Shown: piece after piece, positions 1 to 64,000 of the stretch
How the letters are laid out: every line of letters begins with the position of its first letter
Numbering within the stretch: position 1 is the first letter of the stretch
NCBI GenBank assembly: GCA_964036665.1
Contig: OZ038530.1
Coordinates: forward strand, 19,738,001 to 19,802,000
From: Gordius sp. MW1
Taxonomy: Eukaryota; Nematomorpha; Gordioida; Gordea; Gordiidae
Length of the DNA stretch: 64,000 bases
Direction of reading: 5' to 3'
Program-made: the position numbers and the translations under genes
Notes under the pieces: generated by a model
Told to the model about the DNA's origin: nothing
What the model saw: only the letters and a program-made list of their open reading frames with translations
The model's database searches: none

Positions 1-644
1 CAATTCCAACTGTGCGACCATTTTTACCAGTTCCTGGACTTCGTTTGTTTGGCTCATTTGAGGGCTTGCTATGGAAGCTACGCTGTTGGCCGTATATGTC
101 TCGTAGATTTTGTCTGCCACCTCAGCCAAATGTGCCAGAGCTTTTCTTCTCCTACGCATGTTAAGATACCTGTTACCTCCCTTGGAAGTTTTTGTGTCCA
201 AAGGGTTTTTAGAATTTTATCACTCATTTGATGTTCCCCGACAAAGCTCTTTAAATGCCTAAGCAATTGGGACGGTGTTTTGTCTCCCAAATATATGTCC
301 TTGAACAGCTTGTCTATTCTTTTTGCTTCACTCTCACCCATTCTTTTGATTAAGGCTTGCTTTAACACCTCATAAGGGTTTTCATCTGGGATGTTAAGTA
401 TAAGGTCGGCCACTTCTTCGGCTATCTCAACCGGGAGAGATTCTAAAAGGTAAGCATACTTGACTCTTTGTGATGTGATTTTCCTAGTGGAAAATATTGC
501 GTCGACCTGAGCTATCCAGATTTGGATGTTTCTGAGGTGAAATGTAGGTAGCTTGATGTATACTGGTGAGGTGTTTGCCGTGTTGGGAGTGTTGGATGCT
601 GTCTCATTGTAGAGAGTTGAATTGTCAGACGATTGTGTATCCAT
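1..644 (-). pseudogene. Gag of a CsRn1-like Ty3/gypsy element, 5' part, frameshifted
   Basis: A reading frame starts at the ATG at 644 (MDTQSS...), just inside the primer site, and runs leftwards off the window. It contains the pyrGag-type core of CsRn1/Kabuki-like elements: a block reading KLPTFHLRNIQIWIAQVDAI, followed by a segment with LLESLPVEIAEEVADLI. Near 133-140 the frame shifts by one. The downstream part continues in another frame as LAHLAEVADKIYET and then QTNEVQELVKMVAQLE, which is the usual continuation of this Gag type. Gag normally coats the element RNA in cytoplasmic particles. The nucleocapsid part, protease and Pol lie beyond the left edge. The shift makes this copy defective unless it is a sequencing indel. 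Assignment to Gag is confident and the exact clade less so. Confidence 0.8.
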
Positions 645-664
645 ATCACGTCGGACGGTCACCA
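645..664 (-). other. Primer-binding site resembling the tRNA-Trp 3' end
   Basis: On the minus strand the site reads TGGTGACCGTCCGACGTGAT. It differs from the 18-nt site of the second LTR element (57670-57687) mainly by two extra bases in the middle. It sits directly between the LTR and the gag start codon, where minus-strand DNA synthesis is primed in LTR retrotransposons. Confidence 0.7.
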
Positions 665-665
665 A

Positions 666-866
666 TGTGGTATTTAATTTACCACTTTAGTAATGTTTAA
701 ACTATTGAGTTAGGAGAGTATGAATTTATTATAACAACAGGGAATCAAACCAACATATAAGCGAAACGCGAGCGAATGTTAATAATATGAACCGAGAAAA
801 TTGGAGGAAGATAAAAACATATGTGTTTCGTCGACTTGCTACATTCTCAATGTTCATGTCGCTACA
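666..866 (-). repeat. 5' LTR of the minus-strand gypsy element
   Basis: On the minus strand this block starts TGTAGCGACATG and ends just before the primer site, as a 5' LTR should. It is about 200 bp and AT-rich. Its partner LTR is outside the window, so the left boundary is inferred from the primer site and the TG start rather than from a repeat match. Confidence 0.6.
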
Positions 867-3261
867 ATACCATCCTTATTTTTATTTATAAGTTTACCAG
901 GACTTTGAAAGCTATTTACTTTAGCAACTAGAAATAGAACTAGAAATGATTTGTCGAAAATATCAAAAAAACAGAGAAAAATACAATTTATTTCCTAAAG
1001 CCAACTATTTGTATTCTTGATGCAGCAATTATAGTTTGAGAGATACGGGGATTGGAACTAAGGCTGTGCTCTAACCTTAGAATTGGCTATACAATCTCTT
1101 TGATATTAGAAATTATGTGACCTTAGATTATAATATAATTAATTTTCCCAGTGTCGATGGTCACATTTGTTTTTATAAAACTAGCTTAATAAGGAGTATG
1201 CCTTTTTCCTCCTTTCAATAATCCCATCTTTCCCAAAGTCCTTGTGTTTACAGCACAAAGCTCCTAGTCTTAAAAATGCAAATATACCAAACAGAAAAAG
1301 AATAAAAAAGTTAGTCTGCAATGGATACACGGCATAAAAATAAAAGCTTTTTTTATTTTTAAACAGGTGAAAAACTATGTCTAAGGATTAAATACTCAGC
1401 CTAAAAATAAATAAATGTGGATGTTTAGTTATGCTTATGATACATCAAACTGCTGTGCGTGTAAAATCACGATTTTAAGGTCAAATTGATTTTCAACTCG
1501 GCTTGTTAATATTAATCAGCTATAAAAAACGATAAGAATATATTAATAATTGAATAGCTAAGAAACGAACAGAAAGCCCTTTTGAAAGAATTGGGACGCC
1601 GTATAGCTGCCAATACCCTTGACAATAGGGAAACTTTTTTCAGTAAACAGAAAATCGGAATCATTATTTGTCATTTCAACGCTATCGCAATTTTCGAATG
1701 TTTACCTCGCATATAATTTTTATAGTTTTCTATAGTTTCATTTAATAAAAAATTGATTAAAAAAAAATAAATCAAATGAATGAATGATTTAAAAAAAAAA
1801 TTAGAAATTATTATCTTGCAACAATATTTAATTTTTAAAAATCGAAATAAGTATAAAGATTGCGATACTATTATGACTAACGGTTTACTAAAGCGCAATT
1901 TAAATAATAATTTCGCTGTAATTAATGACATCTAGGGGCAATTTTAGATTAGAGACTAATTTGAATAAATATATTAATACTTATCTTGATTAGAATGTGA
2001 CTACAAACTAGGGCCTGACTCTAATAATGGCGAAGTTATTATGTCTGTTAGTCACACTTTCTAAATATTGCGCATTAAACAAATTCGTCTATAACTTAAA
2101 GTTTCCTCTATATGGACTAGTTTGAGTACTTAACAATTATTGGTTTTGTGAAATCAACCGAAGAACGGTTAGCATATATTTAAGGAAATTTTTGTGAGAA
2201 TTATTTGTATTTTTCTATACGTCAAATTTTTAAAGAATTAGGTTATAAGTTGGGCAAACAAGAGTTATTGCCCCTTTTCAAAGATGCATACTGAGGAAAC
2301 AAATTGACTAATAAATATTTCAATTTTTTTTCATATGCACTTCTTATGCATGATGCAACCTTTACTTGTTATGGCCTAATCAAATGAACTTATTAGTACA
2401 CAGTTATAATTCACCTTAAATTTTGTATATTGTTAATCGCTGTCGAGTCCACATAACAAAAATTCAAAAGTGGCTTAAAGCTTGTATCAAGACACAACTA
2501 TGTTTTCGCGTCTGTTCGCTTTTTTGACCTATTACTTCGAAATCGCGTAAAAACACACCCTAAATGGTAAAATCAATTTAGAGAGAAACTAAAAATTTTT
2601 TTTTTGCTTTTTATATAGATTATACTTCACTTACCTTGTATTTATGTGGTAAAATTGCGCTTGATATTTGGTCTCCGTTCGTATGTTCATATTAAGCATT
2701 AATAAATAACATATGTTCATGCTCACCCCCTCGCTCTCTCTCATAAACCTGCACTGACCCTAACATATCAATCACCCATCTTTCTCTTTCTTTGTAACAA
2801 ACCTAATCTGGATGTCTAAAAAACGAATTTTTAATAAAGTTGATCATTTCGACTTTCTCATAAACCAAAAACTAGGATAAAATTCCAAAAATTTGTTTTT
2901 TAACCCTGTGAATAATTATACTGTTTTAACACAATAAAAAAATCAGTAGTTTTTATATTATTTAAATTTCCGCAACTTAAACATTAACACTCAGTTAGTT
3001 AGTTGGGGTTGTTGCATCCATGACTATTTAATTGATTGCTCGCGGCATATTACTTATGTCTACGTTGAAACTTAATTGACTCATTTACATTACCTTACTA
3101 CTTCGCGACGTTAATTGACCAATCACATATAGCTCGCGGATTCACCACTAAATGTTAATTGTTTTAATGTATTTCAATTAATTCGCGATTATATAAATAC
3201 GTGTAAAACACTTCTTTACCACTTACTTTCCTCGCAAACGTTTGACTATTGGATATATAAT
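867..3261. other. AT-rich DNA with no recognisable gene
   Basis: I see only AT-rich sequence with short chance frames. The one structured part is 1577-1750, which recurs inverted inside an intron at 33265-33436 and is listed separately. Confidence 0.6.
1577..1750. repeat. Segment with an inverted copy at 33265-33436
   Basis: The block beginning aagcccttttgaaag and passing through gggacgccgtatagctgcc is matched almost base for base, on the other strand, at 33265-33436 in an intron of the Cys-rich gene. It is a dispersed repeat of unknown class. Confidence 0.75.
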
Positions 3262-3372
3262 AAATTAATTGCTATGCAATTTATGGGCTCGTTTTTTGTG
3301 CGTCGTCCGTCCGTCGTCCGTCGTCCGTCCGTCGTCCGTCCGTCGTCCGTCCGTCGTCCACCAAGTTATTGG
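3262..3372. repeat. Repeat terminus with a CCGTC microsatellite
   Basis: The motif ttgctatgcaatttatgggc followed by tcgttttttgt leads into a (CGTCCGTC)n run at 3300-3358, then accaagttattggcgccagc. The same order appears inverted at 37365-37450 and partly at 30690-30765. This marks one end of a dispersed repeat family. Confidence 0.75.
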
Positions 3373-3424
3373 CGCCAGCCTTTTTTAAATTAAATTAATT
3401 GTTAATACCATTGATAATTCGACT

Positions 3425-4290
3425 TTTTGACCGTCCGCAGGCTACTGACCATTGAAAAAAATTACCATTGGCCAAATAAATCGAAATTTTTTGTTCGTTT
3501 TTGAATAGGTTACCATTGATAATTACCCTGTGCCCTCCACTACAAGGGCCTATGCCTCTACTGATATGGGTCCCTGTTAATTAAATTAATATTTTGTTCT
3601 TGTTAATACCATTGATAATATGACATTTTAGCCGTCCGCTGGCTACTGACCGATGGAAAAAATGACCATTGGCCAAAATGTGAATCGGAATTATTTTTTT
3701 CGTTTTTTTTTTGACTATTATGATTGTTCCTGTTACTACCATTGCTATTATGACTTTTTGGCCGTCCGCTGGCTGCTGACCAATGGAATAAAATGACCAT
3801 TGGCCAAAATGTGATTCGAAAATTTTTTTTTCGTTTCTTTTTGACTATTATGATTGTTCCTGTTACTACCATTGCTATTATGCCTTTTTGGCCGTCCGCT
3901 GGCTGCTGACACATGGAATAAAATGACCATTGGCCAAAATGTGATTCGAAACTTTTTTTTTCGTTTTTTTTGACTATTATGATTGTTCCTGTTACTACCA
4001 TTGCTATTATGACTTTTTGGCCGTCCGCTGGCTGCTGACCAATGGAAAAAAATGACCATTGGCCAAAATGTGATTCGAAAATTTTTTTTTAGTTTTTTTT
4101 TGACTATTATGAATTTATATCCACTTTTACCGTGTCCTGGCTGATGACCAATGGAAAAAAATGACCATTGGCCAAAATGTTATTCGAAAATTTTGTTTTC
4201 GTTTTTTTGGCTATCATTGACTTATAGAGTATCTGTTGGTACTGACCAATGGAAAAAAATGACCATTGGCCAAATTTTTGATTTTTTTAA
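3425..4290. repeat. Tandem array of CCAATGG/CCATTGG hairpin units (array 1)
   Basis: About seven units, roughly 110-130 bp apart, each carry tgaccaatgg, an A-rich spacer and tgaccattggcc. CCAATGG and CCATTGG are exact reverse complements, so each unit can form a 7-bp hairpin. Between them lie gtccgctggctgctg, a T-rich tract and a gactattatgattgttcctg segment. Open frames here are translations of the repeat. Confidence 0.9.
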
Positions 4291-4987
4291 AAATTGTTCA
4301 AATTCAACAAAAACTTTCTCCCAACAATTCTGCAAAATCTTAACATTGTCATGTTTTATAATATAATGTTTGTTACACGCCTAATTTTAAATATTTTTGA
4401 ATTTTGGCACATATACCCGTTTTTAAACTTATTTTTTATTCGCTTTTGATGATTTGAAACGAGGAGTTTTAAATTAGTTTAAATAATTATGTTTGTAACA
4501 AAGTTTAATTTTAATTTTATGTATCCTTAATGCAGGACTTGCGTAGGTCAATACCTGGGAGGGGCAAAGTGATTTTTTTAAATTTTAACCGGTCCCTCCA
4601 ATGGAAGCCTCTAAATTCTTTCCAAGCTCGTAAGTATGCTCGCATTATGCCAATTTGATAGTTTACATATAAACCTTGAGGATTATATTTTTTATTTAAT
4701 AATAATTTAATATTTCTTAATGTTAGGCACCTTTTCAAATTAAAAAAAAATATTTGTTATCCCAAAATTAATTTTGATAGGTTATTTATTAACCCTAATT
4801 AATGCCCCCCCCCCAAAAACATACTCTCGAGTACCCGCTTCGCCCAATAACTTAATCTTACTTTAATTACTCAACCTTGGAATTTAATGGCTTTTCCGAG
4901 GGAAACGAAAAATCGTATAGAGAGCATGACTTTGTAAATTTTCAAATACTCATTTCTTTATTTCCAATAAACCATCTACAAACTTAA

Positions 4988-5285
4988 TCATGTGATTCGA
5001 AAATTTTTTTTTCGTTTTTTTTTGACTATTATGAATTTATATCCACTTTTACCGTGTCCTGGCTGCTGACCAATGGAAAAAAATGACCATTGGCCAAAAT
5101 GTAATTCGAAAATTTTTTTTTCGTTTTTTTTACTCGTGCTGGCTGCTGACCAATGGAAAAAAATGACCATTGGCCAAAGTGAGCATCAAAATTTTTTGTT
5201 TTTGTTTTTTTGGCTATCATTGACTTATAGAGTATATGTTGGTACTGACCAATAGAAAAAAAATGACCATTGGCCAAATTTTTGA
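4988..5285. repeat. CCAATGG/CCATTGG array 2
   Basis: Three further units of the same repeat (hairpin cores near 5069, 5149 and 5246), separated from array 1 by about 700 bp of unrelated AT-rich DNA. Confidence 0.85.
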
Positions 5286-5353
5286 TTTTTTTAATTAAAA
5301 ATTGTTCAAATTCAACAAAAAATTTCTCTCAATAATTTTTGTTAAATTATCTA

Positions 5354-5592
5354 TTATATAATAAACATAAATAAAAGTTGTTTACTTTTAGTTGCTATGC
5401 AATTTAACTAGTTATATAATAAACATAAATAAAAGTTGTTTACTTTTAATTGCTATGCATAACTAGTTTTTGTTATATAATAAACATAGATAAAAGTTGT
5501 TTACTTTTAATGCTATGCAATTTAACTAGTTATATAATAAACATAAATAAAAGTTGTTTACTTTTTAATTGCTATGCAATTTAACTAGTTTT
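5354..5592. repeat. Four-copy tandem repeat of about 58-60 bp
   Basis: Four consecutive units of atataataaacataaataa, aagttgtttacttttaat and tgctatgcaatttaactagt. An inverted counterpart lies at 30245-30493. Confidence 0.9.
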
Positions 5593-5644
5593 GGGGTTAG
5601 AATCCCGGAGTTTTAACTAGTTTTGGGGTTAGAATCCCGGAGTT

Positions 5645-6325
5645 TTTTTTGACTCTTATGATTGTTCTTGTTACTATCATTGATAATAAGAATTTTTGGC
5701 CGTCCGTTGGCTGCTGACCAATGAAAAAAATGACCATTGGCCAAAATGTGAATCCGAGTTTATTTTTTCGTTTTTTTTTGACTATTATGATTGTTCCTGT
5801 TTCTACCATTGCTATTATGACTTTTTGGCCGTCCGTTGGCTGCTGACCAATGAAAAAAATGACCATTGGCCAAAATGTGAATCCGAGTTTATTTTTTCGT
5901 TTTTTTTTGACTATTATGATTGTTCCTGTTTCTACCATTGCTATTATGACTTTTTAACCGTCCGCTGGCTCCTGACCAATGGAATAAAATGACCATTGGC
6001 CAAAATGTGATTCAAAAACTTTTTTTTCGTTTTTTTTGACTATTATGAATTTATATCCACTTTTACCGTGTCCTGGCTGCTGACCAATGGAAAAAAATGA
6101 CCATTGGCCAAAATGTGATTCGAAATTTTTTTTTTCGTTCTTTTTACTCTTATGAATTTATATCCACTTTTACCGTGTGCTGGCTGCTGACCAATGGAAA
6201 AAAATGACCATTGGCCAAAGTGAGCATCAAAATTTTTTTTTCCGTTTTTTGGCTATCATTGACTTATAGAGTATCTGTTGGTACTGACCAATAGAGAAAA
6301 AGTGACCATTGGCCAAATTTTTGAT
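5645..6325. repeat. CCAATGG/CCATTGG array 3
   Basis: Six units with cores near 5717, 5846, 5975, 6082, 6191 and 6285. The first two units are almost identical at a spacing of 129 bp, so the array has expanded recently. Confidence 0.9.
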
Positions 6326-6765
6326 TTTTTTAATTAAAAATTGTTCAAATTCAACAAAAAATTTCTCCCAACAATTCTGCAAATTCTTAACATTGTGTTG
6401 TTTTATAATATAATGTTTGTTAGACCCATAATCACTAAAGGCCATAAAAACTAATGTAATACGAAACTAGATGCAAACACTCTAACCCTAACCCTTGCCT
6501 ATATTACATTTTGCCTTTATTACATTTTGCCTATAAATGGAAAATTTGTATAAATAATTAATTAATCATTAGGCATTTAATACCCCCCTATAGGCATTCT
6601 CGCCCCTTCCCACCTTTCTCGCCCATAAATTGCATAGCAAATATGATACATTTATACGAAGTACAGATGAGTCGTCCCCCCTTCCCTTCCCCTCTTCCCT
6701 TCCCTTCTCCCCCTTCCCACGAGGGCCGAAGGCCCGAGTTTATTTATTACTATATAATTTGGTTC
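6326..6765. repeat. Distal part of the large dispersed repeat, inverted at 28845-29300
   Basis: This carries the ttgaacaatttttaattaaa-like flank, a cctaacccttgcctatatta segment, the ttgcatagcaaat motif, a C-rich tract and a palindromic gggccgaaggcccgag. All recur in reverse order and orientation at 28845-29300. A shorter copy of the C-rich end is at 36765-36960. Confidence 0.85.
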
Positions 6766-8568
6766 CCGATAGGGTGATGAGTACTTAAAACTTTTTAAAA
6801 TGCTATAAAAAATGTTAGTTAATGTTATAGTTGACCCGTCCATGAAAATTTTATTTAACTTAAGATGATTTTGATAATTATCTCTTGATCAGCAGGAGTC
6901 AACATAAATGTAGTAAGCACAAAAAAGTATGTTCGATTTGCAAGATAACATTGTTCAATGCTTACAGATAAAATTGTCTTCGCTTATTGGTCAATAAACA
7001 TTAAGTTAGTTTACAAAGCTTATTTACTTATATAAGTTTTTATTTATATTGTATAGTTTTAAAAATCGTAACATAAATCAAAGACGCAAATATGTAAACT
7101 GCTTAAAAATTCTTCTTTTTTCAAAAAATTGTATTATAGGCATCATCAATATAAAGATAACAACAAGAAAAGAGAGAGTTAGAGAGAGAGAGGGGGGGGG
7201 GCGTTTTGAGATTGATTGAGAAAGAATGAGACAAAGGGGAGGGTAAAAAGCGTCGTATCTTAACCCAACCCCACATGCACATAGGTTATATATTTGCATG
7301 CCTAATATATGCGAATTAACCAATGGGATAGGGCATGAGTAGGGGAGGGAAGTACTAGGAAAATTTTGCAAAAAGGAGTAATTGCTATTTTCAAAATAAA
7401 TTAAAACCTAATCAAATTAAGGCAAATATTTTTTTTTCCATATAGATTAATTTTAACAATTAGATATTTTTAAATAATTTCGTCGATTTGTTTTCTCAGT
7501 GTATTAATAAAAAGGGAGCAAAAAAGCTTATTTTCCAAACTTCGATCCCAATTGTTTTAGGGATTTGACGTATAATAAATTAAGATATTATAATCATCAC
7601 CAAAAACTGTAAAAATTTATGAATCATTTTTCTTGGTCAATAGTTGAACAGTGATAATATTTAATTTTCAGATTCATAAATTGGATTTAGGGTTAAATTA
7701 AGCTTTAATATTAAATTTTTTAATTTATAATTGTCAAAATTTGTAATTGAAGTTATTTATTAAATATTCTTATGTTTCACTAAAATTTGCGCCGAGGATA
7801 TTAACCCCCACCAATGATTAGCTAGTACTTTGTCCTAACGTATATAATTAAATTACTATTTTTTATAACAAAATAAACTTTTTATAATTGACATTAAAAA
7901 ACAGTATGGCATCCTTTATTATTATAAAATCAACAAATGGTACAAAAACTTTATTATTTTGTGCCAGGATTTGAAAATAGATTAGTCGTTGTTTTGAAAG
8001 GGTAAAAAATCTTAACTCGCTTTAATTAAATGGTTTGGCCGTTACCCGACTTCAGGCAAAACTCCGATTGCCAATTAATTTAATTGAAGAACCAATTATA
8101 TATTTAATCCGAGCGGTAAATGACTATTTTTAGGCTTACACATTGGAAATAATTTAATTGAAGAATCAATAATATAAATTGCATAGCAATTAATGTTTTA
8201 TCTGAGGGGTAAATGACAATATTTAGGCTTATATATTGGAAACATTAATAATCTTTAGCATAAAAGTGCCCACCCGTACTTCATTTATTTACAAGTTTAT
8301 TTAATGTTATTTTGCTTCAACCAATTATCCTAATCAAACGTGATCTTTGATTTTTTTTATTTGTTTAAACATAATGAGGTACACTTGGACAAATTTAAAT
8401 TACCCTTAATTATTTTTAATTGCCATTCTTATTTGTTGGCATATTTGTTATTTTGCGCCCCGCAACCTAATCCCCTTAATCCCAATAACATTCATTTTTA
8501 TTATATAAAATATCGGAATAGATATTATTCAAGTAAACGCTTTACCACCACAAAGTTAACAATTCGCA
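6766..8568. other. AT-rich spacer upstream of the GPCR-like gene
   Basis: No gene is recognised. A purine run (ga repeats followed by ten G) lies at 7161-7202, and ataaattgcatagcaatt recurs at about 8175. The promoter of the downstream gene must lie here, but I cannot place it. Confidence 0.5.
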
Positions 8569-9990
8569 ATGTCTAATCTAAACAATTCATCATCAAATAT
8601 ATATCCCTACAATTCGACAAACGATTACTGTATAAAAGTCGAAAAACTATTAATGACACGACGGTTTGGCATGCTAAGAGATATATATTCCGTTTTATTA
8701 CCGTTGATTATCGTTATGGGCTTAGTGGGAAATAGTCTAGGGGCATACATCTTTTTGTTTGTTATAAAACAAGAAGGCCGTACTACCCATACAAAATCTA
8801 AAAGGTGGAAGGATGTTCAATCTCAAACTGGGGAAATAATTAGCAAAACCTCTAACCCAAGTCCCCAAAACTCGCCAAGGGTGGTAAGTAAAAAGAAAAA
8901 GCTGACTCCCCCTGAACTTTTAACGGGTTTGCTCTTTATTGTCAATGTAATAAACAATCTTATCATGATCGTGTATCCTTTAGTTGACAATTTAGGAGAA
9001 TTCAAGAGTCTAAGGTTCTGGTACAGACTACCTTGGAACACATATATGGTTTATGTGCATTTCCCATTAGCCAAATCTTTGATTACTTTTAGTTTTTTCA
9101 TTAGCTTCCTAATGGCTTTTGCCCAAATAATTGCCGTAGCTAAGCCCCATTCCTACAAGCATTTATTTTCAAAAAATAGATTGCGCTGGTATATAGCAAT
9201 TAGCTTGATCTATGCGATACTGTGGTATATACCTTCTGCGTGGTGGTTTTCAATTTCTAAACTTAACTTGTGCCCGGATATTCTCAAGAAGAACAGGCGA
9301 AATCAACGTATTCAAAATACATTCTTTCGCAGTTATAAGTCCAATTATGTCTACATCAGTCCATTTAGGAGGTATGAATATTGGGAGGCCAATGCATGGA
9401 TAGCCTATGGAATCGCTAGAGAGCTGGCCACCAAAATACTTCCCTTTTTAGCCATTATTATATTTAAAGCTGCTTTTATTAGGCGTAAAAATAAAATCTT
9501 AAGTTGGAAATCTGATATATCATCTCCTAGCAGAGCTCGTGATCCTCCTAGCATCCAAATAAACAATCTACCAACTATAATACAGGATGATTCGTCCTTT
9601 GTAAAAAAAAACCTTCCCGTCAACAAAAGCAAAACAAATATTCACAAAGCCGTTGAGCTTTCAATATCCGTTATACCTAATGGAGTGAGTAATTCAGTTT
9701 TAAACAGTATGACAGCTAAAGCTGAAAAAGCGAAGTTAGATCATAAAACCAATCTAATAATGTTAACCATTTTAATGCTAGAATTTGTTATATTGCTGCT
9801 GCCATCATCAATATTTATGATGATTTTTGATCTTTACCTCGAGGACCTGAATAGCCATAATGTGGATTTCGCCTTTGCTATATGTATATTTCTGGAATAC
9901 TTATACGCTTCCATACCCTTCTACCTTAATTTCATGTTGAACAAGGGATTCCGGGACGCAACGTTACTATTAATAAAGAGAAATCCTTAG
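8569..9990 (+). CDS. Divergent rhodopsin-like seven-transmembrane receptor, intronless
   Basis: A 473-residue open frame with seven hydrophobic segments, near residues 40-66, 117-138, 164-190, 206-228, 278-303, 395-420 and 433-457. TM1 carries GNSLG (54-58), the GN signature of class A receptors. TM3 ends AVAKPHSY where a DRY motif is usual. TM7 has SIPFYLNFM (448-456) in the NPxxY region. The N terminus has N-glycosylation sequons (Asn6, Asn15). Intracellular loop 1 is about 50 residues and loop 3 about 90, both long and basic. The Cys normally at the start of TM3 is not seen. It probably acts as a plasma-membrane receptor, and the ligand cannot be inferred. The single exon and divergent motifs recall lineage-specific orphan receptors of flatworms, a comparison I make from memory. 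Start choice: first ATG of the frame. Confidence 0.8.
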   Translation: MSNLNNSSSNIYPYNSTNDYCIKVEKLLMTRRFGMLRDIYSVLLPLIIVMGLVGNSLGAYIFLFVIKQEGRTTHTKSKRWKDVQSQTGEIISKTSNPSPQNSPRVVSKKKKLTPPELLTGLLFIVNVINNLIMIVYPLVDNLGEFKSLRFWYRLPWNTYMVYVHFPLAKSLITFSFFISFLMAFAQIIAVAKPHSYKHLFSKNRLRWYIAISLIYAILWYIPSAWWFSISKLNLCPDILKKNRRNQRIQNTFFRSYKSNYVYISPFRRYEYWEANAWIAYGIARELATKILPFLAIIIFKAAFIRRKNKILSWKSDISSPSRARDPPSIQINNLPTIIQDDSSFVKKNLPVNKSKTNIHKAVELSISVIPNGVSNSVLNSMTAKAEKAKLDHKTNLIMLTILMLEFVILLLPSSIFMMIFDLYLEDLNSHNVDFAFAICIFLEYLYASIPFYLNFMLNKGFRDATLLLIKRNP

Positions 9991-11165
9991 CCCGTTCTAT
10001 CTTGTTTAACAAAAGCCTTGTCTTATTATAAAATTTTCGCCCTTTGTCTGTATTGATTAAATATCATAAAGCACCAAAATATCAATTTAAATATTTATTG
10101 TTTGTTATCATTATAGTCTTAACTCTTTATGTTGACCTCAGGTTTAATTAATTGCAAAGTTATAGTAGTTTAAAATGTACATTATTCAAAGGAATCGTAA
10201 GCAGCTCTTAGCGACCAATGTCAGAATTTTAACTTTACATATTTGACCTAATAGTTTGGGAAAATAATTTAATTGGGAAAATAATTTAAAGCATATTAAC
10301 TTTGCCTATTACTAAAAGTTTTCAATTCTTAATTTTTTGAAAGTTTCAAATTGCTATAATATATGCGAATATGTAAATATTTATAGATACACAGTATTAT
10401 TATATTAATTTATAGGTAGGCTTAAAAGGTGAAACATGTTATTAATAATTGATTTAAACAACCTTCACTACTTTTCAACCTATTTAGCTTTTAACTTATT
10501 AAAATTTAATCCATCCAGCTTTTCCGAACAATTTTTAGATTGCGGAAGCTGTAATTGGGAATTATAAAAGGAATACTTAATTTCAAAAAAATTGAAAAAG
10601 AGGGTTAAAGCATTCTTCATGAAAAAGTTGTTGGTGAAAATCTGTGTCCGTCCTTGACTAGTTAATGTTACTTAATGCCCATATATTTCTTTAGAGCGAG
10701 CATCTTTGCAACTTAAAGTGCTGAGCAGGGTAAGTTCAAATTAGAAAGATTTATTCATATAAAGTTGTAATATATTAGTTGGAAAAAACTCAAACATATA
10801 AACGATTGTAACTCAGGGAAGCAATTTAAATACAAACTTTTAAATGTAATTTAAAGAATTATAAAAAGTAAGTTTGAAAAATTGATAATAAGTACTGTCA
10901 ATCCTTTGTATCTGCAGGAATATACCTGACTATATATACGGCTTATGAAAAATATTTAAGAAGCCTTAAATTCGTGCGTTGGAACAACAGTTGGAGACAC
11001 TAAACTTTTTTGGGATGAAATTGGATTACATCATGAATCTGCTTTAAGTCTCTTTTTATTTACTATATTCATGGACACGATAACTAAAGACATTTAAAAG
11101 CCATCGCCATCTTGTATTCTATATGCCAATGGGTATTTTCCCAAAATACCAGTGGACAAAATCCT
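9991..11165. other. AT-rich intergenic DNA
   Basis: I see no gene, RNA or clear repeat here beyond low-complexity AT sequence. Confidence 0.5.
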
Positions 11166-11275
11166 AGTGGTTTCAAGATCTTGAAACCGTTTCAAAATCT
11201 ATAATGCGCATGCGTATGCATTTAACAGACCAATCAGATAGCTGCGAATTTTAACAATGCGCATGCGCTTGAAAC
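11166..11275. repeat. Palindromic MITE-like repeat
   Basis: The segment gaaaccgtttcaaaatctat near 11183 is mirrored by cttgaaacggtttcaagat near 11257, with aatgcgcatgcg and its complement inside. This gives two imperfect inverted arms of about 35 bp. Confidence 0.6.
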
Positions 11276-11317
11276 GGTTTCAAGATCTATAATGGGTTAA
11301 GGTTCAGGGTAGTGTTT

Positions 11318-11352
11318 TAGGTCAGCGTTTTAGGTTAGGGTTAGGGTTAGGA
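11318..11352. repeat. Short interstitial TTAGGG-like tract
   Basis: The tract ggttagggttagggttagga, preceded by degenerate ttttaggt units, resembles the metazoan telomere repeat. It is only about three exact units, so it may be chance or a repair scar. Confidence 0.4.
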
Positions 11353-11629
11353 TAAGATGCACATCAAATTCCCTCCCCATGAAAGTGTCGGAAAAGTTAA
11401 TACCGTAAATGTACCTGCATGCATGCATATCCGTTTTATTTTGTCCACTAGTATTTTGGGCATGAATCATGCCAATGATATAATACTATACGATGAGACA
11501 AAGGAGAAAGTATTTAAAGACGAAAGGTATACATGGATATAAACGTTACAGACACCCATCGCTAGATGACCATCTAAAATAGCCAAAATAGATAGGTTTA
11601 CATCATCGGAGCGATTTTATTTCAGGTTG

Positions 11630-12085
11630 CACAACAAAAGTCAGTTGCGCATCCAAGAAGGACTGGCGAAGTATATTCGGTGTAATGCGCGACAAGAAAA
11701 TGCTAATATGGTTGAAGAGCAAAGCATACAAATCCATCATTTAAACGGTGTTACTCTATGGAAGTGAAACATGAGAATTAAAGACCACACCACGGAAGAA
11801 AAGCTATTACAAGCCACAGAGATGAGAGTGATACGGTGGAGCTTGGGTATACTAAGCTCGACCATATGACGTTCTCATGGCAAAAATGGGTATTCAATCT
11901 ATGGCGGATATGATTAACATAGATCGGCAAAAGTCGTATAAGTATATACTATAAAGGGGACGATTGATTTAAACTGAAAAGTACTAAGACGTATCGGGGA
12001 AGAGAGAAGAGGACGACCTCGTGTCACGTGAAAAAAACAAATCAACAAAGTTATGAGATGCAAGACGATTCATAAAGATATGACA
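11630..12085 (+). pseudogene. 3' end of a non-LTR (RTE-like) retrotransposon ORF, decayed
   Basis: Pieced across frames, the plus strand encodes fragments typical of the end of endonuclease-reverse transcriptase ORFs: GVMRDKKM, LKSKAYKSII, TVLLYGSET, then ATEMRVIRWSLGYTKLDHM and KRTIDLN. The motif LLYGSE...LK followed by an ATEMR-x-RW block is characteristic of this region. Several stops and frameshifts are present, so this copy is dead. A related fragment lies at 41655-41985 on the other strand. Confidence 0.65.
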
Positions 12086-12329
12086 ATGGAAAAACTCATT
12101 AAAACTTTTCTATTTTTAAATTCCAATTCTTAAATAAGATGATTAAATCTTTATATTTGTGCAGGATGGGATTTAAGATATGAGGAATAGGAATAAATAT
12201 TTGGGCGAATTGAAAAGAAAGATAGGGGTATATATCGGGCCGTAAAAGGATAAACTATATTGGGCCGTAAAGGGATAAACCTTGTCCCCTCCCCAAAGGG
12301 AGTGGTTAGAAGGGAGAATCGGGAGCTAC

Positions 12330-12510
12330 ATTTTATTGTATATACTAAGACGGAAAAATAAATAATTATAATAATTATAATGAATCGAAAGGCGTTATCA
12401 AGTTCAATGATGCGTAGTCAAGTTGATCAATGGTAAAGAAATAACAAATACATATAAGCGCGTGTGGGGGGGGGGGGGGGGGGGGGGTAAAGTAACACAC
12501 GTACTGAAAT
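12330..12510. repeat. Repeat with inverted copy near 63290-63450, containing a 22-G run
   Basis: The segment taagacggaaaaataaataa, an ataataattataatgaatcg stretch, and a 22-base G run (12466-12487) next to gtaacacacg match, on the opposite strand, the block around 63290-63450 with its C run and cgcgtttcgattcattatta. It is a dispersed element fragment. Confidence 0.6.
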
Positions 12511-13904
12511 TAAATAGAAAGTAAAAGTATCACTATGAAGGTTACAGGAAAAGGGGTTACTCAGTGAGTATGCCTCTGATAGCAGATGTTATAAGATCAA
12601 AAGACCCGACAATGTTAAGAAATCTAACAATAAATGAACTTTTGTAATTAATCGAATGAGATACACGTTTTACAAGGGGTTGAAAAAGGGGAATATCCAC
12701 GTATCAAGGAATACGACAAAAACTAACCCCAATATTGTGAGACCATATACTTGATAAAGAAGAATAAATTATTAATAAACAATTTTAATGCTCAATTAAA
12801 CGGTAATGAACACGAGTTAACGCCCAACTTGAACCAAATGTTTGATGTTTATTGCTTTACTATATATTTTTCATAATTAGTGAATTTATGATATAAAAAT
12901 TTACGAAATTATTAAATAACAAAAAAAATTAATAGTACAGTGATAATGGAATATTTCAAAATAAGCTAGAATCTAGGCCAAAATCAGGTGGGTTAAAAAT
13001 GAAAAAGGCTATAAATTATAAAATAAAAGCTTTATAAAAAACATATATTTTTTAGTCACGCATTTCTTAAATTTTTATTTGTCAGTGCACATGATTTTTA
13101 TAATCATTAAATAGTTCAAATGCAGATGCATTAATTGGGATTGAAAATAATTCTTCTAGTAAGGTGCTTATGTTTGAGCCAAAGTCAATACTATTATAAT
13201 GTTTTCTATCTTTGGTTATTGATAATAATCTACAAGTTTTTAATGAAAAATAGATCCTTGGCAAAATGAAGGACATGTTCGAATTTTATCATGATTGATT
13301 AAACAATCATAATGCATCCTATTTAAAGTAGTTGCATTAAAAATAAATATTTATATCGACATTGAGCTAACCATAATTATATACTATAAAATAAATTGAT
13401 GTGCAAATATAAGGTGGATTATATGCGGAATTTATATAAGATTATAGTGTCAAGACTTAAGTGTGTTGGTAAAAAATAGCGCAGGTGCCTTGTTAATTAT
13501 ATTATCTATGCAATATAAAATCTCCACATTATAATATCTTTAAATTTCGCGCAAGAGTTCCAACAATTTCAGTATATATATTAATGAATTCCCAAAAATT
13601 TCAATATATATATATTCATAAAAATTACTAAATCATGTCGATCCGCGATAACCAATAATAATAATAAATCGCGTTCAAAAATAGACTAATTTATGGTGGG
13701 GCAATGATAGGCCAAAATAGCAAGAAGGAGGCGAGGATGAACGCACATATTATAATTATTAAACTTATGTCAGCATAAATCACTTATGCTACTGATGATA
13801 GAGGAAAAAGGAATATATCAAAAAGGGTTTAATTAATATTATGGTGCGACGCGGTGAACAAGGCAATTATGTAATTAATAAGGCGTGTATATATATGTGA
13901 ACGA
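12511..13904. other. AT-rich DNA, no confident gene
   Basis: A 64-codon minus-strand frame at 13082-13276 looks somewhat protein-like (KTCRLLSITKDRKHYNSIDF), but it has no supporting motif or splice context, so I do not call it. Confidence 0.45.
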
Positions 13905-13965
13905 CCATGGGCGTAGCCAGGTTTTGGATTAGGGGGGGGGGGCAAAACATTTAAATTTTGAATTA
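13905..13965. repeat. Fragment of the GGCGTAGCC MITE family
   Basis: The sequence ccatgggcgtagccaggttt followed by a G run matches one end of the MITE family described at 42935-51169. The other terminus is missing here. Confidence 0.6.
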
Positions 13966-14039
13966 GTGCCGGCCCTTTGGTCTGGGTCTTTTAGCAAGGC
14001 TTCAAGCCCCTCGCAGTGCTTGTTGACATCCCCCAGAAC

Positions 14040-14372
14040 TAATTATGGTGTGCGTGGGGGGTCAGGGGCTGCTATAATTTTAACTGTAGAGGGAAGAGGC
14101 AGCGGATCCGCCGGCCTGTTTGAAGACGAGATGGTGATGTTCTCGGGCATGAGCTGTTGCAGTGATTCAATCTGCTCACGATTCGTCCGTTGTTGCTCAC
14201 GCTGGAGCGCGACAAGTCTCCTTCAAGAATGTTAGTTTGCGTCTTCAAGAATGTTAGCTTGCGTGTTTCGCGCAGGGGAGAAGCCGTCTCTGGAGTGTTC
14301 CGGAGTAAACAAGCCCCCTGCACCTCTCACCAGTCTCGCATCGCTGGGCTCGAGTTTCTGGCACACTTAATT
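14040..14372 (-). pseudogene. Possible retrotransposon ORF1 fragment with coiled-coil segment
   Basis: This patch is visibly more GC-rich than its surroundings. On the minus strand it encodes, in one frame, a charged heptad-like stretch RLVALQREQQRTNREQIESL followed by QQLMPENI and a Pro-rich tail ending in a stop near 14043. Just upstream the frame is broken, and a short duplication (ttcaagaatgttag twice near 14222-14257) is visible. It lies close to the REL-type LINE 3' end but on the other strand. It may be the 5' ORF of such an element, which is only inferred from proximity and composition. Confidence 0.35.
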
Positions 14373-14821
14373 TAAAAATAAACGGGCCGCGGAGTGGAGC
14401 TTAGTATGGAATATAAAACATAGAAAATGAGTGAAAAAAGATAGATTAAAAACTAATTAACCTAGGTAAATATTTAATATAATTATGTTATACCATTCCT
14501 TTGAATATAATAGAATTTGTTTCCAATAATGGTAATGTGGGATTGGTAAAATGAGAGGGTGGAAATGGGTTTAGATATTTCGGTCGTCCAGCAACCATTA
14601 TCAATAATTAAAAAAAAGGTAAGTTACAAGTGAGGTGAATTACAAATAAGAAGGTAAAAATGAACGAATGACGAGGCTAAATTCAATAGAGAAGGGAAAT
14701 TACAAATGAAGGTATATATAATCACACCATATGAATACCACAACCTAAGGTCGCCCAATTATCTAAGGTTATTAAAGGATCTATTCAAAGTTTTGACCCA
14801 AATAAGCCCTTTCTGCTTTCA

Positions 14822-15605
14822 ATGGAGCCGCATAAGCCTAAACCTTCAAAACAACCACTCGGTGTGACCCAAAAGGAATGGGATCTTCCCCTAATAGCAC
14901 GTTCCGTAGCTTTTCTTTCTTTGAACGAGCTATCTCAGGGAAAACTACTTTTCAATTGGGCCTTTTCCAAGAGCGGTTACGAATGGATCGATGCTATCCC
15001 GAGCAGGAATTTGGGAATCCATATGTCTGGGGAGGAGTTACGCATAGCCATAGGCCTCCGTCTTGAATGCTATATAGTCCTTTCGTATGCAATCTCTGCA
15101 AACAGCCGGTCCAACCCAATGGTCATCATCCCCTCCATTGCATACGGCCGCAACCCCAGGGGCGATCAACAAAATAATCGGCCAGTACCTTAGAAAGGCT
15201 GGCTACCCAAACACCTTGGAGCCCGTCGGCCTTAGCACTACCGATGGGAAAAGACCTAACGTGGTCACATTCATCCCATGATCCCGTGGACTGAATCTCA
15301 CCTGGGACTTCACCACGGTCGACATATTTGCCCCATCCAACTCCTCTTCCGACCTTATAGTCAGTGCAGAGAATAGGAAGACAGCCAAATATTCTTCCCT
15401 CGCGGACACAATATTCATTCCCGTAGTGGCAACCACAGTTGGAAATTTAGGCGTTGAAGCTCTCGCTCTCCTGCAACAAATTAAAAAAGCGATCTCAGTC
15501 TCTTTAGATTTGAAAGTACTTTTTTATCAGGCAAAAGATCACAATGGAAATCGTTAAATCCAACACGAGTTCTATACACAAATCAATGCCATCCGTTTAG
15601 TTATA
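14822..15605 (+). pseudogene. 3' end of a non-LTR retrotransposon with CCHC/RPD endonuclease-like domain, copy 1
   Basis: Reading across frames, this block encodes TQKEWDLPLIARSVAFLSL, then EWIDAIPSRNLGIHM and LRIAIGLRL. At 15082-15141 it encodes a zinc motif FVCNLCKQPVQPNGHHPLHC, that is C-x2-C-x8-H-x4-C. It continues with LEPVGLSTTDGKRPN, NLTWDFTTVD and a terminal IFIPVVATTVGNLGVEAL. CCHC followed by RPD-x-D is the layout of the restriction-like endonuclease at the C terminus of R2/CRE/NeSL-type LINEs, as I recall it. Here RPD reads RPN, so the catalytic Asp is changed. Frameshifts and stops make the copy inactive. The last 70 bases (ending near 15600) match the end of copy 2 at 61790-61870. 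Confidence 0.65.
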
Positions 15606-16500
15606 GCGCGTTTTAATATTTTTTTTCGTCGTGTATGTAATTTTTTGTATACCATTTAATAAAGTTATTTTAAATTAAATAAAAAAATTCTTATTAATAA
15701 AACAAAAAGCAATTTATTTTGCTGAATTTTAATATTTGATTTTATAAACTTATATCAAGCAAATATACACTAAAAAACCGCTCACAAAAAGTAAAACTTA
15801 TCTTAAGATAAAAATAAATAAAAACTACATTAAAAGTGGTTGAAATTACATAGAGTTTCTACATATATTAGGGGATAATATGTTATCATAATTAGCGCCA
15901 TCTATAATTTGTTTTTTAGTAGTTTAAGGCATCAGTATTTTATTTGACATTACAGTTTGACAAGATTTAAAATTTGACTACAAATAAAATTGGCATCATA
16001 TGAAACATCACAATTAATTAATTGTCAATTAAAAAATTACTATCCCTTAAAAATTATCTTTTATTTATTTTTAGCTTATGTTAATTTCACATTGTTAAGT
16101 CAAATTTTTCAAAAAATTATGAAGCAAAAATTTGGTTTAGTTATTGATGATCAATTTAAGTATTTGTAAATGATTTAGGATCCCAATTCCTGATCTACAA
16201 TTTTATGTACAAAAGATGAAATATATTTGTACCTATAAGAAAAACTTTCAATGTTTCTGGAAAAGGTATATTTTTAAATTACTGATTCATCATAAAAATA
16301 AATTTAATTGTTGCTTAGCAACTTTAAAATAGAATCTATTGCCTTACTAAATTCTAAAAAGAGGTTGTTAATGTCCCAACTGCTTGACTTAAGCTTGGGC
16401 TTTAGGTTAAAACAAAAGAGATCAACATTAAGAATACGAAAAAAAATTTAAGAAGTTTATTTCGTAATCATGAATAAAAATATAGAGTTCAACTGAGTAC
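15606..16500. other. AT-rich DNA, no gene recognised
   Basis: Only AT-rich sequence between LINE copy 1 and the possible exon at 16525-16660. Confidence 0.5.
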
Positions 16501-16524
16501 AACACAGTTCATGCATATCATCAT

Positions 16525-16660
16525 TTCAAAAATATATATATCAATGTTTTACATGTCAAATTTTGCAATAACCCCACTTTCTATTAGTAGTTCCAGTGTA
16601 TCTTTTATAAGAGTAACCTGCAAATCAGCAATGATTTTACCCACTAGTAGATATACAAAA
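16525..16660 (-). CDS. Possible terminal exon of an unidentified minus-strand gene
   Basis: After an acceptor-like ttatattggcag, the minus strand stays open for about 44 codons (AINFLEILFVYLLVGKIIAD, then LQVTLIKDTLELLIESGVIA) and ends KFDM-stop. A hydrophobic stretch is followed by an amphipathic-looking helix. I recognise no family and found no upstream exon, so it may be a fragment of a decayed gene or chance. It lies 3' of the broken AHCY copy on the same strand. Confidence 0.25.
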
Positions 16661-17329
16661 AGTATTTCCAAGAAATTGATGGCACCTGCCAATATAAACT
16701 ATGCACACATTGACTTTAGCAGCAGACTTTATTTAATCCTTTTGACCACGTTGACACACCCATAAAGCATCATAAAAATAAGAATAAATTAATACCCTTC
16801 TAAACCATTTTCCTAGTCAAAATGAGGCCCTATGGCAATCTTGTCAGTTAGGAAGCACAGCAAAATAACATAAATTTAAATGTAATGTTTGAACTAGCTA
16901 TAATTTTAAAATTGCAGCTAATTGAACTTTTGAGTGATATATATTTGTAAAACCAATCAAAATGGAAATATAATGACTAATAATTTGAATTTTATTGTTT
17001 ATATAAATGATGATTAAATCAAAAACTCTAAGATCAAAAAAATTAGAAATTTTATTAATTCATTGACACCTTAGCAACTTATGAATTATAATAACATTTT
17101 ATGTCAAGAAAATTTTAAATTTAAATATAAAAATCATTTCAAAACAAGAACTATAATTTTATATCGTTGTGGCAGCCTATATTAAAAACATAGGTATGTT
17201 AGCAAAAGCGAATGAACTGCAAAATATACATGTCATTATTGTTGAGGGTTAAAATTTGTGCAAATTGCGTTTGTATAATATTTCGATTAATGTATTATTT
17301 GGTATTTTGTTATTCTTCGTGAAGTGATA

Positions 17330-18036
17330 TTTGTTTTGTATTTCCAATTTCGAATTGTAATATCGTTTGTCGCCAGTTGTAGTCTCGCCTTTTAATAAAG
17401 TGTTGTTTGTGATGGCTCCTTATAATCGTTCTTGAATTCATTCCTTCTTCATATATATTCCACCAATTATAAATATACGGGAACTGAGGGTGTTTGTCAT
17501 AAACTAATTCTGCTAACCCCAACATCCAAAATCAAATTTCCAGGGTGATTATTTTTAAAAAACAAGGTCTTAAATAAATATAAAAGTGATCAAAATAATA
17601 TATATTGCTCAATAAACCATATATATTTTGTGTCTGTTTCTCCTTTCCACGCATAAACAGAAGAACCAGTTTTAGCTTTTGCAGCAGCTACATGATCTTG
17701 CGGGGAAAAAATTTTGCAACTAGACCAATGAACCTGCCAAATAAAAATACAAATTTACAGTATAGATGGTTGCAAATTAAATTTTTATAATTAAATGCAC
17801 CAGAATGTCATGTTGCACGAAGGAAATAAAATAACAAATCAGATATTATGTATACAATATACCTTGGCCCCTAAATCTACTAATGTCTCAATAAAGACTG
17901 CCAGCAAATTTGGTTCCATTTAATGGTTAGGGTTTGAAAGCCTTATACTTTTCTCTATAGGTCATAAGCCCTGACTCTCATTTTCGACTAAATTCATTTT
18001 CTTTCATCTGAATTCGGCAGGCGTATTATCAGCTAT
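17330..18036 (-). pseudogene. AHCY-like: S-adenosylhomocysteine hydrolase (AHCY) pseudogene
   Basis: The minus strand carries consecutive AHCY N-terminal segments in order. They are IADNTPAEF...ENESQGLMTYREKYKAFKP, PLNGTKFAGSLY, IETLVDLGAK, then after an intron-like gap (17734-17855) [58 protein letters not shown] and KGETTTG. The enzyme hydrolyses S-adenosylhomocysteine to homocysteine and adenosine in the methionine cycle. Stops sit inside the N terminus and after IEQYILF, several frame changes are needed, the block equivalent to MTVETAVL is missing, and the NAD-binding half is not visible. The GT-AG gap after LGAK suggests an unprocessed duplicate rather than a retrocopy. Family identification is firm and inactivity is very likely. 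Confidence 0.8.
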
Positions 18037-18133
18037 ATATTTTATTAATATTTACAAAATAAAATTTTAACTTATTTGTGTGGGTTTGTGGGCCGTCAAG
18101 TTTGTCACCTTTTCAAATTAAATTGATTTAACG

Positions 18134-18141
18134 TTAATTAT
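18134..18141. repeat. 8-bp target-site duplication, left copy
   Basis: TTAATTAT directly precedes the TAGTG end of the hAT-like element. The identical 8-mer follows its other end at 19299-19306. Confidence 0.8.
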
Positions 18142-19298
18142 TAGTGTTTCGATCTCGTCTCGTCTCGGTCTCGAAAACAAAATCTCGTCTCGTCTCGGGA
18201 GCGATTAAGAAAATCTCGTCTCGTCTCGGTCTTAAAAAATTCTCGGTCTCGTCTCGACGAGAATTCTCGTCTCGTCTCGACTTTTAAAAAAAAATATATT
18301 CGGAATAAAAATTTCTCCTGTTTTATTAAAAATATAAATAAGTGTTCAAAAATCCAAATGGCAAATTTTATATTTTTCGAAAAACTTTAATACACAAACT
18401 TTTTAAAGATTTAGCGGGACACTACATCTCATTGACAATATAAAGATATGAATTAACTCATAAAGATAACATTTTCTATAAAAAGTGCAGACTAAAAAAA
18501 CAATAAATAAATTTGAAATATAAAAAATTAAATTTTATTGTTCTAGCAAATTATAATATTTGTATTAAATTCACTGTGTCTGTCAACTATAAATGGACTT
18601 CGAAAATTAAAAGTTCGCTTATAGTTGATTTTGTTGCATAATTGAGCAAAATGAGACCCTTTATTAACCTTTGCTAATGCTTCAAAGTAGACCTTAACAT
18701 ATTTAAGGCAAATGTTTAAGTCCATTAATATAACCATCATTAATTATAGCCCATAGTGTTTATTGCATGTTTACTATAGCGCTATAAACCACAAAGTGCG
18801 AGTGACATTTAATGTGTTATTATTATTTACAGAATTGATAACTAGTTGCACAAATTAAAACGTTGTAAAAACAACAATAAAAGCAGCATTATTATAGAAT
18901 TAAGAACATAAGGTTTAAACTTTAAATTAATGAGTACGTATTTAAATGTATGACAAAAATCAACCATACTTAGGTAAATGATTGCCAAATTTTAATTTTT
19001 TTGAAATATATAATATTAACTACACATGGGATTTTTTTTAATATCAAATATATTCCATACATATTGATTTACACTTAATACCCTAAATGTAAATTAAAAT
19101 ACACAATAATTTACTAAAATCTAACGATCAATAAAAAGTCGAGATCTCGCCGAGAAAATCTCGTATCGTCTCGTCTCGACCTCAAAATTCTCGTCTCGAT
19201 CTCCACTCCATTTTTCAAATTCTCGTCTCGTCTCGTCTCGGTTTTTCGAGACGAGACGAGACGAGACCGAGATTTTTCTCGGTTTTTCCGCATCACTA
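18142..19298. mobile_element. hAT-like DNA transposon with TCTCG-array ends
   Basis: The element is 1157 bp and starts TAGTGTTTCG. Its other end, read on the minus strand, starts TAGTGATGCGG. Both termini carry dense arrays of TCTCG/TCTCGTCTCGG (18152-18290 and 19137-19275, in opposite orientation), and the right array folds on itself (gtttttcgagacgagacgag). An exact 8-bp direct duplication, TTAATTAT, flanks it, the length made by hAT transposases. The interior is AT-rich, with a 65-codon minus-strand frame at 18543-18740 that I cannot link to a transposase, so the copy is probably non-autonomous. A related terminus is at 59600-59805. Confidence 0.8.
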
Positions 19299-19306
19299 TT
19301 AATTAT
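19299..19306. repeat. 8-bp target-site duplication, right copy
   Basis: TTAATTAT, identical to 18134-18141. Confidence 0.8.
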
Positions 19307-19480
19307 GCTCATCATTTTTACATTGTACAAAAACAAATACGTATACGCATAAAATGGCGGCCTGAGTTTCTCACTAAATTTTAATGCAAGAAATAGCTGT
19401 TCGGCAGTTTATGGTTTTATTAATCTAAGAAGGCGAATCATAAGCTGGCTGGATGACTACAAAATAAAGGATGTATTTAA

Positions 19481-19752
19481 GGGTGGCCCTTCAACTTGCC
19501 GAAACCATCTTGCCGAAATGAATGTCCCAATGTTAAAAAATGTCCCCCAATTAAAAAATGTCTCCCAACAATTGTGGATATTAACCATTCAATTTCTGAT
19601 TAAAGTGAATATTTAGGTATTTTATAATAATTATATTTAATAATTATTATAAAAGGTACTTAATTTAGGGCCTTCTTTATGATAATGGAGAGATGTTCGT
19701 TAATGTCTTAGGGTGAATTCGGCAAGATTGTTTTCGGCGAGTTGATAGGGAC
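19481..19752. mobile_element. MITE with CAACTTGCCGAA ends
   Basis: It begins gggtggcccttcaacttgcc and ends cggcgagttgatagggac, which are inverted versions of each other, with internal aatgtcccccaattaaaaaa-like stretches. A second copy is at 31927-32263. It lies immediately upstream of the TMX3-like start codon, so it may supply part of that gene's 5' region. Confidence 0.7.
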
Positions 19753-19794
19753 CGTATTTAAGCATGTACCGCACAGATTGTTATCAAACATGAA

Positions 19795-22700
19795 ATGTTT
19801 TTCAAAATATCGATTGTGTTGTTGTATGTATACAGCAACTTAGGTAAAAAATATTATTTATTTTATTTATATTTAATAGGTCACAATATCGTATCAGATG
19901 TTGGAATCAAGTAATATTTTAATATGTGTGAACCTAAAATTGTGTAGATTTGTAGACTTATATAAAGATGGTCTATGGTATGTTATGGTAATATTTTACA
20001 TCAATCGCTTTTTTAGAACGATTCTATCTGATAGATTAAACATATTATATTTATTTAGTTCTATGCACCATGGTGCAACTATTGTCAGAAGTTAGAACCA
20101 ATTTGGAATAGATTGGGTTCTATTTTGCATAGCTCTCAGGTGAATGTCGTGAAAATCGATGCAACCAAATACAAAGAACTTGCTACAAAATTTAAAATAT
20201 CAGCCTTCCCCACAATTATATTGTAAGCCATTAGATTATATTGCCTACCTTAATCTAAATAAATTTTTTTATTCATGACATATTGCTTAAAATTGCCATA
20301 AACTTTTTCTTTTAAGTTTGTGCCTAAACTTTTATAATTGTGTATATATCTAGTTTTGCAAATGGTCAACCACACATATTTAATGGCTTGCGTAACATAC
20401 AAGACTTACTTGTATTTGCAGATAAAATCTCTGGGCCACCTGTGCGTGAAATAAAAGATGATCGCCAGTTTCTAGATATTGTAAACATACACTCAGATGG
20501 TGTATTTTATCTCTTTATAATTGGCGATGATTTATCAAATCACCAAAACTTTGCCCATTCAATGCAGGTGACATTTATATATTTAAATAATGTTTTTATA
20601 TGTAAATTATTTATTATTGTTTTACAGAAAGCTTATAAAACTGTGGCTGGATCATTATATACAATCACTTATTTTTACAGCATCACTCAGGAGTCCTTAC
20701 CCTCAGTAATAACATTATTCAATTTTTTGATTTACTTATATAGTGTTACCCATTAAATTGCTTTATAATAATATTTTAATAAAATTTTTTCAATATATAT
20801 ATGAGCTATCTTATAATTTTATAAAAAGTTTTTTTATTTATTTGCCCTCATCACATAACCAGCTTTATTAACAAATTGCCATATTAATTATTGCCTATAC
20901 CTCTTTTTAACAGTGGTTATATTATCCATTCTAGTATTTATAAGACTAAACTCACCACTTTTTTTATCCATGATAATGAAAATGTAGAAACCTTTTTTCT
21001 CCAACTTTAAATTAATCTTATATGATGAATAAAGTTTATAATAAATTCAAAATTATATGTAAAAACTTTTAGAACTACCATGAAATATTGTATGGTGACC
21101 ACCACTTGACGTCGGAGATTAATGGCCCTCAACACCCTAGTGGAGTGTACGTCTTTAAAGATGGTCGAATATATCCCTTAACATTTGATCAATCCAAAAA
21201 TGAGGATGTAGATACAGTACTTTATATGTGGGTTAGATGTGAAAGATTCAAAGCATACCCTAAATTAGATGGCTCCGATTTGTTGTCCGAAGCCAGTTAT
21301 TGCAACAAACTGGTGGGCATTTTAGGTGTTAAGGTAAAAAGGAACACACTTTATTCATACTATTATTATCATCTACGTTTCATAAATGTAATGTACGTTT
21401 ATGCAGGTTTCTGTAAAACAAGAAATTGACCCCGATTCTACAAACATTAGCCAACTCGTCCAATTCGTGTCGTTGAATCAAAGAGACAAATACAACGAGT
21501 TCAGTTTTTTTTAATATGCTATATACACGTAGCTCAGTTTTACCATATCTTTTTTCAAATAACTTTAGTGTTTAAGGGGCATTAGTTAGTAATCAGAGAA
21601 CTTTTTTAGTGTATGAAAGATTGTATTAACATAAAAAGTGGCTTGCAAGTCTCGTTTTTTTTGTTAAAGCTAAAAGTTACTTTGTTGATATATATCTGAT
21701 CATAATATAAAATATTACAATCGTATAATAATATTATTATAAAAAACATTAGATATGTCTTATCTTCCTCTATTATAAGAGGCCAGGAATCCAAAAAAGA
21801 TTTGAAATTAAAATTTCTATCGATTGTTTTAATTAAAATGCGGGGGATTATTTAGAAGGAGGGGATCGCTTGCCTATTTCTTTGACTAGGATCCTGAACA
21901 GGAGTAAACAATTGGGATAAAAATACTAGACTCCAGAGGGCCTCGTATTTTTTGAGCTCGTGTTCTTGGGCGAGGGCCATAGGATCATAATTAAGATAGG
22001 GAGCAAATAAGTCAATGCTTGTAAAATCACATTTTAAAAGGAGACAGTTTTCTCATGGGACTAGTGAGGCTGAGGATCCTTCAGGACGCATTCGACCTTC
22101 AAGGGAAGGATTGAAGGTTAAAGTGTGGATTCAATTTGGGCCTTTTTAAGGGCTGATTGGATTATGATATTGATTTTGGAGTGTCACAAGGTGGTTTACT
22201 AGTTTACAAGTCTCGTTTTTTATGCGAAACTACTATGTATGTGCTCATGAGCGTAGCCAGCATTGGGATTAGAGGGGGCAATAATAATTTAGAGAGGGAC
22301 AAAATAATCTATTTTTGAAATTTTAGCCATAATTTGAATGAATTTAAACAACTTTTTGGATTTAGAGGGATAGCCGCCTCTCCCTGCCCTCCCCCCTGGC
22401 GTTTTCGCTTTGAGATTATCATTGTTTCTCACATTTGCAATTATGGCTAAATTATATTTGTCAGGAAGTTTTGGTTCGGTTGGACTAACGATAAAGACTT
22501 GTGGACCACCATAACAGCGCGTTACCCAACATTTCCTCAATTCATAGTTTACTCTCCCGACGATAAGGCTTATATCGCACCTACCTTCAGCACCCAAAAT
22601 GCCAGTCTGCAAGAGATCGATGCCTTTTTAAACGACATTTTGGGCAACAAAATACGAGTATACTTTTTTTAAATAATTGTCGAATAGAATTTCTAATAAC

Positions 22701-25700
22701 ATATCATTGGTTGGGTGGTTATATAACTCACATAGTGAGAAAGTCATGAAGACTTTTTACTTCAAACAGATTTTTAACTTTAACGAGTAAAATATTGTCG
22801 TTAATTTTGTCTGAGAATTCAGTGGTTGTAGGTTCATATTAAATACAACTCCCCAAAATTGTCCCCTAGGTTTTAACGGTTTGGGCATTAAAATGAATGT
22901 AAATTCTTTATTAGATTTTAAAATAAAATGCATAGAAATTAAGAGTTTTTACTAGTGTTTCTAAGACTGAATCATTGGCGTTTCGGGCCTAAAAATGGAA
23001 ATAATAGACGAGTTTTTTTAAATGTTTTATCTTTGATAGCATTAACTACTGCTATTTTTTAAATTCCATAGCAGAAATCCATGTTCTACTACTATTCATC
23101 CATCAATGTTTATTTTTTAAATAAAACTTTTTGGAATAATACTGCCATAAATATAGACTTAGGGGGAAAGGAGTGCATTATTTTGGGCCATAAGGGACCA
23201 TCTTTAAGGACAAACCAACATAGTTTATCAATACACCCATACCATTAAATCATATTATATATATAAATGATTAAAAATTATACCTTACCTAAGCTTAGGG
23301 CGTGGGGAAGAGAGTTATATTTAGTCAGACTACATAGACTGTACATTTCATATGATAAAACCTTTACCATTTAATCCGCCATTTTTAATTTGACTATCTC
23401 CCATGTCTTCCTGCAGTCTCCCCACATTGTTTAAACAGAAAAAGTGAATTTACTTTCCTCATTAGTTAATAAATAAAAAAGAACGTTATGATTATTTAAT
23501 AAAATGCATATGGCACTAAATAGCTTTAACATTACATCATCACATATTTTAAAATGCTGTGTTTAATGTTTAACTATTCAATGTTTTTTAATTAAGTTTT
23601 AAATACACTATAATACATATAACCTTCCCTTATTTGTGCACATTTCAAAATGGCGGAAAAACGGTACACATATTTAACGTTGATAAGCAGTCGTCTATAT
23701 GGTCTATGTATAAATTAAAAGGGTGGATCGAGAGGCCCGCTAAAGCCTTTAGGTCAACATTATACGTTTACTTTTAACCTTTGAGATCATTTTAAGTTTC
23801 TTCATTTCGAAAATGCGCTTTTGTTAAAGCGTCGTTAGTCTTTGTAAATTTAACTATTTTATTATAGAAGCGCGGTGGCCACGGTCTATTGTTCAAGCTA
23901 TACCGATCTATATTTAAAGCCTATTTGACTCTTTGGGTAACGTAATAAATTAAAATGAAGCGATTTTTATATTATTTCCGCAGAAATGTCCGACTTATGA
24001 GCAATATTTGTCTTTTTTTTCATCAAAATTATTAATTTCCTAATAATTTAAATAGCACATTCATCGTTTAGGAGTGAAGTTGAAGTGTTACTCATTTAGT
24101 GGAAACAGTTTTAACTTAAGATTATATAACGAAAATTAAAATATTAGTTAAATAATCTTATTGCAAAAATAAAGGCAACTTCAAGACTAACAATGGTATA
24201 AGCGGCGATATTGACAAATGCATTAATTTTTGGAAAAACTATAATGAAAAACGTTAGAGGTTTTTATGGGGAAATCTTGTTTACAAAGTATATAGATCTG
24301 TCTTGTACGTTGTTTGTTCACCTTTTGTTGTCCTTTCAAATGCACATTGATGGGGAAATCGCAATATTTCTTGAGAAAACTATAGCGTTAAATATGCTAA
24401 GACAATTTGAAAGATTAATTACATGATCAAATTTGTATTTACATATAGGCTACAAAGATTTATAATTGAAATTTTATTAATTTTATATAAAATCATGAAA
24501 AAGCATCTAAATGAAATATATTATCTTTTTTTTTAAATTGGTTGATAATCTCCTATAATTTTGGGCTCACTCTTTAAGCAAATCTAAATTTAAATTTTGA
24601 TTTATGGTACCTCTTAGAATGATTGTATGTATATTCGCTTTTATGTATATCCAAAAACTTTCTTTTTTATTGCACCATAATTGAGCATATGTATACAATT
24701 ATATAACAACTAATTTACTAATTGAACTTACACTTAGAAACGAATAAAGAAGATATTTTAAACAAAATCTTAATCGTGGTTTATTTTAAAAATTTTAGGA
24801 AATGTTTGCCGCCCAGCCCATATTATCGTCTGTTATTTTCGGGCTTCCCATCACCGTGCTCGGTTGGATATTTTGGAACGTTTATCACATGACTGGGGAA
24901 GATGAATTGAGCACCGCACCCCGACCCCGCAAATCGCACGAAATGGTAAGTGTTTTGCACAATTATTACAAACGAAAATTATCCCGAATTTTTTTTAATT
25001 TTTAATTAATATTAAGAAATATTGTTGTTAATTTTATAAGCTATGTTAATTTTTAATTTTTTTATAGTTTATTATATGATGTTAACAAGTAGTCGGTTAG
25101 GTTGAATGTATAACTGAATGTTTAAGGGTGTCTTAAGGACATCGAACACGAAATAGGTATAACCCGGTTATTATAATATATAAAAAACTCATCCAATTTA
25201 TTACTTAATGGCTAAACAGAAATTGGTAAATTACTGTGTTTATTTCGTTTTACACTTGTTGGTTATACTTTTAAACCTATACAATTAAAACGGCCCTTCA
25301 AAATTTTCCCTCGTTTTTAAATGGCTTAGGTTTTTTGGGCCTCCACCTAACTGGAGTATTTGATAAAAATGGCTGCTGTCCTTTAAGGTTTATAATTATC
25401 CAATTATTAAACTTTGAAGCAATCATCTGATTGCGAATAAAATTTTCATAAATCATTAAAAACTTGATAACTCATGGGAAGCTTTTGATTGAAAAATACC
25501 AAAATCTTGTTCGTATGGTGTAATCTTGTTAACTCGTTTACGCGTCGAGTCAAAATACGAAAATTTCTTGAAATTTGGCTCTATAATGAATTATTAAGAA
25601 ATCGTGTAAAATGGAATCGTTTCTTTAAAAGATTAGTTAGGTAGTTTTCCAGAGGTGTCCGTCATCGTATATTATAAATTGAACTTTATTTAATATAGGG

Positions 25701-26820
25701 GCACATAGACGTATACCTCTATTGGTTTTACAAAAAAACTTTAAATGAATGAAATTTACGTATATTGCATATTTTGACGTATAAATTGTTTAACCCCGCT
25801 CTCGCTATTCTCTTCGAAACGCCTCTGTAAAATTAATATCTATCATCCAAATCAATATTTATTATCTTACCCGGAAACTCTGTGTTCTTGAGTGGATTTA
25901 ATTTTTTTGGTTTGTTCGGGGCGATAATAAACAATACAACATCCCCGGGGCTATACGATTTCATCTAATTTATTATATGATTATATGTATGTGCTCGTAA
26001 AATAGCAGGACGAAGGCAACCCCGAGGCCGGAATGGAAAACGATAGTGCATTATCCGATAGCAGTTGGCGTAACACGGAGGAGTCTGACAACGAAAATTC
26101 ATGTACTTGAATGAATAATATTTACACTACACTTCCCTTTTCTGCATGTTTATATAAATTTATAATCTTTTTGAGCTAACTGCTAAAGCTAGTGTGAGAC
26201 TCGAACCACCCTCTTTCTCACGTTTTACACTGAACTGAGGACATATAACTTTTCACTTACGAAATGTATACCCATTATATAGCGCATAAAGAGACAGCAT
26301 AATTTCTACATAGTTAAAAATTAATTGAGGGTTTAATGAGTTTTTTATGCCTCTCAATGTTGATGTATAAAAAATCTAATCAAATTTGAAGTTTTGCCTA
26401 ACTGTGTAAATTTCGTTATTTGATTTAGTAACTGTAATTTATTATCAATATTTAACACGATTTACGAAACTCTTCTCAAAATATTTAAACGCCTCATTAA
26501 AGTAGGGTTAACGCAACCTAAGCTTTAGCTTTAAGAGTATATTGAAAAAAAACAGTGCTCCTAGCCTTGAAATGCCTAATCGATTCTTAGGCCATTTGGG
26601 TTATACTCTTAAAATCTTTGAGTAATTGCTTAAATGGGTGAAAACCCTTTTAAATCTTATTTTTGTCGAGATTTATTTTTGTTAATATCATTTATTTTTT
26701 ATTGAGTTACATATCTTTTAAACGTTTGCAATAGCCTCACCTAGTCAGCCCATTGAAACGGGGCCTTCAGAGTCATCTTCCTACCGCAAAATTCATAGAC
26801 GAAGAAATAAAGTTGAATGA
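19795..26820 (+). CDS. TMX3: TMX3-like ER transmembrane thioredoxin-related protein
   Basis: Exons by eye: 19795-19843, 19880-19910, 19948-19987, 20059-20222, 20354-20567, 20628-20705, 21073-21333, 21407-21498, 22465-22657, 23868-23936, 24799-24945, then either 26009-26110 (stop) or 26009-26102 plus 26735-26820. All splice phases agree, giving 479 or 505 residues against about 454 in human TMX3. Residues 1-16 form a signal peptide. The thioredoxin active site is FYAPWCNYC (Cys46, Cys49; CNYC where human has CGHC). Further thioredoxin-like folds follow, including YGDHHLTSEI and FPQFIVYSPDDKAY. A membrane helix spans about 404-428 (SSVIFGLPITVLGWIFWNV), then an acidic tail. TMX3 is an ER oxidoreductase for disulfide formation. 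Small introns (36-37 nt near the start) are notable. The donor after 21498 (GTTCAG) is weak but preserves frame and family match. Confidence 0.88.
22246..22401. mobile_element. GGCGTAGCC-family MITE in a TMX3-like intron
   Basis: It begins catgagcgtagccagcattg and ends ctccctgccctcccccctgg. The interior (ggatttagagggatagccgcc) matches the other copies of this family. The distal GGCTACGCC terminus is eroded. Confidence 0.7.
23335..23725. mobile_element. MITE-like element, inverted copy at 32725-33172
   Basis: Landmarks taatccgccatttttaattt, cactttttctgttt (as its complement), atgatgtgatg (complement) and aaatggcgg appear in the same order on the opposite strand at 32725-33172. Both copies end near a tagtctat-type terminus. 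This copy lies in the TMX3-like intron before exon 10. Confidence 0.65.
26735..26820 (+). CDS. TMX3: Probable alternative last exon of the TMX3-like gene
   Basis: After an acceptor (tttgcaatag) the sequence encodes SPSQPIETGPSESSSYRKIH and then RRRNKVE-stop. It joins in frame (phase 1) to the upstream acidic exon if the donor T|GTACTT at 26103 is used, converting the tail NSCT-stop into a Ser-rich tail with a basic end. Vertebrate TMX3 ends in a dilysine retrieval signal (KKKD). A basic C terminus here would be the functional counterpart, although the Lys/Arg spacing is not a classic KKxx. The donor is weak, so the shorter reading remains possible. Confidence 0.5.
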
Positions 26821-28737
26821 GGAAAGAAGATTGAATTTGAAAAAGAGAAACTTGTATAATAGTTATAATAATTTTGTTTGTGAATCTCTAGGCATTACAT
26901 GACAATTAAGATATTATTGTGCAATTCTTACCAGATCTGTCAATCGGATATCAATGTATAATTGTTTAATTTTATAATATTAAATCGTGTTACGTGTATA
27001 TTAGACATGAATGTTCTTAATAATGCGTCATCATATTTGATTCCTTTTGTAAAGAGATTTATATATGTCAATGATAATTTAGTAGTTTCAATCACTTCTG
27101 TGCAAAATGTAATACAGGCAAGAATTGCTTGTGCGCATGCGCAGTTATAAGTGTGACTGAACCCTCCGCGTTTGGTAAGTTTTCCAATATTATTATCGTT
27201 TATTTTGTAAATATTATTATCGTTTATAGGCTAGGGTTAGATTTAGTGATTTATTTGATAATGTGTATTTACTTATTACATTTTGCCTGTATTACATTTT
27301 GCACCAGATTCGTTTCAATGCATTAAATTTTGTGTGATTTTTATAAGTTGGAAAATCCAATACAATTTTAATCCGTGGCTCTATGCCAGCTCATTAATTT
27401 AATATATTTTAGCATTTATCTTACTTAATTATTTGAAAATAAACCTCTATTATTAAAAAATTTTGAATTCATCGAAAATTGAATCAATTTTCCCTTAAAA
27501 ATTTATAGTTTAATGATGAACGTGCACTATTTTATCATAATCTATTTTTGTATGACCGCCAAATAGATAGAGTTTAGTCCATGAAATTTTTTTTTAACAC
27601 ATAAAATACCGAAGATTTAGTTTTAAATTGTGGAGCTAATTTTTATTTTTATGGACTACTATATATGCACACATGAAACAAAATTACAAACACTTATATA
27701 AACGGAAGTAAAAATCCGATAAATTTAAATTTCATGTGACATTATCATATTTATTAAGGTCATTCATTCTACAGCATTCAAAGATAAAATATTCATCATT
27801 TAATCCTCGGTTTTTTGGTATATTTTAGCCTTTTGCTGGGGATGTCTAAACATGCAAAAGACATAATTTTTTTATTTGTATATTTTATAAATAAAAATAC
27901 ATATTTTGTGAAAATGAATAAAATAAAATAATAACTAAATTTTAAAACAAAATTACTGAGCGAATATAATACTCTATAAAGGTAAATTATAGCTATTCAA
28001 TTTATCGGGTTTTTAATATAACCCCATAAATTGCTTAGCAATTAATAGGAATAGTTACGCCTCTGGGAAATATTCGAAGATTCTTTATGTATAAATTTTG
28101 AATGAAATTTACTTGATGAGGTCGAAAATCCGAATCAAAGTTTTGTAAAAGGATTACTAAATTATTTTCTTTAAATTTATTTGAGATAGACGTAACTCAT
28201 ATAGTTAAGCTGTTTTTATCTTTCCGCATACTAGTTATTTTTCCCGCTTTCATTTATTTTAATTTTTAATATAACACAATCTTACTATATTAAAAATTGT
28301 ATTTTACATATAATAATGGCTTCAACTTTAAAAAAATTCACTACTCTTGGTAACATTTTAGGTGATTCGTTTTTTAATGTTTAATATTATTTTGTACTTA
28401 CCTGATATTTTTTATTAAAATCTAAATAATAGGGCACAAAAACAATAATGGGCTCGGGCAAGGCCAAAAAAAATTAAGCCAACCAGCGGACATTAGCTAC
28501 TCTATATGGGAAAGCAAAATAAAAGTCTTTGTCAGAAGCATAAGTCCACAGCCATTGAAACTCCCTTCCACAGCAATCATTAAAACAATTACAAGTTTGA
28601 CAGGACAGGACGGACAACCAAAAGTGGACCCATAAATTGCATAGTAATAAAAGCCTATATTTTAAATCATTAAAGAAACTTGAACAAATATTCGTTCTTT
28701 AAGTATTTTCGGTTCACTTAAAATTCTCATTTTAATA
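26821..28737. other. AT-rich intergenic DNA
   Basis: No gene recognised. A gcgcatgcgc motif at 27133 and an ataaattgcttagcaatta motif near 28025 are repeat fragments. Confidence 0.5.
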
Positions 28738-28840
28738 TCATAAATATCGAATCGAATATTTTTAGTATTCGATTCGAATTTTTTTTATATTCGATTCGAT
28801 ATGCGTCGAATAATAAAAACTAAAGATTCGATTCGAAATA
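28738..28840. repeat. ATTCGATTCGA array, left arm
   Basis: Several attcgattcga units and their complements occur here. Similar units reappear at 30765-30785 and 31105-31160. The intervening 1.9 kb is the inverted CCAATGG repeat block, which appears to have inserted into an older element with such ends. Confidence 0.6.
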
Positions 28841-28844
28841 AATA

Positions 28845-30765
28845 AACTCGGGCCTTCGGCCCTCGTGGGAAGGGGGAGAAGGGAAGGGAAGAGGGGAAGG
28901 GAAGGGGGGACGACTCATCTGTACTTCGTATAAATGTATCATATTTGCTATGCAATTTATGGGCGAGAAAGGTGGGAAGGGGCGAGAATGCCTATAGGGG
29001 GGTATTAAATACCTAATGATTAATTAATTATTTATACAAATTTTCCATTATAGGCAAAATGTAATAAAGGCAAAATGTAATATAGGCAAGGGTTAGGGTT
29101 AGATTTAGTGTTTGCATCTAGTTGCGTATTACATTAGTTTTTATGGCCTTTAGTGATTATGGGTCTAACAAACATTATATTATAAAACAACACAATGTTA
29201 AGAATTTGCAGAATTGTTGGGAGAAATTTTTTGTTGAATTTGAACAATTTTTAATTAAAAAAATCAAAAATTTGGCCAATGGTCACTTTTTCTCTATTGG
29301 TCAGTACCAACAGATACTCTATAAGTCAATGATAGCCAAAAAAAAGGAAAAAAAAGTTTTGATGCTCACTTTGGCCAATGGTCATTTTTTTCCATTGGTC
29401 AGCAGCCAGCACACGGTAAAAGTGGATATGAATTCATAAGAGTAAAAAAACGAAAAAAAAATTTTCGAATCACATTTTGGCCAATGGTCATTTTTTTCCA
29501 TTGGTCAGCAGCCAGGACACGGTAAAAGTGGATATAAATTCATAATAGTCAAAAAAAAACGAAAAAAAAGTTTTCGAATCACATTTTGGCCAATGGTCAT
29601 TTTATTCCATTGGTCAGCAGCCAGCCGACGGCCAAAAAGTCATAATAGCAATGGTAGGAACAGGAACAATCATAATAGTCAAAAATAAACGAAAAAAATA
29701 ATTTCGATTCACATTTTGGCCAATGGTCATTTTTTCAATCGGTCAGGAGCCAGCGGACGGCCAAAAAGTCATAATAGCAATGGTAGTAACAGGAACAATC
29801 ATAATAGTCAAAAAAAAACGAAAAAATAAACTCGGATTCACATTTTGGCCAATGGTCATTTTTTTCATTGGTCAGCAGCCAACGGACGGCCAAAAAGTCT
29901 TATTATCAATGATAGTAACAAGAACAATCATAAGAGTCAAAAAAAACTCCGGGATTCTAACCCAAAAACTAGTTAAATTGCATAGCAATTAAAAGTAAAC
30001 AACTTTTATATATGTTTATTATATAACATTGGTCAGCAGCCAGCGGACGGCCAAAAAGTCATAATAGCAATGGTAGAAACAGGAACAATCATAATAGTCA
30101 AAAAAAACGAAAAAAATAATTTCGATTCACATTTTGGCCAATGGTCATTTTTTTCATTGGTCAGCAGCCAGCGGACGGCCAAAAATTCTTATTATCAATG
30201 ATAGTAACAAGAACAATCATAAGAGTCAAAAAAACTCCGGGATTCTAACCCAAAAACTAGTTAAATTGCATAGCAATTAAAAAGTAAACAACTTTTATTT
30301 ATGTTTATTGTATAACTAGTTAAATTGCATAGCATTAAAAGTAAACAACTTTTATCTATGTTTATTATATAACAAAAACTAGTTAAATTGCATAGCAATT
30401 AAAAGTAAACAACTTTTATTTATGTTTATTATATAACTAGTTAAATTGCATAGCAATTAAAAGTAAACAACTTTTATTTATGTTTATTATATAATAGATA
30501 ATTTAACAAATCTTATGTATAACACACCGAGAGAGATAGAGATGAGGGGTGGGGCACCTCTTATGCATTAATTCAAAAAATAACACAGCGAGGGAGATAG
30601 AGATGAGGGGTGGGGCACCTCTTTCTCATCCATTAATTTAAAAAAGCGATAACCTAATATACCCAATGCAAATAGATAGGGAGGGTAACGGACGGACAGA
30701 CAGACGGACAGACGGACGGACCGACAACAAAAAACGAGCCCATAAATTGCATAGCAATTAATAAA
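28845..30765. repeat. Large dispersed repeat, inverted relative to 3262-6765
   Basis: In opposite orientation this block repeats the landmarks of the 3.3-6.8 kb region. They are gggccttcggccctcgtggg and a G-rich tract, ataggcaagggttagggtta, a CCAATGG/CCATTGG array (29265-30190), the 58-60-bp tandem repeat (30245-30493), a two-copy tandem of about 75 bp (agagatgaggggtggggcac at 30536-30623), and a GGACGGACAGAC run ending gcccataaattgcatagcaa. The frame at 29122-29439 and the minus-strand frame at 6227-6445 translate almost identically, showing high similarity between copies. Confidence 0.9.
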
Positions 30766-30785
30766 GGTTCGAATTCGATTCGAAC

Positions 30786-31551
30786 ATGTTTTAAGTTTTT
30801 TATAAGACACTACAAATCCATTTCAAAAAACTTATTTCAAAATATAACAAAAACAAATATTGACAATGGCATTGGACATTATTAATTATTGTCAAAATGA
30901 AATTTAAATAGGTGTGTTTATGATTACCAAGTTAAAAAAATGATAGCGGGAAATATAACTGAATTGCGGTAAGATAACAACAGCTATATTTTATGCGTCT
31001 CATCTCTTTAAAATAAATTGAAAGTCTAATTTTGATTATTTAATTTGAATTATTAAATCTCAGCAAGTTAAATTTCTTTCAAAATTTACAAATAAGGATT
31101 CGGATCCGATTCTAAATTTCCATCGAAACAAATACCAAAAGTATTCGATTCGAAATCCAGAGGCGTAGGTTTTAGTAGGTCATAAAATATTTAATAATTC
31201 GTATAAAAGTTACTATTACCTACATACTCGGCTGAAATAGGGTAGTCCGTCGTCGTAGAAGAATAATAATAATTATCTACATAAACAAACAAATATTTAT
31301 TCAAATTAAAGCCAATATTGATAACGATTGTGAAATCTTTTTAACAAAATGGCTTAAAATTACTCTTTACTTTTAGTTTAATTTTTTTACAAATAGTACT
31401 CTTACAAAATTTATAACTACCTGTAATGGGTATAAGAGTAGTTTGGACGACTTCTATTGATAAAAAAGAATAATTATATTAATATATTCCTAGAAAATTT
31501 TGATGAATTAAATCAACGTTATTATAAATTTGTGGAAAGATAAAATTAATT
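30786..31551. other. AT-rich DNA 3' of the Cys-rich gene
   Basis: Apart from attcgattcga units at 31105-31160, nothing recognisable. The 3' UTR of the minus-strand Cys-rich gene should lie in the right part. Confidence 0.4.
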
Positions 31552-34500
31552 TTAATTAGAAATCACTATATTACTATCGTCACAAGGACACACTGCTTCG
31601 CATTTTTTACCACTGCATTTGTAGCCGCAGTGGTTTATTGCACAAAATGTATGATCTGAGATAAAATAATTTTATGATTATTATTACATCAATTTGAATA
31701 AAAAGATATTAAGATTAAATTAATCTAAAATTCAATTTAAAAAAGAATCGGATCGTTCAACAGCTGACAATTAGATATACATGTAAACCATTTTTCTTTC
31801 CATAAGAGTTACTCACTTTGGAAGGTCTTAATTTTCAAAAACCCTAAGCCCTAAATTTGAAACTATTATATAATTCGTTAAATTTCTTAACACAATATGG
31901 ATGCTTTAGTTACTAATCTCCTATGCTGGTGGCCCGTCAACTTGCCGAAAACCATCTCGCCGAATCCACCCTGGGATTTTGTGTTGTAGAGTTGTTAAAT
32001 TGCTAACTTTCTTCAAACTCCAGACGCGAGCACGCACACTGAGTTTATGCGCGTAGCACAATATGTGCTCGCTGTTCGGTGCACTAGGCAGAACGGTAGC
32101 ATATAAAAATGCTCGAGGGCCGAGCAGAAACTCGAGCAGATGGTAGCTGGAGTTGAAGAAAGTTAGCAATTTAACAACTCTAATTGGTTGAATGGGGGTC
32201 ATTTTTAAATTAGGGGATATTTTTTAACCGGGGGACATTTTATTCGGCGAGTTGATAGGGCACCCCCTGTGCTATCTTCATCAGCTGTTGACGTCAAATA
32301 ATGAAATTAACAAAATATTACATTGGTTTTGCTTTTGTATCTCTTTCAAGTCCTGGCTAATGTTTTTCATTAGATTGGCCTCGTAATCTACAAAAATGTA
32401 TATTATAGTTTATATTTGTAAAGTATAAACATCGTCTCTCATAATAAATTAATTATTTATTAATTAAGTTATTTGTCTACCCTTTTCGCACTCGCAAGCG
32501 TATTGGCACATTCTTTTCTCCGATTTGCAGCTAAATTCACAATTGGCCGGGATACACCCTGCTAAAGCAAAAATAGTTTAATTCCAAACCTTAATTTTTA
32601 CATATAACTTTAGAATTAAAATATAACTATAATCTGCAAATTTCCAAATGTAACTTTGCGTGAGCTATGAAAATCTATCAAGATTAAAAACATAGCAATA
32701 GATATTGCTTGTGATTCACCCATAGACTAGATACAGATAGACTACTCATCAACTTTAAATAAGTTTACCCTTAATCCGCCATTTTGAAATGTGCACAAAT
32801 AAGGTATTTACATATAGATTATAGTGATTTTGGTTAATATAAAGTGTTTTAAAAACTTAATAAAAAATTAGTTAAACATTAAACACAGAATTTTTAAATA
32901 TATCATTTAAAAAATTCGTAAAAATAAAAATACGGTAATGATGTGATGTTATCTGCATTTTAGCAAATAATAAACATTTATTAACATTCTTTTTATTTAT
33001 TAACTAATGAGGATTGTAAATTCACTTTTTCTGTTTAACAATGGGGTTCACTGCAGAAAGGCATGGGAGATGGGAGATATGTAAGTTAAATTCAAATTGG
33101 TGGATTTATGGTACACACATATTTTACAATATGAAACATATGGCATAAGCAGTCTATCTAGTCTATGGATTTACCTGATCCTGGTTTGACGGTGGTGTTT
33201 GAAGACACTTGCTGTCCTGATAAATTTAAAAAAATATGATATTTTTTTTTAATAGGCATTTTTTATTAAATGAAACTATAAAAAACTATAAAAATTATAT
33301 GCGAGGTAAACATTCGAAAATTGCGATAGCGTTGAAATGACAAATAATGATTCCGATTTTTTGTGTAATGAAAAAAGTTTCCCTATTGTCAAGGGTATTG
33401 GCAGCTATACGGCGTCCCAATTCTTTCAAAAGGGCTTGGGTTATAGGACCTATTGTTGTAAGGGTAGTGGTCACTATGCTTACAAATTTATATTTGATAA
33501 AGAAAAAACGTTTTAGATAGAAAATGATGAAATATGCTCAACGCTTTATTTAAAAAGTCTTACAAAACCAAATATTTATATTGTTTTTGTAACTAAAATT
33601 TTTAAAAAATTTTAATTAATTAAAAACACTCGGAATTGCTATGCAATTTTAAGTTGTAAATATTGATAAAAATATAGCGTTTCAAATTTTGTAGTTTTTT
33701 TTATCACCTGCCAAGCATGGACAAACAATCATTGCTCTATCGTCGCGCCTATAAAAGCACCCTTCTATGGAACAAGGAAGACCCTCTAATATATATATAG
33801 GTTATGAAAATATTATATATATTAATTTATTATACAACATTTTTTTAAATGATGTTATATTTGGGGTTTCAATTAAATTTTTAGAAAAAATATTTTAGTG
33901 TAACCGAGGCTTAACCTGGCTCGAGGCTATACATTATTGTTGTAAAAACGGCTGAATTTTCTTTAGTCGACGTTTGTTTTTAGTCGACTAAACATAAACG
34001 GACCATCGATTTTTTGGTCTCTATTTCTTAGTCGACCCCAAGGTTGAGTGGAAATTCGAAAAACAGACCAAAGTCAATCGTTAGTCCAAATTAAACCGGA
34101 CGGTCGACCAAACAAACCCCACCCGTTTTACCTACAATGTATAACACTTTGAATAACTTTAGTGATATTAATTTTTACCCGAATAAATGTGCAAATAGTA
34201 CTTTATAAGGGCGCATCGCATACATAAAATATTTTTAATTAACCAAGGAAAAATTAAAGAGATAAGAAGGCTTTTTGGGGCTAAATAACTCTAAAATCAT
34301 CGATATATAGGAAATAGAGTGTGGTTTTTTATATGATAAATTGCTAGGAATAAAGAGATTTGCAGTAAAAATCCCAAAAAATAATATAAAATTATTTGTC
34401 TAGGGCCCTTTAATATTTTATGGCTACGTTAGCCCCGGCCTCCCCTAAATTTAACATTGAAAACCAATTATGAGTGGAGCGAGGCGATTTACTTACGTTT

Positions 34501-36139
34501 ATTTGCAATCTGCTTTACATCCAGCGCCAAAGTTTTAGCGAATTTTTCACCGAACGCTTATAATGGTATCATAAACATTATTGATAATCAAGTGAAAAAC
34601 GTTAAATAACATAATTTATATAAATAAATGGATAATTATATTATACATTATAATTTATTAAAATCGAATTTTACATTTTGAACATGGGCAATGCATGTGA
34701 CAATGATAGCCAACACAAATCACTGGACAAGTTTTGGGTTCGTAACAATATGTATTATTATTATTAGTTTCGTCAACTTTGCTCACTATAGAAAACAATT
34801 TTAAAATGCAAAAATGTAAAATAATTTATTTTGCAGAATTTAAGCATTGAACAATTTATATATTTAAACCCAAGGCTATTTATATCTTGTAATTCTTTGT
34901 AATATTGCCAATAATAAAATCTAAGGTTTAATACGTATTTAATCATAGAGTATAATTAAAGAAATATAGTTTATAACAAATCAAGATTAAATTTTTTTTA
35001 GAAGATATACATTTTTGGGGGGTTTATAGTAGTTCTAGTTGTAGCCTTAACAATATTTTAGATTTTAAATAGAAATTATTTTGACTTACTTTTTTGAGCT
35101 TAGTCAAGTTTTGAATAGGAAATACACATTTAATAGCTATTTCTTTTGACATTTAACTATATAACTGATTATTTGCTTCAAATGAGGAGACTCAATTGCT
35201 AACTTGCTTAAAACTCCAGACGCGAGCACGCACACTCAGTTATTAGTATGCGCGTTAGCACAATATGTGATCGCTGTTCTGTGCATTAGGCGGAACAGTA
35301 GCATATAAAAATGCTGGAGGGCCGAGCAGAAACTCGAGCAGATGGTAGCTAGAGTTGAAGCAAGTTAGCAATTTAACAACTTTAGAGGTGAGGGACTTGT
35401 CGTAGCGGGGAAAGGGTAGACCATACGTTTTAATTTCTGATGATTATATTTTACAAGGAAAAAAACTGACAAGAATAGTTACGAGAGGATATCTTTAAAC
35501 TATTCTAAAAAATATGTGGAAGCATGTTTTATAAATTGCCATTGGATCCGTTAAATAATCATATATTGAAATTGCATAACAATTAATATCCAAATTCTTC
35601 ATTTATTGATTTTAGATACCAAAATAGAATAAAGATTGTAATAAACTTAAAATGATAACATTTTTCAGATAATATTTTTGGTCATTTTTAACTCTTTTAG
35701 AAATATTGTTGTTTGATATTTACCTATAAATAAATTGTATACAAATTTATTCGTTTTTCGTTGAGCACTAGGTTTCCCTACATATATTTATCACATGTCG
35801 ATTGAAAATTAAGTTTAATTTTAATTAAAATTATAAACCAATGCATGACGATAATTGTAAAAGCGGAGCATTTTTGCTAGTAAATAAATGAAATCAGTTA
35901 GGTTGTAGAACATTGGCTAAGGTGCATCATTTAAATTGAAGCATAAACTTATGCCAAAAACTATTATAATTTTAATATATAAAAAGAAATAAATAATCAA
36001 TTTCAAAAAATGCATTCCATTCCAAGTGTACCTTTGAGCAAAAAACTAATAACTAATACACCAACTTACCGCTTCCTTTAATTCCTATGTGAAAAGTCAA
36101 TGGGATAAGTAAATAGCAAGCATTAAGGGATATAAACAT
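31552..36139 (-). CDS. Secreted modular cysteine-rich protein, eight exons (novel)
   Basis: Exons in order on the minus strand: 36139-36070, 34785-34675, 34556-34497, 33785-33708, 33216-33175, 32558-32481, 32387-32322, 31655-31552. Every intron is GT-AG and phase 1, and the joined frame is open for 202 codons. Exon 1 encodes a signal peptide (MFISLNACYLLIPLTFHIGI). Exons 2, 6 and 8 each encode a Cys module of the form C-x(4-5)-C-x3-C-x(4-6)-C-x3-C-x-C, ending CPC or CEC. Exon 4 encodes the same module with the two middle cysteines missing. Exons 3 and 7 encode short, probably helical linkers with a shared pattern (LDVKQIANKQ and QDLKEIQKQNQ), and exon 5 a Ser/Thr/Gly linker. The repeated linker-module exon pairs indicate growth by exon duplication. 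I recognise no family. It is probably extracellular and disulfide-rich, with unknown function. There is no transcript evidence, but consistent phases and cysteine spacing make the model strong. Confidence 0.8.
31927..32263. mobile_element. CAACTTGCCGAA-family MITE, split by a younger MITE
   Basis: Ends tggtggcccgtcaacttgcc and cggcgagttgatagggcacc match the element at 19481-19752. The interior is interrupted by the element at 31988-32181, giving the order of insertion. It lies in the last intron of the Cys-rich gene. Confidence 0.75.
31988..32181. mobile_element. MITE family with AGAGTTGTTAAATTGCTAAC ends, copy 1
   Basis: About 194 bp. The left end agagttgttaaattgctaac and right end gttagcaatttaacaactct are exact inverted repeats. 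The inner arms carry caaactccag and ctggagttg, and gctcgagggccgagc lies inside. Copies lie at 35185-35384, 48825-49019 and 58185-58395. Confidence 0.9.
32725..33172. mobile_element. MITE-like element, inverted copy of 23335-23725
   Basis: It begins agatagactactcatcaact and ends agcagtctatctagtctatg, which are partly complementary. Internal landmarks match the copy at 23335-23725. It lies between exons 6 and 5 of the Cys-rich gene. Confidence 0.7.
33265..33436. repeat. Inverted copy of 1577-1750
   Basis: See the entry at 1577-1750. This copy lies in the intron between exons 5 and 4 of the Cys-rich gene. Confidence 0.75.
33948..34137. mobile_element. MITE with TGTAAAAACGGCTG end
   Basis: It begins ttgtaaaaacggctgaattt, contains several gtcgac/tagtcgac motifs and ends near cccgttttacctacaatg, a degenerate complement of the start. 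A related element at 42594-42740 ends ccagccgtttttacaacac. Confidence 0.6.
35185..35384. mobile_element. AGAGTTGTTAAATTGCTAAC-family MITE, copy 2
   Basis: Interior (gcgagcacgcacactcagtt, gctggagggccgagcagaaa) matches copy 1. The left terminus is eroded and the right end is gcaatttaacaactttag. It lies in the first intron of the Cys-rich gene. Confidence 0.85.
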
Positions 36140-36670
36140 TTCACAAACACTATTTAAAAATGTATCAACATTGTTGCTTCTACTATAAACAATTATTCAA
36201 AATATGTATCCATTGTTAATGATATTAAAGCACTATAGATTTGATTTCATAAATTTTAAAGCCAATTGGGAGATGCTATTTAAATACAATTACTATTTGA
36301 AGGTAAACCTATAATAAACACTAAATAAGTGGGAGCGTGGATCTGCCATCTAGCATCTGTCAAATTGATCAGATTTATCATTACTGACGTTAAAATAACA
36401 TTTAATGAAAGTTCAATAAACAATTAGTTATGTATAGATTTAATGTTAAATGGTCATTTTTTGAGTAAAACTGGTGTAATAGGAGCAACAGGAAAAATAA
36501 TATTCTAAATTTATTTCTGCCCTTAGACATATTTTTTAATTTAATTTTATGACTAACTCGATTTGCGCAATATATTTTTTTCAAATTTGATTATGCTATT
36601 AAATAATTAGCTTATTGATTTGTCATAAATATCATAACACACCAGTCAACAGAAAAAATCTTTATTATAT
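36140..36670. other. AT-rich DNA upstream of the Cys-rich gene
   Basis: No gene seen. The promoter of the minus-strand Cys-rich gene should lie here, but I see no motif I can defend. Confidence 0.35.
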
Positions 36671-37035
36671 TACGCACCCATGGGCGTACGGCTGCCCCCC
36701 CCCTCTCTAATGTACGAAAAAAAAATTTCATTGCAAATACATTGAAAAATTAAAAAACTTGGGCCTTCGGCCCTCGTGGGAAGGGGAAGAAGGGAAGGGG
36801 AGGGGAAGGGGAGGGGGGAAGGGGAGGAGGGGAAGGGAAGGGTGACGACTCATCTATACTCCGTTTAATCGTAGCATATTTGCTATGCAATTTATGGGCG
36901 AGAAAGGTGGGAAGGGGCGAGAATGCCCATAGGGGGGTATTAAATGCAAAATTATTAGTAATTATTAATTTACACAAATGTTTAAAAAGTTAAATGGTAT
37001 TAACAAGAACAATATATTAATTTAAAAAATAAAAA

Positions 37036-37082
37036 AATTTGCCCTCGCCGGGATTCGAACCCACATCAGTAGAGGCATAGGC
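37036..37082 (-). repeat. tRNA-like B-box fragment inside a dispersed repeat
   Basis: On the minus strand the sequence reads GTGGGTTCGAATCCCGGCGA, a close match to a tRNA T-arm/B box. No full cloverleaf is visible, so this is a tRNA-derived part of the repeat and not a gene. Confidence 0.4.
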
Positions 37083-37327
37083 TTTTGTAGGGGCACAGGG
37101 ACCCATATCAGTAGAGGCGTAGGCCCTTGTAGGAAAGGGCATAGGGTTATTATCAATGTTAACCTCATATACCCAATTCAAAAACGAAAAAATAAAATTT
37201 CGATTTATAGGGCCAATGATCATTTTTTCATTGGTCAGTAGCCAGCGGACGGTCAAAAATTCATATTATCAATGGTATTAACAAGAACAAAATATTAATT
37301 TAATTTAAAAAAAAATTACAAAAAATT

Positions 37328-37388
37328 CGTCCTCTCCTGGGATTGAACTCTAGACCTCCAGGTCACAGAGCTGGCGCCATAACTTGGT
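37328..37388 (-). repeat. Second tRNA-like segment (SINE-like head)
   Basis: The minus strand reads GGCGCCAGCTCTGTGACCTG and then AGAGTTCAATCCCAGGAGAG, resembling the anticodon arm to T-arm of a decayed tRNA. It suggests that the dispersed repeat contains SINE sequence. Confidence 0.35.
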
Positions 37389-37512
37389 GGACAGATGGAC
37401 AGACAACGGACGGACAACAAAAAACGAGCCCATAAATTGCATAGCAATTAATAATTTATGTTTAGCCCCCCTCTAAAAGAACTTTTAAACGTTTTGCCCC
37501 CCCCCCCCCTAA

Positions 37513-39539
37513 TTCAAAATATAATAGTTGCTTCATAGATACCTAAAAATAACATAATCAACCAGGAAGATTAATAAAAACAATTATAGGCTTACTGTAA
37601 TAAACGTTATAATCTTAAACAAGCATGTAGTCACGATTTTCTCAAGAGAGGGGGGGGGGAGGAAAGCTGCCAAAAAATTAAATAATTTTACTTGAAAATA
37701 AAAACTAAGGTTAAACAACCAAAATGTCGGCCCATTGCCGGGCCCTCTTGACGGGTAGGCAACCGTTAAATTTAGTTTTTCAAGTAGGACCGGTCAAATA
37801 ATGAGATTTTTCATAATGTTTACTATTTTTGTCGCTTTTTAATTTAAAATTGGAGAATTAAACCAAAAATGTTCAAAAATACGACCAAACCAATGCTTAA
37901 AATTTAAAAACATCATTTTGTGTCCCGGAGTTTGGACAGCTTTAGTGAATTTGGTATGGCCGGATGGACTCTTAGAAGGTTTTGGGCGGGTCCTGGCTAA
38001 CAATTTAGTATTCAAACCGTGATGGGTTCTGGCAGAAAAATTTAGACAAATATGATCAATGATAAAGGTATCAATTCAGTGTATATAATGTGGTGCGCTG
38101 TAATGAATAGTCTTTTAATCTTTCATTTGCTCAGCGATTGTCATTTTTTAAATTGGATTTCATCTTAAATAAGCTTTAAATCTCTTGATGGAAAAACTAT
38201 GATCATTGATGCATGTGGTGTTGGGAAGTCAAAAGTGTGTGGCTTAAGCTTTTTGCCGATATCAAGAGGGTGCAAGTTGAAGGTAAGCGAAAGAGAGGTA
38301 AGCCTTGGCTAAAATAAAAACAAGAAATAAAGCGGGTGTAAGTGCAGGAATATGTGGAAAAACTACTTGACGGAGCTGACCACCAAGTGTGAAAAACAGC
38401 TATGGGAAAATAATAAAAAATATAGAATTTATATTTATATTGATAGGCAATGCTTAATTAGGTTTAGATATGCATATGTTTTGACTATGTATGCTCAAGT
38501 AACAACTTGAATAATTGACCATAGTATTTATAATAATTGAAATATCTATAAAATAAATTATTATATCAAACATAAAGTTGCTAATGCCTAGAAATGGGAG
38601 GGTCTGGTGTTTCCACACAAAAAATGTACAATTAAGATTCTTTTTACAGCAATTTGCAAATCATATTCGGAAATATTATAACGGTGGGCACTAAGCTTTT
38701 TCGAAAATATAATTTAAAAAAAAAGAAAATTTGAATATTATCATTCAGTGCCTCAAAATTTTTATGTAACTACTCTATATTAATTTAACCTATTAAATTT
38801 ATTTATAAATCAAAATTTCAAACTTTGGCCAACCCCTTGGCTACGCGCCTCATCCTAAAATAAGTTGGGCTACCAGCAAATTTGCTGTTCGACAGGATCT
38901 AAATTAATGCAATGAAGCTTGCCGAGCTTATCTACTTTTAACTCACACCAAACCAAATGTATTTCCTAATTACGTAAATATGTTGACTTGCAAACAGGCG
39001 CATAGCCAGGATTTTAACGAGAGGGGGGGAAATCTGGCAAAAAAAGTTTAAAACGCATTTTTTGAAAAATAAATCAAATTAAATTAGATGTATATATTAT
39101 GTTAGGTTTTAATAAGTGTCTTAAAGTCTTTGATGTAACTAAACTCTAATATTTTACCCATTTCATTTAGATATTAATCAAAAAACTGGGGGGGGGATTG
39201 CAAAGAGAATTGAGTGATACATTACTTGTCTAATTTATTTCAGCACCTCAACATTTAGCATAGCACAGCTAATAGATACCCATCAATTGTGTGAAGTCAG
39301 GCTACTAGACTCTAATATAATAAATTCATATATAGATTGTATTTTTGCAAAATAATATAGTTTAAATCAAAATGTTATAGCAGAGAACATTTTTTGTAAA
39401 CACTTAATTTTGTTAACATAATATGACTCCGTCATATGCTTTCCCTCAACCATCTTTTCGATAATCGTCTATTATGAAGTCACTTGTAAACATCGAGTCA
39501 TAAATAAGGGTTTAATTGGCTTAAAAACGAATTTAAATC
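37513..39539. other. AT-rich spacer with retroelement scraps
   Basis: Around 38250-38400 the plus strand encodes, across frames, KRKRGKPWLK and KQEIKRV, resembling the basic end of a LINE ORF, at low confidence. Eroded GGCGTAGCC MITE ends occur near 38832-38850 and 38996-39030. The rest is AT-rich and probably includes the ZNRF-like promoter. Confidence 0.35.
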
Positions 39540-42500
39540 ATGGGAAGCAAGCAAAGCTCACCACCGAGGCCAAGAAATAGCGAAGGCTTTTACCACTATT
39601 CGTCGGCCACTTCAACATTAATGGCACACAGGCCCGGAATATTGGCAGTAAATGATTCTAGTAGACCGCGTGCTAGGAGCTTATTTTCTAGTATGAATGA
39701 CGATACAATAAGTTATTCTTCATCCCCCAACACGTTATCAGTCACACCTACTTTTATGGAATCTGAAACAAGCTCAACTGACAATTCTATTCTTTCAGGA
39801 AGATTATTAGCACTCAATCACTTATCACATTCATTGCCACCAGCATTGTTCACATTTGAGGGTAAATATACCTTTTACAAAAATATAATAAAGACTTTTA
39901 TCAACATGTAATCCTTATGTTTAATTTTAACACTTAAAAGATCTTCCAAAGATAAAAAAAACCTTGTTTTAATTAATATTATTACTATAGGATTTTTTAT
40001 AAATTTTGATTTTGTATTAACTTTTCACTAAAATGTTTAGTTTTAGTGAGCTCAAATTAGTTTATTGTTTTTAATAATATGTAATGTTTAATAAAGATAT
40101 GTCAATTACTTATATCATTTATATTTAATTATTTTATATTTGAATACATTATTTTATTTATACCAGTCTTACTTTAGCATTATACCTATTTTAGTTTCTG
40201 CTTATCTTTGTTTAAATCTTTTAAATATTGTCAATACATCATGTTGCTATACTGCCTAGGGCCAAAAATAAAATGGGTTGAAATATGGGAAAAAGATAAA
40301 CGTCGACTAATAATATAATCAATTTTCCAGCTCATGTAAATAATAGCACTCTTGTTTAAATGTCACAGACAAGTAGGAGCAGAAAAGCTAAATAATGTAT
40401 TAATATTTCAATTTATTACATTTTAAATAACAATTGTATGCAAACCTAAAAAATTATGTATTGCTTGTAGAAAGTTTACCTTAATCAAACCATTATTTTG
40501 CTTATATTTAAATATTATATTAGTTTTCCCTTTTATTGCAGATGATGCAATAATTTATAATGTAAATAATAATTAGAATCCTTAATACAAAGTTTGGGTT
40601 GCAAACTTGTCTAAGATTTAGGAAAGTAAATATTTGTTTGTACAAGATAATTAATTTTGTTTCTACTTTGAATATTTTTTGTATGTTAAAAAAGTAAAAC
40701 CATTTTTTACCGAGTGTATTGGTAATTAATTAAGCCATTTTGATTCATCTATGTATGTCCTCTAGGGAGGTTCAGCCAACTTGAAGTAGAATTATTAAAC
40801 AAATTAGTTAATATCTCACAAGTATAAATTTGCAAGCTTAGCCAAGTGTAAGTAATAAGTCAAATTAATAGGAAAAATACGTGAATTAATTTTGCGCATA
40901 TATATTATTTTCGTTTACTGTCATTTTAAATCCCAAGAACATTTTAACTTTATACTTCGTTGGTCATTTGGGGTCCTTGGGACTAAAATTATAAAATGTA
41001 TATTGTGTATTACAACATCATATTAGATAAATTTAACTACAAACATATCTTGGGGTAACAGTATGCGTTCAAAATAAACGTGTTTTCTCCCGATTATATT
41101 AATTTAGTTTTATCTATTTTACAATATTAAATTAGTTTTATTTGTTTATAAAACAAAAATTAATTTTCCTAAAATCACTTAATGCTACTAATTTTATAAC
41201 CTAAGTAAGCGAATGATTTCAACCATATATCCAGTTACTTAAAAAAACTGACATAGAATGGTGTGCTCATAAATATTATTAAGTTCATACTTTTCTTTAA
41301 TTTTTAGACTCGTTTTTAACGAGGAGGAAAATGATATATCTTAAATATCTTTCTTGTTTCACTAGAAACTTTTTGACTATTTATATAATGGTAAATTTAT
41401 TTTAAAATTATATTTTCTTGCATATTTATTTTATATTTATTTGTAAAACAAATTTCGTTTTTTCAATCTTAATCAAGGTCTCAAATGTCCGGTATGTTCT
41501 CGTAAGCTGCCCACCGACGATATCGAATACCACCTGGTTATGTGCTTAACGAAACCCCGCCTCAATTATAACGGTAAAATTGATTTGATTTTAATGCGAA
41601 TTTCAATCACTTTGAATAAGGAAATATGATGGCGGACACAAGTGAATTTATCAAGTATTTGGTCCCACAGTCGTGGGGTTTGTTTCGATGAGTTTCTTCC
41701 ATCTTGATCGGGTGCGTGCCATGTCTTGATTAATCTTCTTACTTTTCATTACTTTGTCCACTTGCCCTTTCCACTTCCTCTCCTGCCCGGTACCTCCATG
41801 TCCAGTACTATTTGATTTACGTCATTCGTCTCTCTTCTTAGTATATGCCCATACCACCTTAGCCAATTTTCGTTAAGCATGTCCGTAGGTTGAATACCCA
41901 TTTTTTGTCTTGAGAAAGTCATTCGTCATATGGTCGAGCTTAGTATACTCCCGCCGTATTATCCTCATCTCCGCAGACTGTGTGGAGAAAAAACGTTTAC
42001 CTATCTTTTTAGCCATTACATTGAATTAGAAAGTTTTTATAAAGGTGCGCGAATTGCATTGCACGTTAAAGAGAAATCATCTATAATGTCTGTTTGAACC
42101 GCTATAAAATTATTAACTTTCTCTCGACATTGTTTAACTGCTTTTTAACAGTTTCCCATATTAAAGTTTAACGAAAGTTGGACAGGACAGGACAAGACGG
42201 ACATTTTTCTTAGTGAGGGCCGGGCCCGTAACTTGCGTAGCAATTAATTTACCGTTTGTTAATTTTTAAAATTTATCCAAGTTTTATCACGCATTTCGAA
42301 AGTTGTATTCATACGTTTCGTATTTTTAAATTCCTTTATTTTTTCGCGTAGAAGACACGCTCAAGGAAGATGGGAAGGGGGAATGCCCCATATGCCTGGA
42401 CGATATGCTGAAGGGCCATAAAATAGCCAGACTACCCTGCCTCTGCATTTACCACAAACCGTAAATTTCCCCCTTTTCTTGCATTAAACATTTATTTTTA

Positions 42501-45500
42501 TTTAACCCCAACGCTCCGCTATTTATGTGGGGGTGGGGGCCTTTAAAAAGGTAGGAGATATTTGTGAAATTTGAAAATAACTAACAAACCAGGGTTGGAA
42601 AAAGGGCTGGGTTTCGCTTGGTCGACCTTTAGTTTTACTAAGACTACCGGTCGCTTCTGGTCTGTTTTTATAATTTCGACTAAGCTTAGGGGTCGCGACT
42701 ACCAAACGTCGACCAACCAAATTCCAGCCGTTTTTACAACACTATTACAAAAGCTAATACGACAATTTACGTATTCGAGTTAAATAGTTTGCATAGTGTG
42801 TACAAAGTTTGAAATAAGATTTACGTTAAACGGTATACGTATTTTAGGCTTCGTTTAAAACAAATTGTTAGTGTGAGGAGGGCCATAGACTAATGATACT
42901 ATACGCTGGCGAATAGCAAATAATAATTATTAAGCATGGGCGTAGCGAGCATTGGAATTAGAGGGGCGCAAAATGGTCATTTTTTTAAAATTTTAGCCAC
43001 AATTTTGATAAATTTTAACAAATTTTTGGATTTAGAGGGAAGCAACCGCTCCTTGACTACGCCCATGTTATTTAGTAGGGGTGTAGTCCGCCATTTTTGA
43101 GTTATATTTTAACTAACTAAACCCTATTAATTTTGTTGAATAATAAAATTAAATGTTAAACTTACGTGTATGGAAAGATAGTACTTTAACGTTCGCCTTT
43201 TTCTTCTTCCATAATATTTGCATTTTTTTACTGTACAAAGTTACTTTATAAATTTTTATGCCAAAATAAACTAAAATAATTGATTTTAAAGGTGGATTAT
43301 ATTAGCTATTCGACTACTTGACTAAATTAATCGTTGAATACATGGGTGTAGCTAGGGGGGGGGGTCAGGGAAATGCGGCTGCCCCTCTAAATCCAAAAAT
43401 TTGTTAATGTTTATTAAAATTATAATGATCATTTTGGCCCTCCCTAAATCATTATTGCCACCCCCCTCTAATTCTAATGCTGGCTACGCTCATGGTCGAA
43501 TTACACCTACACGATTTTATGGAGATATAGCCAAGGTAGTCTGCATAAATCATTAGTAGTTAGTCGTTTTTGGATTGTCATAAGCATTTAACTTTTTACC
43601 TTCTTACTACATTAGCGAAGCACTTCTTTTAGTTAGTATTAATTAATTCCAAGTTGAAAAAGATTAAGGGATTTGCCATTTATTTTATAAAGAATAAATT
43701 AAGGTTACGAATTAGATGCTGAAAAAGTTCCGGTTTTCAAAATTGATATTTTTTTTATTGATTTAGGCTCAAATTAAAATTGTTGGCTTAATATCTCTGT
43801 GGTGCTTGATAGCGCACAAATTTTGCATTCTCAATTCCGGGTCCGGTAACTATTTAAGAGTTAAAATCGTTTAAATACATGAATTTAATTGATCTTATTT
43901 TGACTCGAAGGACGCTATTAGTGAAAACTGATTTGCGATAGAATACTCGTTAAAAAATCACCTTTTTCGAGTTTTGGGTAGCCTATTTTTAAATTAAATA
44001 AATAATATTGCCATTTTACCCAATTTGATGTCGCACTTGAAATTGTCATCGTCCCACCCACTCGAAATTAAAGAAGGGGGGTGTTTGTTTATAAAATTTT
44101 TTGGAGATTTTAAAAATCGATTTCTCGTCTCCCCTATAATAAGGGAATGATTCATTTTACTTACGCACGATCTCGGTCAATCGATGATTCGAGACAAATC
44201 TCGACGTCAACCAAATTTTAGTTGTTTACTCCACTCTGAGTAATTATATCATTATCATTAAATCCAGGCGCGTAGCCAAGGGGGCAGAAAGCGGGAATTT
44301 TCTACCCCCTTGACCAAAATTTGTATTTTTTTTAAAGGTCCATGTTCTTTTTTAAGGTATAGAATCGATAGTAAATGCTCTAATTAATGAAGAGAAGAGA
44401 TTTTTCCAAAGCTGGTTATAAAGCCCCTTGAAGTTTCGCATATATTGTACGCGAAGTTTACTTTTGTTACATTAGAAATAAAAGTGTCCAAAAATTTTTT
44501 TGAATTTTTCTTTCCCCTTGAGAAAATCCTGGCTACGCGCCTGATTAAATCTACCCCTGTCAATTGCCAACCCATTTACGGGGCTTGCCCCAATTATGTG
44601 CGTGCAGTTTTAGAGCCTTCGAAAATTTTTAAAAATATAGTGATTTGACCATAGGCGTAGCCAGGGGTTGGCAGGGAGGGGCGGCTGCCCCCTCTAAATT
44701 CAAAAATTCTTTTCAAAATTTATTTGCCCCTTTCTAAATCACAATTGCCCCCCCCTCCTCTAAATCCAATCCTGGTCACGCCCATGGATCTGACTAAAGA
44801 CTAATACGACAGCAAATACCTGATCCGCCATGTTTGACATATATATATTGACAAACTAAACGCTTTATTCATTTTATTAAAATTAATGATAAACTTACGC
44901 ATGAAAAAAGGTAATCCTTTAACGTTCTCAATCTCATTATAATCTTTTTCGCATAACGTTTCCAATTTATCACTACTGCACTATGCTGCACTAGTGCGCC
45001 TATTGAAAATACTTCACCAAAATGGCGGTCTAAGTTACTTAAAAATTTGATGGGAAAATCAGCATGGATTTGACCGTTTTAAACAACGACGTTACCTGAT
45101 GTGTCACGAGATAGGGGGTGATTGGTGGGGAAGCTTTTAAGCTAAATGGCACTTATCTTATGACGCATTTTGGCTTTGTTTACTATATATGTGTCATACA
45201 TCTCATGACCTAGACAAACGTTATTAATGTTCTCTAAAAAAACGAAAACATGCAGTATTGATATGTAGTGGCAATTTTAAGTCAGTATCTCGCGGCGCGA
45301 GGCTTTACATGGAAAAATATCTAGGTATAAATTAGATGGGTTTCTACCCAATGTCTCGCTCGTGAAGCTTAAAGAGATGTCAATTTTAAATTGTTTTCGT
45401 TGTTTAATTGGTGTCAGTTTATGTCATTCTAACAGCACGCCATGCTATAACCATACCTCCAAGCCTCATATATAATTAAAAAAAAAATTCATTAGCTGTT

Positions 45501-46800
45501 TGCCACACTAAGGTGGTCAGCTTCTTTAGATTTTGGATGAGGGGTGACGCTAGGTTATCCAGGCCTGACAGCCGTTTTGACGATGTGATAAATTTTACAT
45601 TTTTCTGAAAGAAAGTGTTGAAAGCGGGAATTGAACCCGCGAGCTCTTGTTCAATGACAAAGCCTATACGAACTACGCCCCGAAATTATTTTAAAATATA
45701 ACGCTGGTAAGAGATTTTGTTTACTCTGATCCATGGGCGTAGCCGGGGGGGGGGCAGGGAGGGGCGACATCCCCCCTGGCTTAAATTTCAAAAATGATCA
45801 TTTTGCACTCCCCTATTATTACCCCCCCCCCCCCAATCCCAATACTGGCTACACCCATGCTCTAAACCTTTTCATATTACTTTTAACCACTCTTTTTGTG
45901 GCTTGTAAGGTCAAGAATTTTGAAATTTCTCCTGTTTTAATATGATTATCATCCCGAGTTATACTAATTTTTAGGAGTTTTGAGATCGTCAGTATTGAAG
46001 CTTAACCCTGGTTGGTCGCGTTTTCGAGAGCTTTGCTTTTAATATAAATCCCATCTTTACAGGCTATTAAGTACCAATTGCTGCTTGGTTAAAAAACTAA
46101 TTACACATTATAGTATTGTTTCGACCATCTATAAAGAATTTAGCCCGATAGTATGTAATCTAGCTAGAACAGTTTTCTGAGGTTGCATGCTTTTAAAGTG
46201 AAGAATGTCTTATAAAGCAAATTTTACCTGATCAAGGCATAAATTTGAGATCTGACCCAGGCAGTATACAAATCAACGAAAACAAATTTGATTCGTTTAG
46301 CATTTAGCAAGAGAGTGTAAGGGGGGAAGAAAGATTGATTTTGTTGACCTTACTTTTCCTCACAACGCGACACTTTCTCGCGGCGCCTCCGGGCCGGGTT
46401 TGTTATGTTTGTAATTTAAGTTATTAGCATATACGCACCACGCTCAACCAACCTTGCTAGCTAGTTTGCTTAGTTAGTTTTATGAGGTGTGACATTAGAA
46501 TTCTGTTAATTATTAATTGCGCTTCGTTTACCGTTGCTAATGCGCGAGGACCGAATAGACGTATTAGCTGTTCTAAAAAGACCTGACCCTTTAATTTTTA
46601 ACAATCGCTGCAAAATGTTTTGAAATATGGCAGGAAATTAAGCGGTATTATGTAAAACGGATAGGTTGGCGTTCCGAAAAATTTTATTTTTTTAGCATAT
46701 AAGATTTATTATTACTAATGTGATTTTAAACTTTATTTTTAGGTGTATAGATGCCTGGTTCCTCAAGAGTCGTTCGTGCCCGGAACACCCCGTAGACTAA
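39540..46800 (+). CDS. ZNRF: ZNRF1/2-like E3 ubiquitin-protein ligase
   Basis: Exons 39540-39861, 41478-41573, 42352-42460 and 46743-46800 join in phase (1, 1, 2) into 194 codons, against about 230-240 in vertebrate ZNRF1/2. The N terminus MGSKQSSPPR has Gly2 for N-myristoylation, as in the family, followed by a Ser-rich disordered region. Exon 2 carries the zinc finger CPVCSRKLPTDDIEYHLVMC (C-x2-C, H, C). Exon 3 has the first RING pairs (ECPICLDD, LPCLCIYHK), and exon 4 ends CIDAWFLKSRSCPEHPVD-stop, so the RING finger is complete. ZNRF proteins are membrane-associated ligases on endosomes, lysosomes and synaptic vesicles. The last intron is 4.3 kb and full of MITEs. Identification is strong from the zinc finger-RING order and the CPEHP ending. 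ZNRF1 versus ZNRF2 cannot be decided. Confidence 0.92.
41655..41985 (-). pseudogene. RTE-like LINE 3' fragment in a ZNRF-like intron
   Basis: The minus strand gives AEMRIIRREYTKLDHMTND, then scrambled frames and an end block VDKVMKSKKINQDMARTRSR-WKKLIE, the usual C terminus of this LINE type. It shares the TKLDHMT region with the plus-strand fragment at 11630-12085. Stops and shifts show decay. Confidence 0.6.
42594..42740. mobile_element. MITE related to 33948-34137
   Basis: Contains gcttggtcgacctttagttt and caaacgtcgaccaaccaaat as inverted inner arms, and ends ccagccgtttttacaacac. In a ZNRF-like intron. Confidence 0.6.
42935..43067. mobile_element. GGCGTAGCC-family MITE
   Basis: Starts catgggcgtagcgagcattg and ends gactacgcccatg. 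The termini are inverted repeats and the interior has attagaggggcgcaaaatgg. Confidence 0.85.
43341..43494. mobile_element. GGCGTAGCC-family MITE, opposite orientation
   Basis: Starts catgggtgtagctagg and ends aatgctggctacgctcatgg. The interior order is reversed relative to 42935-43067. Confidence 0.85.
44265..44543. mobile_element. Variant MITE with AGGCGCGTAGCC ends
   Basis: Starts aggcgcgtagccaag and ends cttggctacgcgcct-like (atcctggctacgcgcctgat). It is longer (about 280 bp) and has a different interior from the CATGGGCGTAGCC group, so it is a sister family sharing terminal sequence. Confidence 0.7.
44649..44787. mobile_element. GGCGTAGCC-family MITE
   Basis: Starts ccataggcgtagccaggggt and ends atcctggtcacgcccatgg. 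Confidence 0.8.
45617..45683 (-). tRNA. tRNA-like pseudogene in a ZNRF-like intron
   Basis: On the minus strand, an A-box-like GCGTAGTTCGTATAGG is followed by an anticodon-arm-like TTTGTCATTGAACAAGA and a perfect five-pair T-arm GCGGGTTCAATTCCCGC. The acceptor strands (GGGGCGT against TTTCAACA) do not pair, so this is a decayed tRNA or tRNA-derived SINE rather than a working gene. The loop could read as GTC (Asp), but this is uncertain. Confidence 0.4.
45731..45859. mobile_element. GGCGTAGCC-family MITE
   Basis: Starts ccatgggcgtagccgggg and ends aatactggctacacccatg, with long G and C runs just inside the ends. Confidence 0.85.
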
Positions 46801-47599
46801 AAAATTTTAAATTTAAATTTATGGTTATCCTCAAATCTCGTAATTTGTCAGTTGGACTCCTAACACAGTGATTTATCGACGCACCTGGTGAATTAAACGA
46901 AATCGTTTTCTAATAATATACGATACATACTGTACTACTGCCAAATACCTTCCTGGATTGATTTTTTATTTCAATTAAGTAAAGTCTTAAATTACATTTA
47001 AAGCTTTTTAAAGATAATGATTGGTTTATCGATAAAGTTTTTATTCCCCTAGGACATCCAAATCTTCATTAAACTCGACCCTATGATGACTTTTTGTTTT
47101 TTTAAATTAAACGACTTAACTCAACCAGCTTTGGTTTAAGATTTGGACTTTAAAATCTGTAGCCCCTCGATCCCCTAGCAATTGTGTGCCAATAGTAAAC
47201 ATAAAACATTTGCGCCACAAATAGTTACCAGCAGAACAACACTTTATATTCCTCTCATATTTTCGCACCATTGAACCTAGTCGACACCGTTGTTATAGAC
47301 AGAGAGAGAGACACATTATGCAATATAAGTGAAAACATGTCCAGGTCTCCGGGTCATGGTTCCCCCCCCCCTTGCCTTCCTTTTACACCATGATGACCCC
47401 TCTAATTAATACCTATCGATTACTAGAATTCCGTATATATACTCTCCTTACCATTATTATTATTACACTTACCAGTTACCACCTTTTACTTTGTGCGTTT
47501 AACCCTGTGTACATAAAAATATGTAATACATTAAAAAATTATCGTATTTTTTTTAGTTTGTTGTGTATCTAAAGAGAAAAGGGGTACTTTAACTTCTTT
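46801..47599. other. AT-rich DNA downstream of the ZNRF-like gene
   Basis: Holds the expected 3' UTR of the ZNRF-like gene. I see no other gene. Confidence 0.45.
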
Positions 47600-47777
47600 C
47601 ATGGGCCTAGCCAAGGGGCGCGGGCAAGGAGGGGCGCCTGCCCTTCTCTAAGTCCAAAAAATTCGTTGAAATTATTTATATATTTATTAAAATTATGGCT
47701 AAAATTTCAGAAATTGTTTATTATGCCGCTCCTTAAATTATTATTGTCACCCTCTTTCAATGCTGGCTACGCCCATG
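47600..47777. mobile_element. GGCGTAGCC-family MITE
   Basis: Starts catgggcctagccaagg and ends aatgctggctacgcccatga. Confidence 0.8.
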
Positions 47778-47804
47778 ACTCCTTTATATTATGCAGCTAA
47801 TGTT

Positions 47805-48770
47805 GGAAAAACTCGACCCCAAAGCATTAAAATTTTCTCAATAGGAACCCGACCCGAAAGCGTTTTAAAATTTTTAGCCCAAACACGACCCTAAATTTTA
47901 ATTTTTGAACCCTAAAGTAAAAAAAGTTATTGGTTTAAAATTGATATGAATGGTTTTAAATTGCAACAAAATGTTATCTCCCAAAACAATAGATTTCACA
48001 ACATATTAAAACATGTTTGCCATAGGTGAAAGCATTTTAAAAAAAAGCAGATAATCATTTAGAAAAGTTTTTAGCATATTTCACCCGAAGTATCTCTCTT
48101 AACAAGCCATTTATCTTCAGTAGGAACCATTAAAAAATGCGATATTCTTAAACTTTTGTTACATTAAAATGAGTCTGTCTGTAATATCAAGCAATTTTTT
48201 TAAAGCTAATAATGGTTGTAGCAAGATAGTGCGGAAAGAAATGAGAATATTTGGTAATTTTCTTCAAAAACTCTAATTTTTTATGTGTAGAATAATGTTT
48301 ATTAAATTGCATAGCAATTCATACATTTTAATCATCGTTTAATAAATAATCATTATAATTTTATTTTTCCTTGTGTAATGTTAGGCGGTTAAACAAGTTA
48401 AGACCTTAAAACAGAAATTTGAGAGTTCAGATAATCGTTTATAAGTTTTATGATATCAATTATATGTTTATCATAATTAATAGCTTAATCAAGACATTTT
48501 AACTTTCCGTGTTCAAAATTGCGATAGATGTAAATTAAAAGGAAATATAAATAAATAAGATAAATTTATCATACATTTTCATACTAATTATAAAATATGT
48601 ATAATGGCATTAATTTAACATAACCACCTTCAACCCGACCCGACGAAAGCGTTAAAAATTTCTGACCCAAACCCGACCCGAAAGCATTATAAATTTTACA
48701 ACCCGACCCGAAGGCATTTTAAAATTTTCAACCGGAACCCGGGTCGGGTCACCCGTGCAGGGCTCTAAAT
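47805..48770. mobile_element. Probable hAT-like element with CCCGACCCG arrays
   Basis: Both sides carry repeated cccgacccgaaagcatttta units (47812-47935 and 48630-48765). The right tip is cacccgtgcagggctc, matching the CAGGGCTC tip I associate with some hAT MITEs. The left tip is not intact. A related array is at 61185-61290. Confidence 0.5.
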
Positions 48771-48824
48771 GGACTAGGTTGGTAGAACAGCCAGTCTGTT
48801 CAATAGTGTTTGTAACCAAGAGGC

Positions 48825-49019
48825 AGAGTTGTTAAATTGCTAACTTGCTTCAACTCCAGCTACCATCTGCTCGAGTTTCTGCTCGGCCCTCGAGCATTTT
48901 TATATGCTATTGTCTAGTGTACCGAACAGCGAGCACATATTGTGCTAACGCGCATATTAAGCAACTCAGGGTGCGTGTTGGCGTCTGGAGTTGAAGCAAG
49001 TTACCAATTTAACAACTCT
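48825..49019. mobile_element. AGAGTTGTTAAATTGCTAAC-family MITE, copy 3
   Basis: Starts agagttgttaaattgctaac and ends aatttaacaactct. The orientation of the interior is reversed compared with copies 1 and 2. Confidence 0.9.
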
Positions 49020-50292
49020 ACCAAGAGGGGGTAGCCGTCTTAAAATGCTTAAAACACTCTTAAATTTTTTTAGTGAAATCAAAGAGTGCATAAAAGTTCG
49101 ACTCTTAATTTTAAAGACAATAAGATTAACAAATTCTTAAGGCTTTAATCACCTTTCAAAGTTTATAGGATTGCTAGTGATGGTTAGAAGCAGGTTTTAT
49201 ATCACAAAAAAAAAGAAATTTGAAAACCTCGTTTCTAAATGTTTAAAATCATAAAATATCACATTTCCTATGCTTAAATCTAAAAGCATTGAAATGTTAA
49301 CCAGGATTGAATAGAAAAGTTGACTTTTAGTTTTTGAATAAGAAATTTATATATCACAAATTGGTTATATTGCCAACGCGCTTGTGCAGTTGAAAATAAA
49401 TATGTAATATTTTATTAGTTCATTTATAATTTCATACTTTTATTTTATGCGTTGAATTTAAAAACTTCAGGAAAATGTTTTGTTACGATTATTTTTTAGA
49501 TGTTTTATAAAAATTCGAACCCGGGCTTGACTCCTAACTTTTTTATTTAAAATTCGGGGCCCGATTTGAATTATGAAAATGAAATCAAAAATCATAATGA
49601 AGTTATCATTCCAGATTCGGCAAAAAACTTTATAGTCTAATTTTCCTACTTTCTGTGAACACTCATTAACTACGAAAATTTACGTGCTTATAATAATCAT
49701 AAAAATTTAGTCCACAAACCTAACTTACATGATTTGTAAATAAAATTTCTAAAGCCCATATAAATTCAAATTTAGTGGTAAGAAATAAATGGATGATTAC
49801 AAAAACGCAATTAGTAATCTCATGTGTATTTATTTTAAATAAAATAATTTAAAATTCCGTGTAAATTTGCTAATGCCTACGCCAATGTGTAGGTTTCTTC
49901 TCTTCCCCATAATTTGGATCGATTGTGGATTTACCGGTGTAACATCCAATTCTTAGCTTATTTGAAATCTTGGCTACGTCAATCAAACAATCATAGAAGT
50001 TCATTTTTATGGCAAAAAAAGTTTTTATAGGCTGACTTAAACGTAAATCAATTATTTTGTATTTAGTTTTTTAACCCTCGAGTTAATTATCATAAATAAA
50101 TTGAATTAACTTATTAAATTCTAACAATTTCTATATAATCGGCTGAATTGCTATGTAATCGAATTTATTACCTGGTTAATGATCGTTTGACATTAAAATC
50201 AAGGAATGTGCTGCGACCTCATCATTTGCAATGAACTCTTTCTTGACTACAAAAAAATGGGTTACAATAAGTAATATTAAGATTAAATATAT
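49020..50292. other. AT-rich DNA, no gene recognised
   Basis: I see no coding signature between the MITE copy 3 and the duplicated 3' end of the integrase-like gene. Confidence 0.45.
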
Positions 50293-50460
50293 CCATGGGC
50301 GTAGCCAGCATTGGAATTAGAGGGGGGCAATGATGATTTAGGGAGGGGCAAAATGATCCTTTTCTAAAATTTTAACCTTCTTTTTAATGAATTTCAGCAT
50401 ATTTTTTAATTTAGAGGGGGCAGCCGCCCCTCCCTGCCCCCCTCCCCGGCTACGCCCGTG
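50293..50460. mobile_element. GGCGTAGCC-family MITE inside a tandem duplication
   Basis: Starts ccatgggcgtagccagcatt and ends ccccggctacgcccgtg. It is the MITE of the distal duplication unit. Confidence 0.85.
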
Positions 50461-50633
50461 AACGTTATAAAGGTTCAATCAGCAACCTGTGGGTTTGATC
50501 AGATTTGACTTGTTCCAGCGGTCGCTAGGCAAACCTTAAATATTTAATCAACATATGTTTAATTAGTAAATACCCTCATCAAGATTTTCTATAATTTTTT
50601 TTAGATTGTTTCCATATTAAGCAAAAACGTAAT

Positions 50634-50804
50634 CATTGGCGTAGCCAGTATTGGAATTAGAGGGGGGGGGGCAAAAATGATTTAGAAAGGGGCAAATTGA
50701 TACTTTTTTGGAATTCTAGCCCTATTTTTGATAAATTTCAACAAATTTTTGGATTTGGGGGGGGGGCAGCCGCCCTTCCCTGTACCTCCCTTGGCTACGC
50801 CCAT
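50634..50804. mobile_element. GGCGTAGCC-family MITE, second duplication unit
   Basis: Starts cattggcgtagccagtattg and ends cttggctacgcccatgaa. Confidence 0.85.
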
Positions 50805-50908
50805 GAATATATTAAACGTTATAAAGGTTCAATCAGAAATTTGATCAGATTTGACTTGTTCCAGCGGTCGCTAGGCAAACCTTAAATATTTAATCAACGC
50901 ATCCTCAA

Positions 50909-52840
50909 TTAATTAATACCCTCATCAAGATTTTCATTGAATTTTTTTAGGTTGTTTCCGTGATATTTTTTCTTGAGAGTTTGCCCCGACATGTTCGCAA
51001 GCGTATACGAGCCTAAATAACAACGAAAAATTATAAAAATATAGCTATGGGCGTAGACAGATTGGAATTAGAGGGGGGGGGGCAATAATGATTTAGGAAA
51101 GGGCAAATAGATTATTTTTTGAAGTTTAAGCCATAATTCGAATATTTTTACCCCCCGGCTACGCCCATGAATATAGCATATCTTACCTTTGAAACAATCA
51201 ACTATTTTGTAAGGTCCCAACCAAAAAGGAGCGGTTTTATCGCCCTTTCGTTCGGCCCTCCTTAAGTTGTAAGCGAGTACGGCATCGCCCTTCTTAAACG
51301 TCAAAGAGGTTTTATGTCGCTTCTCATACCACTTTCCCTGTCTTCTTGGTGCCTTTAGAATATTCTTACTGACATATTCGTAGGCACGACGAAAGAGCTG
51401 AGATGGCTGCATCTCCGCCACAACCTCTTTAGGCTGGGCATCTAACTCAACGTCCGTTTTATAAACAGGCCAGGGGTGTCTAATAGATTTCAAATAAAAA
51501 ATGGGTGTCAGCTTTAATCACGTATGTTGGGTATATTATTTAGGATTAGGGCTTTGTATAAAATTGGTGGGTTTGGATTGATGCGGTATTTCTGGATATT
51601 ATGGCTCATCTTCAGGGGAAAAATTGAAAAAATAAAAGGGAGAAGATGAAGTGTAAAAAAATGAAAATGAAGTAAAGTGAGTATAAACATAGCCAGAAAT
51701 GCCGCGTTCCATTTCCCTCTACCTACGTCAACAATCCAAACCCACCAATTTTATACAATGACATTCACATAATTGAAGATTCTACATTATGGGTTAAAGT
51801 AATGAAATAATTTGTATATATATATATACCTTTTAAACATCTTGTAGTAAGGTGTCACCTTTGTTGATGCTTGAACAGCAGTGTTCTGTGCATAAATCAC
51901 ACCAGGCAAAGCTGACTCCCACTGATCACAATCACCATCCAGGATTTTATTGAGGCTAGTCAATAAAGACCTGTTCATCATTTTTACCAAGCCATCGCCT
52001 TGAGGATGGGGGTCAGTGGTAATCTTTTGATGTACACCTGCAATGGTGTATAACTCTCGAGTAATGGAGTTGGCAAACTCCCTGCCTTGGTCATTCGCAA
52101 TATCCTATAAAAAATAATGATTTAACAATGAGACTTAATTTACTTCAGGATATCCCCATGAAGAGAAAATTTGTAAAAGATTTTGGGCAACCTCAAGGGC
52201 TGTATGGGATTTCATGGGGGCAGCTATGACAAATTTGGAGAAACAGTCTGTTAACACCAGGAAGCAATTAAATCCTTTGGCACTTGTGGGCATGTTACAT
52301 ATATCCATCCCCACGAGTTGCCATGGAACTGGAGGAATGGCTATAGCTTGGAGCTCTGGTTTATCAATCTTTGCAGTATGTTTTTGACACATACTGCAGC
52401 CATTGATAAATGCTGTCACATCCTCAGTCAAATGAGGCCACCAATACCTATTTTAGGACATAATTTAGTTTGCATACAATTATAACTACTTTTCACTGAT
52501 TTTGGCCCTTGTACGATTAATCCCACGATGTGAACCAAGACTTTCTTCTACATCAGTTCCTTCCATACCATTGTGATACAAAGTTAGGATTTGTTTTTTT
52601 TCATCAGGGTCCATAACCACCCTAAAATCCTTCACTAACAAAATTAAAAAAAAATTCATTTTAAATACCTATTTTCTGGTTGCGCAATCTTGCTGTTCTT
52701 TTTAGAAACAGAAAATCATCCTTGACGTAATAGCTATTTGTTTTCTCAACAAAATAAGTTCTCTGTCTACAACTAAAGATTTCTGGTATAGTTCCATTTA
52801 CCAGGTACTCTTTAATGTCACTAAAACAATATTCTGCCAT
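50909..52840 (-). CDS. Domesticated Ty3/gypsy-type integrase gene with lost catalytic Glu
   Basis: Exons on the minus strand: 52840-52669, 52634-52490, 52447-52144, 52104-51830, 51479-51187, 51012-50909. All are GT-AG with agreeing phases, giving 430 residues from MAEYCFSDIKEYLVNG to a stop at 50909. Most introns are 34-42 nt and the fourth is 350 nt. The order follows integrases: an HH..CC zinc region (TLYHNGME, GSHRGINRTRAK, CSMCQKH), then a DDE core with GMDICN (first Asp) and ANDQGREF (second Asp). Exactly 35 residues later the position of the catalytic Glu is Lys (GDGLVKMMNRS). It ends with an SH3-like tail (FKKGDAVLAYNLRR, FWLGPYKIVDCF, LKKKYHGNNLKKF). No protease, RT or LTR is attached. 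Introns, an open frame and a lost catalytic residue point to a host gene of the GIN1/KRBA2 kind. Additional 5' exons are possible. Confidence 0.8.
51045..51169. mobile_element. GGCGTAGCC-family MITE in the last intron of the integrase-like gene
   Basis: Starts ctatgggcgtagacagattg and ends ccccggctacgcccatga. It makes up most of that intron. Confidence 0.85.
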
Positions 52841-53400
52841 TCTATAAATTAAAAAAAAACATAAAAGCATCATAAAAAAATCAATTGGAGTAATTATATA
52901 ATTAAAAGCTCATATATTGCATTGCAATAACACAAATAACATACTTTTAATATTGAGGAATAAATTGGAATAATTAATCAAAAGATTATAAAATAATTAA
53001 ATATTTCAAAATTATAAATTGGAATAATTATATATTATAATATGGCAACTATTTAAAATGTATGTATGTATGTATGATTGCCGCGAAGACGCCCAGTGAA
53101 AGAAACTGGAATATAAGATGGCGACTATTCGAAATGATAAGTGTGTGAAAAAATTCAATGAGTCTACCAAATTTTTTTCAACGTTAATTTAAAAACACGT
53201 GATATGTCAAAAAACCCATCATTTCGTATTTTCAACCAATGAATCTGCTTAGTGCACGTGGCGGAAAATTGTAATAGCAACGTTTTCAGATATTTTAAAC
53301 CCATAATCACTAAAGCATAATAACTAACGAACTAATCAACTAGATGCTAAATCGTAAAAATTAAAATTTAAAAATAGCAAATGTACATAACTATATATAT
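52841..53400. other. AT-rich DNA upstream of the integrase-like gene
   Basis: No further exon is seen. A short (TGTA)n run lies at 53061-53078. Confidence 0.4.
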
Positions 53401-53654
53401 ATAATATTTATTTAAAAATGAGAACAAATTATTGTGCTCAGTAATTAATTTATTTTTTGCTCAGTAGAATAAACAAATGCTCAGTAGAATAATTAAATGC
53501 TCAGTAGAATAATTAAATGCACTGTAAATAATTTAATGTTCAGTAATTTAATTATTTGTTCAGTATAATATTCATTTGTTCAGTTTTTTATTCAAATCTT
53601 GCTCAGTAATTTTTTTATTTATGCAAAGTAACTAAGAATTAGTTTTTAAAATAA

Positions 53655-53735
53655 ATATCTAGAGCGAGATTCGAACCCAAGATATCCAAGTAAGAGTCTG
53701 TGTGTTTCTCATGGAGGCAAAGTGCTCGCCTGAAA
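53655..53735 (-). repeat. tRNA-like fragment inside the foldback element
   Basis: On the minus strand TTGGGTTCGAATCTCGCTCT matches a T-arm/B box. Upstream, GCGAGCACTTTGCCTCCATG has an A-box-like feel. No full cloverleaf was found, so it is listed as tRNA-derived only. Confidence 0.3.
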
Positions 53736-53801
53736 AAATGGTTTATTTTTGTTTATATGTTAGTTAAAATAAATTTTATTTCATAAACTACCTCCTCCAA
53801 G

Positions 53802-53966
53802 TGCAATTGTCCATCGTTTTGTAAACAATATATTTGCAAACATGTTGGGTTATCAATTAAACTTAAATTTTGCCAACCACCTAAAGAAGCCAAAAGTGTG
53901 CCTATATGGCAAAAAAGAAAACGAGGCAGACCCTCAAAGGCTAAATCAGCCTTTATTGTTCAGTAA
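53802..53966 (+). pseudogene. MULE-type transposase C terminus with SWIM zinc finger
   Basis: The open stretch encodes CNCPSFCKQYICKHVGLSIK, the C-x-C...C-x-H pattern of SWIM fingers, followed by a basic tail (QKRKRGRPSKAK) and a stop. SWIM plus KRKRGRPSKA is typical of the end of Mutator-like transposases. The DDE core is absent, so the element is a deletion derivative. A splice-acceptor-like ctcctccaag precedes it. Confidence 0.65.
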
Positions 53967-54879
53967 GTAAGTTTAGATTATTTAACATTGATTAACAAAT
54001 TTTAGGTTTTTGAAATGAAAGTTGTCTCCAGCAAAATTTGTCTATTTTTCATTTTAAATTGTTAATTATTATTATTAATCTGTATTTGTAAATATTTATG
54101 ATTATACTCAAAAAAAAATTTATATTTTCCCTTTGATTGATAAATCTCAACAAAATTTGCAAAAAATGTAAAATTAAAAAGGGAAAGGCAGAGCATTTAG
54201 AATTGGAATTATAGGTCATTACTTTTTATAGCTTTTTTAACTTGCCATTTATTTATTTGAATTGAGAGAAGTGAGGACTTAAAGGGAAAAAATTCAAGAC
54301 ACTAAGATACCTTATAACCTTTAAAAAATTAACAATCAAAATAAACTATTTCAATTTCCACACATTCAATTTAACTTTATTTTTACAAAATATTAGTGCT
54401 AAATAGATTAAGATTGAGTATTATTTATTAAAACTACTGAGCATTTTTTTAAAAATACTGAGCATTTTGGATTTGTAACTGAGCAATATTAAGATTATTT
54501 ACTGAGCATTTTGGATTTATAACTGAGCAATATTAAGATTATTTACTGAGCATTTTTGAATTTTTTACTGAGCACATTAATAAAATACTGCGCATATTTT
54601 ACTGAGCATTTTTGATTTTTTAACTGAACATTTAAATAACATCCTTTAAAAATAATCCATGTACAACAGTTCCAATATAGCAGATTACTAAGCATGTTAT
54701 TAAGCAATACATATTAATGCGTTTAATTAAAATTTTATAAAATATCATATTAATTGTTATCGGATGAAAATGTCTTTAGCCAACCTATATTGATGAGGAT
54801 AACATAAATTTTTCATACACTTATACATATAAAGGAATTCAATAGATTGCTATTGTATAGAAATTTGTCATACACCTAA

Positions 54880-55043
54880 AGCGATAAAGAAAGGAACATA
54901 TGGTTTATTCACAGAAAACATTAATGATGGTCGAAAAACAAAACTATTTATCGCGAGTCTAAAATAATGGGATGGGTTTGTTGGTATTCAAATGAGGGTT
55001 GACTCTGCGTGCGTAGATTTCTCTCCGTATCACGACCACTACA
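54880..55043 (-). repeat. 3' LTR of the CsRn1-like element
   Basis: 164 bp and, by eye, identical to 57694-57857. On the minus strand it starts TGTAGTGGTCGTGATACGG and ends TTTATCGCT. Confidence 0.9.
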
Positions 55044-55060
55044 GATACTCCCCCTCTAAA
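55044..55060 (-). other. Polypurine tract of the LTR element
   Basis: On the minus strand TTTAGAGGGGGAGTATC lies directly before the 3' LTR, the position for plus-strand DNA priming. Confidence 0.7.
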
Positions 55061-55093
55061 AAAAGGGAAAAAGATATGTATACATAAAAATTT

Positions 55094-57652
55094 TTAAGCA
55101 GTAAATTTCCGTGGAGTAGTTATAGTTCTTCCATATCTAGACATCCGTTGTTGAACAGGTAAAGTGTTACTATCCTCTTCTTTTGCTTCGATCCATGCTG
55201 GTTTAAGTCTATCAATAGATATGGTTTGTTCTTTGTTATCTTTTGTCACTTTAAAAAATTTCTTACTCCTTTTTACTACCTTAAACGGTCCATCGTATGG
55301 GGGTTGTAAAGATTTTCTGACCGTGTCATTACGTACAAAAACATACTCTGATGTTTTTAAATAATTAGGAATATATTCCTTTCTATAATGTTTTCTGGTA
55401 GGGCAGAATTTTAAATTTTGCATTATTTCTTTAAGTCTAATTACATAACCTGGTTTAGATGATTCTATGAACGATTTTTGAAAAAATTCCCCTGGTAGCC
55501 TTAACGTCGTCCCATAAACCATTTCCGAAGGAGTGTATCCGATATCTTCTTTGATTGTCGACCTAATGCTGAGAAGAATTAATGGTAGTGTTTCACTCCA
55601 TTTTGTTGTATCTTCCTGTGTCATGATGGAAGCCTTTAACTGCCTATGGAACCGCTCAACTAACCCATTAGAACACGGGTGATAGGCTGTAGTTCTGATA
55701 TGGTCCGATCCTAATGTGGATGATAATTCTCGGAATAAACTGGATGTAAATTGAGCCCCTCTATCAGTAGTTATAACCTTTGGGACACCAAAATTGGCAA
55801 CCCAGTATTCAATAAATATTCGTGCTAAATTTTCCGCTGATGTCTCGTTGATTGGTATTGCTATGGGCCACCTCGTAAATCGATCGATGGCTGTAAAAAT
55901 ATGGGTGTAGTGAGATGAAGGTGGTAAAGGGCCTACCACATCCAAATGCACGTGACTGAACCTCTCGTCGGTGTCGTCAAAAATGCCGGGTGAAGTGATG
56001 GTGTGTTTGTTCACCTTAGATTTTTGACATTTAATGCATTCTCTTGTCCAATTCCGGATATCTTTGTTCATTGATGGCCACACAAAACTGCGGGTAATGA
56101 GTCTTTGAGTTGCCCGAATCCCGGGATGTGAGAGAGAGTGAAAGTGGTTGAAGAAATTTTTCCTCAGTCTTGTAGGTATAAGTGGTCGCGGTGCACCTGT
56201 AGATATGTCACACAGAATGTCTTTTTGACAACTGGGGCTTTTTAATTTCACAAGACGCAAAGATTTTGTGTTGAGCAGTAACTCCGGATCATCCATTTGG
56301 TTCATAATTATTTGGTTGTCATTAGGACAAAAAGGTAGAGTTAGAGACGTTATGTCTGACCGAGATAATGTGTCAGCTGTAATGTTACTATTACCTTTTA
56401 TAAAGCGAATGTCGGTACTGAATTGCGAGATATAATCCAAATGTCGAATCTCTCTGGGTGAGTAACGATCAATTTTTGCTTGGAAAGCATAAATTAAAGG
56501 TATTATGATCCGTAAATATAGTGAAATGACGTCTTTCCAGTGTGTGTTTGAAATGTTTAATCGCCAGAAAAATAGCTAGTAATTCTCGTCCAAATATACT
56601 ATAGCGTGTTTGAGCTGCTAATAGTTTTTGGGGAAAAAAAGCTAATGGTTGTTGTTTGTTATCAATTATTTGGTGTAAAACTCCCCCTACTGCTATGTTC
56701 GAAGCATCTGTGGTTAACGTTAACCTACAGTTTGGTTTTAAAAATCCTAAATTAGTTGCTTTAATTATACTTTGTTTTAGGAGATCAAATGAATTAATTT
56801 CTGCGTCCGTTATTTTAATCTCTTTCTCATCATTGTTTAATAGGTCGGTAAGTGGTTTCGAAATTGAAGCACAATTTGGTATAAACCGTCTATAAAAATT
56901 CACCATACCTAAAAAAAGTTTCAAACTCTTCATTGTTTGAGGAATTGGAAAATCCCTAATCGCGTCAATTTTGTTTGACAAGGGGTGTATGCCATTTTGA
57001 TCGACGTGATGACCAAGAAAGTTTAATGATCTTACCCCCAAAGAACATTTTGATAGATTTATCCGAATACCGTATGTTTGTAATCGTTCAAAAACTGTTG
57101 CGAGGTGTAATTTGTGTACATGTTCTGTGGAACTGGCGATAAGTATATCATCAATGTAGGCGTACACAAAATCCAAATCATTAAAAATGTCATCTATGAG
57201 GCGCTGAAATGTTTGTGCTGCGTTCCGAACTCCGAAAGGCATTCTTAAAAATTCAAACAGCCCAAAAGGTGTTGTGATTGCGGTCTTCGGGATGTCCTCT
57301 GGTGCCACCGGAATTTGATGGTAAGCTTTTACCAAATCCAACTTTGAAAAAATGAATTTGCCTGTTAGATTTAAAGTGAAATCATGTAAATGTGGTATCG
57401 GGTATCTATCAGGTCTTGTTGCGTAATTAAGCATTCTAAAATCTCCACATGGACGCCATGTCCCTGGGGCCTCTTTTGGGACCATGTGTAAGGGGATGAC
57501 CATTTACTATGTGAAGGTCGTATTATTCCTAATCTCCTCATTTCTTCAAATTCTTTTTTTGCTATTTGAAATTTTTCGGGGTTTAAACGTCGTGGAGAAC
57601 AATGGATCGCTGGTCCTTTTCTTATTATATGGTGTTTGGTATTATGTTTCAC
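55094..57652 (-). pseudogene. pol: Pol (RT, RNase H, integrase) of a CsRn1-like Ty3/gypsy element, frameshifted and 5'-deleted
   Basis: Three minus-strand frames form one Pol: 57652 to about 57495 (start of RT, with RRLNPEKFQIAKKEFEEMRR), 57503-56469 (RT core with [14 protein letters not shown] and the active site YAYIDDIL, then RNase H with TDHN), and 56440-55094. The last holds the RNase H end and an integrase with zinc region HFHSLSHPG...CIKCQ, DDE residues in HLDVVG, TTDRGAQF and NGLVERFH, and a C-terminal tail. Breaks are a one-base loss in TCCCC near 57497 and a shift near 56475-56480. Gag and protease are missing: the start codon context MNTQ just after the primer site runs almost directly into RT. 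Pol would copy and integrate the element DNA. This copy cannot do so alone. Confidence 0.9.
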
Positions 57653-57669
57653 TTAGGTTGCGTGTTCAT

Positions 57670-57687
57670 ATCACGTCGGGGTCACCA
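57670..57687 (-). other. tRNA-Trp-type primer-binding site
   Basis: Minus strand TGGTGACCCCGACGTGAT, complementary to the 3' end of tRNA-Trp as used by CsRn1-type elements. It lies 6 bases inside the 5' LTR. Confidence 0.85.
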
Positions 57688-57693
57688 TATTAT

Positions 57694-57857
57694 AGCGATA
57701 AAGAAAGGAACATATGGTTTATTCACAGAAAACATTAATGATGGTCGAAAAACAAAACTATTTATCGCGAGTCTAAAATAATGGGATGGGTTTGTTGGTA
57801 TTCAAATGAGGGTTGACTCTGCGTGCGTAGATTTCTCTCCGTATCACGACCACTACA
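57694..57857 (-). repeat. 5' LTR of the CsRn1-like element
   Basis: 164 bp, identical by eye to the 3' LTR. The 4-mer CACC occurs on both outer flanks (54873-54876 and 57858-57861) and may be the target duplication, with a few bases of boundary ambiguity. Confidence 0.9.
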
Positions 57858-58184
57858 CACCCATACATATAAAGGCATTCAATAGATTGCAATTGTATAG
57901 GGCTCTATATGTGCTATAGTGTAAAACGTCTTCAGCCATTCTATGAGATATATAGCAAATAAATAAACATAAATTTGTTATTAAGCAACACATATAAGCC
58001 AGTATATAATAAATTAAAACCCGTATAGCAAATGAGGGTAGATTTGTTTGTCATTGAGCGATAGTATTAAAATTAATAAGCATTTAATTAATCCTAAACT
58101 ACATAAAGGAAAATACATTATTTTGTTATTTGAAAGTAACAAATATTATAGGAAAATCTATAGCCTAAGGAAGTATAAATTAGT
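57858..58184. repeat. Repeat into which the LTR element inserted
   Basis: The unit catacatataaaggcattca, agattgcaattgtatag is also present left of the element (54831-54861, with aaggaattcaatagattgct). The target was therefore a short tandem or dispersed repeat. The rest is AT-rich. Confidence 0.6.
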
Positions 58185-58395
58185 ACTTGATTCACCTCCA
58201 AACGCGAGCACGCACACTGAGCTGTTTAATATGCGCGTTAGCACAATGAGTGCTCGCTGTTCGGTGCACTAGGCAGAACAGTAGCATATAAAAATGCTCG
58301 AGCAGCTAGTCAAAACAGCAAAATCTGTTCAAGCATTGAGCAGATAGCTAGAGCAGAAACTCGAGCAGATATAATTGCTACGAGTTAGTAACTTT
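58185..58395. mobile_element. AGAGTTGTTAAATTGCTAAC-family MITE, copy 4, eroded
   Basis: Interior gcgagcacgcacactgagct, gttcggtgcactaggcagaa and catataaaaatgctcgagca match the other copies. The terminal inverted repeats are mostly lost. Confidence 0.75.
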
Positions 58396-58437
58396 AAATA
58401 TTTGCTCTTATTATATATCATAAAAAATTAAGATCTT

Positions 58438-58665
58438 TGCCCCCCCCCTTTTTGTCCCGTTAATTTGCTCCCCCCCCCTTATTCCCTCCGAGAGGGGGTG
58501 TGATTCCCTACCCCCCCCCCCTTTTTTACCCTTTTTTACCCTTTTCCTCACCCGGGGAGGGGGTATTTGCTCCCCCCCCCCCTATTTATTGTCCTCTTAC
58601 TCACCCGAGGGGGGGGGGGTGATTGCCCCCCACCTTTCTTTTACCCTTTTTCTCAAAAGCAGGTA
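58438..58665. repeat. C-run low-complexity block
   Basis: Repeated units of long C runs followed by ttttttacccttttt-type and tcacccg(g/a)ggg stretches, one or two of them inverted as G runs. No gene is present. Confidence 0.8.
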
Positions 58666-59590
58666 TGGTAGGCATCAAGAAATAAACACAATGATACAAG
58701 CTGCCCCAAGACAGGCAAAAGTTCCCTCCATCCTCGAACCGTCAGATTCCTGTATTGAATGGCGGATTTCGTCCTGGCGGTACGTCTCTTATTTCATAAA
58801 GTCCTTTTTTAAATGAGATTAAACCTGTATTAATCTTTTTGCACCCTTTAACGATACTCATGATCCCTGGGATCGGCAGACCATCGGAAATGTGTCAAAT
58901 ATTCCGTTTTTAAGGGCCTTTCATTTTTATTCCCATTGTTTCGTCAAGTTCAGGGACGTTCCAGAAAAATGCTTTAAATTATTTAAACTGAACTATATAA
59001 ACGCTCACCTCCCTCGAAAATATCCTATCGTTTTTTACTAGGACAATCGATTGCCATCGCTAAAGCTAATTTAATTTTCTGATGGATTCAATGCCCTTAA
59101 AGAAAACGAAGAAACTGATAATGCCTTTTACTCATTTTACCTTTTATTATTTTGTTCTTTTATACTTTTATTTAATGTCTTTATATAAACACTTTCTAAT
59201 AATAAAGAAATTTAACTTTAAAATAACAATCGTTCAGCAGGCCCAGAAGTCGCTTGGGTGCCCAGAAAATCTTTTGCTCTTGGAGTCGAATCATATAATG
59301 ATTTTTATTAATTAACTATTAATACACATAAATCGTCGCATCAACAGAATGATTTAATTGTTATGAAATTTGAAAGGGCTTTAGTAATAGTTCTTTGTTG
59401 GAACTTATTTTAGGTCTGTGTTTCATAATATATAATTGCTAAATAGTATTATTGAAGTTAAATTAATATAACATAATGCGGAAATATGGTTAATATTTAT
59501 AATAATTGGTTGTCTAAATTAATTTCAACTGTATTTCAAATTAACTATTTTTTTCATTCAGAATGTGAATTACACAATAAGGATAAAAAA
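58666..59590. other. AT-rich DNA, no gene recognised
   Basis: Short frames at 58589-58816 and 59082-59315 have no motif or splice context. Confidence 0.4.
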
Positions 59591-59599
59591 TCTTAAAGC

Positions 59600-59805
59600 C
59601 TAGATCTCGCTCATAAAATCTCATCTCGAGGTCCGAATTCTCGCCTCAATCTCAACTCCTAAGTTTTCGTCTCGTTTTTTCGCATAGACTAATAGACTGC
59701 TCATCGAAGTGGCATTCATTAAAAATTTGTGTATCAACATTTAGTCTATGGTTTTTCGAGACAAGATGAGACCGAGAATTTTCTTGGATCTTCCGCATTA
59801 CTAAG
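59600..59805. mobile_element. Terminus of the TCTCG hAT-like family, interrupted
   Basis: Degenerate tctcgtctcg units on both sides of an insert of about 70 bp (agactaatagactgctcatc ... catttagtctatgg) end near cttccgcattacta. This resembles the right end of the 18142-19298 element. Confidence 0.6.
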
Positions 59806-59879
59806 TATGGAGTTTTTTGATGGTATTTAACGTTCGTCGACATATTCTTTAGTTGTTAGTATCGATTCAAGGTTTATAA

Positions 59880-60310
59880 ACCTTTTCTTTTAATCCATAA
59901 CAAGTGGACGATGTTGCCTGGCGATTTTTACTGGTATTACTTAGCAATCACGTCCATAAATCCTTTCGCCGTATGAGCACACAGTAGATTTGACTAAAAT
60001 GCTTTCCACTTCTATATAAGTCACAATATGTCCTTCTCCGATTCCATACACTTTATTTGGCGCTTAGCCCCTATGAGCTGCGATCTTCGCTCACGTTAAT
60101 ACCACCTTGTCTTTGAGCAACTCGCTTAGAACGATACCAACACCATTTGTATAATTTGGTGACCCATTGTAGATTAACTTGTATCCCTCTCGAAAATCCT
60201 GAGCTTTGATTCCATTCCACTATGCCTCTTGAGAGCAGACGATGTGTACCTTTCTTCATTTTAGCATTTGTGGGACCTCGATGCTCTTTATAGTCAACGT
60301 GTTCCATTCC
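59880..60310 (-). pseudogene. LINE endonuclease-region fragment, decayed
   Basis: The minus strand encodes GTHRLLSRGIVEWNQSSGFS and downstream RIYGRDC, VIPVKIARQHRPLVMD, which resemble the endonuclease to linker region of RTE-like LINE ORFs (a KDCKVIPGE...QHRPLV pattern). Several stops and frame changes occur. It may belong to the same family as the C-terminal fragments at 11.6 and 41.7 kb. Confidence 0.55.
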
Positions 60311-61789
60311 AGCACGTTACTCGCATTCTATCCACAGGTAAATGATTTAGGCACCTTTGTTGTGAGCCAAACGGTAACCCTTGTGTATTTTCCATATTGT
60401 AGGGGCGGGATATGTAGTGCATGTTGTTTGTAGTGTAGGAGATGCCCTATCTTTCTGTTTAAGTTTTATTTAAAAATATTAGAATTTTATACAGCATTTT
60501 TACAGCCGGTTTTTGACAGGATGCCAACTCTCCACTTTCTGCACATGGATTTGAGATCGTCGTAGGTAGTGTTTCAATAAGACTATATGATCTACAATAA
60601 TAATTTTTTAAAGTTGTATATTTTAAAATAATTTACATAATATATTATTTGGGCAATATATAAAAACACAGTAACGTAAATGAGGGGGGGAACGGTAAAT
60701 CCCCCCCCCCCCTGTTTTTTGATTAACAATTAAATTAATGGGTTAAAATATAATAGTTTAGTTACACCAAAGACTGCTTCAAATTTGGTAAGTCTAGCAT
60801 TGAGTCTATCTTGGGGCCATGACAAATTAAATTAAACGATAATTTTGTCAAACTGAATAATAAATTGTTTGTCCTGGTGGATCTTTTAAGCTGCCTGTTA
60901 TAATGTTTCAATAAAATGGCCTTGGCTTTCATTTAATAGGGTTTGAATACTTAGACATCTTCTGGGCAAGCTTGCTAAGCGCTTGCTTGGCTTTTAGACG
61001 TTAATTTATAGGAAATCCCAATATCTGTGATATTTTTATTTGTTGCATAATTTATGTTTTGATTTGTGATAATTTAATTAATATATGGGCTTATTAAAAA
61101 TATGATATACAATTTAAATTTCATGCAAAAACATTAATACATCAAATTAGCGAACGAGTAAAGCCTGGCAAAATGAAAGTTCTTCGCCCCGAGCCCGACC
61201 CGATTCGACAATTTTAAATTTATTTTACCCGAGCCCAACCCAAGCCCGAAATATTTTTATACTCAGGTCTGACCCGACTTTTTTGAAATGTAAATTTTTA
61301 AAGAAATTTATTTAGAAACCCGCATCTTTCCTTTAACATTAAAATATTTTGTCCCCTTTAAATAGCCAACTTAACAAAGGAAACAGTGAAAGGTTTCTCC
61401 TCTCATGAGATCAACCATAGGGCGTCTTACACGATATGCGGATTGAAGGCGGAATATAGTCGAAGGAAAAAATTTGAAAAAATTTGAGATCAGCAATTGG
61501 AAAAGGATGTATATGAATTACCTGGCACTTTAAAGTCATAATTTAGATGAGACTTTAAATCGATAAAAAAATAAACCTTTCATCTACAGAATCCTGTGAA
61601 CATTATATTAGATTTAATTTTTAAAAGCTCCAATTTTCCGCATTTTACTTTTTTAATCTTAACAAATGAAATTTATTTAATTTTATTAAATTGAATATAT
61701 ATATTTTATTAAATAAAAAAGTATCACATGGGTAAAATACATTGGTAAATAAAATACTACAAAAGAAAACGCGTTAAAAACTAATTGGA
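60311..61789. other. AT-rich DNA with a CCCGACCCG array
   Basis: At 61185-61290 the gagcccgacccgattcgac-type repeats match the hAT-like family at 47805-48770. A C run lies near 60700. No gene is seen. Confidence 0.45.
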
Positions 61790-63230
61790 TGGCATTGATC
61801 CGTGTATGGAAATCGTGTTGGATTTGACGATTTCCATAGTGGTCTTTTGCCTCATGTAGAAGAATTCATTAGGTTATAAAGAAGAATTCGTCATCGCTTT
61901 CCCAATTTGATTGAGGAGAGCGAGAGCCACTGAATCTAGGTTGCCAATAGTGGTAGCCACCACGGGGATGAAAACTGTATTGGTGAGAGTGGAATATTTT
62001 TCGGCCTTTTTCCTCTCTGCCTTGATTATAAGGTTGGGGGGAAGAGTTTGAGGGGGCGAAGATATTGATCGTAGTAAAATCCCAAGTGAGATTTAAACCG
62101 CGGGACCAAGGTATGAGCGTTAGCCCGTCTGGTCTTTTTCCGTCGGTCGTACTGAGGCCGACAGGCTCTAGGATATTAAGATAACCCTCTTTTCGAAGGT
62201 ACTGACCTATGATTTTGTTAATTCCCGCATGTCTGAGTTACGGCGTTTGCTGTACTTGCAGTGAAGAGTATGGTGTCCATTGGGTTGGATCGGCTTCGCA
62301 CATATATAGGGAAACAATGTCGCAGCCGGGGCGGAGGCCTATGGCGATGCGTAACTCTTCACCGGAAACATATGAAGACCCAAATTCCTGCTCGGGATCG
62401 CTTCGAGCCATTCGTAACCGCTGTTGGAGGAGGCCCAATTGAAAAGGTGTTTTCCCTGGCATAGTTCGTTCGAAAAGAGGAAAGCTACGGAACGTGCTAT
62501 TGGGGGAAGGTCCCATTCCTTTTGAGTCACTCCGAGTGGTCGTTCGGCCGACTCGTGCTTGTCCGCATCCTACATGTTAAAAAGCCTCTTGAAGGTGCGG
62601 GTCTGGGAGGGATGTGATCCCTGAGATTAGACAGTGGGTACTCATACGAGATGAAATAAATCCCGCTAGTGCAATCTGTCGTGGGGATTTAATCCCGATT
62701 CCCCCAGTTATAGAGGGAAGGAACGCCTGAAGCCATTGTAAGGGACTAAAATTAAGGTTGAGGTAGGTTTCGAAAAGATTTCGTATGCTCCGTTCGATGA
62801 GGTTGAGTTGCTCGGGGCACCTGAAGATAGGGGATGCACGCAGGGCGTGGTTAATTTTAGGGATTAAAAGGGTGAGGGGTAAGTTATAATAGTGTGGGTT
62901 TAGTTGCCTCTATAAAGGTTAAAAATTTAATAAAGAAGCGCTCGGAAGATGTGGATCCTCCTAGTGGTGCGCCAAGGTGGCTGAACTGGTCTAGACTGAC
63001 GACGGGAAAAGGGAGAGTTGAGGGATCTATTGATGGATCCTTACAGAATATTTCGCATTTAAGATGGTTGAGCTCGAGGCCTATAGAGTCTGAAAAGGAC
63101 TTAATAACAGACGGTATTTTGCTGATTTCGCTAGCGGGGCCAACAAGGAATCCGTCATCCATGTACCATAGATTGCAAAATAAGCTACCGGTGTTAGAGA
63201 GTTTTTGGATGATGTCTTGTATAAATAACT
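61790..63230 (-). pseudogene. REL-type non-LTR retrotransposon, RT to C terminus, copy 2
   Basis: On the minus strand from 63230: LFIQDIIQKLSNTGSLF, CNLWYMDDGFLVGPASEI (RT active site YMDD), IGLELNHLKCEIF, LDQFSHLGAPLGG, then after a shift near 62884 NLPLTLLIPKINHALRASP, GGIGIKSPRQIALAGF, TQKEWDLPPIARSVAFLF, EWLEAIPSRNLG, and after another shift LRIAIGLRPGC. The zinc motif keeps CAKPIQPNGHHTLHC but seems to lack its first Cys. LEPVGLSTTDGKRPDGLTL retains the RPD that copy 1 lost. The last 70 bases match copy 1 at 15535-15600. The start is cut off near 63230 by unrelated repeat DNA. Confidence 0.75.
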
Positions 63231-63239
63231 ACACTGTTG

Positions 63240-64000
63240 TATACTGGAGTATACACGTCTTTTCATACACGTCTTTTCCTTTATTTTTTCCTTACGTGTG
63301 TGATATTTTACCCCCCCCCCCCCACACGCACTTATACGCATTTGTTATTTCTTCCTCATTGATCAACATGAATACGCATTATTAAACTAGATAACGCGTT
63401 TCGATTCATTATTATAATTATTATATTTTTTCCGTCTTAGGTTGAATAAAATATGTACTAAAGTCGATAAAAAGTACTTTGTATTGAGGCGGTGGAGACG
63501 TGTAATCTTGTTGTCCACCGCCGGGGCATCACCCAATTTATTCTGTAGATTCATTTTAATTTAAATGCCTTATGATCGCCCCAATAATATTCCCCTATCC
63601 TTCCTCGATAATTACTCCTGATGATTCCCCTTCATTCAATCCTCTTTTTAGTATTTAAATCGTATTCTCCAGGAATACGATATTACACAAAAAAGTGCGG
63701 GGCCTAGGGGATCGCCTTGCTGTATTCCTTTAATACTTTAGAAACTTTAATAAGCAATACAAAAGGATGTACTGTACCACATAGATAACAATCTACTTAA
63801 AATATGAAACAAGATTAAAATTTTTTTACTATATAAATATTTAATCAGTTTTGCAATACAATTTGGGAATGGCAGGGGGACCGTGTTTGATACACTCTTT
63901 TCATTATCAAGTCCCTAGCCCCCCCCCCCTGTATCTCTATGTATGTTTATGTTGTTTCCTCCTAATCAATCATAATACACTCCACTGCCTTGCATGAGAC
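63240..64000. other. Repeat-rich, no gene recognised
   Basis: A C run (63311-63324) and the block to about 63450 match the 12.33-12.51 kb repeat inverted. The rest to the window end is AT-rich with further C runs. Confidence 0.5.

Follow-up and report, generated by a model that had tools for sequence, protein, structure and literature searches.

A minus-strand locus of Gordius sp. MW1 that likely encodes a secreted protein of small cysteine modules on phase-1 exons

Antistasin inhibitors carry their reactive bond in the three-residue (x3) loop after the second cysteine. Tachyplesin-type antimicrobial peptides are two-stranded hairpins with nested disulfides, and the inner spacing of the tachyplesin/gomesin-type hairpin peptides is C-x3-C-x4-C-x3-C. 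In CS-alpha/beta peptides, the cysteines are paired as Cys1-4, 2-5, and 3-6, and the short scorpion channel blockers have a longer third loop. Many secreted domains are laid out in this way, with a single module on each phase-1 exon. Two anticoagulants of Hirudo medicinalis, CRA (PMC12731043) and MCRA (PMC12838937), provide a further comparison. According to the available description, MCRA is an antistasin-like protein of four domains, the second of them disrupted, and is encoded in 13 exons; its domain layout is explained by duplication (PMC12838937). The domain of CRA and MCRA is given in the same description as C-X4-C-X5-C-X4,6-C-X-C-X4,5-C-X3,4-C-X9,10-C-X2,3-C-X-C (PMC12838937).

The window analyzed here is a 64,000-nucleotide stretch on contig 4 of the Gordius sp. 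MW1 genome, which was searched as 211.8 Mb in 12 contigs. On the minus strand, eight segments bounded by AG and GT lie where the initial annotation had placed them and are separated by seven GT-AG introns, with every junction in phase 1 (Table 1). The joined frame, read directly from the sequence, has 202 amino acids and a TAA at its end. The locus is likely a genuine gene of several exons that encodes a secreted protein of cysteine modules. Its precise exon composition, its signal peptide, and its 3' end are predictions. As far as CRA and MCRA are described, the predicted product would share with them secretion, a high cysteine content, and several antistasin-like modules that arose by duplication. 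MCRA is described with four domains and a damaged second one, as is the case for C2 in the window; this parallel may be a coincidence. However, the CRA/MCRA domain, compared by its description, has ten cysteines and a loop of 9-10 residues, whereas a window module has six cysteines, or four in C2, and these are spaced differently. The C-terminal motif with C-x2-C in the description of CRA and MCRA is absent from the window's frame.

Table 1. Features of the locus, in window positions. Linker exons, signal-peptide exon, and X1 and X2 are predicted or candidate features.
Feature	Position	Strand	Description
E1	36070..36139	-	predicted exon for the signal peptide, from ATG to the phase-1 donor GCG/GTAAGT
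C1	34675..34785	-	six-Cys exon, C-x5-C-x3-C-x4-C-x3-C-x-C
L1	34497..34556	-	predicted linker exon with D-x-K-x-I
C2	33708..33785	-	Cys exon without Cys3 and Cys4
S	33175..33216	-	predicted short linker exon
C3	32481..32558	-	six-Cys exon, C-x4-C-x3-C-x6-C-x3-C-x-C
L2	32322..32387	-	predicted linker exon with D-x-K-x-I
C4	31552..31655	-	six-Cys exon, C-x4-C-x3-C-x4-C-x3-C-x-C; two boundary models
C4 models	31575-31655 if internal	-	terminal with TAA (initial annotation) or 81-nt internal exon
X1	31421..31453	-	possible extra 33-nt phase-1 exon, candidate
X2	31220..31276	-	possible extra 57-nt phase-1 exon, candidate

The four Cys exons had been described as sharing one cysteine pattern. This is correct for C1, C3, and C4 (three of the four), but C2 has only Cys1, Cys2, Cys5, and Cys6. 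The expression C-x4,5-C-x3-C-x4,6-C-x3-C-x-C gave three matches in the six frames of the window, which are C1, C3, and C4, and none in 150 simulated windows (first-order Markov). With a looser form, these three remained the only matches in the 264 kb around the gene. The position of the donor is a regularity additional to those in the initial annotation, and it is stronger than the cysteine frame. A GTR donor lies exactly 7 nt past the last Cys codon in all four Cys exons, C4 included. Among the 407 C-x-C codon pairs on both strands of the 264 kb, 11 are followed by GTR at +7. Requiring in addition an open frame back to a phase-1 AG leaves five, and C1-C4 account for four of them. The +7 donor links C2 with the other Cys exons. 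Chance open frames as the source of the Cys exons are rejected on the cysteine-frame and donor-position counts, while L1, S, L2, and the start exon may have a chance origin.

Symmetric phase-1 open segments between AG and GT are frequent by chance, with 489 on the minus strand of the window. E1 ranks second in hydrophobicity among 14 start candidates in 34786-44000, and its donor is in the top percentile in splice scoring. S has good splice scores, yet two repeats flank the 81-nt gap in which it is placed. C3 has a poor donor, at the 56th percentile when all GT sites are ranked. By codon usage, the frame is not distinguished from segments open by chance, as 574 of 2000 null sets were equally good, and blastn found a second copy of none of the eight exons in the 264 kb. 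A repeat comparison over the same 264 kb placed repeats in parts of the introns. It could be proposed that the locus has decayed or was never expressed, and is thus a relic, or that a few Cys exons are real but the surrounding linkers and start exon arose by chance, and the common phase-1 segments, the two cysteines lost in C2, the uninformative codon usage, the repeat-filled parts of the introns, and the weak C3 donor all agree with such a proposal. We consider it quite unlikely, however, since the four Cys exons are all open without a break in frame, lie on the same strand, and share their donor position, and such sites are rare.

Duplication of the modules, as proposed in the initial annotation, is supported by the same donor placement in the four Cys exons and by the likeness of C2 and C4 beyond the cysteines, for which only 1 of 1000 shuffles with fixed cysteines was as good. 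The other five pairs of Cys exons are not alike beyond the cysteines (127 to 433 of 1000 such shuffles were as good). L1 and L2 share the D-x-K-x-I pattern and stand in front of Cys exons, as had been noted (C2 and C4, respectively), but their likeness is not significant; their joint score of 24 was equalled in 24 of 300 pairs of random segments. The modules would have arisen by exon duplication. Because C2 resembles C4, and L1 and its weakly similar counterpart L2 precede them, the simplest reading is that a cysteine-linker-cysteine block was probably copied once.

The 3' end is less certain. C4 had been taken as the last exon, which agrees with the in-frame TAA and with an AATAAA at 31301, about 250 nt beyond the stop. 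However, C4 has a phase-1 donor (ATA/GTAATA) like those of C1-C3, giving an 81-nt exon. Since C4 carries the +7 donor, there is doubt about 31552 as the 3' end, and the stop may fall in an intron. C4 may be internal, or it may once have been internal and have since become the last exon; the AATAAA past the stop suits the latter. The chance that the gene is longer, with C4 spliced at 31575 to exons such as X1 and X2 and an intronic stop at 31552, is in our estimate only slightly below even. The donor shared by the fourth Cys exon with the other three points to this longer form, as do X1 and X2 themselves, which lie downstream with symmetric phase 1 and fair to good splice scores. Such segments are, however, common by chance (the 852 bp downstream contain 13 phase-1 segments with lengths of 36-129 nt), and the likeness of X1 to S is not significant (equalled by 103 of 400 random segments). 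A further Cys module is absent from the flanks in the 264-kb scan, and the AATAAA suits a terminal C4. A longer gene would be compatible with either of the functional readings considered below, antistasin-like or unrelated hairpin.

The initial annotation recognized no known family, and this holds by sequence, with no significant match in Pfam, PDB, or the protein database. The protein-database search returned 15 candidates, none of them at E up to 10, and a single-sequence search of PDB gave no significant match. A Pfam scan of the whole protein and each module, up to E 10 with the HMMER filters on, gave no match to antistasin (PF02822), and no TIL (PF01826) match was found in the whole protein or the modules. 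A whole-genome search for TIL, which had no positive control, also gave no match. Two sub-threshold Pfam matches were set aside, namely Cupiennin on residues 63-81 in L1 (E 0.015; 15.9 bits, where the cut-off is 27) and a weak Fer4_RLI match on C4 (E 0.12). The Pfam scan also contained a weak match to a rhodopsin-type receptor, which, like the introns and the antistasin modules, points to an animal genome. In the PDB profile search, the scorpion channel blocker alpha-KTx 5.4 was on top (E 0.059 and 0.33), and antistasin was absent from the results. This peptide of the CS-alpha/beta fold has the same C-x3-C and C-x-C framework, but the match is not significant (best E 0.059) and is split into two short overlapping pieces.

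Paralogues, which the initial annotation had suggested looking for, were not found by protein searches of the genome; such searches need shared words and would miss distant relatives. The full protein gave nine matches, eight of which are this gene, and a locus on contig 5 (L014) appeared in this search at E 0.333 with 41% over 46 residues. The last module matched itself only, and C3-L2-C4 gave three matches, all in this gene. The pattern C-E-C-E-K occurs at five genome sites, four of them elsewhere, and the six-Cys frame was found in none of those four loci. C-x2-V-C-P-C occurs at seven sites (11 for the backward controls), and none of the six loci outside the window has a module matching the six-Cys expression applied to them. 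A module like the six-Cys exons was not found in the literature searched, which consisted mostly of titles and abstract openings.

The genome is rich in antistasin modules. Among 145 candidates scored, at least 77 matches to PF02822 were obtained at E up to 0.001, all above the curated cut-off; 14 control genomes gave no PF02822 match. Genome searches for hirudin and for the annelid haemoglobin linker, which had no positive control, gave no match, and the number of antistasin matches would be the sole pointer to a leech-like genome. Ten antistasin loci were examined, and a regular expression gave 52 modules in eight of them and none in L045 and L050. The Cys3-Cys4 loop is 9-11 residues and the Cys4-Cys5 gap is 2 in all 52 modules. 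In five loci (L043, L044, L046, L047, and L052; 24 modules), a phase-1 acceptor lies at most 14 nt before Cys1 in 22 modules, and a phase-1 donor lies at +1, +4, or +7 in 20. The other 28 modules, in L048, L049, and L051, mostly belong to long frames of tandem modules. In layout, the Cys exons of the window resemble the five loci, in which one module is mostly placed on one small phase-1 exon, and three of the four window modules (C1, C3, and C4) have the antistasin cysteine order C-x(3-5)-C-x3-C-...-C-x-C. However, their Cys3-Cys4 loops are 4, 6, and 4 residues, respectively, as opposed to 9-11, the Cys4-Cys5 gap is 3 instead of 2, and the G-x-x-x-D-x-x-G-C stretch is missing by eye. An HMM was built from 51 distinct antistasin modules of the genome, the lowest of which scored 32.5 bits. 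It gave 1.3, -2.0, 5.7, and -0.9 bits for C1-C4, with no clear gain over shuffles with fixed cysteines (60, 247, 36, and 214 of 300 scored equally well). In the comparison with full shuffles, C3 was the single module to stand out, with 4 of 300 as good (25 for C1, 225 for C2, and 74 for C4). The sequence tests do not support membership in the antistasin family.

Among the options offered in the initial annotation, a protease-inhibitor-like protein has the best case, since antistasin modules abound in the genome and, in the loci examined, mostly occupy single phase-1 exons or long tandem frames; the assignment is putative, and the sequence tests are negative. We tentatively favor, with somewhat less than even confidence, a secreted multi-module protein that is a putative antistasin-like serine-protease inhibitor, encoded by the four Cys exons with their shared donor, the signal exon, and the linkers. 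The antistasin-like action is inferred from the cysteine order, the exon layout, and the genome setting. Being common to many secreted domains, the layout of one module per phase-1 exon counts against a reading specific to antistasin. Splicing of the four Cys exons to the signal exon and linkers is predicted to give the secreted protein, in which each module would be a small disulfide-stapled hairpin. A target protease would meet the x3 loop that follows Cys2, and the tandem modules would give several binding sites.

The product is putatively most likely an antistasin-type small-module protease inhibitor or else, nearly equally probable, an unrelated stapled-hairpin effector. The latter would also be a real secreted multi-module protein, and its lineage-specific hairpin is a tentative reading which draws on the negative antistasin HMM test and the lack of a family match in the Pfam scans. 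AlphaFold2 gave low-confidence hairpin models for C4 alone (pLDDT 63.6, pTM 0.26) and for C4 with C1 and C3 (pLDDT 60.9, pTM 0.27), with strands 10-14 and 17-21/22. By position in these models, Cys2 is opposite Cys5 and Cys3 is opposite Cys4. A nested disulfide pairing is hinted at because of these strand positions and because C2 is without exactly Cys3 and Cys4, a joint loss that fits such pairing. The inner spacing of C1 and C4 equals that of the tachyplesin/gomesin-type peptides, and a nested pairing like theirs is hinted at by the low-confidence models of the window modules. However, the window modules have extra outer cysteines, lie on separate exons, and are not strongly cationic by eye; the Foldseek structure search gave one match only, at E 9.7; and the antistasin modules that abound in the genome share both the order of cysteines and the layout on phase-1 exons. 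Example roles of an unrelated hairpin are a defence or venom-type peptide and a mucus or cocoon matrix. A more specific proposal is a new minimal module, a three-disulfide stapled hairpin with nested Cys1-6, 2-5, and 3-4 pairs, placed one per phase-1 exon with a fixed +7 donor and duplicated as a cysteine-linker-cysteine block, which would serve as a lineage-specific multivalent secreted effector or inhibitor; we regard this as unlikely.

If real, the locus would represent a very small cysteine module that spreads through phase-1 exon duplication alongside the multiplied antistasin modules of the same genome, in a gene of a type likely to escape annotation by homology. The origin of new disulfide modules, whether out of old inhibitor domains or next to them, could then be studied directly in this case.

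Two introns of the predicted eight-exon gene, together with other sites in the window, contain a repeat of about 190 bp, the copies of which are 88–91% identical to one another; by its appearance, it looks like a small mobile element. Additional intronic repeats have more copies elsewhere within the surrounding 264 kb region, and the 81-nt gap between two of them houses a predicted short linker exon of the gene. Downstream of the gene, blocks in repeated copies were seen by eye at 29300–30500.

Coordinates of the features (window positions unless a contig is named)
Feature	Position	Strand	Basis
~190-bp repeat copies	31986-32182; 35194-35384; also near 48825-49021		sequence repeat comparison
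Additional repeats inside introns of the gene	32708-33157; 33239-33478; 33931-34115		
Pair of adjoining frames	55094-57503	-	by eye
Receptor-like ORF, 473 aa, one frame	8569-9990	+	7tm_1 match
Tandem antistasin modules, loci L048 and L049	source genome, contig 5, about 4.181-4.190 Mb		

Judged by eye, the adjoining frames resemble retrotransposon reverse transcriptase and integrase. The 7tm_1 match of the receptor-like ORF (E = 8.6e-5) is under the curated cut-off.

At the two contig 5 loci, antistasin (PF02822) modules follow one another in tandem within extended open frames of 260, 403, and 292 aa, with 13 modules counted in L049; this differs from the single-exon modules observed on contig 3.
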